Below are positions 1 to 64,000 of a stretch of 64,000 nucleotides of DNA, one piece after another. Each line of letters starts with the position of its first letter. Position 1 is the first letter of the stretch. The translations under genes and the position numbers were made by a program. Below the pieces are notes generated by a model, which had not been told where the DNA came from, searched no databases, and was given only the letters and a program-made list of their open reading frames with translations. The stretch comes from Methanolobus vulcani. GTDB taxonomy: Archaea > Halobacteriota > Methanosarcinia > Methanosarcinales > Methanosarcinaceae. The stretch is taken from the NCBI RefSeq assembly GCF_006546655.1, contig NZ_VIAQ01000011.1, positions 62,001 through 126,000 on the forward strand, in the 5' to 3' direction.

Positions 1-1
1 C

Positions 2-157
2 TATAAACACTCTGCACTGTCATACCACCTGAAACTCCTGAAAGATGCAGACCTTGTGGACTCAAGAAGAGACAAGAATTTTCAGATATACTATCTCACG
101 GAAACCGGAGATAAATTATTGAGGAGCATTAACTCCTCATTCAAAAAAGAAATATAA
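2..157 (+). CDS. C-terminal part of a winged-helix transcriptional regulator (cut by window start)
   Basis: Open from the left edge in frame 2, this reads about 51 residues to a TAA stop. The fragment SALSYHLKLLKDADLVDSRR looks like the recognition helix and wing of an ArsR/MarR-type winged helix: a helix that picks its DNA site, a 'leader to D/V' turn, then basic residues and a YYLTETG beta-hairpin. The amino-terminal part and any metal or ligand site lie outside the window, so the effector cannot be named. It runs convergently toward nikR with an 11-base gap. Confidence 0.7.
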   Translation, partial: YKHSALSYHLKLLKDADLVDSRRDKNFQIYYLTETGDKLLRSINSSFKKEI

Positions 158-168
158 GTCTTAAATTT

Positions 169-600
169 TTATATTTTCTCAGCAGGAAGTGCTGTGTTAA
201 GCTTGACATAATTGACACCTTTTAGTGCCATTGTCCTTTCTGCAACTGCTTTTACTTCCTCACCCTCACCATCAAGGATTATGACCTCAAGACAGTTATC
301 ATGGTCAAGATGGATGTGGACGGAAGACTTAATAATATGAGAGTAATCATGCTGTATCTCGGTGAGAGCGCTTGAAAGGCCACGTTTGGTATGGTCGTAG
401 ATCAATGTGATAGTACCGACACGCCTTCCTTTAACGTCACTCATCCATTCATAATGGGTAATATAATTCCTGATTGAGTCTCTGATCCCTTCGGAACGTG
501 AGGAATAACCTCTTTGTTCAATGATGGAATCAAATTTAGTGAGAAGATTTTCGGGAAGCGATACCCCTATACGCATAAGTTCCTGTTCCATATGATTCAC
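169..600 (-). CDS. nikR: Nickel-responsive regulator NikR
   Basis: NikR is a DNA-binding nickel sensor that represses nickel uptake genes when Ni(II) is plentiful. Seen here: an N-terminal ribbon-helix-helix (about residues 8-50, with the [15 protein letters not shown] helix) and a C-terminal ACT-like metal-binding domain. The high-affinity Ni site residues of the family are present in order: the His of the QHDYSH stretch, then HIHLDHDNC, matching E. coli His76, His87, His89 and Cys95. Length (143 aa) is normal. No nickel uptake gene adjoins it; purC is divergent across a 168-base spacer that holds a palindrome. Its targets are probably elsewhere, though cobalt/nickel-family transporter genes lie further along this window. 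Confidence 0.95.
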
Positions 601-632
601 CTATAAAATAATCAAATACAATAAACAATGTA

Positions 633-657
633 GTTATTAATACAGTACTATAATAAC
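633..657. promoter_or_regulatory. Candidate NikR operator in the nikR-purC spacer
   Basis: GTTATTA, an 11-base spacer, then TAATAAC form a perfect 7-base inverted repeat 33-57 bases upstream of the nikR start. The position is right for autoregulation of nikR. Assignment to NikR is inference. Confidence 0.5.
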
Positions 658-768
658 ATTTAGTATGCATTTCTACTACATAAATGATACATTAATTAAA
701 ACATAAATAATTATAGGACATCTATATAATAAATAATCAATAACAACACTGGTAAGAGGATGATGCAG

Positions 769-1482
769 ATGAAAAAAGAAGAATTGTACTCAGGCAAAGC
801 AAAGACCATTTACAGGACAGAAGACCCTGATAAACTAATATCAGTATTCAGAAACAGCCTTACTGCATTTGACGGTAAAAAGAAGAGTGAAGCTGAAAAG
901 AAAGGATATTTCAACGCACAGATTTCTAGAAAGCTCTTTGAAATGCTCGAAGAAGAAGGAATTCCAACACATTACCTTGGAATGGAAGCAGACAACGAGA
1001 TGCTGGTCCGTGCTGTAGAGATCATTCCAATTGAAGTGATCCCAAGGAACATTGCAGCAGGCTCCATTACACGCAAATACCCAATTGAAGAAGGAACTGT
1101 TTTCAAGACACCTGTACTTGTTATGGATTACAAGAGCGATGAACACGGCGACCCTATGATGAATGAGGATATCGCTGTTGCAATGGGTATTGCTACTTAT
1201 GAAGAAGTAGCACAAATACGTGAGATGGCTCTTAAGATCAACGAAATACTGAAAAACTACCTTGATGAAAAAGGCTTCCTGCTACCTGACTTCAAACTTG
1301 AGTTTGGCAGAGTGGATGGCAAGATCGTTGTTGCTGATGAGATCTCATGTGACACATGCCGCCTCTGGGACAAGAGCACAGGCCAGTCAATGGATAAGGA
1401 TATTTTCCGCTTTGACAAGGGAGACCTTTCAAAAGCATACGAAGAAGTTGCAAAGCGTATAGTACCTGAAATATTCGAATAA
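769..1482 (+). CDS. purC: Phosphoribosylaminoimidazole-succinocarboxamide synthase (SAICAR synthetase)
   Basis: PurC joins aspartate to CAIR using ATP, the seventh ring-building step of IMP synthesis. The N-terminus ([14 protein letters not shown]) is the family's nucleotide-binding start, followed by the central RNIAAGS stretch that binds substrate and the [13 protein letters not shown] stretch near the C-terminus. In-frame ATGs occur at 760, 763 and 769. I chose 769 because the GAGG at 756-759 is then 9 bases upstream and the protein begins like its relatives (about 237 aa). The gene is followed after 23 bases by an oxidoreductase on the same strand. purL, another purine gene, is 7.5 kb away, so the pathway is scattered. 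Confidence 0.95.
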
Positions 1483-1505
1483 GATCACTATCGTAATGAG
1501 GGGAA

Positions 1506-2957
1506 ATGATGGAAGATTACGATGTGATTATTGTAGGTGCCGGTATAAGCGGACTCCTGTCCGCACTCACTTTATCAAAACACGGTAACAGAGTACTTGT
1601 TCTTGAAAAAAGTAAATTTATCGGCGGCAACTGTAACAGCTACATGGTTGATGGTTTCCAGGTAGATACAGGTGCGCACGCCATTACACATCTTGAAGTA
1701 GGGCCTCTTAGAAGACTCATGGACAACTATTTTGACTACCTGCCGGTCTTTGAAGAGTATGGCAACTATTATGTGAGAACAGAAAATCAGTTTATGAAGG
1801 TCCCTTCCAACGTGAAGGAATTTGTTACATTCGATGTTCTGCCACGTAAAGACAGAATCGTTCTTACACAGGCCATTACAAAGGCACTCACCCTTTCGAC
1901 ATTTGGAACAGACCTGTCCAAAGAATCAGTATATGAGTTCATGCCAGCTAACCTGACAGAAGATACATACAATTTCATTGATACAATATGCTATTTCCTT
2001 TCAGGCAAGGACATGAAGCAGACATCTGCCCAGAGAATTCTTGCAGGAAGCAGTTTTGTGAGAGACAGTGTTCCAGAGGAGCAGCTTGAAAGCATTCTCA
2101 AACACAATGAGAAAATGAGCCCTGAACCGGTGCCAAAATCATTCCTGCCGCCAAATGTTCATACTTCCCTGCAGATGAAACTCACCAAAGTATCCAATCC
2201 TTTTACATCACTTGGAAGACTGGCCACTAATAAAGTAAACTATTCACAGGGATATCCCAGAAAAGGATTAAAAGGCATACTTAATGCTGTCCTGTTCTCT
2301 CTGCCAAATACCGTGGAGATCAAAACAGACTGTGAAGTGAAGAAGATAATCACTGAAAGAGGAAAAGTCATAGGTGTTGAAGCTGATGAGGTATACAGGG
2401 CTGACAAAGTGGTCTACACAGGATTTGTCTCAAACCTGCCGCAAATGATTGAAAGTCTTCCAAATAACTATATCCAGGATTTGAAGAGAGTTACACACAC
2501 AAAGAGCCTGACCGTATGGACAGGGCTTGATTCCGTGAGGGAGGATTTCAAATATATTGGTTCTGAGATATGGTTTAAGGATTCACCATACTGGGCAATG
2601 CCAATAAGCAACTACGATACTTCACTGGCACCCAAAGGAAAACAGCTTGTAGGTTTTTCATTTATTCTCAAATCTGATGAGAATGAAGATGTGCAGATTA
2701 AAAAAGCATATGACACAATATACAAGGCAATTCCGGGAATTGAGGATCATATTGAAATGACACACAATCAGATAACAATCCCTGAAAAAGCTGCAGTTAC
2801 CATTGACGGATATTTTGCAGATGTAAGGACACCTATTAAGGGATTATATGCTGCAGGAACTGATACCGATAAAAGAAGTATGGGAATAACCCGTGCAGCT
2901 TATTCAGTTGTTGAATTGCTGAAAAAGATGAATGAAGACAACTGTCTTCACAAATAA
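1506..2957 (+). CDS. FAD-dependent oxidoreductase, phytoene dehydrogenase-like
   Basis: A 483-residue flavoprotein with a clear N-terminal dinucleotide-binding motif (VIIVGAGISGLLSAL, then the acidic end of the second strand at VLVLEKS) and the GGN motif typical of the phytoene desaturase/carotenoid isomerase/amine oxidase superfamily (COG1233). The C-terminal FAD motif is GLYAAGTDTDKRSMGITRA. Related methanogen proteins have no firmly proven substrate; isoprenoid or quinone-like lipids are possible. A GAGGGG at 1498-1503 precedes two tandem ATGs (1506 and 1509), and the second has better spacing. It probably shares a transcript with purC, but the pathways are not obviously linked. Confidence 0.85.
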   Translation: MMEDYDVIIVGAGISGLLSALTLSKHGNRVLVLEKSKFIGGNCNSYMVDGFQVDTGAHAITHLEVGPLRRLMDNYFDYLPVFEEYGNYYVRTENQFMKVPSNVKEFVTFDVLPRKDRIVLTQAITKALTLSTFGTDLSKESVYEFMPANLTEDTYNFIDTICYFLSGKDMKQTSAQRILAGSSFVRDSVPEEQLESILKHNEKMSPEPVPKSFLPPNVHTSLQMKLTKVSNPFTSLGRLATNKVNYSQGYPRKGLKGILNAVLFSLPNTVEIKTDCEVKKIITERGKVIGVEADEVYRADKVVYTGFVSNLPQMIESLPNNYIQDLKRVTHTKSLTVWTGLDSVREDFKYIGSEIWFKDSPYWAMPISNYDTSLAPKGKQLVGFSFILKSDENEDVQIKKAYDTIYKAIPGIEDHIEMTHNQITIPEKAAVTIDGYFADVRTPIKGLYAAGTDTDKRSMGITRAAYSVVELLKKMNEDNCLHK

Positions 2958-2979
2958 GTATTAAAGTATGAGAAGGTGA

Positions 2980-3672
2980 TTACCTTCTCAGAACCATTGT
3001 TCTTAATCTATCAGCTGCGTGCTCGGCTTTGTCTGCAATGTCGCCTATTCCCCTTACAAGAAGAGATAGATGATAAACCCCAAGTGCACCAATTGCATCT
3101 TCGTTGCGGAATATCTGCTTAACAAGATCCTTTTCTATGATGTCTACCTGATGTTCCATTTCCTCAACTTTTGTTACAAGGGCAAGGGTTTCTTCAACAT
3201 CCCTCTTACTAAACGATGTTTCGAGAAGCTCACTAAGTGTTGCAACAAGGTCCTCATAAAGTTCCACGGTTTCAAGGGTCTTATTTATGAGTTCACAGAA
3301 ACCTTCGTGTATCTCAAATGGAGCTTCAAATTTCCTCAGTGTGAGCCAGAATGCAACTTCCTGAGCATCATCAGATATCGAGTCTTGGGGTTTCAGGAAA
3401 TTAAGCAGATCATTTGCATTCACAGGAAGCATAATAGAAGAGGATAGTTCAGAGCGAACGGTCTGTTTAATGACATCAGCTTCATGTTCTAATACATCGA
3501 TCTCTTTGTTCAAAGCTTCGACTTTTTCCATGTCACCGTCACAGTAAGCCATAACAGACTCATTGAGCTTTCTTACACAATCCCCGCCTTTGTTGGCATG
3601 CATTACAAGAGGCTTGAAAGGTGAGCTTGCAAATACATTCAATACGGAACGAATATACTCTTTTTTGATCAT
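2980..3672 (-). CDS. DUF47/PhoU-like phosphate transport regulator
   Basis: A helical protein of about 230 residues of the TIGR00153/DUF47 family, distant relatives of PhoU. These proteins usually sit next to a Pit-type phosphate permease and are thought to modulate it. The sequence is rich in paired amphipathic helices with conserved acidic patches (EHEADVIKQ and [12 protein letters not shown]), a PhoU-like repeat pattern that may bind metals. I placed the start at [10 protein letters not shown] because this ATG overlaps the stop codon of the upstream permease in an ATGA arrangement. Longer in-frame starts would run into permease coding sequence and have no family support. Confidence 0.9.
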
Positions 3673-4706
3673 ATTCCAACTCCCAACAGTCCTGCAAATA
3701 TCAGTGCAGATGTAAGGGCTGCTACTGGTACTGTAACTACCCATGAAACAATTATCTTTCCGATAACACTTAAATCAACCGCTGCAAGACCACCTGCAAG
3801 ACCTACACCAATTACTGAACCTACAAGGGTATGTGTGGTTGATATTGGCAAAGAACTGTAACTATGGAGCACAACTACTGAAGCTGTTGCAAATTCTGCT
3901 GAAAATCCCCTGGTAGGGGTAAGTTCTGTGATACGTGTACCTATGGTCTCAATGACACGGTAACCCCATGTGGCCAGTCCGATAACCATTCCAATACCCC
4001 CAAGTGCCATTACCCAGAGAGGAACGCTTATTCCTGCCATATCAAGAGAACTAAGTCCTGCATAAAGCGGACCTACCGCATTTGCAACATCATTGGAACC
4101 GTGTGCAAAGGCGATATAACATGCAGTCATTGTCTGGAAGATAACGAATTTCTTTTCTATATTGTATGGGTCATCAGCTTTCTGAAGGATAAAATATCGA
4201 ATCAGACTGAATATGATATAAGCAATTATAGCTCCAAGAAGAGGTGATACAAGCCAGCTACCAACGATCTTGGTGAGAACAGCCCATTTTATCTCGCTGT
4301 AACCGATAATCCCGTGATAGGCCGCAGTCAGACCAAAACCAAGAACCGCACCTACTATTGAGTGAGTTGTGGATACCGGAAGATTATAGAAGGTGGCAAG
4401 AGTGATCCAGAAACTGGCTGCAAGAATAGCTGCAAACATACCTATAGCCACAAGATGCGGGTCTATTATGCTTATGGAATCAATTGGAACGATTCCCTTG
4501 GCGATTGTCGAAGTTACTCTCTTTCCAAAAAGAATAGCACCTCCAAACTCAAATAGACCTGCGATGATAATTACCTGTTTTATAGACAACGCACCGCTGC
4601 CTACTGACGTTCCCATGGCGTTTGCAAGATCGTTAGCACCAATATTCCATGCCATGTACAGACCTGCTGCAACCAGTAACAATACGAGAGGATCAAAAAG
4701 ACTCAT
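3669..4706 (-). CDS. Pit-family inorganic phosphate permease
   Basis: A 345-residue integral membrane protein with about ten hydrophobic segments. It carries the duplicated PiT signature: [18 protein letters not shown] near the N-terminus and [12 protein letters not shown] in the second half, each followed by a PVSTTHS or PISTTHT motif. PiT proteins import phosphate by cation symport. The gene leads a two-gene operon with the DUF47 protein (4-base overlap). A CTATATAG box at about 4720-4728 and GGAG about 10 bases before the ATG give a credible promoter and ribosome site. It is divergent from nothing: the upstream gene nreA is on the same strand, ending 105 bases away. Confidence 0.95.
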
Positions 4707-4811
4707 CGAAAATATTCTCCACTATATAGATTTAGTCCTCCTAAGCAAAGAACAGGTCATAAAGATGCCTACTATATACTATATAGCCATAAATAAGATA
4801 TATAGAACTAT

Positions 4812-6083
4812 TTAGAAGAACGAGTCCAGAGTTCGCTGGAAACGGATATCCGGCAACATAGCTGCCTGAGCCATCCATTTTGATCTATCAGTCTTTAAAC
4901 GGCTGGAAATATTTGCTATTGCATGTTCTGTTGAACCAAACTTTTCAGGCTCTTTGCTGAAAGCTTTCCTTACACCTTCCCTCACAACCCAGACTCCAAG
5001 CGGAGCCCAATATTCCGGACGAATCTCCCTTACCATAAAGATGGTGGCCTGTCTTCTTATGGATTTGAGATATTCAAGAGCACCAAGGCGGGCTGCATAA
5101 TACCCACCTGCAAGGTTGGAATACTTTGTTTTTCCTCCAAACCCTTCGTGATCTGCTTCTATCCATGTGCTACCACCTGACCAGACAGTACGGGGCATCC
5201 AGACCTCTATTAGTTCAAATGAGAACATACGTGGGATCAGGATTATCTCGAAATGGTTGCCAAAAACACCGCCACTAAAAACGGTTACCTCACTTAACTG
5301 CTGGTAATCCCTTATCTCTGCCAGAAGGTCTTTTCCAACCATGTCATCAACTGCTGTTATTGACCAGCGTGTAGGAACGAGTTTTCTTTCCTGACCTAAA
5401 AGACCGATGGAAAGCAGACGTGAGATGTGTTCTGCAGGGATATTGCCATCCCAGAGTTCAGATATAGCATCCTTTGCCAGGGCATCGTCGTCATAAACAA
5501 GAGAATCCACTTTTTTTGGAACCTTCGGATTTTCAGTTATATCGAACTTCCTAAGATCGCCTGACGGACCCATAGGAGTCAGCACATTATCGAATTTCAG
5601 TTTGTTACTGATCGGCTTATTGAACCATGCTTCTGTATCCACCGGTTTTTTTGATAGAGCGAGTTCCTGGGATTTCTCAATAAGAGGATTATCAGGAGTA
5701 CGAGCATTTTTCACACTAATCCCGGTACTTGCCCTGACAAGCTGGGAGCGAGAAGCTATGACATCCTGTATGTTCATTTTCAGCAATGCCTTAGGGTCTT
5801 CAAGTTGCATTGCATCATCCCCGCAGAGCTGCGGAGGAATCATTGGCCCTGCCATCACATTCGGATAGTTATGCCTGCCTACAAAAACAGAGGGAGGAGA
5901 TGCTCCAAATATGGATGTATCTCCTGATGATTTGGGAACCACTGATTCAATGGATTTGAATTTTTCAAGAATAGGGCAGTATGGCCTTCCACAAAGACCT
6001 TTGCCCTTGCATTTTATGCAAAGATTAGGAGTCAATGACTTCCGGGTCTCCACAAAGGATACAATAGCCGGCATCCGGTTCAT
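4812..6083 (-). CDS. nreA: NreA-family DNA repair protein with C-terminal PCNA-binding motif
   Basis: This matches the archaeal Nre family (DUF650 and DUF651). NreA functions in DNA-damage repair with PCNA in Haloferax. Seen here: an N-terminal zinc-binding cluster (CIKCKGKGLCGRPYCP), a long conserved core, and the last residues QRTLDSFF, which fit the PIP box Q-x-x-L-x-x-F-F used to dock on the sliding clamp. The start is uncertain: the first ATG (6083) lies 59 bases inside the upstream HTH gene, and a GTG or TTG closer to the HTH stop, just before the Cys cluster, is also possible. It is probably co-transcribed with that HTH gene. Confidence 0.9.
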   Translation of the reverse strand: MNRMPAIVSFVETRKSLTPNLCIKCKGKGLCGRPYCPILEKFKSIESVVPKSSGDTSIFGASPPSVFVGRHNYPNVMAGPMIPPQLCGDDAMQLEDPKALLKMNIQDVIASRSQLVRASTGISVKNARTPDNPLIEKSQELALSKKPVDTEAWFNKPISNKLKFDNVLTPMGPSGDLRKFDITENPKVPKKVDSLVYDDDALAKDAISELWDGNIPAEHISRLLSIGLLGQERKLVPTRWSITAVDDMVGKDLLAEIRDYQQLSEVTVFSGGVFGNHFEIILIPRMFSFELIEVWMPRTVWSGGSTWIEADHEGFGGKTKYSNLAGGYYAARLGALEYLKSIRRQATIFMVREIRPEYWAPLGVWVVREGVRKAFSKEPEKFGSTEHAIANISSRLKTDRSKWMAQAAMLPDIRFQRTLDSFF

Positions 6084-6393
6084 TTTTATTCAGCCAGCCG
6101 GAACGCTGAACAAACTTGCACACATTGCACATACCTGCAACCTGTTCCCGGGTGCTCATTCCTTCAATTAATTTCGCTGCAAATCTCTGTATCTCTTCCT
6201 GGGCTTCCTCTGAGAAATCTACCTCTGCACCTCTTTTATCATTCAAATACTGAGATACTGCAGCTCTGGAGAGTTCAAGAATTTCTGCAACTTCCTGCTG
6301 GTTTTTCCCATGTTCCCATATCATACATCTTGCAAGTTCTGCACGGATGGCAGGTAATACACGTTGAACCATGATCTCACATGTTGTTTTCAC
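6025..6393 (-). CDS. HTH regulator with C-terminal zinc ribbon
   Basis: A 122-residue predicted transcription regulator of the archaeal COG2522 type. The N-terminal half holds a helix-turn-helix (NQQEVAEILELSRAAVSQYL, about residues 30-50). The C-terminal tail has two Cys pairs, CNVCKF and CILCGD, that would bind one zinc. The regulated genes are unknown. It sits between the iscSU pair (23 bases upstream on the same strand) and nreA, which it overlaps, so it may belong to one transcript with either. An Fe-S or DNA-repair link is only contextual. Confidence 0.85.
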   Translation of the reverse strand: MKTTCEIMVQRVLPAIRAELARCMIWEHGKNQQEVAEILELSRAAVSQYLNDKRGAEVDFSEEAQEEIQRFAAKLIEGMSTREQVAGMCNVCKFVQRSGWLNKNEPDAGYCILCGDPEVIDS

Positions 6394-6415
6394 AGAAAGT
6401 CACCTTTTTCTTATG

Positions 6416-6784
6416 CTATTTATTTTTATGAATATAATCATTAATTGCCATTTTCAATGCGTCCAGAGCAAAACCTGAACATCTGTCTTTTCCTTCAGGA
6501 AGACCATCGAGATAGCTGATAACATCTTCGTTGGTCAATGCCATGGCTTCATCAACTGTTTTGCCTTTTGCAAGCTTCACAACAGCACTTGATGTGGAAA
6601 TTGCAACAACACAACCGAATGTTTTGAACTTAACATCTTCCAGTATGTTATCTTTAACCTTTATAGATATATTAATTATATCGCCATCTATTGTGCTTCC
6701 GACCTCACCCACACCATCAGCATCTTCAACAACCCCCACATTTGCGGGATTGCTGAACTCCTCCATTACCTTCTTAGAATACAT
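6416..6784 (-). CDS. iscU: IscU/NifU-like Fe-S scaffold with one ligand Cys replaced by Asp
   Basis: IscU proteins receive sulfide from IscS and build Fe-S clusters before passing them on. The fold and motifs are clear: the N-terminal VMEEFSNPANVG, then GCVVAISTSS and the late RCSGFALDAL. Two of the three usual cluster cysteines are present (Cys58 and Cys102). The first is missing: the normal CGD is replaced by Asp33-Gly-Asp35 in STIDGDI. I started at MYSKKVMEEF, which has a GGGGAG Shine-Dalgarno sequence and matches family starts. A start ten codons earlier would overlap iscS. It follows iscS by 16 bases and is surely co-transcribed. Confidence 0.95.
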   Translation of the reverse strand: MYSKKVMEEFSNPANVGVVEDADGVGEVGSTIDGDIINISIKVKDNILEDVKFKTFGCVVAISTSSAVVKLAKGKTVDEAMALTNEDVISYLDGLPEGKDRCSGFALDALKMAINDYIHKNK

Positions 6785-6800
6785 AACCACTCCCCCATAA

Positions 6801-7958
6801 TTATCTGTCAGCAAGTGGAGACATTGCCCTTAACTTAGTAATTGTTTCCTGCAAAGCATCGACCATATGATCAATATCATCCATGGTATTCTCCCTGCCA
6901 AGACTCATCCTCAGGGAACCATGTATAAATTCATCTTCTATCCTCAGGGCACTGAGTACATGTGAAGCTTTCAGTGATTTTGAAGAACATGCTGAACCTG
7001 TAGATACTGCAACTCCCTGCATATCCAGCAGCATAAGCATGGATTCACCTTCAGCATACTTGAAACTCATGTTTACATTATTTGGAAGGCGTTTGGAAGG
7101 ATGGCCGTTCAGGCGAACATCGGAAATAGTATCAAATACCCTGCTTATAAGTGAATCACGCATCCGGGTCATGTGTACTGAATCTTCGCTCAGTCGTTCA
7201 GCAGCAAGTTCCATTGCCTTTCCAAATCCCACAATACCGGAAACGTTCTCAGTACCTGAACGCATTCCCTTTTCGTGATTTCCTCCAAAAACTATAGGGC
7301 TGATATTTGTCCCATTGCGGACATAAAGAGCTCCGACACCTTTGGGACCATGTATTTTATGTGAAGAAATAGAGAGCATATCCACGCCCAGATCATCCAC
7401 ATTAACAGGAATCTTTCCAACACTCTGAACGGCGTCAGTGTGGAAATAGATATTGTGCTCTTTTGCAATTCCGGATATCTCTTCAATGGGCTGGATGGTA
7501 CCAACTTCGTTGTTTGCATGCATTACTGATATAATTGCAGTGTTTTTTCGAATTGATTCTTCAAGTACCTTTACATCAATTATACCATCAACATCCACGG
7601 GAACATATGTAACTTCATGTCCCAGACTTTCAAGGAAAGAACATGTATTGAGCACAGCAGGATGCTCGATAACAGAGGTTATAATGTGCTTTTTACCTTC
7701 ATTGAATGGAACCACACCTCTTATCGCAAGATTGTCAGACTCGGTCCCACCGGATGTGAATATGATTTCTTCGGGGAGGGCACCGATGGCATCTGCAACC
7801 TGTTTACGTGCAAGGGAGAGAGCTTCTGCCGCCTCGGTTCCAAATGAATGGAGACTGGAAGCATTGCCAAAGATCTCACTAAAAAATGGCAACATGGCAT
7901 CCACAACCAGCGAATCAACTGGAGTGGTTGCACTGTGATCCATATAGATTCGTTTCAT
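6801..7958 (-). CDS. iscS: Cysteine desulfurase IscS
   Basis: This PLP enzyme takes sulfur from cysteine and gives it to IscU and other acceptors. The 385-residue length is typical. The PLP lysine is present in SSHKIHGPKG, the PLP-ring His sits in HANNEVGTIQ, and the mobile catalytic Cys lies in STGSACSSKSLKASHVL. The lysine is worth noting because some archaeal IscS proteins lack it. It starts at MKRIYMDHSATTPVD and heads an operon with iscU and probably the HTH gene and nreA. Confidence 0.97.
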   Translation of the reverse strand: MKRIYMDHSATTPVDSLVVDAMLPFFSEIFGNASSLHSFGTEAAEALSLARKQVADAIGALPEEIIFTSGGTESDNLAIRGVVPFNEGKKHIITSVIEHPAVLNTCSFLESLGHEVTYVPVDVDGIIDVKVLEESIRKNTAIISVMHANNEVGTIQPIEEISGIAKEHNIYFHTDAVQSVGKIPVNVDDLGVDMLSISSHKIHGPKGVGALYVRNGTNISPIVFGGNHEKGMRSGTENVSGIVGFGKAMELAAERLSEDSVHMTRMRDSLISRVFDTISDVRLNGHPSKRLPNNVNMSFKYAEGESMLMLLDMQGVAVSTGSACSSKSLKASHVLSALRIEDEFIHGSLRMSLGRENTMDDIDHMVDALQETITKLRAMSPLADR

Positions 7959-8047
7959 GGTTCCTATAATAAGAAGAGAAGACTTGTAATAAATAAATAT
8001 CCTTCAGCAAGTATGCCAAAGAATATAATCAGCTAGATGCCGTAAAA

Positions 8048-8069
8048 ATGTGTGTGTCTGCACACACAT
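8048..8069 (-). terminator. Hairpin terminator of the SUI1 gene
   Basis: ATGTGTGTG, a TCTG loop, and CACACACAT form a perfect 9-base stem 13 bases past the SUI1-gene stop. Read on the minus strand the stem is followed by TTTTTACG. A hairpin plus a short T run is consistent with termination before iscS. Confidence 0.6.
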
Positions 8070-8081
8070 GCAAGAATAATA

Positions 8082-8390
8082 TTAGTCCTTTATCTGATCT
8101 GGAGAAAATCCCTTTGCAATAAGAACATCTTTCATGCGGGTCAGGTGATTTCCCTGAAGCTCAACAGAATTTCCTTTTACAGTTCCACCGCATGCGAATT
8201 TAGATTTCAGGTAAGTAGATAGTTCATGAAGATCAATTTCATGGGCGTCAAAACCCTCTACAACTGTTACTTCTTTACCATATCTTCTTCTATTTACTTT
8301 GACAATTATTCTTTGCTGCTCTTTTGCCACTTCTTCGCAAATGCAAAGTTCTTTTGGCAATCCGCAGACTGAACACATTTCTGAACTCAT
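8082..8390 (-). CDS. Translation initiation factor aIF1 (SUI1 family)
   Basis: A 102-residue SUI1/eIF1 protein, which helps the small ribosomal subunit find the right start codon. An N-terminal zinc-finger-like cluster ([13 protein letters not shown]) precedes the conserved core, with [13 protein letters not shown], the [10 protein letters not shown] loop and VELQGNH. This is the usual archaeal form. It is monocistronic by appearance, with a hairpin terminator downstream and DUF192 divergent 85 bases upstream. Confidence 0.95.
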
Positions 8391-8474
8391 CTTGTGGTAT
8401 TTCCTCCGACATTATTATCTATTTTAAACACTCCATATGCATTTAATCAAATAGATGAATAGAGTAGAACTTCG

Positions 8475-8834
8475 ATGATATTAAAATCTAATGGTAAAGA
8501 AGTAGCAACAGACGTTGATTTTGCCTGTAGCATGCTAAAGCAGATCAAGGGGCTTATGTTCACTAAGAGGATACCTGATAACTATGCCCTTGTATTTGTA
8601 ATGAAGAAATCTCAGAGAGTTTCGTTACACATGCTATTTGTCAATTATCCAATTGATGCTATTTTCCTTAACGATGAGAAAAGGGTCATAAAAACATCCA
8701 GTCTGAAAGCATGGATAGGTACTTGCTCCTGTCAGGAAAAGGTAAAATACATCATCGAAACGTCTCATGGCAAATCTGAAAAATTAAGGATTAAACCCGG
8801 CGATACATTAAAATTTGAGAATCAATGCCAGTAG
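8475..8834 (+). CDS. DUF192 family protein
   Basis: A 119-residue protein of the DUF192 family. Typical features are the early CSMLKQIKGLMFTKRIPDNYALVF stretch, the MLFVNYPIDAIFLN strand containing the family's paired hydrophobic and acidic residues, and the closing ETSHGKSEKLRIKPGDTL segment. The family is widespread but its biochemical role is not known. There is no signal peptide here, unlike many bacterial members, so it probably acts in the cytoplasm. Confidence 0.85.
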   Translation: MILKSNGKEVATDVDFACSMLKQIKGLMFTKRIPDNYALVFVMKKSQRVSLHMLFVNYPIDAIFLNDEKRVIKTSSLKAWIGTCSCQEKVKYIIETSHGKSEKLRIKPGDTLKFENQCQ

Positions 8835-8854
8835 ACTCAAAAATGTTGCAAGGA

Positions 8855-8865
8855 ATATATAAATA
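8855..8865 (+). promoter_or_regulatory. TATA box of purL
   Basis: ATATATAAATA lies about 110 bases before the purL start and in the only spacer upstream of it. A transcript start about 25 bases downstream would leave a leader of roughly 85 bases. No obvious hairpin or purine-responsive element was recognised in that leader. Confidence 0.5.
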
Positions 8866-8973
8866 CGCACATATGTTAAACCTGTTCAAAGAAATGTTTA
8901 TTACATTCCGGGTTCTTTAAAGCCCTGATAGAATCACCATATTATAATAATACTCAATTACCGAGGAACATAG

Positions 8974-11121
8974 ATGTTACCTGAAGATGACTTAAAGATC
9001 ATAACAGAGAAAATGGGAAGAGAACCTAATCTTGTAGAACAGGGATGCTTCCTTAATCTGTGGAGTGAGCACTGCTCATACCGCTCAAGCGCACCCCTGC
9101 TTAAAACATTTACAACCACCGGAGACAAGGTAATAATTGGTCCTGGTGACGATGCAGCAATTATCAGTTTTGGAAACGGATGGGTACTTGCAATAGGAAT
9201 GGAGAGCCACAACCACCCATCATACGTTGACCCATACAATGGTGCTGCAACCGGAGTTGGCGGAATTGTGCGTGACATCATTTCCATGGGAGCAAGACCA
9301 ATTGCACTTATGGACCCGCTCTATTTCGGTCCTCTTAACAATCCTAAGAACCTCTACCTTTTCGAGCACATCATAGAAGGAATCGCAGGGTATGGAAACT
9401 GTATCGGAGTGCCAGTTGTACGTGGAGAGGCATTCTTTGACGAATCATACAGCGGAAACCCTCTTGTAAATGTGGTTGCAGTGGGTCTTGCACGTGAAAA
9501 AGATGTTGTAACCGCATGCTCACAGAAAGCAGGTAACAAGCTTGTGCTTATGGGTTCAACCACCGGAAGAGATGGACTTGGAGGAGCATCATTCGCATCA
9601 AGAGACCTTTCAGAAGATTCTGAAGCAGAAGACAGGCCAAGTATCCAGATTGGGGATCCATTTACAGAAAAACTTGTTATAGAGGCAACACTTGAAGCTA
9701 TTGGAAAAGGATACGTAAAATCATGCAGGGACCTTGGTGCAGCAGGACTTGCCGGTGCAAGCTCAGAAATGGCAGCAAAAGGTAACCTTGGAATGAAGAT
9801 CATTGCAGACAATGTCATTCTTCGTGAAACAGGAATGACACCATACGAAATCCTCATAGCAGAATCACAGGAACGCATGCTTCTTGAAGTTGAACCTGAG
9901 AATGTTGATGCTGTCCTTGAGATAGCAAAGAAATATGACCTTAATGGAAGCATGATTGGTGAACTTACAGAGGAACTTAACTATACAGTGCAGTTCCAGG
10001 GAGAGATTGCAGCAGACATTCCGGTCAAACTCCTGACAGAAGGTGCTCCTACTTTTGAGCGCCCATCAACTGCTCCGCAGGAACGTGACATTGGAGAAAA
10101 ACCGGAACTTCCGGCAGACATCAAACAGGCAATTCTCGATGTACTGTCATCACACAACGTTGCATCAAAGAGATGGATTTACAGACAGTACGACCATGAA
10201 GTTCAGGTCAGAACTGTAACAAAACCAGGCGACGATGCAGGCATACTTAGAATTGATGGAAATGAAGGAATAGCACTTTCATGCGGATGCAACCCAAGAC
10301 ACACGCTCCTTGACCCATATTCAGGCGGAAAAGGAACTGTTGTTGAGAACGCAATGAACCTCGCTGTAAAGGGTGCACGTGGAATAGCAATTGTTGATTG
10401 TCTGAACTTTGGAAACCCGGAAAGACCTGACATATACTGGCAGTTCAAGCATGCAATTCTCGGACTTGGAGATGCTGCAAGAGACCTGGCAATACCTGTT
10501 GTCGGAGGAAATGTTTCACTTTACAATGAAAGTGGTGAATTTAAGACAGCAATTGTGCCAACACCATCTATCGGACTTGCTGGTTACATCAAAGATGTGA
10601 CAATGGCACCAGCTGGTGTGTTCTCTAATGAAGGTGACACAATTATCCTGGTCGGAAGCACATCCGATGAACTTGGAGGTTCTGAGTACTATAATATCAT
10701 AGGAAAAGAAAAGGATGGTAAAGCACCAAAGGTTCCTGAAAATGTAACTGCTACCATAGATGCACTCATTACACTTGCTGAAAGTGGAAAGATTACTGCA
10801 TCACACGATGTTTCACTTGGTGGAATTGCAGTCGCACTTGCAGAAATGTGCGAAAAGACAGGTGCAAAGGTAGATCTTAGCAATGTAGCAGAGGGTCTTA
10901 GAGCTGATGACATCCTGTTCTCTGAATCATATGCAAGAGCACTGATTACAACATCAGAACCTGATGCTGTCAAGGAAATGCTTGGAGAAGTACCATGCAC
11001 GGTCGTTGGTACTGTTGGTGGAAACTCACTGAGCATCCAGATCGGAGATTCAAAGACAGAGCTTACTCTTGATGAGATAAAAGAGGCAAGAGAAAGTCTC
11101 ATGAATTTGATGATGGAATAA
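8974..11121 (+). CDS. purL: Phosphoribosylformylglycinamidine synthase II
   Basis: PurL (715 aa, the small-type enzyme) converts FGAR to FGAM with ATP and ammonia supplied by PurQ, helped by PurS. Seen here are the N-terminal [10 protein letters not shown] motif with the catalytic His, the GPGDDAAII and [11 protein letters not shown]- and metal-binding segments, and the duplicated AIRS-like fold, with a second GDDAGILRI near residue 420 and [15 protein letters not shown] near the end. PurQ and PurS are not in the window. The gene appears to be monocistronic, ending in a strong hairpin terminator. Confidence 0.97.
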
Positions 11122-11148
11122 ACCATCATCAACAATTACTTTTTTTTT
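11109..11148 (+). terminator. Hairpin terminator overlapping the purL stop codon
   Basis: GATGATGG and CCATCATC form an 8-base stem around AATAAA, so the stop codon sits in the loop region. Nine T residues (11140-11148) follow. This is one of the clearest terminators in the window. Confidence 0.75.
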
Positions 11149-11167
11149 AATCCTGATAAGGAAAACT

Positions 11168-11818
11168 TCAGTCACTTTCCTTCAGGGCATCCTCATAAAG
11201 CTTGTTTATATTCGTAGGAATAGGATTATCTTTCAGTAATTTTGCAAAGAATACAAGATTGTTCACCATATATCTGACAGTTTTATTGGTATAAAGATGC
11301 CTTTCTCCGCCAGCAGCAATATAACTTGGACCCGGACCAGCATCGCCTACCCAGTAGCTATCGACATTTGGCGGGACTGTACAACCCAGATGAGTCAGGT
11401 TAAACAGCGTAGTTGCTGCAACATCGTGAGCTCCGTCTTCATTGCCGGTTATAACCACACCACCTACTTTGCCGTAAAGCGGAAACTGACCTGTTTTAGG
11501 GTCACTTTCCTCATAAGTACCGGCAAGTCGTTCAAACACTAACTGTGCCACAGATGAACGCACACCAAACCATATTGGAGAACCGATTATAAGTATATCA
11601 CTGGCTTTGATTTTGTCCAGAATAAGTGGCCACTCATCACCTTCACCTTCATCAGAGGAAACACCAAACTTAACATCATAATCCACAACTCTGAGAACTT
11701 CACTTTCTACGCCAAGTTCGTCAAAAAGATTTACAGCCTTATCGATCAGGGCCCTTGTATTTGAGATTTCAGGTGATCGTTTCAAAGTACAATTCAAAAA
11801 TAATGCTTTTAACCCCAT
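11168..11818 (-). CDS. Flavodoxin-like NAD(P)H-dependent oxidoreductase (FMN reductase family)
   Basis: About 216 residues with the flavodoxin-type FMN fold. The start of strand one is KALFLNCTLKRSPEISNT, which binds the FMN phosphate. The ILIIGSPIWFGVRSS segment is the second flavin loop, and GVVITGNEDGAHDVAATT the third. Proteins of this type in methanogens (iron-sulfur flavoprotein relatives) reduce FMN, quinones or metals, but this one lacks an obvious Cys cluster. I begin at MGLKALFL because residues before it do not fit the fold. It is monocistronic and convergent with purL. Confidence 0.85.
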   Translation of the reverse strand: MGLKALFLNCTLKRSPEISNTRALIDKAVNLFDELGVESEVLRVVDYDVKFGVSSDEGEGDEWPLILDKIKASDILIIGSPIWFGVRSSVAQLVFERLAGTYEESDPKTGQFPLYGKVGGVVITGNEDGAHDVAATTLFNLTHLGCTVPPNVDSYWVGDAGPGPSYIAAGGERHLYTNKTVRYMVNNLVFFAKLLKDNPIPTNINKLYEDALKESD

Positions 11819-11914
11819 GATAAAAAATGAGATCACAGAAGATAAATATCTTTCTTTAAAAAAACAGATCAATAATTAAAAGAAATTCTGGTAGCAACCA
11901 GATAAAAAGTAAAG

Positions 11915-11935
11915 AAGAATGGTTTAACCATTCTT
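11915..11935 (-). terminator. Hairpin terminator of the TRAM-domain gene
   Basis: AAGAATGGTT and AACCATTCTT form a 10-base stem with a single central base just past the TRAM stop codon. On the minus strand it is followed by a T-rich run (CTTTACTTTTTATC). Confidence 0.65.
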
Positions 11936-11943
11936 AAAAGAGT

Positions 11944-12156
11944 TTATTCTTCCTTTTCTGCAAAACCGAATTTGCGCAGTACTCTTGTGATCTTGATATT
12001 TACAGTGTCGCCGACCTGGGTGTCAGGTACAAAGATTACAAAGCCCTCTACTCTGGCGATGCCATCTCCTTCTCTTGCAAGGTCTTCAATTGTTACTTCA
12101 TATGTCTCGCCAACATCTACTGGAGCTGTTGATTCTCTGTCATTGTTATTAAACAA
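11944..12156 (-). CDS. TRAM-domain RNA-binding protein
   Basis: A 70-residue protein that is almost only a TRAM domain: VGETYEVTIEDLAREGDGIARVEGFVIFVPDTQVGD, the five-stranded barrel also found in TrmA and MiaB. Stand-alone TRAM proteins act as RNA chaperones in cold-adapted methanogens (Methanolobus psychrophilus). The start is a TTG at 12156; no ATG gives a full domain. GGAC lies about 11 bases upstream, a loose Shine-Dalgarno sequence. Confidence 0.9.
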   Translation of the reverse strand: MFNNNDRESTAPVDVGETYEVTIEDLAREGDGIARVEGFVIFVPDTQVGDTVNIKITRVLRKFGFAEKEE

Positions 12157-12406
12157 AATAATACACGTCCTTTAATTCAAAACTAAGACAAGAAACCGTA
12201 CTGAAAAAAATCACGATAAAACTATCAATGAATCCAGAATAGTATCAAATCTTACAGCATTTAGTATACATAACAGATATTTAAATCTTCTCAATACTAA
12301 ACATGGCCATCCCAGAAACCATATCTTATTTATTCTTTAGAATAAAATAGGTAGCTATAAATTACAAGCTCACTGTTTGTTCAAAGTAATTATAGGGATG
12401 AATATA

Positions 12407-14644
12407 ATGGACGAAGTTCAGATTAAAGTTGAAAAAGCCCATCCAAACGATTTCGGAAGGGGAATTATACGTCTGGATCCTACCACACTCCTGAGCCTGC
12501 AACTCTCTCCCGGAGACATAGTTGAGATAGAAGGAAAGAGGAAAACAGCAGCCAAGGTATGGAGAGCTGAAAGGCAGGATTGGGGACAAGGAATTGTCAG
12601 GATTGACGGTTTTATCAGGCAGAACGCTGGAGTAGGAATTAGTGAGAGAATCACCGTAAGGAAGGCAGAAGTAGTTACTGCAACAAAAGTGATACTTGCA
12701 CCTCCTGAAGGTGTCACCATGGAATACGGCGACCACATCAGCGAGATAATAAAACGTAACATAATGAAACGCCCGCTGGTAGAAGGCGACATCATCCCTA
12801 TTATAAGTTCAATGACACAGCCTATGACCAGCCAGATGGGTGGTGGACAGGCTATTCCGCTTGTTGCCGTTGAAACTGATCCAAAGGACGAGATACTCAT
12901 AATAGGGGAGTTCACTGAAATTGAACTTCGCCAGAAACCTGTTCGTGGTTATGACGGTGCAACCCGCGGAGTAACCTATGAAGACATCGGAGGTCTTGGA
13001 ACAGAGATACAGCGCGTCAGGGAAATGATAGAACTTCCACTGAAGCACCCCGAACTTTTCCAGAGACTTAATATCGAACCCCCTAAGGGAATTATCCTTT
13101 ATGGACCACCTGGTACAGGTAAAACACTGATAGCAAAGGCCGTTGCAAATGAATCCAGAGCAAATTTCCTATACATCGCCGGCCCTGAGATCATGGGAAA
13201 ATATTACGGAGAAAGTGAGGAGCGTATCCGTAAGATATTTGAGGAGGCAGAAGACGATGCCCCTTCAATCGTATTTATCGATGAGATAGATTCAATAGCA
13301 CCAAAAAGACAGAATGTCACCGGAGAGGTTGAGCGCAGAGTTGTGGCACAGTTGCTTACGATGATGGATGGCCTTGAGGAAAGAGGACAGGTTGTCATAA
13401 TAGGTGCTACAAACCGTGTTGATGCAATCGATCCTGCACTTAGAAGACCGGGAAGATTTGACAGGGAGATCGAAATTGGAGTTCCTGATACCGATGATCG
13501 TCTTGAAATAATGCAGATTCACACTCGTGGCGTGCCTCTTGCAGAAGATGTTGACGAGGAGTTCCTTGATTATATTGCAAAACACACACAGGCATTTGTG
13601 GGTGCTGATCTTCTGGCACTTGTTCAGGAAGCAGCAATGCGCTCCCTCAGAAGAGCATTGCCAGATATCAACCTGGAAGAGGATGATATACCACAGGAAA
13701 TTCTCGATAGCATTGTTGTCTGCAAGGACGATTTTGAGAATGCACTGAGAGAGATTGAGCCTTCTGCAATGAGAGAAGTACTTGTAGAGGTCCCTGATAT
13801 CAGATGGAATGATGTCGGAGGACTGGACAAAGCCAAGCAGGAAATTAAAGAAGCTGTGGAATGGCCGCTCACAAGACCTGACAGGTTTGTTAGCATGGGA
13901 ATCAAACCTCCTAAGGGAGTTCTGCTCTTTGGACCACCCGGCACCGGAAAAACACTGATAGCGCAGGCAGTCGCAAATGAATCAAATGCCAATTTCATTA
14001 GTGTTAAAGGACCACAGATGCTGTCCAAATGGGTAGGAGAATCTGAAAAGGCCATCAGGGAAACTTTCAAGAAAGCACGACAGGTAGCTCCTTGTATTGT
14101 ATTTTTTGATGAGATAGATTCCATTGCACCGATGAGAAGTGCCATGTCAGAGGATTCAAAGGTCTCAGAGAGAATCGTTAACCAGCTTCTGACAGAGCTG
14201 GATGGTCTTGAGCCGTTGAAGGAAATAGTAGTGATTGCCGCAACCAATCGACCGGACATTATTGACCCTGCACTTTTAAGGTCAGGAAGGTTTGACAGGA
14301 TGGTACTTGTTGGACAGTCCACATACGCAGGAAGAAAACAGATATTCAAGATCCATTCAAAGAACATTCCTCTTGGAGATGATGTTACAATTGATGACCT
14401 TGCAAGCATGACAGAGGGATTTGTAGGAGCGGACATCGAAGCAGTGTGCAGAGAGGCTGTAATGCTGTCACTGAGAGAGAATTTTGATGCTGAAAAAGTT
14501 GGTATGAAGTACTTTAAGGAAGCCCTTAACAAGGTTAGACCCACACTGTCTGAAAATCTTGTTGATTACTACGAGAAAATACAGGCACAGTTCAAGGGTG
14601 GCATCAAGAAAGAAGAAACAAGTTCTTATATAGGATACAGATAA
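12407..14644 (+). CDS. CDC48/VCP-type AAA ATPase
   Basis: A 745-residue double-AAA unfoldase that extracts or unfolds proteins, often feeding the proteasome. The N-terminal double-psi barrel and CDC48 domain 2 cover about residues 1-185. D1 has Walker A GPPGTGKT near residue 230 and [11 protein letters not shown]2 has a second GPPGTGKT near residue 508 and [10 protein letters not shown]. The D1 arginine finger region ([13 protein letters not shown]) and its D2 counterpart ([13 protein letters not shown]) are present. Start 12407 is chosen because GGGATG at 12395-12400 gives good spacing; 12398 is an alternative. A TATA-like CTATAAATTA lies at about 12353-12362. Confidence 0.95.
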
Positions 14645-14686
14645 ATATATGAAAAATTTAGATGTAATTATTATATCAAGGGGCGA

Positions 14687-14968
14687 ATGAAAATGGCAAA
14701 TGTCTTTGCAAAGAACCTTTCGAGCAAACAGGTAATGGCAACTGATGGAACGGAAATCGGCATATTATACAATATTGTAATGGACATCAGGACAGGAGAC
14801 CTCATTGACCTTATAGTAAAACCGGATATGAGTCTTGATACTTCCAAATATAAGGTAGATGAGCAATACATACTCCTGCCTTTTGAGTCTGTCAGAGCCA
14901 TAAAGGACTATATCGTTGTTGACAAGAATATAGCCCGTGGCTTAACTCCAGAACCTGTAGAAATATGA
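14687..14968 (+). CDS. PRC-barrel domain protein
   Basis: A 93-residue protein that is essentially one PRC barrel (FAKNLSSKQVMATDGTEIGILYNIVMDIRTGDLIDLIVKP, followed by LLPFESVRAIKDYIVVD). Small archaeal PRC-barrel proteins include the CdpB division proteins that bind SepF, but others act in RNA metabolism, so the role here is open. It follows the CDC48 gene by 42 bases and is closed by a hairpin terminator, so the two may share a transcript. AAGGGGCGA precedes the start; the second Met at 14693 is possible. Confidence 0.85.
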   Translation: MKMANVFAKNLSSKQVMATDGTEIGILYNIVMDIRTGDLIDLIVKPDMSLDTSKYKVDEQYILLPFESVRAIKDYIVVDKNIARGLTPEPVEI

Positions 14969-14975
14969 TCACAAT

Positions 14976-15017
14976 GGCTGCAGAGATTAATTTGCAGCCC
15001 CATACTTTCTTTTTTAA
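14976..15017 (+). terminator. Hairpin terminator after the PRC-barrel gene
   Basis: GGCTGCA and TGCAGCC form a 7-base stem with a 10-base loop, starting 8 bases after the stop codon. A T-rich run (ACTTTCTTTTTT) follows. Confidence 0.65.
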
Positions 15018-15036
15018 TCAGAATCAGCAAAATGAT

Positions 15037-15717
15037 TTAGATCAAACTGCTTGATTGCAGATAATCTATCGCTTCCACTGTACCATTTCCGTAACTTGCT
15101 TTACTGACATAATCTGCAATGTCTTTTAAGAAATCATCAGCATTGCCTACAGCAACTGCAAATCCTGCCTCTTGAAGCATTTCCAGATCATTGACCGAGT
15201 CTCCTATAGCTACAAAATCAGTAGTTTCAAGACCCATAAGCTCTGCCATTTTTAAAAGTCCGGTTCCTTTGTTGATCTTTTTGCTCTTTATGTGTATGGC
15301 AAAATGTGTGTCAATTATCTCTACATTAGGAAAACGTGTCCCCAGTACTTCGCGTGCTTTTTCTATATCGAAATTATTTCTGAGGACGATTTCAGTTTTT
15401 CTGTAACCGGAATCCAGCTTTTCCATCTCAAACTCAGAAGAAAGGAACTCATAGGCATCTTCACATTCATGAATTACATCTGAAACGATTGGCTCATTGT
15501 CAAAACCATCAATGATAACACCACCATTCTCAGCTATTATATTACAGCAAACACCTACGAGTTTTGCCACTGCCTTTGCATAACAGAGTACATTTCCGGT
15601 TGCTATCACAACTGGAATATCAAGTGATCTTAGTTTTGCAGCAGCTGCAAGGCTGAGTTTGCGATCAATATGAGTAATAGTGCCATCAACGTCTATTACT
15701 AAAGCCTTGTATTTCAT
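15037..15717 (-). CDS. Archaeal-type phosphoglycolate phosphatase (HAD superfamily)
   Basis: About 226 residues of the Cof-like HAD family (archaeal PGPase, TIGR01487). The nucleophile motif is VIDVDGTIT, motif II is VIATGN, and motif III/IV is KGTGLLKMAEL plus AIGDSVNDLEML with the Mg-binding Asp pair. The small cap is of the type seen in sucrose-phosphatase-like enzymes. Substrate specificity within the family varies, so phosphoglycolate is an inference from its closest class. It is convergent with the PRC-barrel gene. Confidence 0.85.
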   Translation of the reverse strand: MKYKALVIDVDGTITHIDRKLSLAAAAKLRSLDIPVVIATGNVLCYAKAVAKLVGVCCNIIAENGGVIIDGFDNEPIVSDVIHECEDAYEFLSSEFEMEKLDSGYRKTEIVLRNNFDIEKAREVLGTRFPNVEIIDTHFAIHIKSKKINKGTGLLKMAELMGLETTDFVAIGDSVNDLEMLQEAGFAVAVGNADDFLKDIADYVSKASYGNGTVEAIDYLQSSSLI

Positions 15718-15825
15718 AAGCAATAGATGATAAGAGAGAGATAAAAGTGTTTTCAGTGACGTGATTCCCGGATAAAATTAAAAAACATTCGGAAAAAAAT
15801 AAAATACGAGGGAAAAGAGAAAAGG

Positions 15826-15842
15826 TTCTCCTAAAAGGAGAA
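15826..15842 (-). terminator. Hairpin terminator of radA
   Basis: TTCTCCT and AGGAGAA pair around AAA about 20 bases after the radA stop. On the minus strand a T-rich tail (CCTTTTCTCTTTTCC) follows. Confidence 0.6.
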
Positions 15843-15862
15843 TCATTTACTGTATCCCGATA

Positions 15863-16840
15863 TCATGGGTCACGCAGACCTGGCGTGGTTACAGAAATAA
15901 TAGCTTCACCATCAGGAAGGTTTGGAGAGTCCACAAGTTTGACTATTCTCTTATCTCCCTTGGATTTACGCAGGTAAAGCCTGAAAGTTGCGGTGTGACC
16001 TACGATATGTCCACCAATTGGCTTTGTAGGATCACCGAAGAATGCATCTGGTTTTGACATAACCTGATTTGTAACTATTACAGAAGCATTATAAAGATCA
16101 CCACATTTTTGCAGGCCATGAAGGTGTTTGTTAAGTTTCTGCTGCCTGTCTGCAAGTGTTCCCCTTCCTATATATTCAGCCCTGAAGTGAGCTGTCAGGG
16201 AATCCACAATGAAAAGTCTCACAGGCATATCACTATCTTTTAACTCGTTTGCAAGTTCCATTGCAGAATCTACAAGCAGTATCTGGTGATTGGAATTGTA
16301 TGCACGTGCAACATGTATGTGTTTCAGGAACTCTTCCGGATCATATTCCTGACCGTATTTCTCGGACAGACCCTCAACCATCTGTTTTATTCTTTCAGGT
16401 CTGAATGTATTCTCAGTATCGATAATAACCACGGAACCACTAAGTCCGCCCTGTTCTTTGGGTAACTGTACATTAACAGCGAGCTGGTGTGCTACCTGCG
16501 TTTTACCGGAACCGAATTCACCATAGAGTTCAGTAATTGCCTGAGTGTCTATACCACCGCCCATCATCTCATCGAACTCAGTACATCCTGTGGAAAGCTT
16601 GCCCACAAGCTTCCTGCGTTCCATTACAATATCACCGGTTTCAAATCCACCAATATCAGCCGATTGTCTGGCTGCAAGAATGATCTTTGAGGCGGTAGAT
16701 TCACCAATTTCAGCAGCGGTTGCAAGTTCTGCCGGAGAGGAAACGGCAATTGCTTCAATGGTTGTAAAACCGGCGTCTTTTAGTTTCTGTGCGGTCGCCG
16801 GACCCACATGGTCCAGTTCTTCCAATAACACTTCTGACAT
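15863..16840 (-). CDS. radA: DNA repair and recombination protein RadA
   Basis: RadA is the archaeal Rad51/RecA homologue that coats single-stranded DNA and drives strand exchange. The 325-residue protein has an N-terminal helix-hairpin-helix domain ([19 protein letters not shown]), the polymerisation linker, Walker [10 protein letters not shown], Walker B LFIVDSL, and the L2-like region near [20 protein letters not shown]. The start ATG has GGAG about 9 bases upstream. The divergent coaD shares a TATATATA region at about 16908-16916. Two copies of TGGTGCACA lie between the promoter and the start (listed separately). Confidence 0.97.
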
Positions 16841-16854
16841 TTATTATAACTCCT

Positions 16855-16882
16855 TGGTGCACATGTTTTCTTCTGGTGCACA
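16855..16882. repeat. Two direct repeats of TGGTGCACA in the radA leader
   Basis: TGGTGCACA occurs at 16855-16863 and 16874-16882, with a 19-base offset. Each copy contains the self-complementary GTGCAC. They lie between the radA TATA box and start codon, so they could be bound as DNA or act in the leader RNA. Confidence 0.5.
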
Positions 16883-17006
16883 ATTCGATTAACTAATTGA
16901 CTTTTGAGTATATATACCTGAAGAGAGCGGAGTGAAAGTATTATTTATAGTATTCATGATAGAACTACGACAAAACTTATCATTCAAAGCAGTCATTAAG
17001 GGTGCA

Positions 17007-17465
17007 ATGGCCAAAGTAGTAGTAGGCGGAACATTCGAATGCCTGCATGACGGACACAAGGAACTTATCCGCAAAGCATTCGAACTTGCCGGAAACAATG
17101 GAATTGTTGATATCGGACTTACATCCAATGAGATGGCAAATAAACGTCCACGTCATGTTCCTGATTATGCTACCAGGAAGAAGAATCTTCTTGAATACAT
17201 TAATGAGATTTCAGCAGGCCAGGAATATACAATACTGAAACTCAACGAGCCCTTCGGAAAAACACTAGAAAAAAACTATGACTACATTATAGTTTCACCG
17301 GAAACACATCCTGTTGCACTGAAGATTAATCAGCTCAGAAATGAGAAAAAGATGAAGGAAATCAAGATCTTCAGGGTAGATTTTGTGCTTGCCGATGATA
17401 AAATACCGATATCATCAACAAGAATCGTGCACGGTGAGATCGATATTCACGGACACCTGAAATAA
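17007..17465 (+). CDS. coaD: Archaeal phosphopantetheine adenylyltransferase
   Basis: This enzyme adds AMP to 4'-phosphopantetheine, the penultimate step to coenzyme A. It is the archaeal/eukaryal nucleotidyltransferase type, with the adenylyl-binding VVVGGTFECLHDGHKELI (the H-x-x-H equivalent) at the N-terminus and the late ISSTRI motif. I start at MAKVVVGGTFE (152 aa, usual for the family). Upstream in-frame codons would begin close to the transcription start expected from the TATATATA box at 16908-16916 and add residues without family support. Confidence 0.93.
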   Translation: MAKVVVGGTFECLHDGHKELIRKAFELAGNNGIVDIGLTSNEMANKRPRHVPDYATRKKNLLEYINEISAGQEYTILKLNEPFGKTLEKNYDYIIVSPETHPVALKINQLRNEKKMKEIKIFRVDFVLADDKIPISSTRIVHGEIDIHGHLK

Positions 17466-17513
17466 GAGTCCTGTTTTTTGGAACATAATTTTATAAACTA
17501 TTTTCTACAACTA

Positions 17514-17852
17514 ATGTCCATGGGAAGAGTATTCAACGAAATGGACAATCAGATATTTAACAAGCTTGCACCTGAACTCGGTGGGAACACAATGTCAAAT
17601 TCGGGACATAATTACCCCTTTATTCTCAGGCCTGTATCCCACAAAATTGCTGCGGACGCTGATGATTTCAGAACAAGGATGGAAAAACTGGACATTGAAG
17701 AGATGGAATATCTGTTCCAGCTTGCCATGGAAGGAAAAGAGGACATCAGGTCCCTTGAAGAAGAAGATGTCGACACCTTCATCGAGATGGTTGAAGAGAA
17801 ACTATCCACTGAGAAAATGAAGGAACTCAAAGCAATGCTTGGAATGGCATAA
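17514..17852 (+). CDS. Conserved hypothetical protein, probably leaderless
   Basis: A 112-residue acidic protein I do not recognise. It has an N-terminal stretch with MDNQIFNKLAPELGG and a C-terminal helical half rich in Glu, Met and Leu (KLDIEEMEYLFQLAMEGKED) suggesting a helical binding surface. A TTTATAAA box at about 17489-17496 sits about 20-25 bases before this ATG, so the message may have little or no leader. Its TAA overlaps the ATG of the next gene by one base (TAATG), so it is translationally linked to the endonuclease IV-like protein. That suggests, but does not show, a DNA-repair role. Confidence 0.7.
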   Translation: MSMGRVFNEMDNQIFNKLAPELGGNTMSNSGHNYPFILRPVSHKIAADADDFRTRMEKLDIEEMEYLFQLAMEGKEDIRSLEEEDVDTFIEMVEEKLSTEKMKELKAMLGMA

Positions 17853-18688
17853 TGAAAGCTTCTAGATTGCTTTTTGGGACTGCCGGAACACCCAAAAGCT
17901 CAAAGAAAAGAAACAGTATTTCCGGTATCGAAAGAGTGAAAGAACTCGGACTTGGCTGCATGGAACTTGAGTTTGTTCGTGGAGTCAAAATGGGTGAAGC
18001 TACTGCATCTGATGTTCGTGAGAAATCACAGGATGAAGAGATATCACTGAGCGTTCATGGTCCATATTACATCAACCTGAACTCACAGGAACCTGAAAAG
18101 ATAGATGCCAGTATTGAAAGAATCTACAAATCATCAAGAATTGGCAGTCTTTGCGGTGCAAGAAATATTGTTTTCCACCCTGCATATTATCACAAAGAGA
18201 ATCCGGAAAAGGTCTACGAGAAGGTTTTTGGATTGTTGGAACAGCTTGTTTCAAGGCTTAATGATGAAGGTATAGAAGTGATACTCAGACCTGAGACCAC
18301 CGGAAAGGGGACACAGTTTGGAAGCCTACAGGAAAATGTAAGGTTTGGAGCTGAATTGGAGAACGTACTCCCATGCATTGATTTTGCGCATCTGCATGCA
18401 AGAAGCAATGGTGCTGAGAACAGCTATGAGGAATTCTCTGCCACGCTGGAACTTGTTGAGAATGAACTTGGCCGTGAAGGACTTGATGATATGCACATGC
18501 ATGTTTCAGGCATAGAATACAACGAAAAAGGGGAAAGGAATCATCTGAATCTTGATGATTCAGACATGGAATATGCAGAACTTATGCGTGCTCTGAAAGA
18601 TTTCAAGGTGAAAGGTCTGCTGATATGTGAAAGTCCTGACAATGAAGGCGACGCATTATTGCTCAAAAGAACTTACGAGGGTTTGTAG
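17852..18688 (+). CDS. Endonuclease IV-like AP endonuclease family 2 protein
   Basis: A 278-residue TIM-barrel protein of the Nfo/xylose-isomerase-like superfamily. Endonuclease IV cuts DNA next to abasic sites using three zinc ions. Candidate metal ligands appear in the expected order: the His of VHGPYYINL, VFHPAYYH, the Glu of RPETTGK, CIDFAHLHA, the His pair of MHMHVSG, and the final CESPD Glu. The barrel is shorter and more divergent than bacterial Nfo, so a related sugar-phosphate isomerase-like function cannot be excluded. It is overlapped at the start by the preceding unknown gene. Confidence 0.8.
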   Translation: MKASRLLFGTAGTPKSSKKRNSISGIERVKELGLGCMELEFVRGVKMGEATASDVREKSQDEEISLSVHGPYYINLNSQEPEKIDASIERIYKSSRIGSLCGARNIVFHPAYYHKENPEKVYEKVFGLLEQLVSRLNDEGIEVILRPETTGKGTQFGSLQENVRFGAELENVLPCIDFAHLHARSNGAENSYEEFSATLELVENELGREGLDDMHMHVSGIEYNEKGERNHLNLDDSDMEYAELMRALKDFKVKGLLICESPDNEGDALLLKRTYEGL

Positions 18689-18702
18689 GCCCTCATTGCT
18701 CA

Positions 18703-19389
18703 TTAGATATGAATTGACGGTGCCACATGCACCAGGAATGGATGCAGCAATGTGAAAATACCAATTACCACAATGACAGAACCGCTTACAAGTGGAAGTT
18801 TGTTTATTTTGGTGCTGCTCACATAATTCTCAATGAATCCTTTTCCTTTGACAAATACAACTGACAGTGAAGTAATAGCCAGTGCAAGACCGGCACTGAA
18901 TATTAGTACATATATCAGACCATTATACACCTGATCGTTTGCGATGCTGAATAGCAATACTGCAAGTGCAGCAGGACATGGAATCAGTCCTGTTGACAGG
19001 CCTATTGCAATGATACCTTTTTTTGTATCGATAACATGTTCGTGCGGATGGAAGAATTTCCTGAGAATCCATGCTCCAACTATTATGAGGATAATGCCCC
19101 CCACTACACTCATGATATCATGGGTCATGTCAACATTCAAAGCTTCTACCAGATATATCGACGCAACTCCTAGTGCCAATACCACTACAACATGAGATGT
19201 AACAATGGTCAGCCCTAGAAGAAGTGCGTCTTTAAGATCTGCATCTGTACCCATGACAAAAACTGCCATTATGGACTTGCCATGACCCGGTTCAAGCGCA
19301 TGAAGTGCACCAAGCAGAAATGCAGAGATGACTATAAAAATACTAAGACCTGACGAGAATCCGTCTGCTCCTATTGAAAGAATATCCAT
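18703..19389 (-). CDS. NicO/RcnA-family nickel/cobalt transporter
   Basis: A membrane protein of about 228 residues with six hydrophobic segments. The HALEPGHGKS motif is the family's metal-binding signature (HxxxPxHGKS), and a second His-rich loop is KFFHPHEHVID. Members of this family move nickel or cobalt: RcnA exports, others import. Direction cannot be read from sequence. Start 19389 is preferred over the ATG six bases earlier because AGGAG then has 8-base spacing. A TTTATATAC box lies at about 19465-19473, with a 13-base dyad near the expected transcript start. Confidence 0.85.
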   Translation of the reverse strand: MDILSIGADGFSSGLSIFIVISAFLLGALHALEPGHGKSIMAVFVMGTDADLKDALLLGLTIVTSHVVVVLALGVASIYLVEALNVDMTHDIMSVVGGIILIIVGAWILRKFFHPHEHVIDTKKGIIAIGLSTGLIPCPAALAVLLFSIANDQVYNGLIYVLIFSAGLALAITSLSVVFVKGKGFIENYVSSTKINKLPLVSGSVIVVIGIFTLLHPFLVHVAPSIHI

Positions 19390-20079
19390 GATCATTACTC
19401 CTTTTATATTAGAGGATATAGCGCAAAGAACGATAGTTGTTGTTAGTAATACTAATTTACAGTGAGTATATAAATAGATTATGCATTCGTATATTATTAA
19501 ATGGCATTAAAGTAACACCGTAGTAACAAATCGCAAATTACTTCTGAAAAGGACGATGGATAAAATAATACAAATATGAGCAAACAAAGTATCACCCATA
19601 AATAAAATACAGTTCAATAGCAGAATAATTGCAGTTCCCAATAAAAGGAATATAAAGTTAGAACATAATGCGGAAAGATTAAGTGAAATCTACATAATGC
19701 ATGAATATTGAGTAGAAAGTAATACATAATTATACACATTGTTTTGCAAGATATAACAATATACCGAGTTCAATCTAATATAAAAATATAGTAATCCGTA
19801 TTCGTAAAAATCAAATACTAACTGTTAACGCGTGTGAAAAAATTGAAGCAGTTGCCCCCAAAATACGAATACAGGAAAAAACAAGCAGGAACCTTAAGAA
19901 GTCTTTATTTTAAAAAGTAAATGATATTACTATAAGATTTAACAAATACCATAAAAAAGAGAAAGGTGTGTTATTCATACAAATAACACGATATACCATA
20001 AAAGAACAATGAAAGTAAAGCCTTTTATATCGAAAAAATAGAGTTCTGCCCCTACTCAAACAAATAGGAGTTAATTAAG
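19390..20079. other. 690-base AT-rich intergenic stretch
   Basis: No coding region could be supported on either strand. It holds the NicO promoter (TATA near 19465-19473, TTAGT-AAT-ACTAA dyad at 19443-19455), a GTGTTAT inverted repeat at 19968-19989, and a TTTATATC box at about 20023-20031 serving the downstream small gene. The remaining roughly 450 bases show no conserved structure I can see; a small RNA cannot be excluded. Confidence 0.6.
19968..19989. promoter_or_regulatory. GTGTTAT inverted repeat upstream of the 64-residue gene
   Basis: GTGTTAT, an 8-base spacer and ATAACAC form a perfect dyad about 35 bases before the TATA box of the following gene. It resembles a dimeric regulator site; which regulator is unknown. 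Confidence 0.45.
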
Positions 20080-20274
20080 ATGTTATGGAGTTACTCAAAA
20101 ATAGACGAATCAAAAGTAAAGACCATTGAAGAACTTGAAAAGAAACTGGGTGTAACCATTCTTGCATTCTCCGGACAGGATATCAAAAACGCAGAACTTA
20201 CATCCGATGATCTTGAACAGATCAAGGCAGTAGAAGGCGAACTTGGCCTCTCACTCGTAGCTGTCAAAATGTAA
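20080..20274 (+). CDS. Small conserved hypothetical protein (64 aa)
   Basis: A small acidic cytoplasmic protein with alternating helical segments (TIEELEKKLGVTILAF, then TSDDLEQIKAVEGELGLSLVAV). The two halves look alike, each ending in a short hydrophobic strand, which suggests a compact alpha/beta fold. I do not recognise a named family. Expression signals are strong: a TATA-like TTTATATC about 50 bases upstream, GGAG at about 20067-20070, and a GGCGTTC hairpin terminator downstream. It is therefore likely a real, independently transcribed gene. Confidence 0.75.
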   Translation: MLWSYSKIDESKVKTIEELEKKLGVTILAFSGQDIKNAELTSDDLEQIKAVEGELGLSLVAVKM

Positions 20275-20335
20275 GTATAATCTTAAACTTATTTTTTCAG
20301 GATACTAAAAACACCCTATTTTAATATCGATTCCC

Positions 20336-20368
20336 GGCGTTCACTCATCCCCTGAACGCCACTTTTTT
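20336..20368 (+). terminator. Hairpin terminator after the 64-residue gene
   Basis: GGCGTTC and GAACGCC form a 7-base GC-rich stem with an 11-base loop, followed by ACTTTTTT. It begins about 60 bases past the stop codon. Confidence 0.65.
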
Positions 20369-20493
20369 GATTTAGATCTTCTTCTAAAGTCATCTTCTTG
20401 CTTAACTTTTTACCATGTAGTAACAAGCATTTTCAAAAATAAAATAAGACAAAAGAAGAATACATATACCAATACACCTATTTACCAAGTAGT

Positions 20494-21039
20494 ATGAGTA
20501 TAGAGGATAATGAGAATAACGATATTGAATCACAATTCTTAAAATTGTTTTATGCACTTGACAGTAAAACAAGGCTAAAAATGATTAAGAGCCTTCATGA
20601 AAATGAAAAACACATTTCGCAGCTGGCTCGCGAACAAGAGTTATCAATTCCTGTTGCATCAAAACACGTGAGCATTCTTGAAGAGGCCAGTCTTATTGAA
20701 AGGCACATATATGGAAAAACCCATGTTCTGGAAATAAATAACAAAGATGTTGCCAGTTCACTGGATATCCTTGCGCCAACAAAAACAGTGAAGGCAAAAA
20801 AAGGCAGTAATCTGCTGGATTCCCTGAAAAAGGTTGCAATCGTGGAAACAAAGAAGATTAAAGGAATAGAACAGGTAGTTGCAGTTAACGGGGATGAAGG
20901 ATTTTTTATATATGAAAAGGATGGAGAACTCTGTAACCAGACGGTCCAGAAATACATATTAAGTGATGATGTAACAATTACATGGAAGAAACTTGAACCC
21001 GTTGCAAAATTGCGTCTTAATATCGAGATAGAAGATTGA
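20494..21039 (+). CDS. ArsR-type HTH protein fused to a DUF4430-like domain
   Basis: A 181-residue protein in two parts. Residues about 14-90 form an ArsR-type winged helix (DSKTRLKMIKSL, then AREQELSIPVASKHVSIL). Residues about 100-181 look like the DUF4430 beta-grasp domain found in transcobalamin-like and other surface proteins (LLDSLKKVA, AVNGDEGFFIYEKDGEL, QKYILSDDVTITWKKL). The domain match is by eye and needs a profile search. The combination suggests a regulator that senses a ligand through the C-terminal domain. It lies alone, with an ATACATATAC promoter-like box at about 20460. Confidence 0.75.
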   Translation: MSIEDNENNDIESQFLKLFYALDSKTRLKMIKSLHENEKHISQLAREQELSIPVASKHVSILEEASLIERHIYGKTHVLEINNKDVASSLDILAPTKTVKAKKGSNLLDSLKKVAIVETKKIKGIEQVVAVNGDEGFFIYEKDGELCNQTVQKYILSDDVTITWKKLEPVAKLRLNIEIED

Positions 21040-21241
21040 TTCATCCTGAAAATACTCATACAGAACCAGCATAAACCTATTTTCACAACTTAGCAGGCAT
21101 CTGATTTTGCGTATAAAATTCCCAATTAATCCAAATTGAAATCTGAAAATTTCCAGACAACCGAACAACTATTTATACATTAAAGCTAATTACTGTTAGT
21201 ATTATTGGTTTCATACATTATCTGCACCGATGAGGGATAAA

Positions 21242-21490
21242 ATGTACCTACAAATTGCTGAATACAAAAATACAGCTTATGAAACACATAAGAATGGACT
21301 GTTCTGGCAGACGTACATATATAAAAAAGACATTGATCACAATTATAGGCTGATCGACATAGCCAGATTTCTGGTCGAACCAGAAGCCGAAGCCATCCAT
21401 GAAATCATTGACAGGGCAGCATCTGCCATCAACCAGCAATTTCCAGATTCAAAGGGATTGAATATTCATTCAGTAGGAGAATTATCTTGA
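21242..21490 (+). CDS. Hypothetical protein, first gene of an unknown pair
   Basis: An 82-residue protein (MYLQIAEYKNTAYETHK at the start) with a Tyr/His-rich first half and a helical second half. No family recognised. Start 21242 is chosen over an ATG 12 bases earlier because GAGGGA then lies 4-5 bases upstream. A TTTATACAT box at about 21171-21179 is a fair promoter. The stop overlaps the next start as TTGA, so the two proteins are probably made together. Confidence 0.6.
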   Translation: MYLQIAEYKNTAYETHKNGLFWQTYIYKKDIDHNYRLIDIARFLVEPEAEAIHEIIDRAASAINQQFPDSKGLNIHSVGELS

Positions 21491-22098
21491 ATACATTGAT
21501 CTATAAAAAAGCTATAGAAATGCTTCATGATACAAAAGGAATAGAAAAAGCAATCGTTCTTGAAAATGATGATGTTAAGATAATAAAAAAACTTGAAGAA
21601 AAAGATGAACAGATGAATTCATTATATCTTGGCAGAAAACACAACATTGGAGTCAAAAAAGTTCTAAGATCGGACATATTGCTGGCTTTTGTAACTAACA
21701 TAGACTATAAGTGGCCAACAGATAATCTAAAGATAATATATCAGGGAGAAATTATTGGAAGAGACATCAGCGATGCGAATGAAATTAAAGAGTACATAAA
21801 CTCAAATGATCATTGCGTATTTGGCAACATTGTAGTCAACTTCCGCAAAATGAAATGTCAGGAGAATACAACCGAAGTACCACTATTGATAATCAGTGCT
21901 AAACCATGGGATGAAGCTGAAGGAATGAACTTTGTATCTGAAGCGTTAATAGCATCACCTTCAAGGTTAACCGATGAATACATCAAATCCAAAATACCAC
22001 ATGGAAGAGATTTACATGTTGGAACTTTTCTTGTTGGATTAAATATCGAAAAAGAGGGAATTGGACAATTCACCATAAAAAACATGATCGAGAACTAA
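21487..22098 (+). CDS. Hypothetical protein, second gene of the unknown pair
   Basis: A 203-residue soluble protein read from a TTG that overlaps the previous stop codon. It begins with a helical segment (YKKAIEMLHDTKGIEKAIVLE) and has mixed alpha/beta character, including VPLLIISAKPWDEAEG and ending RDLHVGTFLVGLNIEKEG. No catalytic motif or known domain was recognised, and composition is more AT-rich than the flanking core genes. The coupled start and lack of known relatives make this pair a candidate lineage-specific unit. Confidence 0.6.
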   Translation: MNTLIYKKAIEMLHDTKGIEKAIVLENDDVKIIKKLEEKDEQMNSLYLGRKHNIGVKKVLRSDILLAFVTNIDYKWPTDNLKIIYQGEIIGRDISDANEIKEYINSNDHCVFGNIVVNFRKMKCQENTTEVPLLIISAKPWDEAEGMNFVSEALIASPSRLTDEYIKSKIPHGRDLHVGTFLVGLNIEKEGIGQFTIKNMIEN

Positions 22099-22104
22099 AA
22101 ACAA

Positions 22105-22130
22105 ATTGATTCAAAAAATAAAAAATCAAT
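22105..22130. terminator. Possible bidirectional terminator between convergent genes
   Basis: ATTGATT and AATCAAT pair across a 12-base A-rich loop, in the short gap between the unknown pair and cbiO, overlapping the cbiO end. The A/T runs on either side would give U-rich tails in both directions. Confidence 0.4.
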
Positions 22131-23466
22131 TGTTTGTGCTCTCTGCTTCTGGCTTTTTTTGTTCGGGATTAACAACAGTAACCGGGATATTTATTCCGCT
22201 TTTTTCCATGTAACCTTTTATCCTTTTCATAGCATGACACACCATGCCGCCATTTGTAAGAATTAAGCATCTTTGACCTGCCAGGGAGTTCAGGATTGAA
22301 CGGTCTACAACTCCTGCAGTTACATGGAGATAGATCTCATCTCTTTCTGCAAGGATTTTGCTCCTCTTGCCCATGGCACCAACACATTCAATCTCATCTC
22401 TGAGAATTATGTCGCAAAGCTCATTTTTAGAATATCTGGATGTGTCATATATGCCGATAAAACCTGCCCTGTATGGCCTTCTTTCCATTTCTACAATTGC
22501 AAGGTTATCTTCATGAACATGGAGAACCTTGCAGTTTGCAGCCTCGTAGCCGGAATCAGGTGCATAATCACCATACAATATACCAAGATTGATGTAATCC
22601 CCTTCTTTTACCTCAGATGGTACTTTTGCCCACAATAACTGCTGTGAACGTAGTGAATGAACAAGGTCAGGAATGTCACGTGGACAACATTGAGGTTTTA
22701 CAAGACCTCTACGTTTAATCTCTTCATAAATCTCAAGAGTAACAGGTCTTCTAAGGTAAGCTGTTTTCAGATTTTCTTCATCCATGAAGATAGATTCAGG
22801 AGTACCTTCACTGATCACCTTATGCTCATTCATAAGGAATACATAATCTGCCCACCCATATGCCAGGTCAACGTCGTGTGTTGATATGATAATTGTTTTC
22901 CCGAAGTAGTTAAGCTCATTGAGCAGGTCCATTACCTCATCTGCACCCACCGGATCAAGATTTGCAAGTGGTTCATCCAGAATGATTAATTCAGGGTCCA
23001 TTGCAACAATACCTGCAATTGCAACCCTCTTTTTCTGGCCACCACTCAGGTGGTGAGGAGGTTTATCCTTCAGGTGCGTCAGACCTACATATTCCAGAGT
23101 ATTATTAACAATTGATTCAACTTTATCCTTTGGATAACCAAGATTCGTTGGTCCGAAGGCAACATCCTGATAGATAGTAGGAGCAAATATCTGGTCATCT
23201 GAATTCTGAAAAACGATACCGATATTCTTCCTGACATCCCTCAGGGATTTAGAATCATATTTCATGGACTCCCCATGGAAGAGTATTTCACCCTTTTTAG
23301 GACGGTGAGTTCCATTCATTGAGAGAAACAATGTTGATTTTCCGGAACCATTGCGTCCGACAAAAGCTATTTTTTTACCTTTTTCAATGGAAATATTAAT
23401 ATTATCAAGAGCAAGGGTACCATCAGGATAGGAAAAACTCAGATTTTTTGTTTCTAATATAATCAT
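22126..23466 (-). CDS. cbiO: Cobalt ABC (ECF-type) transporter ATPase CbiO with extra C-terminal domain
   Basis: The first 250 or so residues are a standard ECF ATPase: Walker [11 protein letters not shown]-loop near [10 protein letters not shown], signature [12 protein letters not shown], Walker [14 protein letters not shown]. This powers uptake through CbiQ and CbiM. It is much longer than usual CbiO (446 aa): about 190 added residues include two Cys-Cys/Cys segments ([22 protein letters not shown]) and a LTNGGMV strand, with no fold I can name. Start 23466 is fixed by GAGGTGA just upstream; it overlaps the cbiQ end region. Confidence 0.93.
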
Positions 23467-23476
23467 ATATCTCACC

Positions 23477-24259
23477 TCAAATAACGGACGCACCCCGTGT
23501 AAAATAAAAAGTCAGTATCACCAATGCGAAATAAACTAGAGTCAATATTAATTCAGAGAACTTAACAGGCCTTTTATCATCCAAAATTGTCAATTTTCCA
23601 TCATAACATCGCGAGTTCATGGAAACAAATATCTTCTCGCCCTGTTCCCATGACCTTATGAAAAGGTTTGTTCCAAGCATGACCATGGACTTGAAAGATG
23701 TCCTGAAATCCTTGTAACCAAGCCTTACGGACTGAGCATATTTCACACCCATTGCTACATCAAGAAAAACGAAGATATAACGATACATCATCATAGCAAT
23801 CTCAAGAAATGAGTCAGGAAGCTTTGTAGCCTTGAGAACTGAAAAAAGCTCGATCATGGGCGTTGTTAGAGAAAGGAAAAACAGACATGACATACCACCA
23901 AGTGTACGTGCTAAAACCAAAAGGGCCATATTAAGGCCAGCCTTGCTTACACCAAGAGTATAACCTAAAATATCGAACGAGAATAATTTGGCACCTTCAC
24001 CAAAGAAGAATGCGATTATGACCACGCTAACTATAACAAAACTAGCAGGAGCTGCAAGTAGCTTGAAATAGAATGATATAGGAATCTTTGCAAAATAAAG
24101 AGTTGCAAAGCTCATACATATAGCTACAAGAAAGGGAACCAGTGGTGAGTTAGAAGATACGCCCGCCAGTAGTCCAAAAGTCACAATGGATATTTTAAGC
24201 CAGTTATTTTTGTACCTGAGTGGGCTCAGTACCGCATAGTCATCAAGTATATGTGCCAT
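23477..24259 (-). CDS. cbiQ: Cobalt ECF transporter transmembrane protein CbiQ
   Basis: A membrane protein of about 260 residues, the scaffold that couples the CbiO ATPase to the CbiM substrate protein. It has five or six hydrophobic segments and the two coupling motifs of the EcfT/CbiQ family: [19 protein letters not shown] holds the Ala-Arg-Gly-like signature region, with another near [16 protein letters not shown] start at [10 protein letters not shown], where GGATC lies about 8 bases upstream. The cbiO Shine-Dalgarno sequence is close to the cbiQ stop, so they form one operon. Confidence 0.9.
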
Positions 24260-24498
24260 TTTTAGATCCAACCAATTATAAAACAATACAAATTGTGTAA
24301 ATAATAGCTGTACAAGTGTAATGTAATACGATAGAGAACGTTATACATAAGTATTTCGTTGTTATGTTCCACGATTATAATCATACTCTAAAAAAGGTAG
24401 ACGCATAAATCAATTTGCATAAAATGCTTTGAAATTAATCAGATTAATCAAAATAAATTGTTTACAAGCATTTAGATTTAAAAAAGAAAAAGGGAAAT

Positions 24499-24520
24499 GT
24501 GCTTCTTTCAGGAGAAGCAC
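24499..24520 (-). terminator. Hairpin terminator after cbiMN
   Basis: GTGCTTCT and AGAAGCAC form an 8-base stem with a 6-base loop just past the cbiN stop. On the minus strand the sequence continues CATTTCCCTTTTTCTTTTTT. This separates cbiMN from cbiQO. Confidence 0.75.
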
Positions 24521-24528
24521 GTCATGAA

Positions 24529-24819
24529 TTAATTACCCTGACCTTTGCCCTTATAGTATCCAAATGTGTAACCAATTACGATTGCACCGAATGCAGCCTG
24601 AAGTGCAAAGAGAAGACTTTCGGTTTCTCCTCCAGGTGGTTCAAAGAGATATTTCTGGAACCATGGTACAAAAGGTTCATAACCAAAGTTCTCTGCGACA
24701 TAATCTCCTGCTGCACCGTCTGCACCACCAAATTCGGAATCCGGATTTGCTGCAGCACCGTAAAAGAACTGAGCAGCAAAAAGAATTACAATTATAGCTA
24801 CAAAGTACTCCAGTTTCAT
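24529..24819 (-). CDS. cbiN: Cobalt transport accessory protein CbiN
   Basis: A 96-residue protein with two transmembrane helices and an extracytoplasmic loop (YGAAANPDSEFGGADGAAG). The second helix has the CbiN signature GGETESLLFALQAAFGAIVIGYTFGYYKGK. CbiN is needed for metal loading of CbiM in Cbi-type transporters. Its ATG overlaps the cbiM stop (ATGA), and a terminator follows. Confidence 0.95.
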   Translation of the reverse strand: MKLEYFVAIIVILFAAQFFYGAAANPDSEFGGADGAAGDYVAENFGYEPFVPWFQKYLFEPPGGETESLLFALQAAFGAIVIGYTFGYYKGKGQGN

Positions 24820-25511
24820 TCCATTGCCTCCTTGAGTTTTGCAACTGCAGATGTACTAAGCACATTCAGGTCAATCAATACATCACTCTTGATCTGTACA
24901 ACATACTTCATGATAAGTGCTGTAAGAGCACCTTCCATTATTGCAAGTGGAACCTGGGTTGCTGCGAATATTGTGGCAAATGCCGTGAATGATGCCAATA
25001 TACCACCTTCAGCCGCAGGGAACGCCACTGCTAATTGCACAGAAGTTACAACATAAGTTACCCAATCAGCAATTGCTGTTGCAAGGAAAACATTCAGGTA
25101 GAAGTTGATACCTGCCTTGGATGCAGCCTTATAGAACGCATAAGCAACTGCAGGACCAATAATTGCCATTGATGCAGAGTTTGCACCAAGTGTGGTTATA
25201 CCGCCGTGTGCCAGGAAAATTGCCTGATAGAGGAGTACAATTACTCCAAGAACAGCCGTAATACCTGGACCAAAAAGAATTGCTGCCATTCCCGTACCTG
25301 TAGGGTGTGATGAACTTCCAGTCACAGACGGAAGTTTAAGAGAAGACAATACGAAAATAAAAGCGCCAGCAACTGCCAACAGAGGAATAACGTCACGTCT
25401 TGCACTTACAAGTTTATTCAATTTGTACATACCATACAATATAACAGGAATAGAAAATACAAACCATAACTGCCACCATGGAGATGGCAAGAAACCTTCG
25501 AATATATGCAT
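24816..25511 (-). CDS. cbiM: Cobalt-binding substrate protein CbiM
   Basis: CbiM is the S-component that captures Co(II). The mature N-terminus Met-His-Ile supplies metal ligands in this family, and MHIFEGFLPSPWW is exactly the CbiM type. The second metal-binding His is in GSSHPTGTGMAAILFGP. About seven hydrophobic segments make up its 231 residues. Placement next to cbiDE, and its CbiN partner, favour cobalt over nickel, but NikM-type specificity cannot be ruled out. Confidence 0.95.
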   Translation of the reverse strand: MHIFEGFLPSPWWQLWFVFSIPVILYGMYKLNKLVSARRDVIPLLAVAGAFIFVLSSLKLPSVTGSSSHPTGTGMAAILFGPGITAVLGVIVLLYQAIFLAHGGITTLGANSASMAIIGPAVAYAFYKAASKAGINFYLNVFLATAIADWVTYVVTSVQLAVAFPAAEGGILASFTAFATIFAATQVPLAIMEGALTALIMKYVVQIKSDVLIDLNVLSTSAVAKLKEAME

Positions 25512-25842
25512 TATTTTTCACCTTCCATATAACGAACAATAACTGGACTGCTTACAAACAAGCCAGTTAGCACCGTGAACAATTTGAATCGTTTCATGTG
25601 AACAACTAAATTTGTTTTGGCTATTGGATGTAATATGTTATGGTACATAAACATAACGATTCTCTACTGAGATTATTAATTTTATCTCGAAAGCTAAGAA
25701 ACTTTACTGATAATGAAATAATACAATACACACTAACAAATCATCATAAGTAACAGTGAAGCGAATTATATATAAAAATCACTTTATCAAAAAAATCAGA
25801 AGAAATTGTTTTATTACAACAAATATTTCATATGATGAGTAT
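25512..25842. other. 331-base spacer upstream of cbiM
   Basis: It separates the cbiE stop (25843) from the cbiM start (25511). It contains a GTTATG dyad (25637-25657) and a TATATATAAA stretch near 25768-25778. I see no coding sequence and no element resembling a B12-box or cobalamin riboswitch. Confidence 0.6.
25637..25657. promoter_or_regulatory. GTTATG/CATAAC dyad upstream of cbiM
   Basis: GTTATG, a 9-base spacer, CATAAC form a perfect dyad 126-146 bases before cbiM. The half-site GTTAT recurs in the dyad at nikR (633-657) and twice between cbiQ and cbiN (about 24340 and 24361), so a metal regulator such as NikR is a reasonable candidate. Confidence 0.4.
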
Positions 25843-26424
25843 TTATTGTACTATCATAACGCAGTACACATCTGATAAATTCTCAGGTGGCTCTGCCACC
25901 GTTCCACAAACAGAACGTTCATGGGGATAACCAATATCCTCATAGATACATATTCTTGCATTAACACCCATTCCCAGTAATACTGCTGCAATCTCTTTTG
26001 GTCCAAAGCTGTCCGCAGGTAGCAGGAATATATTCTTACCCAGACCAATTTCCCTTATCAAGACTTCCTTTGCAGGTGCAGGGTCCCTGCCATGTGCAGT
26101 GATCATTGCAAGTGTTGACATATCAACATGAAAACGAGAACATGCAGCCTGTATGGATGATACGCCTGTAACAACACGATCTTTTTCCGTGGCAAACTTA
26201 CCAAGTCCTGAAAACATTGGATCGCCAGTAGAGAGTATAACTGCATCTTCCGGTAAAAGATGGAGATTCTTATAATCTTTAATAATATGAGCATCGCATT
26301 TGATGAACTCTTCTGCAAGTTCGATAGAACGTTTTGAACCATACACAACAGGAGCATTGCTGATTACCCCTATAGCTTCCTGGGTCAACATATTCGGACC
26401 AACGCCCACACCCACTACTATCAT
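25843..26424 (-). CDS. cbiE: Cobalt-precorrin-7 (C5)-methyltransferase
   Basis: A 193-residue precorrin methyltransferase of the TP-methylase fold. The family features are the starting VVGVGVGPNMLTQEA (SAM-binding Gly-rich loop), the ILSTGDPMFSGLG motif, and the VTGVSSIQAACSRFHVDM stretch that places the substrate. CbiE methylates C5 of the corrin ring; its usual partner CbiT is a separate gene outside the window. It follows cbiD by three bases, forming one operon. Confidence 0.95.
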   Translation of the reverse strand: MIVVGVGVGPNMLTQEAIGVISNAPVVYGSKRSIELAEEFIKCDAHIIKDYKNLHLLPEDAVILSTGDPMFSGLGKFATEKDRVVTGVSSIQAACSRFHVDMSTLAMITAHGRDPAPAKEVLIREIGLGKNIFLLPADSFGPKEIAAVLLGMGVNARICIYEDIGYPHERSVCGTVAEPPENLSDVYCVMIVQ

Positions 26425-26427
26425 TAA

Positions 26428-27438
26428 TTATTCCCCGCTGTCCATTAACACGGTACCGTCCCTGTCAACAACGACAATACGGGCACCTTTGCCTTTTTCC
26501 ACAGCCATATTAAATGCCTGCTTAAGACGCTCATTCTCAGGGTCAAGTTCTATCATCTCAACAACAGTAGCAAAGCCGCTTTCTTTAAGCATATCAGGAT
26601 TGCCCCATTTCAACACAAGTCCCGGCAATCCACAGATAACCACATCACCATGTGCTGAATCAAGAGCCTCGGATATACGGCTTCCTGCAAGCACAACAGT
26701 GTGATCCGGGAAAAGCATGGTTGAGTAACGAATGCCAACTCTGCCTGTGGTGAGCACCACTTTGTCAGAGTGTCTTATGAGATCACCTTTCATCTCACCC
26801 AGGTGATCATTCCATGGTTCCACAAATCCTGTACTTCCTAGAATGGAAATTCCATCAACAATACCAATACGGCTGTTCAGGGTCTGCTTCGCAATTTCCT
26901 TACCTCTTGGAAGATAGATAGTTACTTCAGCACCCTTAAGTCCAAGCTCATCCACAGCTTCCTTAATGGATTCTTTGATTTGCTTCATGGGACCAGGATT
27001 AATCGCAGGATGGCCTTTCCTGGATTCCAAGCCGCTGCGGGTAACAATTCCAATCCCTTCGCCTGCATAGACACTAATACCTTCAGCTTCCCTGGCATCG
27101 GCAACGAATTCAAGGCCCCTTGTAATATCAGATTCGTGATCGTTATTCATCTTCACTGCAACAGCATGTCCCTTGCTTCCTGTGACATCCATCTCTGCCC
27201 TGAGTCCAACAGACGTTGGAACTGAAATATGGTTTACATCACCGCCCAGGGAAAGAACAGCTGCCTTTGCAGCCATTGCTGCAGTGGTTCCGGTAGTATA
27301 TCCTCTCTTTAATACAGAACCATCGCTCAGAACCACAAGAGTTCCGTTCTTTATACCCTCTTCAAGCTCTTCACGTGGCATTTTAGAACGATCCAGCCAT
27401 TCGTCTGGAATCCTGGATTTGTTTACCGGGTCAATCAT
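26428..27438 (-). CDS. cbiD: Cobalt-precorrin-5B (C1)-methyltransferase
   Basis: A 336-residue enzyme that methylates C1 of the corrin macrocycle in the early-cobalt (anaerobic) cobalamin pathway. The N-terminal [19 protein letters not shown] segment and [27 protein letters not shown] in the C-terminal half are typical of CbiD. TTTTAAAA in the 41-base gap to mutL sits about 25 bases before this ATG, so cbiDE may start from its own promoter with almost no leader even though mutL lies upstream on the same strand. Confidence 0.95.
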
Positions 27439-27479
27439 CTCAGGTCAATTGTAAGTAATACTTTTAAAATCTACCGACT

Positions 27480-29543
27480 CTATCCAGTCCTTTTGAAGAG
27501 CTTGGCCAGTTCATCCTTCGTAAAAGAAATCATAGTAGGTCGGCCGTGCGGACACGTGTAAGGATTATTACAGTTCATGAGCTGGCGTATAAGTTCTTCC
27601 ATTTGTTTAGTATTGCATACCGCACCTGCCTTGATAGCTGCACGACATGCCATGGTACTGCACAGAAGATCATAACGTTCCGTATCTTCCTTGACCCTGC
27701 CAACTGAAAGAAGGTCCGAGATTATATCATGTATCACATCAGTATCCTCAAGCTTACCGAAAATGCTTGGAACCGTAGTAACAACATATGTCTTTGGACC
27801 AAACTCAGATATAGAGAAACCCATTTCCTCAAGCTGTGGAATAAAATCCCCAATGATTGCTATCTCTTTCTGGCTCAGGTCAAGAGTAATCGGAGTGATG
27901 AGTTCCTGCCATCCCATATCCTGCATTCTCAGCACCTGCTCATACATGATACGCTCATGCGCTGCATGCTGATCAATAAGCACAAGCTTCCCATCCATCT
28001 CCGTAATTATGTAAAGATCAGCATACTGACCGAATACCTTCACTCCTGATGGATTAAATGAAGCGTTCAGCTCCTCTAATTCCTCCGGCCCTTCAGAACT
28101 TACATTCATTTGAAGCCGCTCACTTCTTTTCAGGCGGCGTTGAGTGTCTTTAGCAGGATAATGGTATGGTTCATTTTCCTCTTTGACAACACTTGTTTTT
28201 GGCTTTTCAACCGTTTCTTCATCAGAAATTATAATTGGAGAAGAACTTTCTAAATCATCGTTCGGCTTTTGAGAAACTATTTCCCCAGTACGAGAGGGCT
28301 CAACACTTTGATAATCATAAGATGAGACAGGTGTTTTTGATGAAGTGGACGTAACTTGTGCAGAAGAAACTGAAAATTCTGCCGGCTTTCTGGGTTCTAC
28401 TGAATCATATGCTACTGATCTGTCAGATGGAGTACTTGAAAAAGATGAACTTGGTTTAGCTCCTGAAATATTCAAACGTGACTGAACAGGAACATCTTTT
28501 TTGTCCAATTGAACTTCAGGTACAAGAGAATCCTTTGCAAGTGCTTTCTCTACAGCAGATATAATCATGACACCAATTTCTTTTTCATGACTAAGCCTGA
28601 CCTCACGTTTTGCAGGGTGCACATTCACATCAACGTTCACAGGGTTGATTATGAAATTAAGGAAAGCTGCAGGATAACGTCCTTTTGGAAGCAGGGTGTA
28701 ATAACCAAGCCTCACAGCATTGCTAAGCTGGTTTGAGTGAATAGGTCTGCCGTTTATGAAAAATACCTGGAAATCCTTTCCACTCCTGGTGAACTCCGGC
28801 TTTGATACATATCCTGAGATTGTCAGGAGGTCGGATTCGTATTCCAGTGGAACAAGGGAACGTGCAACATCAGCACCATACAAATGCACTATGCTGTCAA
28901 GCATTTTTACAGACGAGGGAGAACGCAGGTTAACTTTTCCATCTATAACCAGAGTAAATGAAACATCGGGATGTGACAGGGAGTTTCGTGACACGACATC
29001 TACAATATGTGCAAGTTCAGTTCTGGCACTTTTGAGGTATTTTCTGCGTGCAGGAGTGCTGTAAAATAGGTCATTTACAAGAATACTGGTTCCCACTGAT
29101 GCACCGGTAGAGGTTATGTTCTTGATTCCGCTGGTGTCAACCACTACCTTGGTACCCTCAATTTCCCCTTCCTGACGGGTGACCAGTTCCACACGTGCAA
29201 CAGAAGCAATGGAAGCAAGAGCCTCGCCCCTGAATCCCATTGTGAGAATATTATCAAGGTCCTCTATTCTGCCAATCTTACTTGTAGCGTGTTTCTTGAA
29301 AGCCATTGAAGCATCTGTATGACTCATTCCTGTACCATTGTCTACAACAAGGATGCTTTTCGTGCCATACCCCCCTATTTCCACTCGAACATCGGTTGCA
29401 TGAGCATCAATTGAGTTTTCAATAAGCTCCTTGACCACTGAGGCAGGACGCTCAATCACTTCTCCTGCTGCTATTTTGTTGATGGTGGACTCATCCAGTA
29501 ATTTTATTCGGGAACCTTTAAGATCACACGATTTCTCAGTCAT
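27480..29543 (-). CDS. mutL: DNA mismatch repair protein MutL (endonuclease type)
   Basis: MutL links MutS mismatch recognition to strand removal. The N-terminal GHKL ATPase has IAAGEVIERPASVVKELIENS, DNGTGM and GFRGEALASIASV. A flexible Ser/Thr/Pro-rich linker covers about residues 340-490. The C-terminal domain carries DQHAAHERIMYE (the metal-binding endonuclease motif missing in E. coli MutL) and CPHGRPT, so it should nick DNA. I place the start at MTEKSCDLKG, where AGGAAGTGGAAA gives a ribosome site; a GTG six codons upstream is an alternative. Its promoter block nearly matches that of mutS. Confidence 0.95.
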   Translation of the reverse strand: MTEKSCDLKGSRIKLLDESTINKIAAGEVIERPASVVKELIENSIDAHATDVRVEIGGYGTKSILVVDNGTGMSHTDASMAFKKHATSKIGRIEDLDNILTMGFRGEALASIASVARVELVTRQEGEIEGTKVVVDTSGIKNITSTGASVGTSILVNDLFYSTPARRKYLKSARTELAHIVDVVSRNSLSHPDVSFTLVIDGKVNLRSPSSVKMLDSIVHLYGADVARSLVPLEYESDLLTISGYVSKPEFTRSGKDFQVFFINGRPIHSNQLSNAVRLGYYTLLPKGRYPAAFLNFIINPVNVDVNVHPAKREVRLSHEKEIGVMIISAVEKALAKDSLVPEVQLDKKDVPVQSRLNISGAKPSSSFSSTPSDRSVAYDSVEPRKPAEFSVSSAQVTSTSSKTPVSSYDYQSVEPSRTGEIVSQKPNDDLESSSPIIISDEETVEKPKTSVVKEENEPYHYPAKDTQRRLKRSERLQMNVSSEGPEELEELNASFNPSGVKVFGQYADLYIITEMDGKLVLIDQHAAHERIMYEQVLRMQDMGWQELITPITLDLSQKEIAIIGDFIPQLEEMGFSISEFGPKTYVVTTVPSIFGKLEDTDVIHDIISDLLSVGRVKEDTERYDLLCSTMACRAAIKAGAVCNTKQMEELIRQLMNCNNPYTCPHGRPTMISFTKDELAKLFKRTG

Positions 29544-29600
29544 TTTCCACTTCCTGTCCACGGCAAGTATATTCCATAATCCAACCCATCACGGCAAAAA

Positions 29601-29633
29601 TATCTTGTTGTTAGTATTTTTGTGTTTGCATTG
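29601..29633 (-). promoter_or_regulatory. mutL promoter block shared with mutS
   Basis: This 33-base block matches the block upstream of mutS (33672-33704) at 30 of 33 positions. Read on the minus strand it holds CAAA and AAAAATAC elements in BRE/TATA-like order. It lies 58 bases before the mutL ATG. Confidence 0.7.
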
Positions 29634-29752
29634 CAAGTTTCAACTACTGATTAAAAACCTGCAAAGAATATGAAAATAAATGATTATTATCGCCCATACG
29701 ATTATATATATTCACGCATTGTAAGAGCCGACATTAAGTTAGAAGGTTCATT

Positions 29753-30934
29753 ATGAACAATTCTGAAAAAATAAAAAACATAGTACCGTTACTAGCTCTT
29801 TTGACCGCCTTTCCGGCGTTTTCAACTGATATGATACTGCCTGCCATTCCGTCCCTGGCAGTTTTATGGGATGAGCCCCTGTCAGTTGTTAACCTTATTC
29901 TTATAGGTTTCTTTGTCACCTATGGATTCTCACTGCTTTTCTACGGACCAATATCAGATAGGTACGGACGCAAGAAGCCTTTGATGGCCGGAATCATAAT
30001 TTACATAATTGCCAGCATACTCTGTGCCATGGCCTCCAGTGCAACTGCACTGATAGCCTTCCGCATACTGCAGGCCGCCGGAGCTGCTGCCAGTAGTTCC
30101 CTGTCCATGGCAATGACAAAGGATCTCTTTTCAGGAAATGAACGACAAAGAATTCTTGCATACATTTCTGTTATAATGGCACTCGCACCGATGTTCGCCC
30201 CGGTGGTCGGCGGATGGATACTTGCATACCTCAAATGGCACTGGATATTCATTGCTCAGGGAGCAATGGGAGTTCTCGGACTTCTTGGTGTCATCAGAAC
30301 ACCGGAAACCCTGAAAGAAACGTCAAACGCACCTGTATCAAAGGTACTGCATTCCTACGTGAACCTGCTGCATAACAGGATATATATTATCATGGTTCTT
30401 GTTATGTCACTTAGCCTTTTACCAATGTACAGTTTCATTGCCGGCTCATCAGACATTTACATCAACGGGTTCGGAATGAGTGAACAGACTTACAGCTACT
30501 TCTTTGCATTTAACGCCCTGGCACTCATGACAGGCTCCATGTCATTCCTGAAACTCGGCGACAGAATAAAACCGAAACATCTGATGACAGGAGGATTTGT
30601 GGGACTTGTAGTCGGAGCAGCCATTATTCTGACAATTGGAAATTACTCACCCCTGGCTTTTGCTCTTCCAATGGCTTTAGTCACATATTCCATAGGCATC
30701 AGCAGGCCACCAAGCAACCACCTAGTACTTGAACAGGTACACAAAGATGCAGGAGCTGCCTCATCTCTGCTGATTTTCACATATTTCTCTCTGGGAGCAG
30801 TAGGAATGTGGCTGGTGTCCCTGGATGTGATGGAACGCCTGCAGATACTTGGAACAATCACATTAGTATGTGGGGTTCTCACGTTTATTGCATGGATGGT
30901 ATTGCAGAAACAGGGAATAGGTTCAAAGAGCTGA
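29753..30934 (+). CDS. MFS multidrug exporter, Bcr/CflA family
   Basis: A 393-residue major facilitator with twelve predicted helices. The N-terminal LALLTAFPAFSTDMILPAIPSLA is typical of Bcr/CflA drug:H+ antiporters, and motif A (YGPISDRYGRKKPLMAG) follows in loop 2-3. Motif C-like GVVGGWILAYLKWHWIF-type sequence is at helix 5. It lies between mutS and mutL but on the opposite strand. ATTATATATATTC at about 29700-29712 and AAGG upstream of the ATG make a good promoter and ribosome site. Confidence 0.9.
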   Translation: MNNSEKIKNIVPLLALLTAFPAFSTDMILPAIPSLAVLWDEPLSVVNLILIGFFVTYGFSLLFYGPISDRYGRKKPLMAGIIIYIIASILCAMASSATALIAFRILQAAGAAASSSLSMAMTKDLFSGNERQRILAYISVIMALAPMFAPVVGGWILAYLKWHWIFIAQGAMGVLGLLGVIRTPETLKETSNAPVSKVLHSYVNLLHNRIYIIMVLVMSLSLLPMYSFIAGSSDIYINGFGMSEQTYSYFFAFNALALMTGSMSFLKLGDRIKPKHLMTGGFVGLVVGAAIILTIGNYSPLAFALPMALVTYSIGISRPPSNHLVLEQVHKDAGAASSLLIFTYFSLGAVGMWLVSLDVMERLQILGTITLVCGVLTFIAWMVLQKQGIGSKS

Positions 30935-30989
30935 ACGGAATAATACAACAAAGAATTAAGACAAAAATTAAAAATGCGTAAACTCCGCA

Positions 30990-33641
30990 CTATGCAAGTT
31001 TACTTTTTATTTCATGCAGCTTGTTCAGTGCCTCAAGCGGTGTCATGGAATTTACATCTATTTTTTTCAGTTCCTCAATGAGGGGATCAGGAGTTGTTTC
31101 AGTGTAAGTTGCTTCCTGATCGAACAGAATAACCTGAGTATATTTGGCACTGCTGTGCTGTTTCTTTTTACTACCCTTGCGGTCCTCTTCACTCAGCATG
31201 CACTCGTCCTCAATATCCTCGAGAATTTCCTTTGCCCTCGAAGTGACTGCATGAGGCACACCAGCTATCCTTGCAACATGGATACCATAGCTCCTGTCTG
31301 TTGCACCCGGAACGATCTTACGCAGGAAGACAAGGTCATCGCCATCTTCTTTCACAGCAATGTGGTAATTCTTAACCCTTTTAAGACTGGCTGCAACTTC
31401 GGTAAGCTGATGGTAGTGCGTGGCGAAAAGTGACCTGACACCAACACGGCCTTTGTTGTGGATATACTCAACAACTGCCTTTGCGATGCTGTAACCATCG
31501 TAAGTGCTTGTACCCCTGCCAATCTCATCCAGCAGTACAAGGCTCTTAGGTGTCGCATTGTTCAGGATGTTGGCAAGTTCAACCATTTCCACCATAAAAG
31601 TACTCTGGCCACTTGCAAGATCATCAAAAGCACCTACTCTTGTAAAAACCCTGTCCACAATTCCAATAGAAGCATATAATACAGGTACAAAAGAACCGGA
31701 CTGCGCCATGATAACGATCATAGCAATCTGTCTCATATAGGTGGATTTACCTGCCATGTTAGGTCCAGTGATAAGCTGGAACTGGTTCTCACTGCAGTCC
31801 ATCTCAGTGTCGTTGGAAACAAATCCACCGGGAACTGTATTTTCAACCACAGGATGCCTTCCATCCCTGATAAGCAACCTGCAGTCAGGTGTTATTGCAG
31901 GCCTGACATAATTGTTATTTGCTGCAACTTCAGCAAGGTTTGCAAGCACATCCAGTGTACCAATAAGAGCAGCAGTTTCCTGCAACTGTCTGGAATGTGA
32001 AGCTACAATAGTATTTAGCTCACTGAGAAGTTCGTATTCCAGAGCCACCATTTTTTCATCAGCCGAGAGTATGGCACTCTCACGTTCCTTCAGTTCAGGA
32101 GTATAGAACCTCTCAGCATTGGTCATGGTCTGCTTCCTGATATAATCGTCTGGAACCTGTGAGATGTTGGCCTTTGTAATTTCAAGATAGTAGCCGAAAA
32201 CCTTGTTGTAGCCTACTTTCAGGGACTTTATCCCGGTCCTATCACGTTCTTTCTGCTGGAACTTCGCAATCCATTGTTTACCGTTCTTCGAAAGGTCGAA
32301 CAGCTCATCAAGCTGCTCATTGTAACCGGGTTTAATCATCCCTCCATCCCTGACACTAAGAGGAGGTTCCTCCACGATTGCGCTGTCTATGAGTTTTGCA
32401 AGCTCATCCAGTTCTGCAAATGATGAAAGCTTTGATGAAGTGCTCTCAAGCAATTCTATGTCTTTGCATCCCTGGAGAGAATCAAGCAAAAGAGGAACGG
32501 ATTCAAGTGATTTTTTAAGGGAGACAAGGTCTCTTGCATTGGAATTACCATACATGACCCTTCCAACAAGACGTTCCATGTCCTTTACATAGGAAAGATG
32601 AGCACGGATATCGAATCTTACAAGTGTATTATCGTGAAGCCATGAAACAGCATCCAGCCTATCATTGATAGCATCCACAGAAATTAGTGGTTTCAGCAGC
32701 CATTTCTGTAACTGCCTTCTGCCCATCGGGGTTTTTGTTTCATCAAGTACACCGATAAGAGATGCATCGTTTCCCTCACCTCTGACATTCCTGACAATTT
32801 CCAGGTTCCTCAGGGTAATGGCATCCAGAACCATGAACTCGGAATCAAAATAAGTCTTTAGCGTTTGTACCTGTGAGAGTTCTCTCATCTGGGTGTCTGT
32901 TGCATAACGCAATGCTGCACCGGCAGACGAAACTGCCGCCAGAAGTTCACTGCAACCCATACCCTCTAAAGTAGTTACTTTAAAGTGGTCAAGGAGAACT
33001 TTTTCAGCAATTTTGTGATCAAAGGAATCCTCATCAACCTCATGAATAATTATCCTCAGGTCTTTTATTCTCTCTTTGAGATGAGTTTCTTTTAGCAGGG
33101 ATGGTGGCATGATGCACTCAGACGGCCCCATGCGTGCAAGCTCACTTATGATGCGATCATATGGCTGCTCATCGGTAAGCTGGGTTGCAAGGAATTCTCC
33201 TGTTGAAATATCCAGAAAAGACAGGCCAAATTCACCTTTATCACCATACAAAGCCACGAGATAATTATTAGAGGAATCCGAGAACATAGAGGAATCCATC
33301 GCTGTGCCCGGAGTTACAACCCTCACCACTCCTCTTTTCACAACACCTTTGGCCTGTTTCGGGTCTTCAAGCTGCTCACATATGGCAACCTTGTATCCTT
33401 TTTTAATCAGTCGAGGAAGATAATTATCTATTGCATGATAGGGGATACCGGCCAGTGGCATCTTTTCCCCATCCTTATCCTTCCCCCTGGTTGTCAGGGT
33501 AATCTCAAGTTCCTTTGCAATTGTCTTTGCGTCTTCTCCAAATGATTCGTAAAAATCCCCCATCCTGAAGAATATGAGGGCGTCCTTATGCTCTTCCTTG
33601 GCTGCATAATACTGTTGCATGGCAGGGGTTACTTTACTCAT
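30990..33641 (-). CDS. mutS: DNA mismatch repair protein MutS
   Basis: An 883-residue MutS1. The N-terminal mismatch-reading loop carries GDFYESF (the Phe-x-Glu that stacks on the mispaired base). The connector, lever and clamp domains follow, then the ATPase with TGPNMAGKSTYMRQ, DEIGRGTSTYDG and FATHYHQL. The C-terminal end continues to a small dimer/tetramer region. As a bacterial-type gene it fits acquisition by the Methanosarcinales lineage. GGTG lies about 9 bases before the ATG. Confidence 0.96.
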   Translation of the reverse strand: MSKVTPAMQQYYAAKEEHKDALIFFRMGDFYESFGEDAKTIAKELEITLTTRGKDKDGEKMPLAGIPYHAIDNYLPRLIKKGYKVAICEQLEDPKQAKGVVKRGVVRVVTPGTAMDSSMFSDSSNNYLVALYGDKGEFGLSFLDISTGEFLATQLTDEQPYDRIISELARMGPSECIMPPSLLKETHLKERIKDLRIIIHEVDEDSFDHKIAEKVLLDHFKVTTLEGMGCSELLAAVSSAGAALRYATDTQMRELSQVQTLKTYFDSEFMVLDAITLRNLEIVRNVRGEGNDASLIGVLDETKTPMGRRQLQKWLLKPLISVDAINDRLDAVSWLHDNTLVRFDIRAHLSYVKDMERLVGRVMYGNSNARDLVSLKKSLESVPLLLDSLQGCKDIELLESTSSKLSSFAELDELAKLIDSAIVEEPPLSVRDGGMIKPGYNEQLDELFDLSKNGKQWIAKFQQKERDRTGIKSLKVGYNKVFGYYLEITKANISQVPDDYIRKQTMTNAERFYTPELKERESAILSADEKMVALEYELLSELNTIVASHSRQLQETAALIGTLDVLANLAEVAANNNYVRPAITPDCRLLIRDGRHPVVENTVPGGFVSNDTEMDCSENQFQLITGPNMAGKSTYMRQIAMIVIMAQSGSFVPVLYASIGIVDRVFTRVGAFDDLASGQSTFMVEMVELANILNNATPKSLVLLDEIGRGTSTYDGYSIAKAVVEYIHNKGRVGVRSLFATHYHQLTEVAASLKRVKNYHIAVKEDGDDLVFLRKIVPGATDRSYGIHVARIAGVPHAVTSRAKEILEDIEDECMLSEEDRKGSKKKQHSSAKYTQVILFDQEATYTETTPDPLIEELKKIDVNSMTPLEALNKLHEIKSKLA

Positions 33642-33671
33642 GATGATTCACACCAAATTCGTGCCCCAAAT

Positions 33672-33704
33672 TATCTGGCTGTTAGTATTTTTGTTTTTGC
33701 ATTG
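33672..33704 (-). promoter_or_regulatory. mutS promoter block shared with mutL
   Basis: See the mutL block: 30 of 33 positions are identical. It ends 31 bases before the mutS ATG. On the minus strand TGCAAAAACAAAAATACTAA contains the putative BRE and TATA elements, which puts the transcription start near 33662. Confidence 0.7.
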
Positions 33705-33731
33705 AAGAAGGGATGAAATTATACACGGAAA

Positions 33732-34415
33732 TTAAACATGCATTATTTTCAACATAGTGTCCCCACCTTTCTGGAATTCATAATTCACTTTTTCCTCACT
33801 GACAACATAACCCTTTGAAACTAACAACCCTATGATTTCATCCAGATGTATGGATTTCCTTGAATTCAGGTCCACCAGTGGAAATATCCTCACTTCACTG
33901 GCAACCCTCAAAAGCTCATCAATTGCCTGAACATGAAAATCAAATGATAGCTGCTCCGAATACAAAAATAGCAGATGCGATACAAGTGCCAGATCAAAAG
34001 AATTATCTGCAAAAGGTAACTCCGGCAGCCCGCCCGCAATATATCTCCCCTGTATTTTACCTTTCTCAAAATCATCAAGGAACTGGCTCATGGAACTCAT
34101 GCGAATTTCACCCAGTTCTTCAACTGAGGATATGTTTTTCCAGATGAATTTGTCCTTGTTTGCCCTTGTCTGCTCCAGCACTTCTAAATAGGTTTCATCA
34201 ATCCTTTTTTGAATCATTTCCCTGTCCAGCTCATATATAGGATCAACTGAAACAACCGATTTCCCCATCCTGTTCATTTCACAATTAAAACTGGCAGGAC
34301 CATCACCACAACCCAGAATTGATTTATTCAGGTCTTCGTCTGAAAGACTGAAAATGTCAACGTATTCCTGAAAAGAACGTCCCCCGGGAACTACATTATG
34401 GTACTGAACGGACAT
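33732..34415 (-). CDS. SAM-dependent methyltransferase-like protein
   Basis: About 227 residues. KSILGCGDGPASFNCEMNR resembles the glycine-rich SAM loop (motif I) of class I methyltransferases, VVSVDPIYEL the acidic end of strand two, and LPFADNSFDLALVSHLLFLYSE motif IV and the following strand. Substrate unknown. I start at MSVQYHNVVPGGRSF; about 53 upstream in-frame residues have no fold and are probably untranslated. It precedes mutS on the same strand but has its own spacer. Confidence 0.75.
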   Translation of the reverse strand: MSVQYHNVVPGGRSFQEYVDIFSLSDEDLNKSILGCGDGPASFNCEMNRMGKSVVSVDPIYELDREMIQKRIDETYLEVLEQTRANKDKFIWKNISSVEELGEIRMSSMSQFLDDFEKGKIQGRYIAGGLPELPFADNSFDLALVSHLLFLYSEQLSFDFHVQAIDELLRVASEVRIFPLVDLNSRKSIHLDEIIGLLVSKGYVVSEEKVNYEFQKGGDTMLKIMHV

Positions 34416-34522
34416 GAAAAGGTGATGGCCTTTATGCCAGATAAATGTGATGAAAAATACAAAATTACAGTATGTCACACATCGTGCGAAAGTATAAGGT
34501 ACTATGAAATTAATTAAGATTG

Positions 34523-35011
34523 ATGTTTGGGATTGAGTCTTTGTACAATGCTGAAGGATTTTTTGCCTATTCACTGGTATTTCTACTGGCAGCTACACCG
34601 TGGATAGAAATTCTTGTTGTAATCCCGGCAGGAATAGCCCTCGGATTAAATCCTCTGGCAGTTTCCATACTTGCGTTCACAGGGAACCTGACAACAGTTT
34701 ATTTTTTGATTTCAGCCTATCATTACCTGACCTCTATATTTGATAAACGCAAATCGGGTGAGGACAAAAAACCGCCTTCAAAAAGAAAAAAGAAAGCACT
34801 CCATATCTGGAAACGATATGGTTTGCCAGGACTTGCTTTAATATCTCCGCTAACCGTAGGCACACATTTTGCCACATTTGTTGCCCTTAGTTTCAAATCA
34901 AAGAAATGTATGGTGACAATGTGGATTACTCTGAGTATTTTAATCTGGACTGTGATTGTCACAATTGTATCCTATTACGGAATAGAAAGCCTGAAATGGC
35001 TGCTAGGATGA
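34523..35011 (+). CDS. Putative small multidrug export protein (COG2426)
   Basis: A 162-residue membrane protein with four or five hydrophobic segments and a basic cytoplasmic loop (DKRKSGEDKKPPSKRKKK). It matches the sm_multidrug_ex family, whose function in export has not been well shown. TPWIEILVVIPAGIALGL and LPGLALISPLTVGTHFA are the conserved parts. Start at the ATG 34523; the preceding TTG is unlikely. Confidence 0.8.
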   Translation: MFGIESLYNAEGFFAYSLVFLLAATPWIEILVVIPAGIALGLNPLAVSILAFTGNLTTVYFLISAYHYLTSIFDKRKSGEDKKPPSKRKKKALHIWKRYGLPGLALISPLTVGTHFATFVALSFKSKKCMVTMWITLSILIWTVIVTIVSYYGIESLKWLLG

Positions 35012-35028
35012 GATTATTTCAATTGAAC

Positions 35029-35415
35029 TCATATGCGCTGTTGCATCAGAGCATAACCCATTCCTATCGTATAAATCGGCATGGCAAAATAGCGCATTCC
35101 GATATCGGTAAAGTATTCCATAATTCCCATCTGGAAAAATCCTCCGTACACCATTAAAAGGTCCAGTGCAAGATTGATTGCAAGCCAGAACAAGCCGAGA
35201 AATATGCCCTCGTTCACGTAATTTGTTTCAACATCCCTGAAATACCTCACTGCAAGAACAACGCCCACAAGAGCACCGGTAACTACCATAATAGATTTAA
35301 AGAATGTCTCACCAATCGTGAAATTGCCCTGCTTATCAACGAATGCAAAGGATATGATAAAAGGAATTAGCCACACAAGCAGTCCGTAAAGGAACATTTT
35401 CAAGTATTTGTTCAT
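35029..35415 (-). CDS. Four-helix membrane protein of unknown function
   Basis: A 128-residue hydrophobic protein with four predicted membrane helices (FLYGLLVWLIPFIISFAF, IMVVTGALVGVVLAV, FLGLFWLAINLALDLLMVY, FAMPIYTIGMGYALM). Charged residues lie mostly in short loops. I do not recognise a family and no neighbour hints at a role. Confidence 0.75.
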   Translation of the reverse strand: MNKYLKMFLYGLLVWLIPFIISFAFVDKQGNFTIGETFFKSIMVVTGALVGVVLAVRYFRDVETNYVNEGIFLGLFWLAINLALDLLMVYGGFFQMGIMEYFTDIGMRYFAMPIYTIGMGYALMQQRI

Positions 35416-35494
35416 TTGAAATCCCCTTTAAGAGAAGATGTTAATTTGACTGAAATAAATACTTAATCTTTCGGAACTATTTCCTGCAAAAATA

Positions 35495-36337
35495 TTACAA
35501 TGGTTTTACAGGAATCTGTACCTCAGTCAGGAACTCTTCTTCACAAACTTCATTCGGATCGTTTAAATATAATGACCTGGAAGGACCTGCAGCCTTAAGA
35601 TCATTATTTTTGATGTATTCAAAAAGACGGGTATATGCTACACCCACTTCCTCATAGGGTCCCTTATGGATAACCGATACAACAGTAGCGGCCGGTAATG
35701 TTACCAGTTCAACTTCAAAGTTATCGGTGGAAATGCTACCTGATACTGGAAGAACAACTTCAATATTTGCTCCTGTTTCCTTGTATTCCTCATCATGACA
35801 GATGAACATACAGGGTCCAGTCATCTTAAGATTATTTCGGAGATTATTTCGTGATTCTATGAACCCGAATAGGTCTTCTATGAGTTTCCCTATTGTCACT
35901 TCATAGCTTCCAATCTCTTTTTTACTTAATACACGCATCTGTGGGACTTCTTTAATCGCTGGTTCTGATACTGACATACTATACAACTCCAATGTGTCTT
36001 TTTGTCTGAGCAAGACCTGTTGTACTTTCTGCAGTCTGAGGATTTCCTTCTCAGTGTGTGCACATCTTTTCTGCATAAGTACACTGATGGTGGCACTGTC
36101 ACTTTTTTCCTCTGCATCCAGCAACGTAGCAATCTCATCAAGGGAGAATCCCATCCAGGAAAGAGTACGTATCTTTACTCCTCTTTCTATCTGATCATAG
36201 GTGTAGCAACGGTAATTTGTGAATGCATCCTTTGCCTCGGGCACAAGAAGACCTTTTTTGTCATATATACGAAGAGCTTTCTGTGTCAAGTGCGTCATCA
36301 GGGAAAATTTTCCAATTGGTATCCGATCGAATTTCAT
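35495..36337 (-). CDS. MerR-family regulator with GyrI-like effector domain
   Basis: About 280 residues. The N-terminal winged helix (IGKFSLMTHLTQKALRIYDKKGLL) plus a dimerising coiled coil (around residue 75-120) is MerR. The C-terminal half resembles the GyrI/SOUL-type multidrug-binding domain (VVSVIHKGPYEEVGVAYTRLFEYI), so it resembles BmrR-like activators that respond to cationic or aromatic drugs. I chose the ATG at 36337; an upstream TTG pair is less likely. A 16-base dyad (36383-36398) lies about 50 bases upstream. Confidence 0.88.
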   Translation of the reverse strand: MKFDRIPIGKFSLMTHLTQKALRIYDKKGLLVPEAKDAFTNYRCYTYDQIERGVKIRTLSWMGFSLDEIATLLDAEEKSDSATISVLMQKRCAHTEKEILRLQKVQQVLLRQKDTLELYSMSVSEPAIKEVPQMRVLSKKEIGSYEVTIGKLIEDLFGFIESRNNLRNNLKMTGPCMFICHDEEYKETGANIEVVLPVSGSISTDNFEVELVTLPAATVVSVIHKGPYEEVGVAYTRLFEYIKNNDLKAAGPSRSLYLNDPNEVCEEEFLTEVQIPVKPL

Positions 36338-36382
36338 CTTGGTCAACAAATAATTGGGTTGTTCATATTTAATGTGATTTTT

Positions 36383-36398
36383 TCTGACACGGGTCAGA
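36383..36398. promoter_or_regulatory. Candidate MerR operator
   Basis: TCTGAC-ACGG-GTCAGA is a perfect 6-base dyad, 46-61 bases before the MerR-type gene start. Dyads of this kind are bound by MerR proteins. The link to this regulator is inferred from position. Confidence 0.5.
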
Positions 36399-36554
36399 GT
36401 TTATTTAGTAATACAAATTTCACCACGGGTTACTATGAATTTCCAGTTGATATTACCATATCTAATAAAATTAATTCAGAAACTACAATTAGTGTTGGAT
36501 AGCAGATTGAATAAAATAACTAAAGGAAGAGAAAGCATCCCTTCCTTTCTCCTA

Positions 36555-39500
36555 TCAAACTACAGTCACGTTCATTCCCTTTACTTCAGCCACAACCTCC
36601 GGATTATAATACGAGTAAGCCTTGCTCTCTGACACAACTGCCTTCACCGGGAAGAGAGCCTGAACCTGCATACTGAAGTTCAGTTCTTCGTCAGCCTGCA
36701 TGTCATCGATATAGAAGATTACTTTCCTTCCGGCAATCTCGTATCGGGTTATCTTATCCTCTGATGCTTTTGTTGCTTCGAGGGTTGAAGTTACAGGACT
36801 GAAACCAGTCGGAACCGCAAGGTCAACTATCACCATACCACTTGAACTTGTAGTGCCATCGATGCCGGTGATTCCGTTGTACTTGATGTGAGCGTTAACT
36901 GTCACGACATCGTTAACTGAAACATCAGTTGAATCATATTCAACATCAAGCTCAATCTCATTTTGCTCAATGACATCAGGAAGAATCACATTGAAACGCC
37001 TTACAAGCTGATAGTTCAGGTCGCCTGTACCTTCCATTTCAAGTTCCACCTTTGAAGTTCCATCCGGAATCTCAATTATCTGGACAACATCAAAGTTCTG
37101 CTGATTCACTTCAACGGATTTGACCTCTGTTCCATCAGCAATCACATGAACTGTTGCATCAATATCCCTTCCGGCAGATGCTGCTGCACTCATCAAAGCC
37201 CTGAAAGCCATGACAGTATCCTGAGTACTTGAGAATCCGCCATTGGAATTACGCTGTGCAGCAATCCATTTCAATGCTGGTGTTGCTGAAGGATTCTTTG
37301 CCTCGATAAGTGCAAGGGTGGCGTATGCAGTCGTTTCCACATTCTTACTTGAAGGAGCTATGAAACCATAACCACCATACTCGTATGGAAGTTTGATATC
37401 ACCGTCACCATATCCCCAGTACATGCCGTCATCATCCTGCTTAGAGATTGCCAGCAGCTCAGTAAGAGCTTCATCTGCCATAGAACTGTTAAGTTTCTGC
37501 AACGCAAGAGTTCCGATAGCAAGTGCATAAGGATCGTCCTGGCTTGCAAGGTTATCTTCAAGATATTGCTGGGCTTTTGCCATAACAACAGGGTTTGCAG
37601 AACCGTACTCCCCAAGTGCAAGGGTTGTGTAGGCTGTTAGTGCATAGGTACCACTCAAACCTCCCATCATGTCCTGATGAATAACAAAACCGACCTGCTC
37701 CCATGAACCATCTTCCTGCTGGTAGAATTCTATCCAGTCTGCAGCATCGGAAAGTATATCCTCATCAATGGTGGTGACATCCCTTGCACCACTGAACTGG
37801 GAAAGCACAAATGAAGTAAGCCAGAGACTACCACTTTCATCGCTCTCACCGAATGCTGAGAATGAGCCATCACTGTGACGGTATGTCAGTTCACGCTGGT
37901 AGCCCGTGATGATGTACATCTCAGCCTTTGCACGAACCTCCGGATTATCCTGTCCGGTTGCTTTCAGGTATCGCAATACCTCAACGTCAGTGGAGAATAG
38001 CATCATGTTCTGCTCACCGCATCCATATGGCATACCAAGCAAATCATCCACTCCGCTAATACTCTGCGCAACAATGCTTGGAGTAAAACTAACAAGCACC
38101 TTTTCAGAATCAGGAACAATGTCTGCTGGCAGTGTTGCATCAAGCTCCACAGAACCGTTGCTCAGCACTCCATTGTCAACTATCTCACGGGTTGCACCCT
38201 CAGCCTCAACAATGATATCCTTTCTGACAGCATCGGCTCTTTCTGTTGTCTGGCCTGTTATTTCAACAATCTGTTTTCCAACTTTTGTTGGACTTATAGT
38301 GAAGCTGGCATATCCCACACCATTTCCATCCACAGTAACAGTCTGGATATCGTCACCTATTATCCTGAACCAATCAGCGTTACTAAGCGTGAGTTTGACA
38401 TCCTGCTCGGTATCAAGATAATTATAGACCTGTACCTGCACAGGGAATTCCTCGCCCCTTGTCACAGAATACGGCAGGTCAGGGTCAACAAAGAAATCCT
38501 GGAATACAGTCAGACTGGACTCTGAAATACCAATTCCCTCCGAACCGGTTGAAACTGCATGTAACCTCCAGGTGGTGATGCTGTCAGGTGCATTCAGGTC
38601 AACACGTGCAAGACCATCATCATCGGTTAGAAGTTCAGGCATCCACACCCATGTCTCAGGGAAGAACTGACGCACACGCTGCACTTCTGCAAGGTCGCCT
38701 CCATCTGCCATTGATTTATCAAGTCCTCCTTCTTCAGTAGGAATTGTCTCCATCCCCATTGCAGGCATCTCTTCAACCATTTCGTCTTCAACGTCCATCA
38801 TGAAACCTGCAAAATTTACAGCATCAAAAGCGACCTCTCTTCCATCAAATACAGCAGCACTATCGTATTCATCTGAGCGTGGAACATCAATTCCCGGCGA
38901 TGCCATTACTACCATACCTTCGTTGTAAAGGGTATCATAAGCACCTTCCGAGTACCATGAGGGATGAGATTCTGCCTGTGGTTCCATGAAACGCTTTTCC
39001 AGCTCATCAAATACCTGTTTAAGATTGAGCCTGCCTTCACTGAGAGCATAGACTGATTCATCAACTATAGAGAATCCAATCATTGACCTGCTGCCAGCAT
39101 CGAAATCAATTGTAACATTGTCCCCCGGTTCAGCCGATTCGCTGCTGAATAAACTTGAAAGATCGACCTGAGTAGAGAATTCCACATCAAACGGAAGCAC
39201 ATCCACTGACACCTCGCTGTTGGGGTTTATCATGTAAGCAACAACCTTTGCCTGTGGGCTCATCTGTGGTGTCACTGGAATGCTGATATCAGCTTCATCG
39301 CTTGTTGCTGAATAAACGGTTCTTCCGTTGGCAAACACATCATAGAACACAGTTCCGGGATTTGTGGAATACACATGGAACGAAATTGCGTCACCAACTT
39401 CTGGCACTCCATCACTTACCTGGGTGATGTGTATGAAACTGGCACTAGGAGAGTAAGCAGCATTTAATGACTCACTTGCCCATGCATTAGTAGCATCAAT

Positions 39501-40817
39501 GTATGCACTTATGTACAGGTTGGTACTATTGTAAGGAATATCAAGCTCAAGCATTGCAATCCCGTTCTCAGTGCTCAGATTATACTGTTCATGTGTATCC
39601 TCATAGGACTCGTTCCTGAGTCGTGTCTCAACTGAAACATCAGCATCAATAGGCTCCCCTGTCGGGTCCTTTGTAACCAGAAGTACCTGCAATGGCATTC
39701 CGGGTTTGATAGTGCTTGATTCCGGGATTAACTGGAGGACGATTGACGACTCGGTGATAGTCAAAAGTTTATTTGTGGACTCACTGTGGTTTCCAGTGTC
39801 TGTGACTGTAACATTGAGCATGAGACTTGCCTGTCCTCCTGCCCCATAAGTCCCTGTTGCATATTCCACGGCAGGAAGTTCAAACTCAATGCTTCCGTTC
39901 TCAAGTTTGCCTGAGAAGGTTGCGTATTGTTCCCACTCACCAACATAGCGGGAAGCTTCCACAAGTACATCCCCATCCACTTCTTTTCCAAAGAAATAAT
40001 TGGCTGAAACTGTGCCTGTTATTTCATCTGAAACAAGGAACCATTCCTGTGGGGTTTCAAGTGAAACATCAAACTTTGGAAGCACATATTTGTCAACCTG
40101 AATGTCAACATTAGAACTGGAGCTTCCTGACGATGCTATTATTTTCCATGTTCCAAGGTTAAGTTCGGATGCGAGTGGAAGGTCAAAAGAAATTACACCG
40201 TATTCGTTTGAGCGAAGTTCTTCCTTGAATACCTTGATGCCTTTTGCATCCGTAATTTCTATCGTTACATTCTGTTCCACAGGAACAAGATTGTTATTCA
40301 GGGAAACTACCCTGCCGTGTATTGTCTGACCGGGTTTGTAGATGGGTTTGTCAGTTTCGATGAACAATGGATTGTTCTTTACAACATCCACTGTTGCTGT
40401 GAATTCAGTATCAACACCTGAAGGCTTTGCTGAAAGTACATATGTCCCCTCTTCAACATCAGGCACTTCAAAGGTAGCTACAACATTTCCTGATTCGGAT
40501 GTAGACGCCTGGACAAGAGTTATCTCATTGTCATTTTCGTCTGTAAGCGTATATTCCACACAGCGTTCCACTGATCGGTTATCAGAAAAAGCTGCCATTG
40601 TCACAGAGCTTTCACCGCCTGAGAAAAGGGTTTGTGGTGCAAGTATGAAGAACTCATCACCCATAGATGATACCTGACCACCACATGGCCCTGCAATATT
40701 TGACGGAAGAACAGAATCTGTATTATTTCCTATACAACCCGATATCAGGGCTGCAAAAATTGTCGCCAGCGATACCAATAGAATTAATGATCCTTTATTT
40801 TTTCCTGTAAAGTTCAT
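36555..40817 (-). CDS. Alpha-2-macroglobulin family lipoprotein with thioester motif
   Basis: A 1420-residue surface protein. The N-terminus is a lipoprotein signal: hydrophobic stretch then LISGCIGN, where Cys would be lipid-modified. MG2-type repeats (for example YKPGQTIHGRVVSLNNN), the A2M bait-region-like acidic stretch (DVEDEMVEEMPAMGME) and the A2M domain (WVWMPELLTDDDGLARVDLNAPDSITTWRLHA) follow. YGCGEQNM near residue 925 is the internal thioester (Cys-Gly-Glu-Gln). A terpenoid-cyclase-like helical domain and receptor-binding-like end complete it. In bacteria these proteins trap attacking proteases. The role in archaea is untested. GGAG lies about 10 bases before the ATG; a TATA-like AAGTATATAC is at about 40888-40897. 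Confidence 0.92.
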   Translation of the reverse strand: MNFTGKNKGSLILLVSLATIFAALISGCIGNNTDSVLPSNIAGPCGGQVSSMGDEFFILAPQTLFSGGESSVTMAAFSDNRSVERCVEYTLTDENDNEITLVQASTSESGNVVATFEVPDVEEGTYVLSAKPSGVDTEFTATVDVVKNNPLFIETDKPIYKPGQTIHGRVVSLNNNLVPVEQNVTIEITDAKGIKVFKEELRSNEYGVISFDLPLASELNLGTWKIIASSGSSSSNVDIQVDKYVLPKFDVSLETPQEWFLVSDEITGTVSANYFFGKEVDGDVLVEASRYVGEWEQYATFSGKLENGSIEFELPAVEYATGTYGAGGQASLMLNVTVTDTGNHSESTNKLLTITESSIVLQLIPESSTIKPGMPLQVLLVTKDPTGEPIDADVSVETRLRNESYEDTHEQYNLSTENGIAMLELDIPYNSTNLYISAYIDATNAWASESLNAAYSPSASFIHITQVSDGVPEVGDAISFHVYSTNPGTVFYDVFANGRTVYSATSDEADISIPVTPQMSPQAKVVAYMINPNSEVSVDVLPFDVEFSTQVDLSSLFSSESAEPGDNVTIDFDAGSRSMIGFSIVDESVYALSEGRLNLKQVFDELEKRFMEPQAESHPSWYSEGAYDTLYNEGMVVMASPGIDVPRSDEYDSAAVFDGREVAFDAVNFAGFMMDVEDEMVEEMPAMGMETIPTEEGGLDKSMADGGDLAEVQRVRQFFPETWVWMPELLTDDDGLARVDLNAPDSITTWRLHAVSTGSEGIGISESSLTVFQDFFVDPDLPYSVTRGEEFPVQVQVYNYLDTEQDVKLTLSNADWFRIIGDDIQTVTVDGNGVGYASFTISPTKVGKQIVEITGQTTERADAVRKDIIVEAEGATREIVDNGVLSNGSVELDATLPADIVPDSEKVLVSFTPSIVAQSISGVDDLLGMPYGCGEQNMMLFSTDVEVLRYLKATGQDNPEVRAKAEMYIITGYQRELTYRHSDGSFSAFGESDESGSLWLTSFVLSQFSGARDVTTIDEDILSDAADWIEFYQQEDGSWEQVGFVIHQDMMGGLSGTYALTAYTTLALGEYGSANPVVMAKAQQYLEDNLASQDDPYALAIGTLALQKLNSSMADEALTELLAISKQDDDGMYWGYGDGDIKLPYEYGGYGFIAPSSKNVETTAYATLALIEAKNPSATPALKWIAAQRNSNGGFSSTQDTVMAFRALMSAAASAGRDIDATVHVIADGTEVKSVEVNQQNFDVVQIIEIPDGTSKVELEMEGTGDLNYQLVRRFNVILPDVIEQNEIELDVEYDSTDVSVNDVVTVNAHIKYNGITGIDGTTSSSGMVIVDLAVPTGFSPVTSTLEATKASEDKITRYEIAGRKVIFYIDDMQADEELNFSMQVQALFPVKAVVSESKAYSYYNPEVVAEVKGMNVTVV

Positions 40818-41043
40818 GTAACCACTCCTGCCTGATTATTATGTAATATTGATTCTTACTGGAAGATTTAGGAATAGAACTGTATATACTTTGCTTAAAC
40901 TTCGAAGATGTTTGAAGTTATGTGTTGTTGCGCCTATGGATTTTGAAAATTAGATGAAACTCTAATAGTCCACAATATCATATACTAAAAATTTCCATAG
41001 GTTTTCTACAAAGCCATAAAAACAGAGCTATTACTTTTTTAAT

Positions 41044-41514
41044 CTACAGAACAGTAATCTTGTCAATTCTGGCAAATCGATACCGTGCTACTTTGTACCT
41101 GACTTTGTCACCAATTTTCACTTTATTAAAGTCATCAAGACTGGTAAAATATGTGAAAGTTTCGCCTTCAGACACATCATTTGCAGGATCATCAGAGATT
41201 AGCCTTACAGCAACATAGTAATCAACACTGACATATTTCCTTTCCAGAAGTTCTTTCATTGAATCATTAACATATGCATTCCTGTCTTCTGGAGTAAAGA
41301 ATTGATTGAAATCTTCATTTTCTACTTCTATCTGTAGTTCATCAGGAAAAAACTCCCGATTTTCTAAAACCCCTTCACCAATATTTCCACTCATCCTGCC
41401 ATTAATAGATTTGGATTCGACAATGCCTTCCACTTCAACTGGAATTACATAATCGATTGATGAAATGAGGAAAATAACGAGGAACAAAAATAGCATTTTT
41501 TTCAATGTACTCAT
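41044..41514 (-). CDS. Secreted or membrane-anchored protein of unknown function
   Basis: A 156-residue protein beginning with a signal-anchor-like helix (KKMLFLFLVIFLISSIDYVIPV), then a soluble acidic part with mixed strands (VDYYVAVRLISDD, FTYFTSLDDFNKVKIGDKVRYKVARYRF). The closing domain looks like a small beta barrel. No family recognised. It lies 227 bases downstream of the alpha-2-macroglobulin start on the same strand, but with its own spacer. Confidence 0.65.
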   Translation of the reverse strand: MSTLKKMLFLFLVIFLISSIDYVIPVEVEGIVESKSINGRMSGNIGEGVLENREFFPDELQIEVENEDFNQFFTPEDRNAYVNDSMKELLERKYVSVDYYVAVRLISDDPANDVSEGETFTYFTSLDDFNKVKIGDKVRYKVARYRFARIDKITVL

Positions 41515-41698
41515 AACCAGCCTGCCTTTTAGAATATAAAACTAAAGCCCATTCTGCAATCGAATGAATACTGAAACATATAACACAGGATATTTTTTGA
41601 GAATATACAAATAAATGAGATATGTAATAAAAATTATGGCCAAATATCCAACTAAAAACAGATAAAGAAAGAAATATAGATAAATTGATTTATGAAGA

Positions 41699-42367
41699 TT
41701 AAATCATTTCAACTAATTCATTCTGACTTATATTTCCATGTACACCCATGGCATTTCCATCATCAGTTAACGTCAATTTGCCTTGAATCGAGCCAAGAGT
41801 AAAATAGTGGTCCGGACCAAGGTTCCTTGTGTACTCCCACTCATCCTCTATCAGATAAAGAAAAACCTTTTCACCCTTCTGAAATGAAGCTTCATAATCA
41901 GCAGTACTGACATCATTACCAACTGTTCCTGTAAAAACCCGAACAATGACCTCATCTTCCGGCAATGGATTTTTTAAGTATTCATCAGCAGTAATCACAA
42001 TATCAGTATAGATCATATCATACCACTCGAAGTCGTCAATGGAATCATGTGGTCTCTTCCCATCTACAGTATTCCATTTGCCTGGAAGAATCTCTTTTAC
42101 CGTGCCTATGAGAATCACATCCGAATTCTCACTTAGATATTCATAGCTAAGTGCCTCTATTTCAGGGTTTGACCCTCTAATAAGCCCATCCGACCCATTA
42201 TCTGAAATAAAAAGTTCCCCATATCCTCCAAAGGTATAGTAAGGGTTATCACTGGCTTCCTCCTTGCTGGAATCATTCAGGAAACCACCGGCATAGACCA
42301 GACCCACCAGCACCAATGAAAATAGAACCGATAGAGCCAAAATATACTTGATCTTTATTTCTTTCAT
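41699..42367 (-). CDS. Signal-peptide-bearing protein of unknown function
   Basis: A 222-residue protein with a typical N-terminal signal (KYILALSVLFSLVLVGLVYAGGF), followed by a predicted extracytoplasmic domain. The pattern SDVILIGTVKEI, TDIVITADEYLKN, and DEVIVRVFTGTVG..EKVFLYLI resembles small surface proteins of cystatin-like or NTF2-like size, but I see no certain family. It is another exported protein near the alpha-2-macroglobulin. Confidence 0.65.
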   Translation of the reverse strand: MKEIKIKYILALSVLFSLVLVGLVYAGGFLNDSSKEEASDNPYYTFGGYGELFISDNGSDGLIRGSNPEIEALSYEYLSENSDVILIGTVKEILPGKWNTVDGKRPHDSIDDFEWYDMIYTDIVITADEYLKNPLPEDEVIVRVFTGTVGNDVSTADYEASFQKGEKVFLYLIEDEWEYTRNLGPDHYFTLGSIQGKLTLTDDGNAMGVHGNISQNELVEMI

Positions 42368-42477
42368 AGGATATATTAAACACTTGTATCAATATAAACT
42401 TTTACAAATAAGAAGTACAATAAATACAATTGTTTGAATGTTGTTTGAAAATTACATGAACTGTAAACATGCCAATA

Positions 42478-43095
42478 TTATTCACCAACCATCTTCTTCG
42501 TAATCTCAGCAACATGCCTGCCCTGGAACCTCGCAATTCCCAGCTCATTCTCGCTTGGATGTCTTGTATCAGGACCACTGCCAGCAATTGTAGAAGCACC
42601 GTAGGGACTACCGCCTGTAATTTCATCAAGTGTTGACTGCCTTTTTTCAGAATACGGAACGCCCACTATAACCATTCCATGATGCAGCAGCGTTGTATGG
42701 AAACTCAGTATGGTAGATTCCTGACCACCATGTTGTGTGCTGCTGGACGTAAAAACACTGCCTACTTTTCCTATAAGCAGACCTTTTGACCAGATGCCTC
42801 CTGTCCTGTCAAGAAAAGCACGCATCTGTGCAGCCATCATCCCAAACCTTGTTGGAGTTCCAAAGATAATAGCATCTGCTTCTGTGAGATTATCAACTGT
42901 TGCAACAGGGATATGCTCAAAGCTCTTTTTGGATTCTGTGGCTCCCATTTTTTCAAGAATCTCAGGAGTGAAAGTTTCCTGGACTTGGAAAAGTCCGACA
43001 TCAGCACCTTTAACTTCCCTGGCACCTTCGGCAACTGCCTGAGCCATTTTGTAGTTGTGTCCGTACAAACTGTAAAAGATCACACTGACTTTCAT
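42478..43095 (-). CDS. wrbA: NAD(P)H:quinone oxidoreductase WrbA
   Basis: A tetrameric flavodoxin-like enzyme that reduces quinones by two electrons, limiting radicals. The FMN phosphate loop is [18 protein letters not shown], the second loop is [17 protein letters not shown], and the third is [14 protein letters not shown]. The 205-residue length is typical. Start at 43095 is supported by GGTGGAG about 4-5 bases upstream. The region upstream is shared with a divergent membrane-protein/XRE operon. Confidence 0.93.
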
Positions 43096-43196
43096 TGTCT
43101 CCACCTTCGAACTGCATTTGCTGCTTACACATATGGGTGAATTCCTGAATAAGTAATTTTCCGGGAGTTCATATAAAGCATGATTATAAATAGCGG

Positions 43197-43246
43197 ATGT
43201 TAGATATAGATCGCATAATAAGAATAATATCTAACATAATGTTAGA
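43197..43246. promoter_or_regulatory. Inverted and direct repeat operator of the XRE operon
   Basis: ATGTTAGATAT (43197-43207) and ATATCTAACAT (43227-43237) are perfect 11-base inverted copies, 19 bases apart. A third half-site ATGTTAGA (43239-43246) makes a second dyad TCTAACAT-A-ATGTTAGA. They overlap the expected transcription start downstream of TTATAAAT (about 43184-43191). Confidence 0.7.
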
Positions 43247-43265
43247 ATTACATATGGTGATATTT

Positions 43266-43661
43266 ATGGATAAACTGGAAAAATTCAGACAAATTGGGTA
43301 CACGCTGGCGATTATCCTCATGATAGCAGGAATATTCATCATCGGTTATTATGAAGAGAACATCATGACAGGAATTAGCCTTCTCAATACAGGTTCCATA
43401 TTGTTTTTTGTCATCTACCTGAGATTTAAAAGAGCACAGAAAGGACCTTTCAAGGATGAAAGGACTGTAAAGATAGGAGCCTACGGACTATCATACTCAT
43501 GGATGCTGACATTCATTCTGATATCCATTCTATTCTGGGTAGAAGCAACAGGAATAGCACAGATGACAGTCAAAGGAATGCTGGCAATACTCATGTTCTC
43601 AATGATAGTGTCAGCAAAAGGAATCCAATGGTACCTCTTCAGGAAAGGAGACATAGAATAA
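43266..43661 (+). CDS. Small membrane protein (DUF2178-like) paired with XRE regulator
   Basis: A 131-residue membrane protein with four predicted helices. The loop [21 protein letters not shown] matches the DUF2178-type proteins often encoded beside small XRE repressors. GGTGAT at 43256-43261 fixes the start at 43266; an earlier ATG would sit inside the repeats. The 24-base gap to the XRE gene indicates one operon. Such pairs are sometimes linked to envelope stress or defence, but function is not established. Confidence 0.85.
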
Positions 43662-43684
43662 ATCCAAAAATGCAGGATGATAAG

Positions 43685-43891
43685 ATGAGAACAAGGATCA
43701 AGGAACTTCGGGCCAGATATGACATGACCCAGGAAGACCTTGCAAACAAAGTTGGTGTGCGAAGGGAAACCATCGGTTTTCTGGAAAAAGGGAAATATAA
43801 TCCCTCCCTAAAACTTGCATATAAAGTAGCAATAACTCTTGAGACAACAATAGATGAACTGTTCATCTTTGATGAATCTGATCTCAAATAA
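43685..43891 (+). CDS. Small XRE-family HTH regulator
   Basis: A 68-residue protein that is one lambda-repressor-type [24 protein letters not shown] followed by [21 protein letters not shown]. It resembles the YozG-type short XRE regulators. GGATGAT lies four bases before the ATG at 43685. It is likely to bind the repeats upstream of the operon. Confidence 0.9.
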
Positions 43892-43907
43892 TATCCGGGA
43901 GATAATA

Positions 43908-44453
43908 ATGGAAGCAAAAACAAAAGTCTGGCTTGCAGAAGATGGAAAACCAATTATAGGCGGTGGAAAAGTAGAACTTCTCAAAGCCATTGATGAGGAA
44001 AAATCACTTCGCAAAGCATGTATGAAGATGGATATATCCTACAAACATGCATGGAATGTTCTCAATAAGATGAGTGAAAGACTGGGGAAGGATGTAGTTA
44101 CAACTGTCAGGGGCGGAAAGAGCCAGGGAACTTTTCTCACTGATGAAGGACGCAGACTCATTAAGGAATATGAGATGAACAAGAAATTCATAAACAATGC
44201 AATGGAAGACGAAGGTTCCTGGGAAAAACTAGGCCTTGCTATCTCAGCCCGCAATAAGATACCTGCAAAGGTCACAGGCGTTGAAAAAGACGGCCTTGTT
44301 GCCAAAGTCAAACTGGAAATCGAACCATCTGCACTTACATCCATTATAACTTCCGAAGCTGTAGAAAGACTTGATATTAAAGAGGGAGATAGTGTCTTTG
44401 CAATAATCAAGTCAACGGAAGTGCTTATCGGAAAAGAGCAAAAACATGAATAA
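43908..44453 (+). CDS. ModE-type molybdate-responsive regulator with a TOBE domain
   Basis: A 181-residue protein. The N-terminus is the winged helix of ModE (KPIIGGGKVELLKAIDEEKSLRKACMKM, then YKHAWNVLNKMSERLG). The C-terminal part is one molbindin/TOBE domain (LAISARNKIPAKVTGVEKDGL, then ALTSIITSEAVERLDIKEGDSVFAIIKSTEVLIGK) that binds molybdate or tungstate. Such proteins control molybdate uptake and molybdopterin enzymes. It begins 16 bases after the XRE gene and likely shares the transcript. The real start is MEAKTKVW. Confidence 0.92.
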   Translation: MEAKTKVWLAEDGKPIIGGGKVELLKAIDEEKSLRKACMKMDISYKHAWNVLNKMSERLGKDVVTTVRGGKSQGTFLTDEGRRLIKEYEMNKKFINNAMEDEGSWEKLGLAISARNKIPAKVTGVEKDGLVAKVKLEIEPSALTSIITSEAVERLDIKEGDSVFAIIKSTEVLIGKEQKHE

Positions 44454-44585
44454 GAGGACATTAGAGGTCTGATTTAGGATTCCACCGTTCAAAAGCCGTA
44501 TATACTTTTAAGACGCATATTATTCTGGTTAGAAATTATATAGCAAATTGTTGATATTTGTTGTTTCACGCCCGGGAAGAGAATC

Positions 44586-44816
44586 ATGAAAAATAAAAAA
44601 GATTTTTCGTGGGAGAACGGCAAGATCAAAAACGGTGACTGTCTGGGAAAGATAGTGGCAATTCCTACCCAGGATGATTTAGAGCCGGAAAATTTCGACG
44701 ATATTAAAGCTGAACATACTAAGCAGAACTTTAACGAACAAGCTGACGTAGTAGTAGATGGGTTCAAAGAGAAAATGACAGAAGTCCTCTCAAAGGAATT
44801 ACACCGAAGAAGATGA
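44586..44816 (+). CDS. Small acidic hypothetical protein (76 aa)
   Basis: A 76-residue cytoplasmic protein with a first half rich in Trp/Lys/Asp and a long C-terminal helix (TKQNFNEQADVVVDGFKEKM). No family recognised. Its 3' end overlaps the end of the convergent permease gene by 18 bases. GGGAAGAG about 9 bases before the ATG and CGTATATAC at about 44497-44505 look like real expression signals. Confidence 0.6.
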   Translation: MKNKKDFSWENGKIKNGDCLGKIVAIPTQDDLEPENFDDIKAEHTKQNFNEQADVVVDGFKEKMTEVLSKELHRRR

Positions 44817-45938
44817 ATTCCTGCCTTTCTTCAATTTTCTTTGTTTATAGATACCATGAACTATGAACGGAATCAGAATGAGTGCAAACGCTGTTTTTAT
44901 CCATGGGTTCAGTACCTCACTTGCATTTCCTACGATAGACGAAGCTTCAATGCCCAGTCTGAAATAAATCGTGTCAAGCAGCAATCCAAAAGCCAGTGAA
45001 CACACTGCTATCATTGTAAGATATAGTGCTGCGCTTCTTTTTCCCAGAAACCTTGTTACCATGGTGATAGTAGCTGCATTTGTTGCGGGACCAGCCAGCA
45101 GGAATACAAACGCAGTACCCGGACTCATTCCCTTTGATACCAGAGCAGCAGCAAGTGGAGTTGAAGCTGTTGCACAAATATAAAGAGGAATTCCTATTAC
45201 AAGCATAAGTATCATGGAGAAAACACCTCCCCCAAGATAATCGCCTATTAGTTCATCCGGTATTACATAGGAGATTATTCCGGCTATCAGAATACCTACC
45301 ATCAGCCAACCCGATATATCACCGAGAAGTTCTACAAATGAATAACGTAAGGCTTTTTTTATTTTGGTCAGAACGGAAGCATTCTCATCTGGTACAGAAC
45401 CTGAATGACATGAGCATGATGAATTACTACACGTCGGAGCCTGCATCAGAGCAATTGAACCGTTATCAGATGAGAGTAAAGACTTCTTTGAATCCCTCTT
45501 CTCACCAATGATATTTTCTGCAATTCCCGTGAATAAAGCCGTTGTCATACTGGCAATGGGACGGAAAACAGTCATTATGGGATCGAGGAGAGCATATGTG
45601 ATGGCAATTGAATCCACACCGGTCTCCGGAGTAGATATAAGAAAAGAAAGAGTGGCACCTTTTGTTGCACCCCTGTTCTTTAGTGAAAGTGCAGCCGGGA
45701 CAACACCACAAGAACAAAGCGGCAATGGAATGCCTATAAGTGAAGCATTAAATGCTGATCTGAACTTGCCTGCGGATTTACCCAGGTATTTGAGAATTTT
45801 CTCATCTGGAACAAGTGCATGCAACAGTCCTGCAACTGCAAATCCAAGGAAAAGATATGGAGCTGCCTCTTCAAACAAATTCCATGACTCTGCCAGAATC
45901 CCTATAATGATAGATGGAATTGCATCGATAAGTGTCAT
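44799..45938 (-). CDS. Permease of the ArsP/DUF318 (SO_0444) family, predicted metal efflux
   Basis: About 379 residues with eight or more hydrophobic segments. The duplicated conserved half-motifs are GIPLPLCSCGVVPAALSL and GIPLYICATASTPLAAALVSKG. Between them is a cytoplasmic loop with clustered cysteines (APTCSNSSCSCHSGS) that could bind soft metal. Members export organoarsenicals or divalent metals. The ArsR gene immediately upstream overlaps it by one base (TAATG) and has a zinc-type site, so zinc or a similar metal is the best guess for the substrate. Confidence 0.88.
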   Translation of the reverse strand: MTLIDAIPSIIIGILAESWNLFEEAAPYLFLGFAVAGLLHALVPDEKILKYLGKSAGKFRSAFNASLIGIPLPLCSCGVVPAALSLKNRGATKGATLSFLISTPETGVDSIAITYALLDPIMTVFRPIASMTTALFTGIAENIIGEKRDSKKSLLSSDNGSIALMQAPTCSNSSCSCHSGSVPDENASVLTKIKKALRYSFVELLGDISGWLMVGILIAGIISYVIPDELIGDYLGGGVFSMILMLVIGIPLYICATASTPLAAALVSKGMSPGTAFVFLLAGPATNAATITMVTRFLGKRSAALYLTMIAVCSLAFGLLLDTIYFRLGIEASSIVGNASEVLNPWIKTAFALILIPFIVHGIYKQRKLKKGRNSSSSV

Positions 45939-46288
45939 TATTTGACCTCCTCCACATGTTCCCGACACATGGACATCAGTAATTCAACATGCTGATCAGC
46001 AATATAATAGACAGCAAACCGACCTTCTTTTCTGACTCTTACAAGGTCAAGCTGCCTCAGGTTTTTCAGACTATGGGATATTGCAGACTGGGTGAGTCCC
46101 AGAGCATCCTCAATTGCTTTTACACAAAGGTCACCCTGCAACAGCAAAAAAAGTATCTTCAGGCGGGTTGTGCACTGGAGTGCATTAAATATCCTGCACA
46201 TGGAATAGATGGAATCTTCTGAAGGGAGATGCCTGACTCTGTCACCGAGGCATGTTGAATCTGCACAAATATGTTCTGAATCATCCAT
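45938..46288 (-). CDS. ArsR/SmtB-family metal sensor with alpha5-type zinc site
   Basis: A repressor of about 116 residues. The winged helix is CVKAIEDALGLTQSAISHSLKNL. The C-terminal helix DQHVELLMSMCREHVEE contains Asp-x-His then, 11 and 14 residues later, His and Glu: exactly the alpha5 ligand spacing of SmtB, which senses zinc. An N-terminal CADSTC could add a second site. I start at the ATG 46288, about 25 bases past a GATATATG box, giving a leaderless message; the ATG at 46294 is an alternative. The perfect palindrome at 46293-46312 covers promoter and start. Confidence 0.92.
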   Translation of the reverse strand: MDDSEHICADSTCLGDRVRHLPSEDSIYSMCRIFNALQCTTRLKILFLLLQGDLCVKAIEDALGLTQSAISHSLKNLRQLDLVRVRKEGRFAVYYIADQHVELLMSMCREHVEEVK

Positions 46289-46292
46289 AAAC

Positions 46293-46312
46293 ATATGAAC
46301 ATATGTTCATAT
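46293..46312. promoter_or_regulatory. ArsR operator (perfect 20-base palindrome)
   Basis: ATATGAACATATGTTCATAT is fully self-complementary. It lies directly over the putative TATA and transcription-start region of the ArsR-permease operon, so bound repressor would block it. The TGAACA/TGTTCA half-sites resemble known ArsR/SmtB operators. Confidence 0.8.
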
Positions 46313-46340
46313 ATCAATATGACCCTTGCTTTACCTTTCA

Positions 46341-47111
46341 TCAAATATAAAGCAAAAACAGCAGCACACAATAAAAAACAAGTAAAGCATAATCCAACGA
46401 CCTGAATTCCAGTACATACATAGAACTGCGTCCTTCACCAGTATAACAGCGGCTCTCCATTGCAAGAGCAACTTCATCAACTGACCTGAGAGCCATTCTC
46501 ACAAGAGGAACGGTCAGAGACATGATAGCTTTTACAGGTTCTTTTCTAATATCCAGCCCACGTGAGATTTGCGCGTCCCTGAGATCCCTGAAACTATCAA
46601 ACAGCATTGGCACGAAGTAAAGTGACAATGACATCATCATTGCAAGGTCATGCGAGGATATTCCCAGATACTTTAATGGCAATGGTCTGAGAAGTCGTTC
46701 AATACCGGAAGTGATCCCTGAAGGTGAGGTGGTAGCTGTGATAAGAGCAGCAAAGAGGATCAGGAAAATAAATCTCAATGCAAGTATGCTGCCAAGGAGA
46801 AAACCTTCGTAAGTACCTTTCAGCAAGCCAAAGTCAAATAAATGGGTGCCTTCTGTGAATAGCAACTGCATAAGGAATATGAATGTAAAAAAAGGAAGCA
46901 TTGGCCGTACAGACCTTACGAAATGGAGGAAAGGAAGGTGGCATGCAATTACAAGTATTGCAAAAATAATAGCCATCAATGCCATTATTTCAAAGGATGA
47001 AACTTTGAGAATACAAAAACTGACCGCCATGAGTCCTAATACCTTTGTCCGTGGGTCAAGTCTGTGAAGGAAAGATTTGCCAGGCACAAAAGAAAGGAAA
47101 AGGTCATTCAT
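46341..47111 (-). CDS. ecfT: ECF transporter transmembrane protein EcfT of the biotin operon
   Basis: About 256 residues with five or six hydrophobic segments. SFLHRLDPRTKVLGL at the N-terminus and the coupling motifs DAQISRGLDIRK and ESRCYTGEGRSS (both with the Ala/Ser-Arg-Gly-like core) identify EcfT. It links the two ATPases to BioY. I start at the ATG 47111 that overlaps the preceding ecfA stop as ATGA; a longer in-frame start has no family support. Confidence 0.93.
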   Translation of the reverse strand: MNDLFLSFVPGKSFLHRLDPRTKVLGLMAVSFCILKVSSFEIMALMAIIFAILVIACHLPFLHFVRSVRPMLPFFTFIFLMQLLFTEGTHLFDFGLLKGTYEGFLLGSILALRFIFLILFAALITATTSPSGITSGIERLLRPLPLKYLGISSHDLAMMMSLSLYFVPMLFDSFRDLRDAQISRGLDIRKEPVKAIMSLTVPLVRMALRSVDEVALAMESRCYTGEGRSSMYVLEFRSLDYALLVFYCVLLFLLYI

Positions 47112-47937
47112 CCTTATACACCTCTTTTGAGCCAAGTACTCTGGTAATCTCGTTGAAAGCATCTTCCACAGAGTAGATATCACTGGCAACTTCAAAGCCA
47201 CAATTCTGTAATTCTTTCATCAGGGAAGTAAGCTCAGGAATAGGAGATGATACTGATTGTAAATATTCCTCCGGACTACCGATAAAATCAACACAGCCGT
47301 TCTTTAGAAAGAGTACTTTATTAGCGAATGGCAGGAAATCATCTATCTGATGTGATACTATGATAACTGATATTCCTGTGGTCTGAAGCTTTTTCAGGGT
47401 TGAGAAAAGAGAAGCTTTGTTTTCAGGATCAAGACCTGATGTCGGCTCATCCAGAATAAGGTATTCAGGCCTCATGGAGAGAACACCTGCAAGAGCTACA
47501 AGGCGCATTTGCCCTCCGCTAAGTGAGAATGGCGAAATATCTGCAATATCACGACAGAGGCCTGCAAGGAGTAAAGATTCATTTACACGTTCTTTAAGTT
47601 CATCATCTTTCAGACCGAAATTTGAAGGTCCAAAAGCCACATCTTCAAAGACGGTTTTCCCAAAAAGCTGCCTTTGTGGATACTGCATCAACAGACCGAT
47701 TTTTGACCGCAGTTCCCTATTTGTCGAATTAATTCCACTTACTTTTACAGAACCGGAGTGAGGTTTCAATAATCCATTCAAATGCCTGATCAGAGTTGAT
47801 TTCCCGGAACCTACTTCTCCTGTAATTAGAACGAATTCACCTTTTACTATGGAGAAACTTACTTTATCAAGAGCTTTTTTTTCAAGGGATGTTCCTTTGT
47901 TATAGAAAAAACTCAGGTCCTTCACTTCAATCGACAT
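47104..47937 (-). CDS. ecfA2: ECF transporter ATPase (second of the pair)
   Basis: A 277-residue ATPase. Walker A GEVGSGKST, signature LSGGQMRLVALAG and Walker B LILDEPTSGLDPE are intact. It pairs with the next ATPase as a heterodimer to drive BioY. GGAGG before its ATG lies within the 3' end of the upstream ecfA, which it overlaps by 16 bases, so translation is coupled. Confidence 0.94.
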   Translation of the reverse strand: MSIEVKDLSFFYNKGTSLEKKALDKVSFSIVKGEFVLITGEVGSGKSTLIRHLNGLLKPHSGSVKVSGINSTNRELRSKIGLLMQYPQRQLFGKTVFEDVAFGPSNFGLKDDELKERVNESLLLAGLCRDIADISPFSLSGGQMRLVALAGVLSMRPEYLILDEPTSGLDPENKASLFSTLKKLQTTGISVIIVSHQIDDFLPFANKVLFLKNGCVDFIGSPEEYLQSVSSPIPELTSLMKELQNCGFEVASDIYSVEDAFNEITRVLGSKEVYKDE

Positions 47938-48737
47938 ATTGCCTCCAGAAGTTCATCTTTAGATAAAGGCAAAAAGGAGGATTTGATTATTCCGGCACCT
48001 ACAAGCTTTTTTGATAATTCAATTATGGGAGGTGCATCAAAACCAAAACTACCGGAACTTATCTTGCTGATAATTTCCCTGGGATTCCCATTCTGGATAA
48101 TGCAACCCTTTTCCATTAGCACAAGTCTGTCTGCGTGTACAAGTTCTTCGATCAGATGTGTAACATAAACAATAGTGGTTCCTGCTTCGTGCAACTGCCG
48201 GATCAAGGAAAGTATGTCCACTCTGGAATTTGAATCCAGCATGGAAGTTACCTCATCGAAAAGTATGACCTCAGGTTCCATTGTAAGAACTGAAGCCAGA
48301 GCAACTTTCTGTTTCTGGCCACCACTGAGAGTTCTGGGGGTGTTATACCTGTACCCAGACATGCCAACTGACTCAAGTGCTGTGGATACTCGCCTTTTGA
48401 TCTCAGCAGACGGAAGACTCAGATTCTCCGGACCAAATGCAACGTCATCTTCAACTGTCATCCCGATGAATTGGGATTGTGGGTCCTGAAATACCATTGC
48501 AGCTGTTCTGCGTATTTCCTGAAGATTTATTGGATCAGAAGTATCCATCCTTTTTACGATTACGGAGCCTTCGGTAGGCGGGAGAAGCCCGTTAATGTGT
48601 CGTAACAGGGTTGATTTACCACAACCATTCTTTCCGGCAATGGCTACAAATTCACCTTTGCGGATGTTCAGAGTTATAGAATCGAGGGCAGAACTGCCAT
48701 CAGGATACTGGTAACTCAGGTTTTTAATTTTAATCAT
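47922..48737 (-). CDS. ecfA1: ECF transporter ATPase (first of the pair)
   Basis: A 271-residue ATPase. Walker A GKNGCGKST, Q-loop VFQDPQSQF, signature LSGGQKQKVALAS, and Walker B VILFDEVTSMLDSN, where the usual Glu-Pro after Asp is Glu-Val. Its ATG overlaps the bioY stop (ATGA). Together with ecfA2, ecfT and bioY it makes a complete group I-like biotin ECF importer. Confidence 0.94.
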   Translation of the reverse strand: MIKIKNLSYQYPDGSSALDSITLNIRKGEFVAIAGKNGCGKSTLLRHINGLLPPTEGSVIVKRMDTSDPINLQEIRRTAAMVFQDPQSQFIGMTVEDDVAFGPENLSLPSAEIKRRVSTALESVGMSGYRYNTPRTLSGGQKQKVALASVLTMEPEVILFDEVTSMLDSNSRVDILSLIRQLHEAGTTIVYVTHLIEELVHADRLVLMEKGCIIQNGNPREIISKISSGSFGFDAPPIIELSKKLVGAGIIKSSFLPLSKDELLEAICRLK

Positions 48738-49294
48738 TCTTGGTTTAGTGAATATCTGGAAGAGATTACTGCAGCAGCAATCAATTTTAGAACTGCACCG
48801 GGAAGATAGGGAATCATTCCAAGCACAAGTGCCTGCGTAAGACTAAGGTCTGCAACGTTCATAAGCTGGAGTATTCCGAAAACATAAATTACGGAAAGAC
48901 CTGCAAGCATAATAGCGATATTTAAACCTATATTTTTCGTTCCAAAACGGTCTGACAGATAACCTATAATGAAAGCACCGAACATGAATCCAATGAGGAA
49001 TCCACCTGTTGGTCCGAATATCATACCCAGACCTGAACTACCACCGGAGAAAACTGGCAGACCTGCAATTCCAAGAAGTAGATACACAATAACACTGATC
49101 GTACCCCATCTGGCCCCTAATATAGCACCTGTCAGTAATACAAAAAAGGTCTGCAATGTAATAGGAACCGGACTTGCAGGTATGGGAATCTCAACATATG
49201 CACCCACAGCCATCAATGCCGCAAAAAGAGAGGCAAAGACCATTTTCTTAATGTTGTTGCTGTTTGTGGTCTGAAAATGATTCACATTCAACAT
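48734..49294 (-). CDS. bioY: Biotin-binding ECF S-component BioY
   Basis: About 186 residues with six hydrophobic segments. The family motif is VEIPIPASPVPITLQTFFVLLTGAILG, and a second is GPTGGFLIGFMFGAFIIGYLSDR. BioY captures biotin with high affinity. Start at 49294 is supported by GGTGG 5 bases upstream. The operon (bioY, ecfA1, ecfA2, ecfT) is tightly overlapped. A BirA box lies just upstream, so biotin supply should control it. Confidence 0.95.
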   Translation of the reverse strand: MLNVNHFQTTNSNNIKKMVFASLFAALMAVGAYVEIPIPASPVPITLQTFFVLLTGAILGARWGTISVIVYLLLGIAGLPVFSGGSSGLGMIFGPTGGFLIGFMFGAFIIGYLSDRFGTKNIGLNIAIMLAGLSVIYVFGILQLMNVADLSLTQALVLGMIPYLPGAVLKLIAAAVISSRYSLNQE

Positions 49295-49321
49295 AAGACC
49301 ACCATTCTTATTAAACATCTA

Positions 49322-49355
49322 TTGTTAACCATTGTGTTTTGTGCATGGTTTACAA
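49322..49355. promoter_or_regulatory. BirA-type biotin operator upstream of bioY
   Basis: TTGTTAACC, 16 bases, GGTTTACAA matches the known BirA box (TTGTAAACC-N14-16-GGTTTACAA) with one mismatch. It sits directly downstream of TTATATATTTT on the minus strand, where bound BirA would block transcription. Confidence 0.85.
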
Positions 49356-49414
49356 AATATATAACTCTTATGTCGGGAGAAAAACAAAACAAACTATAAT
49401 AAAAAGAGAATTGC

Positions 49415-49435
49415 TGTGCAGGAAAATCCTGCACA
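49415..49435 (-). terminator. Hairpin terminator of the thermosome gene
   Basis: TGTGCAGGA and TCCTGCACA form a 9-base stem with an AAA loop just past the stop codon. On the minus strand CTCTTTTTATTATAG follows. Confidence 0.75.
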
Positions 49436-49443
49436 AAAAAGAT

Positions 49444-51057
49444 TTACATATCCATATCAGGCTGTGGCATACCTGGTGGCATTGCGCCGCCCTTGCCGCT
49501 TGCAGCCACAACATCATCGATTCTGAGAATCATTACTGTTGCTTCGGTTGCTGCATTAATTGCCTGAGTCTTAATTCTAAGTGGTTCAAGAATATCATTC
49601 TCATACATGTCTACTACCTTTCCGGTGTAAACATCAAGGCCCATGTTCTTGTTGCCCTCCTCGTGCTGTGCACGGAGGTCAATGAGCTTGTCTATTGGGT
49701 CAAGACCTGCATTTTCTGCAAGTGTCTGTGGAATAATCTCAAGTGCTTCTGCGAACTTAGCGACTGCAAGCTGCTCTCTGCCCTTAAGTGTTGCTGCATA
49801 TTCCCTGAGTCTGAGCGCTAGCTCGATCTCAGTGGATCCGCCACCTACAACAATCTTCTTGTCTTCAAGTGCTACACCAATGACACAGAGTGCATCGTTA
49901 AGTGCACGTTTGAGACTGTCTACGATGTGTGTAGTGCCACCGTGGAGAATGAGTGAAGCAGTCTTAGCTTCCTTACATCCAAGCAAGAAGGTCATCTTTG
50001 AACCGTGGAGTTCACGCTCTTCCACAACTTCAGCTTCACCAAGGTCTTCTGGCCTGATGTCAGTTACATCCTGGAACAGGGTTGCTCCGGTTGCTCTTGC
50101 CAGCTTCTTAAGATCGCTTTTTGTGATCCTTCTACATGCGTAGACACCAGCTTTTTCAAGGTAGTACTGTGCAAGGTCATCGATACCTTTCTGGCAGAAT
50201 ACTACATTTGCACCACTTGCAATGATCTTGTCAACCATTTCCTTGACCATTTTTTCTTCCTGCTCGACAAACAGGTTCATCTGGTCAGGTGAGGTGATCT
50301 TGATCTCTGCACTCTTCTCGATCTTCTGGAATTCGATAGCAAAGCTTGCAAGGAGAACTTTTGCATTCTCGATTTTCCTTGGCATGTTTGGCCTGACTCT
50401 TTCCTTGTCAATTACAAGACCTTTGACAAGTTCAGACTCAAGAATACTGCCACCATCACGCTTCTCGATTGTAATATCATCAACATCTACCTTGATACCT
50501 TCATCGGTCTCTTCGACAACTGAAAGAACAGCATCGATAGCAATGTCTGCAAGGAAGTCTTTGTATTCGCCTGCAGCCTTTCCTGTGAGAGCAGTCTTTG
50601 CCAGCTTACTCAGGGTTTCCCTGTCGTCCGGGGAAACATCGATCGTAATGGTCTTTAAGATATCAACAGCCTTCTCTGCTGCATGTCTGTATCCACCAGA
50701 GATAATTGTTGGGTGAACACCTTTCTCGATAAGCTCTTCTGCTTTTGTAAGGAGTTCTCCTGTGAGTACTGCTGCGGTTGTTGTACCGTCGCCAACCTCG
50801 TCATCCTGTGCCTTTGAAACTTCGACCACCATCTTTGCAGCTGGGTGCTCGATGTCCATTTCCTTGAGAATTGTAGCACCATCGTTTGTGATGACGATAT
50901 CTCCAAGTCCGTCAACAAGCATCTTGTCCATTCCTTTAGGACCAAGTGTTGTCCTGACTGCTTTTGCAACTGCTTTTCCTGCAAGGATGTTAATGCTCTG
51001 TGCATCCCTTGCACGGGCCCTGTTTCTGTTCCCTGAAGCGTAAGACTGTCCTGCCAA
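49444..51057 (-). CDS. ths: Thermosome (group II chaperonin) subunit
   Basis: A 537-residue subunit of the double-ring archaeal chaperonin that folds proteins with ATP and a built-in lid. The nucleotide motifs [43 protein letters not shown] and [13 protein letters not shown] are all present. The C-terminal tail ends [15 protein letters not shown], shorter in glycine repeats than many. It is monocistronic: dyad-flanked TATA upstream, hairpin downstream. Confidence 0.97.
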
Positions 51058-51153
51058 TTTTTAACCTCCTAATAATCATAATGTTCTGTAAGTTAGAAGT
51101 AAACATTAGTTTGATTTTAGTACTCTCTATGGTACTGCTCAATCTAAATGCAG

Positions 51154-51177
51154 GCGGTTCTATATAAATGTAACCGC
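51154..51177. promoter_or_regulatory. Dyad flanking the thermosome TATA box
   Basis: GCGGTT and AACCGC lie exactly on either side of CTATATAAATGT. A protein bound to this dyad would cover the promoter, as expected for heat-shock-type control. Confidence 0.6.
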
Positions 51178-51266
51178 TTAGATTTTAACTGTCAACACAA
51201 AAATAAGAATGAAAATAAAGACAGGCTTATCGGTCAATTATATAATATAAAGTCAAGTTTGAGAGA

Positions 51267-51683
51267 TTATTTTCTCCCATAAAGCTTGTTTAAATGTGCA
51301 AGTACCATATAATAGAGATGGTTCTTGTAAATTATCTCATCGGGTATATCATAGATTGCCATACCACCTGCATTCCATGAAACATTTATTATGACCTTCC
51401 TTTTTTCCATTTCATCCATCATCTGCTTTAGCATCGAGAAATCATCAACTACTGGACGCCAGTCGCCTGCATGAACATCTGACGATGCAGACCTGTTAGC
51501 CAGTTCCAGTTGTTGGAAAAAGAACAGGTAAACCTGAAAAAGATGAATATCATCTTTAGAAAGCTCTATTTGCCCTGTTTTTGCATCCTGTCGCAATGCT
51601 TTGAGAATTAACGGAATGTCGGATGATCGAAGGTCGTTCCTTTCTATCTTTTCAATATATATGTCGATTTCCTGCATGCTCAT
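51267..51683 (-). CDS. Conserved hypothetical protein
   Basis: A 138-residue protein with an N-terminal helix pair and a C-terminal part containing NVSWNAGGMAIYDIPDEIIYKNHLYYMVLAHL. There is no signal peptide, membrane segment or catalytic motif that I recognise. It stands alone, between the thermosome promoter and asd. Confidence 0.7.
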   Translation of the reverse strand: MSMQEIDIYIEKIERNDLRSSDIPLILKALRQDAKTGQIELSKDDIHLFQVYLFFFQQLELANRSASSDVHAGDWRPVVDDFSMLKQMMDEMEKRKVIINVSWNAGGMAIYDIPDEIIYKNHLYYMVLAHLNKLYGRK

Positions 51684-51795
51684 ACTTTAACCCCGTGAGA
51701 ATAAACCCGGATAAAACTATGATCTGAAAACAGATAAGAATTACTGCCTATTAGACAACAATAACCCTAAAAATAATTCAAATAAAAAAATGTGG

Positions 51796-51817
51796 AGTGA
51801 TGCATAAATGCATCGCT
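51796..51817 (-). terminator. Hairpin terminator of asd
   Basis: AGTGATGCAT and ATGCATCGCT pair (nine Watson-Crick and one wobble) around AA, shortly after the asd stop. On the minus strand CCACATTTTTTTATTTG follows. Confidence 0.7.
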
Positions 51818-51832
51818 GAATGACTTTATGAT

Positions 51833-52825
51833 TCAGAGCTTCTCAGCAATCTGTACAGCGTTGAGAGCTGCACCTTTGAGAATCTGGTCACCACATACAA
51901 AGAATTCGAGGCCGTGGTCACCAAACACAAGATTCTGTCTGATCCTGCCAACTTCCACGTTGTATTTCTTTGTAGCAGTTATTGGCATCGGATATACATT
52001 GTTAGCAATATCATCCTTAAGTACGATGCCTTCAACGGAGCTTAATAATTTTCTTGCATCATCAGGGTTTACAGGTTTTTCAGTTTCAATAACAATGCTT
52101 TCACCATGTACCCTCATGGTTGGGATCCTTACACATGTGCAGCTTATTGGCATGTCCGGCTCAGAGAAGATCTTTCTGGTTTCCCAGACGACTTTCATTT
52201 CCTCGCGGGTATAGTCGTTTTCCTGGAAACTGTCAATATGTGGAATTGCATTGAAAGCGATCGGGTAAGCAAATACCTTGTTTCCTACTTCCTTGCCTTC
52301 AAGGTAATTGCGGGTCTCTTCTGTAAGTTCGCTCATACCTGCGGCACCGGCTCCGCTTGTAGCCTGGTAGGTACTGATAATTACCTTTTTCACACCGTAT
52401 TCTTTATGAAGTGCATATAGTGGAATAGCTGCAATTGCAGTTGTACAGTTAGGGTTTGCAATGAGTTTTGAATCACCTATAGCATTTGCGTTGATCTCAG
52501 GAACTACCAGAGGTACATTGTCATCATACCTGAACGCACTGCTGTTGTCAATTACATAGCAGCCTGCACTGGTTGCTTTTTCAGCATTCTCCTGGCTCCA
52601 TCCACCACTTATTGCGAAAAATGCAATATCCATTTCAGAGTAATCTGCCTCATCGGCATTCTCAATGGTGATTTCCCCGAATGGCGTCTCCATTACTTTG
52701 CCAGCACTTCTTACTGAAGCAAAGAGCCTTAGTTCTTCAACAGGGAAATTCCTGTCATGCAATACTTCAATAATCTCTCTACCTACTGCACCGGTAGCAC
52801 CCATAATTCCTACTTTGTAACTCAT
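51833..52825 (-). CDS. asd: Aspartate-semialdehyde dehydrogenase
   Basis: Asd reduces aspartyl phosphate to aspartate semialdehyde, the branch point to lysine, threonine, methionine and isoleucine. The N-terminal GATGAVGREI binds NADP, LIANPNCTTAIAAI carries the catalytic Cys (near residue 130), and the substrate stretch STYQATSGAGAAGM and the late CTCVRIPTMRVHGES (catalytic His region) follow. The 330-residue length is typical of the bacterial-type enzyme. Confidence 0.96.
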   Translation of the reverse strand: MSYKVGIMGATGAVGREIIEVLHDRNFPVEELRLFASVRSAGKVMETPFGEITIENADEADYSEMDIAFFAISGGWSQENAEKATSAGCYVIDNSSAFRYDDNVPLVVPEINANAIGDSKLIANPNCTTAIAAIPLYALHKEYGVKKVIISTYQATSGAGAAGMSELTEETRNYLEGKEVGNKVFAYPIAFNAIPHIDSFQENDYTREEMKVVWETRKIFSEPDMPISCTCVRIPTMRVHGESIVIETEKPVNPDDARKLLSSVEGIVLKDDIANNVYPMPITATKKYNVEVGRIRQNLVFGDHGLEFFVCGDQILKGAALNAVQIAEKL

Positions 52826-53127
52826 AATTGTATCATCCGTCAGATTGCAGGGATTTAATGTAAAACCAATTAGCTTAATAAGTTTCTGATTTACTAATAT
52901 CGTTACCGCATATCGGCCTTTTTTCTGACACTATCATATATAAGGAATGATATGAAGATTATCCTTGTTTTAACCTGAAAAATATTATTGAATATGTTAT
53001 TTAAAAACTGGAAAAAAGTAGAGCAAAAGAACTAAAGGAACACAAAGCCAGCATTTTCCAGAAATTAGTGGATAGCTGTTGCTTTGTTAAGAAAAATGCC
53101 TATTGATAGCGGATTTTCATTACTGTA

Positions 53128-53283
53128 TCAGTATGAAACCATGGACTGTATACATGCTGATTTTACGAAATTGATCATGTTGCATCTGAGTTCAAATTCC
53201 TGTTCGGAAAGATCGTCTGTTTCCATATATCTACTGAACATTGCTTTAAACTCATCAAACATTTCCACATCTTGTTTCTTCAT
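53128..53283 (-). CDS. Small hypothetical protein (51 aa)
   Basis: Short but well supported. It begins MKKQDVEMFDEFKAMFSRYM and continues with an acidic helical protein ending SMVSY. GAGGGG lies 6 bases before the ATG, and TCTATAAACG at about 53302-53311 is a plausible TATA. No family recognised. It is a likely regulatory or interaction peptide. Confidence 0.75.
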   Translation of the reverse strand: MKKQDVEMFDEFKAMFSRYMETDDLSEQEFELRCNMINFVKSACIQSMVSY

Positions 53284-53474
53284 AAATTCCCCTCGAATTT
53301 ACGTTTATAGAGCAATTCTTAAGTAATAAGATTTATCTATATTTATTATATAAAAACATTCTGATGCGGGTTTCTATATAGACATATAGATCCGGTAGAA
53401 TCAATAGAAATCAGCCTTGTTTTTACGATGAAAGTATAGCAGAATATTTATAGTTTTGATCTTGACTTTAAGCT

Positions 53475-53762
53475 ATGCAGGAAAAAAGATATCCAAAAGG
53501 TCATTTTCTGCCAATAGGAATGGTTATGGGTCTTCCACTTGGGATTCCTATCGGCATCGTTCTGGGAATAGTAGCTATTGGACCAGCCATAGGACTTATT
53601 CTGGGAATCGGATTAGGCTTGTATCTTGAAAAAAAATACAATCCTGAACCTTTATCAATGACACCGGAAGAGGAATCACAAAGGCAGAAAGCCATTATGT
53701 TGATTGGTGCAATATTCCTGCTTGGAATACTTATGTTCATTTTCCTTTTGCTGAAGAGCTGA
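53475..53762 (+). CDS. Small glycine-rich membrane protein
   Basis: A 95-residue protein with two membrane regions. The first is unusually rich in Gly, Pro and Ile (MVMGLPLGIPIGIVLGIVAIGP), like a glycine zipper. The second is ordinary (LIGAIFLLGILMFIFLLL), separated by a charged loop (EKKYNPEPLSMTPEEESQRQ). Function unknown. It converges with the next gene with an 8-base gap. Confidence 0.7.
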   Translation: MQEKRYPKGHFLPIGMVMGLPLGIPIGIVLGIVAIGPAIGLILGIGLGLYLEKKYNPEPLSMTPEEESQRQKAIMLIGAIFLLGILMFIFLLLKS

Positions 53763-53770
53763 GAACTCAT

Positions 53771-54070
53771 TCACCAGTAGCTAATTACCGATATCATATT
53801 GCTTGCAGTTGCAAGAAAACCGATACATGCTACCGTGTGTCGTGTAATGTTCCAGTAATATCTGTCTGCGTTTTTATACACATGATAAAGCAGGAACATA
53901 AAACCTATTTTTAGAGAAATGAGTGAAGTAGCACCATACATGCCAAATATACTGGACAATATGGGGTTTCCTTCGTAGAAATTTCCTGTTTGAAGTGCAT
54001 ACAATGTTGTGAGGGTGTCACCTATAACATAGAGAAGTAAAACATGTTTGATATCTTTTATAAATGACAT
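53771..54070 (-). CDS. DUF5658-like small membrane protein
   Basis: A 99-residue protein with three predicted membrane helices. The pattern GDTLTTLYALQTGNFYEGNPILSSIFG matches small archaeal membrane proteins of the DUF5658 type, whose role is unknown. The assignment is from memory of the pattern and is tentative. Confidence 0.65.
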   Translation of the reverse strand: MSFIKDIKHVLLLYVIGDTLTTLYALQTGNFYEGNPILSSIFGMYGATSLISLKIGFMFLLYHVYKNADRYYWNITRHTVACIGFLATASNMISVISYW

Positions 54071-54283
54071 TTTGAATCACTTTCGCTTTGGTACACTACA
54101 TACGTACCAACGAACGATTCTTTGCAGTCATGTATTACAGTATGACAAGCCCCGCTATAACCCCTGCTACATTACTATAAGATACAATAAGATATAACTC
54201 TTTGTAAACAAAATTCTAATGTCAAAATAATAATCAAGTCATAATATTTAATGGGCTTTTAAAAAAGAAAATTGAACAGATTT

Positions 54284-55153
54284 TCAAAAAGCAAAAGCTC
54301 TTCTGTTCAAATAATACTTGGCACCACTTGAAGACCTTGTTTTCTTTTTTGCAGGAGGATTCTTATTTTTAGATTGCAAAGTGCGTCGGTTACCATTTAT
54401 TTTCTTGTTGTTGATATCGAACTTCACTTTTTTGATTGCCAGGTCAACAGCAAGTCCTCTGAGCATCCAGCGAAGCGCCTGTGCCTGATAGTATTTATTT
54501 TTATCACGCTTTCCAGGGAAGGTTTCGATTAACATCTTTGTGGCTTTTTCCCCTGCCATTTCCCGAAGCTCAAAAAGGTCTTTGTCCGAAAGGACATCCC
54601 TGATGGAGACATGAAGCCGCTTATACATGGCATTTGTCGGGAAAGGAGCCGCATTCATTGAAGCGATCTTCTTTCTCAGTTTACCAATTGCAGGAGAATT
54701 TCTGACATCGATAATAAATTCACGGTCATTTGGATACTCGATCCTGACCTTATGTTTGGTCTTTGAGAGCCTGTCAGCCTGCTTGTTCTGCATCCTTGGA
54801 ACCCAGCGGAAATGAATGTCAAGCTCATATTCCCTGATGATATTAGTGATATCCCGGTGGATGTTCCATATTTCGTCATCCATTATCGGATAGATGCCAC
54901 GCATCTGGTAGATCACAGTCTGACTGTCTCCCATTACGGTCAGCGGACCCTGCCCATCAGCTTTGACATATTCAAGCATGCCTTTTTTAAGGGCAAGGTA
55001 TTCTGCAAAAAGAGCGTTATTGCTGGTTTGTTTCTCAAGGTGGTCGTTTCCGAGGATTGAGAATGAGTTGTTTTGCAAGGTCACAACCCAACCTAACCCC
55101 ATGCATCCTCCCGGATTAGGCGTGCATGAGCCGTCGAAGGTTATTGCATCCAT
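54284..55153 (-). CDS. RNase HI-like protein with a long basic C-terminal extension
   Basis: A 289-residue protein. The first 130 or so residues form an RNase HI fold: FDGSCTPNPGG (first Asp), FAEYLALKKG (Glu), VMGDSQTVI (second Asp), QNKQADRLS (last Asp), so the catalytic set looks intact. The remaining 160 residues are unusual: a helical block (RDVLSDKDLFELREMAGEKATKM), then a very basic tail (RTLQSKNKNPPAKKKTRSSS) likely to bind nucleic acid. RNase HI cuts RNA in RNA:DNA hybrids. Whether this one does is untested. No Shine-Dalgarno sequence is evident. Confidence 0.8.
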   Translation of the reverse strand: MDAITFDGSCTPNPGGCMGLGWVVTLQNNSFSILGNDHLEKQTSNNALFAEYLALKKGMLEYVKADGQGPLTVMGDSQTVIYQMRGIYPIMDDEIWNIHRDITNIIREYELDIHFRWVPRMQNKQADRLSKTKHKVRIEYPNDREFIIDVRNSPAIGKLRKKIASMNAAPFPTNAMYKRLHVSIRDVLSDKDLFELREMAGEKATKMLIETFPGKRDKNKYYQAQALRWMLRGLAVDLAIKKVKFDINNKKINGNRRTLQSKNKNPPAKKKTRSSSGAKYYLNRRAFAF

Positions 55154-55318
55154 GTTTCTCGTACTGTTAGAATCTATCTTCAGTCGTACACAGGAACTTT
55201 CCCTTGCATATTACTATTTGTTTAAAAATATATAACTGTACTCCCGGTGAAGTACTGTGGAATATATAGATTCCAAAAACAGAGAAAAATAGAGAGAATT
55301 GGTTATGTGAGCACAGAT

Positions 55319-56122
55319 TCAGCAAAATGCCAGAAATGTTATTTCCGTAATCTTATCCATTAATTCCCTTACTTTATTTTCCTGTAACTCTTCATCTGCA
55401 TTCAGACATTTGTCCCCAAGTGATACGAGGTATTCTATTGTTTCGATCATTTCGAGATCAAATTCATGTACCCTGCCGGATTCATGAAGTTTCTCAACTA
55501 TTGAAGGAATAGTGTCTTCATCTTCTGTTTCAATATCATTTTCTTCGCACAATGAATGGAGATATATTTCAAGAGCATTGATAGCAGAAACACCGGCCAG
55601 GTTGAATGAACCTTGCTGATATAACATTTCAGCATGCTCAAGTTCCGAATTAACAATATCTGCTGTTGCCTGTCTTTTTTGATTATTGACTGATGAAACA
55701 ACAGTTGGCTCAATCGAATGAAGAATACTGACTTGAGAATCAAAACAGGCAATGAATTCCTTTCTCAGATGATTTCGCTCGTTGGATTTCCTGACAGAAT
55801 CTTCCAGATTGATCAGGTTTAGTATCCTGCTATATAGTTCTGTGAAAGATTCGTATTTATCATTCCTGATATGACCTGCGTATTTCTGAATGAGTTGCTG
55901 GCAGTCATCATACCATAAGTTGTATTTTTCAAGGAGAGTGGTTTGGAGTAGCTCATTTTTGGAGTTAATCACGCAAATTCTGTATTCGACATTTTGCATG
56001 CCGGTTGAACCATCATCGATACGTTTTATCCTTCTTTGTGTGGTGCCGTCCAGAAGTGCCATATACATTTTTTCGATTTTTTCAGCTTCCTGAATATAGG
56101 TATCAATATCCGGGCTAACCAT
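55319..56122 (-). CDS. HEPN-like protein, intact paralogue lacking the RX4H motif
   Basis: A 267-residue helical protein with an N-terminal domain of about 150 residues and a C-terminal HEPN-like domain (NSELEHAEMLYQQGSFNLAGVSAINALEIYLHSLCEEND is split here over 170-215). It is a clear paralogue of the frameshifted gene at 59059-59857; the two align from the first helix to the last (KVRELMDKITEITFLAFC against EVRELIDKTKKITFMAFS). Where the other copy has RNKCAH, this one has GDKCLN, so the ribonuclease motif is gone. TTATATAC 21 bases before the ATG makes it leaderless, just as in the other copy. Confidence 0.75.
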   Translation of the reverse strand: MVSPDIDTYIQEAEKIEKMYMALLDGTTQRRIKRIDDGSTGMQNVEYRICVINSKNELLQTTLLEKYNLWYDDCQQLIQKYAGHIRNDKYESFTELYSRILNLINLEDSVRKSNERNHLRKEFIACFDSQVSILHSIEPTVVSSVNNQKRQATADIVNSELEHAEMLYQQGSFNLAGVSAINALEIYLHSLCEENDIETEDEDTIPSIVEKLHESGRVHEFDLEMIETIEYLVSLGDKCLNADEELQENKVRELMDKITEITFLAFC

Positions 56123-56245
56123 AATAAGAAAATGGATAAAGTTGTATATAAATAAGCGCTGACAGGCATGGAGTTTTATTAAAGCGCATCAAATACACAA
56201 TCGATAAATACACATAAACCAATCTGATTATTAGAGGTTTTTAAC

Positions 56246-56506
56246 ATGCCAGATTTTGTATCGATAGATATGAAAAATCATAGCTATGAGAAAACCGAGA
56301 GGCACGTAGCTTTGATTCAGGATGACATGGAAAACTGTTGTACTCCATGTCGCTATGCATGCATTTCTGAGGCTATGCAGCAACTTTACGACAACCATCC
56401 TCCTGCCCAAATCCAGACTCTTCTCTTGCAGTTTAAAGAAAAGTGCGAGAACCATTCCAATGAGAGTTTTGTTCAGAAACTCAAAGAGCTTCTTTTTGTG
56501 AATTGA
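56246..56506 (+). CDS. Cysteine-containing hypothetical protein (86 aa)
   Basis: An 86-residue protein with a cluster ENCCTPCRYAC about residue 30 that could bind a metal or form disulfides, and a helical C-terminal half. AGAGG lies 8-9 bases before the ATG. No family recognised. It is divergent from the intact HEPN-like gene. Confidence 0.6.
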   Translation: MPDFVSIDMKNHSYEKTERHVALIQDDMENCCTPCRYACISEAMQQLYDNHPPAQIQTLLLQFKEKCENHSNESFVQKLKELLFVN

Positions 56507-56593
56507 TATCACGAGAAGATTCCGGAAGAAGAATATTTACGGGTGCTGTAGGTAGTTGGACTTTTAGACTTGCTGCCTGTTTTTGTTTCATAT

Positions 56594-57457
56594 TCAGGAT
56601 AGTTTTTTAGAGCAAATGCCAATGATTATTGGAACAAATATCCCGAAAAAGTAACCGGTGTAATGACCAACCCAATTTACGTAGGCTCCATTCTGCATGA
56701 GCTCCTGTGGCACCAGATCAGGAAGAATGAACAGGAAATTGATGGCGGCTAAAAATATCATTAGCAGATAGGTTTTCTGTAGATAAGGAATTCTTTTGAG
56801 CCATTTTCTGATATCAAAGCGTGTCTGGACCACGTCGATGATAACGTCTTTTTGCATAAAGACCAGAATAAGAGCAAATGTTATTATGAGTGAGTACTGG
56901 AAAATCTGTGAGGATATGTTCTCAAGAACTAATAAGAGATTCATTACGATGATCAGGAACAGGAATGTAAGATTCATGTGCTTGCAACAGAATTTATGTA
57001 GGAATTTATAGATGGCATATGTCAGGTAGCCAAACATAGAGCTGACTATTCCTGAAAATCCCTGAAATGTGGTCTGAAAACCGATCATTTCCAGAGATAC
57101 TGCTGATATTATCCATGGCAATAGCAGGAACATGAATAAGGAATACATATGAAAACTGCGCTTGTTAGTCTCAAAATTAAATATCAGGAAACATACCGCC
57201 AGATAAGAGATGAGATTTCCTATAAAGTGTGGCAGGTTGCTGTGAGTATAGTTTGAAAGGAAGAACGAGTAAGGCGTAATCTCAGACGGAGTCAATATGA
57301 AATAAGCTTCTTTTATACCAGCCGGAAGCTCAAATATAGCTATGAGTAGAGCCGGAACTAATAGAAAATAAAACACCCAGTCAGTTATTTTCCAGTGTGC
57401 AGCAAACAGATGTGTTGAAATTAAAGGATTAACACGGCACTTTATTGACTCAAACAT
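56594..57457 (-). CDS. Rhomboid-like membrane protein
   Basis: About 287 residues with eight or so hydrophobic segments. HSNLPHFIGNLISYLAVC resembles the rhomboid helix-2 His-Asn region, GFSGIVSSMFGYL carries the Gly-x-Ser-Gly catalytic serine, and GHYTGYFFGIFVP the catalytic His and GxxxG. It could be an intramembrane protease. Spacing is longer and more divergent than usual, so activity is uncertain. Start is placed at MFESIKCRVNP; longer starts are possible. Confidence 0.7.
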   Translation of the reverse strand: MFESIKCRVNPLISTHLFAAHWKITDWVFYFLLVPALLIAIFELPAGIKEAYFILTPSEITPYSFFLSNYTHSNLPHFIGNLISYLAVCFLIFNFETNKRSFHMYSLFMFLLLPWIISAVSLEMIGFQTTFQGFSGIVSSMFGYLTYAIYKFLHKFCCKHMNLTFLFLIIVMNLLLVLENISSQIFQYSLIITFALILVFMQKDVIIDVVQTRFDIRKWLKRIPYLQKTYLLMIFLAAINFLFILPDLVPQELMQNGAYVNWVGHYTGYFFGIFVPIIIGICSKKLS

Positions 57458-57631
57458 CGTAAAATCTATTGTGAGTTGAAGATAGATATTCTTTTGGGAG
57501 GAGTGAAAAAGTGAATCACGAACAAACAGTGATGCATGTTCTGTAACTTGTAGAACCATTGCCATTAGCATCGTATTTTGTTGAATGAAATAGCACTAAA
57601 AACACATAATTGACGTATAATTTATAATAGA

Positions 57632-58957
57632 TTATTGTAATTTTCGGAGAATGTCGGTAAAATCGTTTGAACGATAAAATAGAATTTTTTTCTTGTCAAC
57701 TTTGTTTCTTTCCAATAAACCCAGTTTCTCTAAACCCAATATATCAGTTCTAGCAGTCTGATACACAACAGATAACCTGTTTTCTATCTCTTTTATTGTA
57801 AAAGTCATCTTAGGGTCATCAGACAACCATTTTAGAATGTAAGATTGTCTTTCATTTATACCGGGTATTTTCTTGAAATCATATAACTTGTTCTTTTCTT
57901 CTATTTTCCTTGAGATGTATTCTTTCAAACTTTTGAAAGCCTTATCCATTGTTTTTAATTGATAATTTATGAAGTAAGTTACGTCGTTCTCATCAAGTTC
58001 TGTATATAGATAAGCCTGAGAATATTGCCCAGGAGAATCTTTAATCATCCGTGATATTGACATATATTCTATTAACCAATAATTTTTTGAAAGTAAGTAC
58101 CAGTAGAATAATGCCCTTGCTGTTCTTCCGTTACCATCAACAAAGGGATGGATATATCCTATTAAGAAATGCAATATGCTTGCTTTAATTATCGGATGAA
58201 TGAAATCATCGTCAGATTCTTTGTTTATGAAATCACATATATCCTGCATAACCTGTGAAATATGAATATGCTCCAACGGAGTGTGTACAATTTCACCGGT
58301 CATGTTGTCAATTACATAGATGTTATCTGATTTGCGAAATACACCTATGTGATCCGGATCATCCAGAGTATTTTCTGTCATACAGCTATGAATATCCAGT
58401 ATCGATTCAATGGTCATTTTTTCGTTTTTCATTGATGATAATTTCTTAATTGTTTTGTAGTTGTTGAAAATCATCTGCTCTGATTTGTCTTTTGGATTTC
58501 TTTCCTGCATCAGCATTTTTTTTGCTTCCTGCCGTGTAGTACTTGCACCTTCCAATTGACTTGATGCTATTGCTTCCTCCATTATCGAATTCATCAAATA
58601 CTGCTGTTGATGGTCTTTTCCAATAATGTTCTGACTTTCAAGAGTACCACCTAAATTCAAATCAAAATTATGCAATTTTTCCTGAATATCAGAAGTTAAA
58701 TAATAACTAAGTTGAAATCCAGGAATATCACTGATTTTTAATTGCTCCGAGCCTAAACCCCTGCTTAGTTTAAGCAGTAACCATAGTTGTTCATGTGTGA
58801 CAAAATCAGGAATCGTTTTGTGTTTAAATTCAGACCAATATAGATATCGATTGTTGTATTTTTTTGTAGCCGCGCTTACGTCAGCATTATTAATATAATG
58901 CAGAATGCTCTGCAAAGACGAATCATTTAATTCAGGAGGAGCTTCAGGAATCCTCAT
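57632..58957 (-). CDS. Fic-domain protein with inhibitory helix and C-terminal HTH
   Basis: A 441-residue Fic protein; these usually move AMP from ATP onto target proteins. HPFVDGNGRTARALFYW is a complete catalytic motif. The inhibitory motif SSQLEGAST, ahead of the Fic core, places it among class II Fic proteins that hold themselves inactive. The C-terminal part (TIKEIENRLSVVYQTARTDILGLEKLGLLERN) is a winged helix that may bind its own promoter. GAGG precedes the ATG. Two large palindromes lie just upstream. Confidence 0.92.
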   Translation of the reverse strand: MRIPEAPPELNDSSLQSILHYINNADVSAATKKYNNRYLYWSEFKHKTIPDFVTHEQLWLLLKLSRGLGSEQLKISDIPGFQLSYYLTSDIQEKLHNFDLNLGGTLESQNIIGKDHQQQYLMNSIMEEAIASSQLEGASTTRQEAKKMLMQERNPKDKSEQMIFNNYKTIKKLSSMKNEKMTIESILDIHSCMTENTLDDPDHIGVFRKSDNIYVIDNMTGEIVHTPLEHIHISQVMQDICDFINKESDDDFIHPIIKASILHFLIGYIHPFVDGNGRTARALFYWYLLSKNYWLIEYMSISRMIKDSPGQYSQAYLYTELDENDVTYFINYQLKTMDKAFKSLKEYISRKIEEKNKLYDFKKIPGINERQSYILKWLSDDPKMTFTIKEIENRLSVVYQTARTDILGLEKLGLLERNKVDKKKILFYRSNDFTDILRKLQ

Positions 58958-58974
58958 TATAAACCTCTAGATAG

Positions 58975-59050
58975 TAATTACTAATTTAGTACAAATTAGT
59001 AATTAATAGTAATTAAATCTAATTACTAATTTTAACAAAATTAGTAATTA
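58975..59050. repeat. Two long inverted repeats between fic and the HEPN-like pseudogene
   Basis: Palindrome 1: TAATTACTAATTT / AAATTAGTAATTA, 5-base spacer, 58975-59005. Palindrome 2: TAATTACTAATTTT / AAAATTAGTAATTA, 3-base spacer, 59020-59050. The same half-site occurs four times. The region lies 18-93 bases upstream of the fic start and 9 bases past the HEPN-like stop. Confidence 0.8.
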
Positions 59051-59058
59051 ATAGTTTT

Positions 59059-59857
59059 TTAAGAAAATGCCATAAAAGTTATTTTCTTTGTTTTGTCAAT
59101 CAATTCTCTTACTTCGTGTTTTTTAGGTTCTTCTCTAGGATGCGCACATTTGTTTCTCAAACTCGCTAAATGGTCTATCGCCTTAAACATCGATAAATCA
59201 AAATCAGGTAATTTGTCAGATATACGGATTTTTTGGGCTATTGGAACCATAGTATCTTTTGATTCTAGCTCAATACCATTTATCTCACATAATGTTTTCA
59301 AGTACCTTTCAAGAACAATTCCAGCAATTATTCCAGCTGGTCTAATGAATTCATTTTCGTATAGCATTTCTGCTTCATCAAGTTCTGAATTTAAAACATC
59401 GGCAGAAACTACTTTCTTGTAATTGTTTTTAGTTAAATTGAGTGTAGGGATTATTGTATGCAAAATATTAACTTGAATGTCGAAATTTTCGATGAATTCA
59501 TACTTCAAGTATTTTTCTTCATCATAAACATTGGAAGTAGTTAAGGAAATTACATTTAAATCAATTATTTTTTTTAATACGATTGTAGTGGTTACAAAAC
59601 AGTTCATAGTTCTTGGTATTTTGATTATCTGCATACATGTGGACTATTTGTCTACAGCTTTCATACCAAATCTCATATTTTCTTAGTAGCTTACGCTGGA
59701 GAGGTTTATTTATTAGCTTGGCTTCACATTTTATTTGCAAAGGAGCATTTACATTAAATCCTTTTACTTCTCTTGCAGTTTCCACCAACAAATCATCATA
59801 TAGTTTTTCAATTTCTTCAGCTTCATTGATGTAGAAATCAATATCCAAATTTTGCAT
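59059..59857 (-). pseudogene. HEPN-like gene with a frameshift in an A8 run; RX4H motif kept
   Basis: Read as two frames: MQNLDIDFYINEAEEIEKLY to NRIKKNN (59561-59857), then from about KKIIDLNVISL to the final TFMAFS (59059 to about 59574). Removing one A from the A8 run near 59566-59573 (minus strand) joins them as NRIKKIIDLNVISL, which aligns with SRILNLINLEDSV of the intact paralogue. The C-terminal domain keeps LRNKCAHPREE, the HEPN RX4H motif of ribonucleases, and PAGIIAGIVLERYLKTLCE. It could be a pseudogene, a phase-variable or slippage-dependent gene, or a sequencing error in a homopolymer. TTATATAC 21 bases before the ATG gives a leaderless start. Confidence 0.75.
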
Positions 59858-59948
59858 ATATTAGAGATGTTAAAAATTGTATATAAGTAAACCGAATATT
59901 CATTGGAAGTAAAAGTAAAACTCAACATTCTCAACAATAAGAAAAAAG

Positions 59949-60020
59949 CGTCCCGACCGAGGATCGAACTCGGGTCTAAGGCTCCGCAGGCCTCAAGGAT
60001 ATCCACTACCCTACCGGGAC
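59949..60020 (-). tRNA. tRNA-Arg (anticodon GCG)
   Basis: A 72-base cloverleaf without encoded CCA. The acceptor strands GTCCCGG and TCGGGAC pair with one wobble, the T arm is CCGAG-TTCGATC-CTCGG, and the anticodon stem GAGGC/GCCTT closes the loop CTGCGGA with GCG at 59985-59987. TTTATATG at about 60053-60060 is a suitable promoter. Confidence 0.95.
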
Positions 60021-60153
60021 ATTGGGGGGTTCATGCACTAATGTCTTTCTGCCATATAAAGATTATTGGTTGTAAGAGAATAAGATACTGCTCCTTAAAA
60101 GAGATATGGGTGCAATCAATAAAAGTTAAATGCTGCAAGAATGATTACTAAGC

Positions 60154-61338
60154 ATGTCAATGACAATAGGACTTGCAGGGAAGCCAAATGCAGGCAAATC
60201 CACTTTTTTCAAGGCTGCAACACTTGCAGATGTTGAAATTGCTAATTACCCATTCACAACTATCCATGCTAACAAAGGGGTCACCTACGTAAAAGCAGAA
60301 TGTCCTTGTGTCAGCCGTGACAAACGCTGTGGCAACTGCAGCGATGGCATACGTTACGTACCAATCGAACTCATAGACGTTGCCGGACTAGTTCCTGACG
60401 CACACCAGGGACGTGGACTTGGTAACGCCTTCCTTGATGATCTCCGTCAGGCACAGGCTATCATTCACGTAATTGATGCCTCCGGTGCAACAGATATTGA
60501 AGGCAACCCGGGGGATATCGGAGACCATGACCCGCTTGGAGACATAGATTTTCTCAACCACGAACTCACAATGTGGATTCACAGCATTATCATGAGAAAC
60601 TGGACAAAACTGTCACGCAAGATTCAGGCAGAGGGGCTTAACATCGAACACATACTCGCAGACCAGCTCATGGGAGCAGGAGTAAACGAGCAGCACATCA
60701 GTGAAGCACTAAGCCAGTGCAAACTGGACAGGAATCACCTCACCAAGTGGTCCGAAGAAGACATAATTCACTTCTGTGACGTCATCCGTGCACTTAGCAA
60801 ACCAATGATAATCGCCGCAAACAAAATGGATGTAGCACCACCTGAGAATATCACAAATCTTCAGGCACTTGATCAAATAGTCGTGCCCACAAGTGCAGCC
60901 GCAGAACTTGCACTGCGTTCCGCATCCAAAGGACAGGCCATCAAATACGAACCTGGAGACAAAGACTTCACCATACTCTCCGAAGAACTCAGCCCTGCGC
61001 AGAAAAAAGGACTTGAGAACGTACGTACTCTCATACAAAAAACCGAAGGTACAGGCGTACAGAAGTGCATTAACAGCGCCGTATTCGACCTTCTTGACCT
61101 TATCATCGTTTATCCTGTAGAGGATGAAGGCAAGTGGAAGGACAAGAACGGACGCATGCTGCCAGATGCATTCCTCATGAAGAAAGGATCAAATGCTCAT
61201 GACCTTGCATACAGGGTTCACTCTGACATCGGAGACAGATTCCTCTACGCAGTGGACGCAAAAACAAAGATGCGCTTAGGTGAAAAGCACGAACTCAACG
61301 ACGGCGATGTTGTCAAGATAGTCTCCACTGCAAAATAA
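60154..61338 (+). CDS. ychF: YchF/OLA1-like GTP/ATP-binding translation-associated protein
   Basis: A 394-residue Obg-family P-loop protein. G1 GKPNAGKST, switch region NYPFTTIHANKGVTYV, G3 IDVAGLV and G4 AANKMD are present, with a C-terminal TGS domain (VYPVEDEGKWKDKNGRMLPDAFLMKKG). The added Cys-rich segment (CPCVSRDKRCGNC) between switch regions may bind metal and is typical of the archaeal type. These proteins act on ribosomes. Confidence 0.93.
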   Translation: MSMTIGLAGKPNAGKSTFFKAATLADVEIANYPFTTIHANKGVTYVKAECPCVSRDKRCGNCSDGIRYVPIELIDVAGLVPDAHQGRGLGNAFLDDLRQAQAIIHVIDASGATDIEGNPGDIGDHDPLGDIDFLNHELTMWIHSIIMRNWTKLSRKIQAEGLNIEHILADQLMGAGVNEQHISEALSQCKLDRNHLTKWSEEDIIHFCDVIRALSKPMIIAANKMDVAPPENITNLQALDQIVVPTSAAAELALRSASKGQAIKYEPGDKDFTILSEELSPAQKKGLENVRTLIQKTEGTGVQKCINSAVFDLLDLIIVYPVEDEGKWKDKNGRMLPDAFLMKKGSNAHDLAYRVHSDIGDRFLYAVDAKTKMRLGEKHELNDGDVVKIVSTAK

Positions 61339-61427
61339 AACCCAGATCAAAGCCCGGTCAAAAACTAAATCCGTGTTTTAAAACACATTTAAAATAATAT
61401 TAAGACTAATATAGACATCAGACTCAC

Positions 61428-62087
61428 ATGAGCTTTGTAACATCTCTCTACGAAAAACACCTGATGCAGCAGATCAGTAAATATCCCATACCAGAACACG
61501 TTTCTCTGGTTATTTCCGAGACTGATCTGCTCTATGCAGACGGTTTCAGGAAGCTCAGGGATTATGTCACATGGTGCAAACAGACAGGCATCAAAATGAC
61601 AAGTATCTACATTGATGTCCTTGACACCGAAGAGACACTCAAATCCCAGATGATAGAGAAACTTATAACAAAGCTCAATGAATTTTTCACAAAAACTTCC
61701 CATAACACCGGATACCAGATATTCGGAGAAAATGGGGAGCTACGTTCTGAAAGAAAATGGAAGGATTTTCAGATCTATGTATCAGTCGGTTTTGGCGGAC
61801 GAAGAGAAGTTACAAACGCTGTTAAAGATATACTCCAAAACGTGAAGGAAGGAAAGATTAAACCTTCCGAGATCTGCGAAAAGGATATTGAATCCCGCCT
61901 TACGATCAAACAGGAACCAGACCTTTTCATCCGTTCAGGTGGAAAACATCTTTCAGATTTCCTTATCTGGCAATCTATTTATTCTGAATATTATTTTACC
62001 GATGTGGACTGGCGCAGTATAAGGAAACTCGACATAATCAGGATCATTAGGGATTTCCAGAAGCGTCAGAGACGTTTTGGAAAATAA
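61428..62087 (+). CDS. cis-Prenyltransferase-like subunit lacking the catalytic Asp motif
   Basis: A 219-residue member of the undecaprenyl diphosphate synthase superfamily. The C-terminal substrate part matches (PDLFIRSGGKHLSDFLIWQ, then SEYYFTDVDW), but the first motif, which should carry the catalytic Asp (MDGNxRWA), is replaced by VISETDLLYADGF. The end RQRRFGK has an R-x-G motif. Methanosarcina mazei makes its glycosyl carrier lipid with a heteromeric cis-prenyltransferase whose non-catalytic subunit resembles eukaryotic NgBR. This protein fits that role and would need a catalytic partner encoded elsewhere. Confidence 0.8.
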   Translation: MSFVTSLYEKHLMQQISKYPIPEHVSLVISETDLLYADGFRKLRDYVTWCKQTGIKMTSIYIDVLDTEETLKSQMIEKLITKLNEFFTKTSHNTGYQIFGENGELRSERKWKDFQIYVSVGFGGRREVTNAVKDILQNVKEGKIKPSEICEKDIESRLTIKQEPDLFIRSGGKHLSDFLIWQSIYSEYYFTDVDWRSIRKLDIIRIIRDFQKRQRRFGK

Positions 62088-62108
62088 ACAAAGAAAAAAC
62101 AAGTCATA

Positions 62109-62564
62109 TCAGATATCCCTGCCCATTATGATGGCGTTGTCATCGATATAGTAACCATCCATCCTGCCCTCAACCTTAAAACCGTTCTCAGAGTAAAACA
62201 ATTGTGCATCAACATTTTTCTCCCTGACCTCAAGAGTCATTCTGTCAAAACCATATAGCTTTGCAAGGTCAATGCACCAGTCAAGCAACCTTGTAGCGAT
62301 TCCCTGACGGCGGCAGTCCTTATGAACAGCTATACTCTGCAGATGTGACCTGGTTCTGTCCTCCGAGATGCCGACTATTGCATAACCAAGTATTCCGTCA
62401 TTTTCATAGACTACAAATCCCGGATTATTAAGATAGGCCTTGAAAAGAAAATCAGGCCAGGGAACCTCAAAAGAACAATCCTCTATTTCTACAATAGCCG
62501 GAATATCCGGTAACTCTGCTCTTCTAATGACAACATCTTTCACTATATGCACACCTGAACGCAT
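62109..62564 (-). CDS. rimI: RimI-like N-alpha-acetyltransferase
   Basis: A 151-residue GNAT enzyme. The acetyl-CoA loop is CRRQGIATRLLDWCIDLAK (RxxGxA), preceded by LQSIAVHKDC and followed by TLEVREKNVDAQLFYSENGF, all typical of the RimI/Ard1 group that acetylates protein N-termini. The start may be the ATG at 62564 or a downstream GTG (VKDVVIRRAEL). Confidence 0.9.
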   Translation of the reverse strand: MRSGVHIVKDVVIRRAELPDIPAIVEIEDCSFEVPWPDFLFKAYLNNPGFVVYENDGILGYAIVGISEDRTRSHLQSIAVHKDCRRQGIATRLLDWCIDLAKLYGFDRMTLEVREKNVDAQLFYSENGFKVEGRMDGYYIDDNAIIMGRDI

Positions 62565-62625
62565 GGATTATGCTTCACTTTCTATGAGCACTATTATTTA
62601 TAGAATACATACTAAAAAGTTGCCG

Positions 62626-63129
62626 ATGACCTACGGAGTAATCATCTGTACCAAATGCAGGGACCATGCACAGATAATTGAAGTTGGCAACAGCAAGACA
62701 ACACGCTGCCAGAGATGCAATGCCAGCCTGAACGTCAGGAAGCTGCGTGTCTTTTTTTCATCAGATGATCTTGAAGAAGCGATATCGGTAAGAACTCAGA
62801 TACAGGCCCAACTATCAGGAACCGGGACTCAGGGAAAATCGCTGGATGCTTTCGCAGAAGATTTTCAGAAGCATCAGACATTCGGGAATGAAATTGATGA
62901 AAAAACTGCCTGTTTCATCGATAACAGAAAGCCACAAAAAAAGAAGAAGGCAGATGAGCTGATAATCAGCATACTGGTGGAAAATAATAACCGGATGAAC
63001 CTGAATGAACTGAAAGAGAAAGCTCTGAAAATGGATGTTGGAGAAGAGCAGTTCGATGATATTATCAAAAAACTGCTGATGGCAGGAGAACTGTACTCAC
63101 CATCAAAGGATCTTATCAGAATAGTATGA
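62626..63129 (+). CDS. Zinc-ribbon and winged-helix archaeal protein (DUF5817-like)
   Basis: About 168 residues. The N-terminal zinc ribbon is CTKCRDHAQIIEVGNSKTTRC (two pairs with a later CQRC), then KLRVFFSSDDLEEAISVRTQIQ. It matches the pattern of archaeal DUF5817 proteins. The C-terminal part (LNELKEKALKMDVGEEQFDDIIKKLLMAGELYSPSKDLI) looks like a winged helix. It may work in replication or transcription, but this is unproven. ATTATTTATAG at about 62592-62602 sits about 28 bases before the ATG, so the message is probably leaderless. Confidence 0.75.
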   Translation: MTYGVIICTKCRDHAQIIEVGNSKTTRCQRCNASLNVRKLRVFFSSDDLEEAISVRTQIQAQLSGTGTQGKSLDAFAEDFQKHQTFGNEIDEKTACFIDNRKPQKKKKADELIISILVENNNRMNLNELKEKALKMDVGEEQFDDIIKKLLMAGELYSPSKDLIRIV

Positions 63130-63293
63130 TGTTTTTTAATTCAAAGCTAATTCGATAATTTGGGTTATATGTAACACAAATATATTCATGGGGATAATAC
63201 AAAAAATATATCTAAAAAGATGTATAATATAGAATGTCTCAACGATTACCAAAAACTTAAATTCCTTTAAAAATGACTTCATAAGGTATTATT

Positions 63294-64000
63294 ATGTCCG
63301 ATACAACCCTTGATATTGTGGAACTGCTTCTGACAGCGCAAATATACAACAAATATCCACAGATGGATGCCAGTGACCTGCCCAAGGAGATACGCAAGTT
63401 TTACTGGAGCAGAGACCATAAAACAGTTCCAAAACCCATCAGGGTCACAGTCAAAGATATCGAAAAGATGTTCGGTGAACAGAGCATTGATAGCAAATTG
63501 AAATCACTTCCTTTTGTCAACATTGATGACAAGGAATTCTCTGCCAGGATCACAGCACTTGACATCGGTGCTGAATGGTTCCAGAAAAAGGACGAGGAAA
63601 GGGAGAGAATTTCACACAACCCTGCAATTGCCTTTTATTATGAGGAAAAAAAGACAGAAGGAGCAGATTACGACACCGCCAAATCAAAGGTCAGGCCAAA
63701 GGAAGTTGACAGGGAATGGATCGAATCCCTGATAGCTGAGATCGAGAAGGAGGAAGGCGGACCTGATATGCTCAAACTGGCACAGATCAGTGCGCCGGAA
63801 GACATCCAGCAGACAATGAAGGATTTTGTCCTCACACATGAACAGGAAGAGGAAACTAAAAAAATCGTGAAGGCCATTCAGTATCGTGATTACCTGAAAC
63901 ATATCGGACTTTATGATGTTGGAAAGATTCTCATGGTTGGTCCACCCGGTACCGGAAAGACATCACTTGCCAAGGCAATGTCTGAACATCTATCAATTCC
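63294..64000 (+). CDS. AAA ATPase, N-terminal part (cut by window end)
   Basis: Translation from the ATG at 63294 runs about 235 residues to the window edge. The N-terminal 180 residues are a non-AAA domain (LPKEIRKFYWSRDHKT, then an acidic helical part EWIESLIAEIEKEEGGPDML). The AAA core begins near KIVKAIQYRDYLKHIG, with Walker A GPPGTGKT at the end of the window. It resembles archaeal AAA proteins of the proteasome/unfoldase group, but Walker B and later motifs are missing. Confidence 0.85.
   Translation, partial: MSDTTLDIVELLLTAQIYNKYPQMDASDLPKEIRKFYWSRDHKTVPKPIRVTVKDIEKMFGEQSIDSKLKSLPFVNIDDKEFSARITALDIGAEWFQKKDEERERISHNPAIAFYYEEKKTEGADYDTAKSKVRPKEVDREWIESLIAEIEKEEGGPDMLKLAQISAPEDIQQTMKDFVLTHEQEEETKKIVKAIQYRDYLKHIGLYDVGKILMVGPPGTGKTSLAKAMSEHLSI

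Follow-up and report, generated by a model that had tools for sequence, protein, structure and literature searches.

A nearly identical block stands before the mismatch repair genes mutS and mutL of this Methanolobus genome. The best explanation, which we hold at roughly four chances in five, is that an ancestral mutS-mutL operon was split and that its head promoter was then copied to mutL, restoring joint expression of the two genes. Sequence comparison establishes the components of this reading, namely the adjacency of the genes in relatives, the gene that now intervenes, the homology of the mutL copy and its restriction to one clade, its conservation amid decayed flanks and the uniqueness of the block in the genome.

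A repeated block before mutS and mutL

The window, the whole 64-kb stretch of DNA that was analysed, carries both genes on the minus strand. The mutS gene (30990..33641) encodes DNA mismatch repair protein MutS of 883 aa (NCBIfam NF003810, 1075.7 bits, cut-off 480). Its nearest counterparts at named loci, with up to 96% identity, come from M. vulcani, M. profundi and other Methanolobus, which makes this genus the most likely source of the window. The mutL gene (27480..29543) encodes DNA mismatch repair endonuclease MutL (NCBIfam TIGR00585, 549 bits, cut-off 180); its ORF opens at GTG 29561, and the ATG start at 29543, placed by orthologues, gives 687 aa. Between them, antisense on the plus strand, lies a Bcr/CflA-type MFS efflux gene (29753..30934; TIGR00710, 220.4 bits, cut-off 200.9).

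Positions 29601-29633 and 33672-33704 are identical at 30/33 bases. In gene direction the mutS block reads CAATGCAAAAACAAAAATACTAACA and lies 38 bp before the mutS ATG (33641), and the mutL block reads CAATGCAAACACAAAAATACTAACA and lies 65 bp before the mutL ATG; block-to-ATG distances were counted from the end of CAATGC...CTAACA. Identity between the two sites is 91% in the block and 28–33% in the flanks. The coordinates and the match count of a preliminary description of this DNA were exact, and it rightly had both blocks pointing toward their genes amid unrelated flanking sequence. The pair is the top-scoring 33-base direct match of the window. The second best (29/33) falls within coding repeats of a CDC48-type AAA ATPase. 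No match to the 26-base core of the block was found in dinucleotide shuffles of the window. Across the 2.92 Mb assembly, a search with the core that allowed up to 3 mismatches finds exactly two sites, those of mutS and mutL; the reversed control gives none.

The two sites can be extended slightly beyond the block. The mutS head promoter, which would be the ancestral promoter of a mutS-mutL operon, spans 33668..33707 (minus strand) and is conserved in other genera and families. The mutL copy, delimited by local alignment with the mutS promoter, spans 29597..29637 (minus strand) and occurs in one Methanolobus clade only. This alignment scores 55; shuffled sequences reach at most 27.

Parts of the promoter

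A probable BRE/TATA-like part, CAAAAATACTAA in gene direction, was assigned at 33682..33693 in the mutS promoter and at 29611..29622 in the mutL copy (both minus strand). It is invariant before mutS in the 12 clade genomes aligned and nearly invariant before mutL in 14 genomes. Upstream of it stands AATGCAAA, a possible regulator site, at 33696..33703 before mutS and 29625..29632 before mutL (minus strand). The mutS element takes the form ATGCAAA in other genera and in family f5, and the mutL element is AATGCAAA or AATGAAAA in most of the 14 genomes. We infer that ACAAAAATACTAACA consists of an A-rich BRE-like part and a weak TATA-like part. The A-rich CAAAAATA is conserved; the TATA part, ATACTAAC, is off-consensus as judged by eye rather than with a scoring matrix, and in other families it is, again by eye, ATAGGAAT or ATACCTCC.

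The position of the element suits a core promoter. The block ends 37–40 bp before the mutS ATG and 54–106 bp before the mutL ATG in Methanolobus, and 20 bp before the ATG in genus g11, distances that leave room for transcription to begin at the start codon or ahead of it. In relatives with a recognisable element the end of CAAAAATA is at least about 26 nt from the ATG, which likewise fits a start site at or before it. In M. psychrophilus BRE/TATA elements are predicted about 19–22 nt before mapped starts (PMC5378194), and the position of the mutS BRE/TATA-like part fits this spacing. An activator bound at AATGCAAA, just upstream of the core, could contact the core machinery there. The TATA-like part varies among families and CAAAAATA and, in many, ATGCAAA are retained, a pattern compatible with such a putative activator.

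The degree of conservation is normal for the genus, since equal conservation is found at unrelated genes. In a control with orthologue upstream regions of ten Methanolobus genomes, several unrelated genes had 24–25/25 conserved bases, in a list that also includes spurious antisense ORFs. Exceptional promoter conservation was dropped as an argument for this reason. What is unusual is that the element is common to two genes and that one of its sites is a clade-specific copy.

Two other upstream regions of the window are recorded here as separate observations. A 1420-residue alpha-2-macroglobulin-like protein with MG2, bait region, TED and receptor-binding domains is encoded at 36555-40817, and a 25-base stretch upstream of its gene is invariant in nine relatives. 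A long palindrome, TAATTACTAATTT-N5-AAATTAGTAATTA, occurs twice (58975-59005 and 59020-59050), with the copies 45 bp apart, and immediately precedes a Fic-domain gene that may also encode an HTH (57632-58957, minus strand). The two palindromes resemble a paired operator that may be autoregulatory.

Operon states in Methanolobus and its relatives

Among the family and order genomes searched, most have their mutS and mutL matches side by side. The genes are together in these relatives, and the split lineage has an intervening gene. Within Methanolobus, four genomes (G041, G049, G053 and G057) possess a tight mutS-mutL operon with spacers of 18–40 bp and no MFS gene between, and none of the four has the block before mutL. 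Where the head element is recognisable in intact operons, it stands before mutS only. A full MFS gene separates mutS from a mutL without block in six genomes, and an MFS gene remnant lies between them in one more (G044). In 14 genomes, the window's included, the MFS gene is accompanied by the block before mutL. The putative mutL promoter shares homology with the head promoter, and the four intact operons lack it at mutL.

In the MutS tree G057 (operon) lies close to G044 (remnant) and G050 (full insert), so the operon can apparently regain its intact form through loss of the insert. G053 has, besides its usual mutS-mutL operon, a second, divergent full-length MutS (G053:C19:792-3434) that is 45% identical to the window's. 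In G058 (L210, G058:C1:332200-336500) a decayed block and mutS stand about 1.15 kb apart, with an antisense gene of collagen-like repeats between them, so that here it is the mutS promoter that has been displaced. A re-created block at this mutS was considered and rejected, as the match was not significant when start-proximal bases were left out (p about 0.06).

Origin of the mutL copy

In a MutS tree with outgroups Methanolobus forms two clades, and the mutL block is restricted to one of them (support 99/99). The sole member of that clade lacking the mutL block is G049, where the MFS gene is missing too. In the sister clade the same gene splits the operon, but mutL is without a copy. In the MFS tree, genomes with and without the block form separate groups (support 100/99), a topology that would be expected from one insertion inherited vertically. 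With intact operons close to the base of each clade, one has to assume repeated later loss of the MFS gene, or recombination. The MFS gene of the window (29753-30934) groups with those of G058 and G039 and not with those of its MutS neighbours G062, G063 and G046. The intergenic region of the window resembles the G043/G058 type. Local recombination may account for both features.

Each mutL upstream region was aligned with a mutS promoter, its own where available. In 14/14 block genomes the scores were 45–65 over 31–47 bp, with shuffle maxima of 25–32. The seven insert or remnant genomes without block scored 14–17, which is shuffle level. Homology of the mutL copy extends beyond the TATA-like part into CAGATA-TTT, suggesting that about 40 bp were copied. 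The direction, from mutS to mutL, is indicated by the presence of the element before mutS far outside the block-bearing clade. The block is near-invariant against flanks that are about 30% identical. Both copies can still be recognised amid diverged surroundings, which points to purifying selection at either site.

The following sequence of events is proposed. The block would be the head promoter of the ancestral mutS-mutL operon. Early in Methanolobus the efflux gene would have entered antisense between mutS and mutL, cutting mutL off from its promoter. In one clade a segment of about 40 bp, comprising AATGCAAA and the BRE/TATA-like ACAAAAATACTAACA, would then have been copied into the new efflux-mutL intergenic region and retained there, so that mutS and mutL are each transcribed from their own version of the same promoter. 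Joint control of both repair genes is plausible on this basis. That both copies are active promoters and respond alike is, like the manner of copying, something we infer from the sequence.

Several observations weigh against the copied promoter or limit what it implies. Its TATA-like part ATACTAAC departs from consensus. The operon states at G049 and G053 require the repeated MFS gene losses, or the recombination, mentioned above. The sister clade keeps the split without the copy, so a shared promoter is not indispensable. Finally, since other Methanolobus promoters are equally conserved, conservation alone is no proof of special regulation.

Depth of the element and alternative explanations

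The element before mutS is recognisable in genera g2, g3, g7 (most members), g10 (some members) and g11; the g13, g12 and g9 genomes inspected show no recognisable element. Before mutS it takes the form ATGCAAAAACAAAAATAGGAATA in family f5 and AAACCCCAAAACAAAAATACCTCC in family f2. Every match to the f5 pattern with up to 2 mismatches is at a mutS start; with 3 mismatches there are a few elsewhere, at control level. All matches to the f2 pattern are at mutS starts. In most f5 genomes mutL is on a contig separate from mutS, and the block was absent from 20/20 f5 mutL upstream regions inspected, a few of them short or with uncertain starts. Matches essentially at mutS only, together with none at f5 mutL, make the element look like the footprint of one promoter rather than a regulon motif.

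A role for a regulator could nevertheless be added to the copying itself. In this extension AATGCAAA-ACAAAAATA would be the site of a putative dedicated mismatch-repair regulator, tied to mutS across families of the order, and selection for keeping MutL under that regulator would have driven the copying. We regard this as rather unlikely.

An independent regulon is a still weaker proposition. Here a site for a dedicated regulator would have arisen separately at two transcription units and so formed a mismatch-repair regulon. The element does occur at both genes of one pathway and nowhere else in the genome, and conservation also covers what lies upstream of the BRE/TATA-like core. However, the mutL site is a homologous copy that reaches beyond any motif, it arose once, after the operon had been split, and the f5 mutL genes, mostly apart from mutS, lack the element in the upstream regions inspected. 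Other repair genes lack it as well. Genome scans found no repair gene other than mutS and mutL carrying the element, and matches to looser patterns were mostly inside genes or without a downstream repair gene. The element is thus confined to mutS and mutL in this genome and essentially to mutS in f5 and f2, and no wider repair regulon turned up. We consider independent origin improbable.

These results bear on the interpretation given in the preliminary description, of which a part stands. The element does lie in promoter position before both genes, did not come from gene duplication and is restricted to mutS and mutL. The idea survived the genome-wide search for unrelated genes carrying the block, which returned the two sites only, and the search for conservation in relatives, where the element was found before mutS. 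The portrayal of two unlinked transcription units that gained a shared regulon motif is not supported. The genes lie on the same strand, about 1.4 kb from each other and separated by a single antisense gene, and they most probably descend from one operon, the head promoter of which was copied once another gene had come between them. Nor did the genome-wide scan proposed there for other repair genes reveal any besides mutS and mutL.

Two ordinary core promoters might also be alike because BRE/TATA sequence is common or has converged by chance. The core promoters of several Methanolobus orthologues are indeed equally well conserved. Only two sites exist in the genome at up to 3 mismatches, so this is not a common promoter sequence; moreover, the match spans 31–47 bp in one clade only and shuffles yield none. 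Such resemblance is very improbable. A small mobile or repeated element that landed by chance before both genes, suggested by two near-identical copies with unrelated flanks, is scarcely credible and was ruled out as an origin, since this genome has two copies and the other Methanolobus genomes at most one further weak match (G043 C11), the element keeps a constant place and orientation ahead of mutS or mutL, copy number across 112 genomes contradicts it, and an Rfam search of the block gave no family at threshold.

Discussion

Splitting of the mutS-mutL operon followed by copying of its head promoter would make Methanolobus a natural experiment in operon evolution among closely related genomes. 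The states represented are an intact operon, a split without compensation, a decaying insert, an apparently restored operon and a split with a copy of the head promoter. In the open-access literature we found no description of an operon head promoter copied to a stranded gene, or of the promoter in the block itself.

Parts of the picture have parallels. In Haloferax volcanii mutS1-mutL are found in operons, and archaeal mutSL genes are thought to be of bacterial origin (PMC7776575). The operon arrangement is shared with Methanolobus; the parts of that report consulted mention no split or copied promoter, unlike the situation here. Operon-like structures of haloarchaea acquire internal promoters where gaps have grown or other genes have come between (PMC7760734). 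They are alike in that an archaeal operon is broken and a promoter stands before the downstream gene, and one case has an opposite-strand gene between. In the parts of that study consulted, promoters were scored by a general BRE-TATA motif, and copying of a head promoter to a stranded gene is not described.

A further likeness is to the chromosomal islands (SpyCI) of Streptococcus pyogenes. Their insertion cuts mutL off from the operon's only promoter, which lies ahead of mutS, and strain Manfredo regains mutL expression from a new promoter (PMC4129442). In both systems inserted DNA parts mutL from the mutS promoter, and the putative mutL promoter of Methanolobus would correspond to the new one of strain Manfredo. 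SpyCI is a 13–20 kb excisable island inside mutL, whereas the Methanolobus insert is one antisense gene between the genes, and nothing in Methanolobus suggests excision or a switch as in SpyCI (PMC4129442). The rescuing promoter of SpyCI is the island's own (PMC4129442), whereas that of Methanolobus would be a copy of the operon's head promoter.
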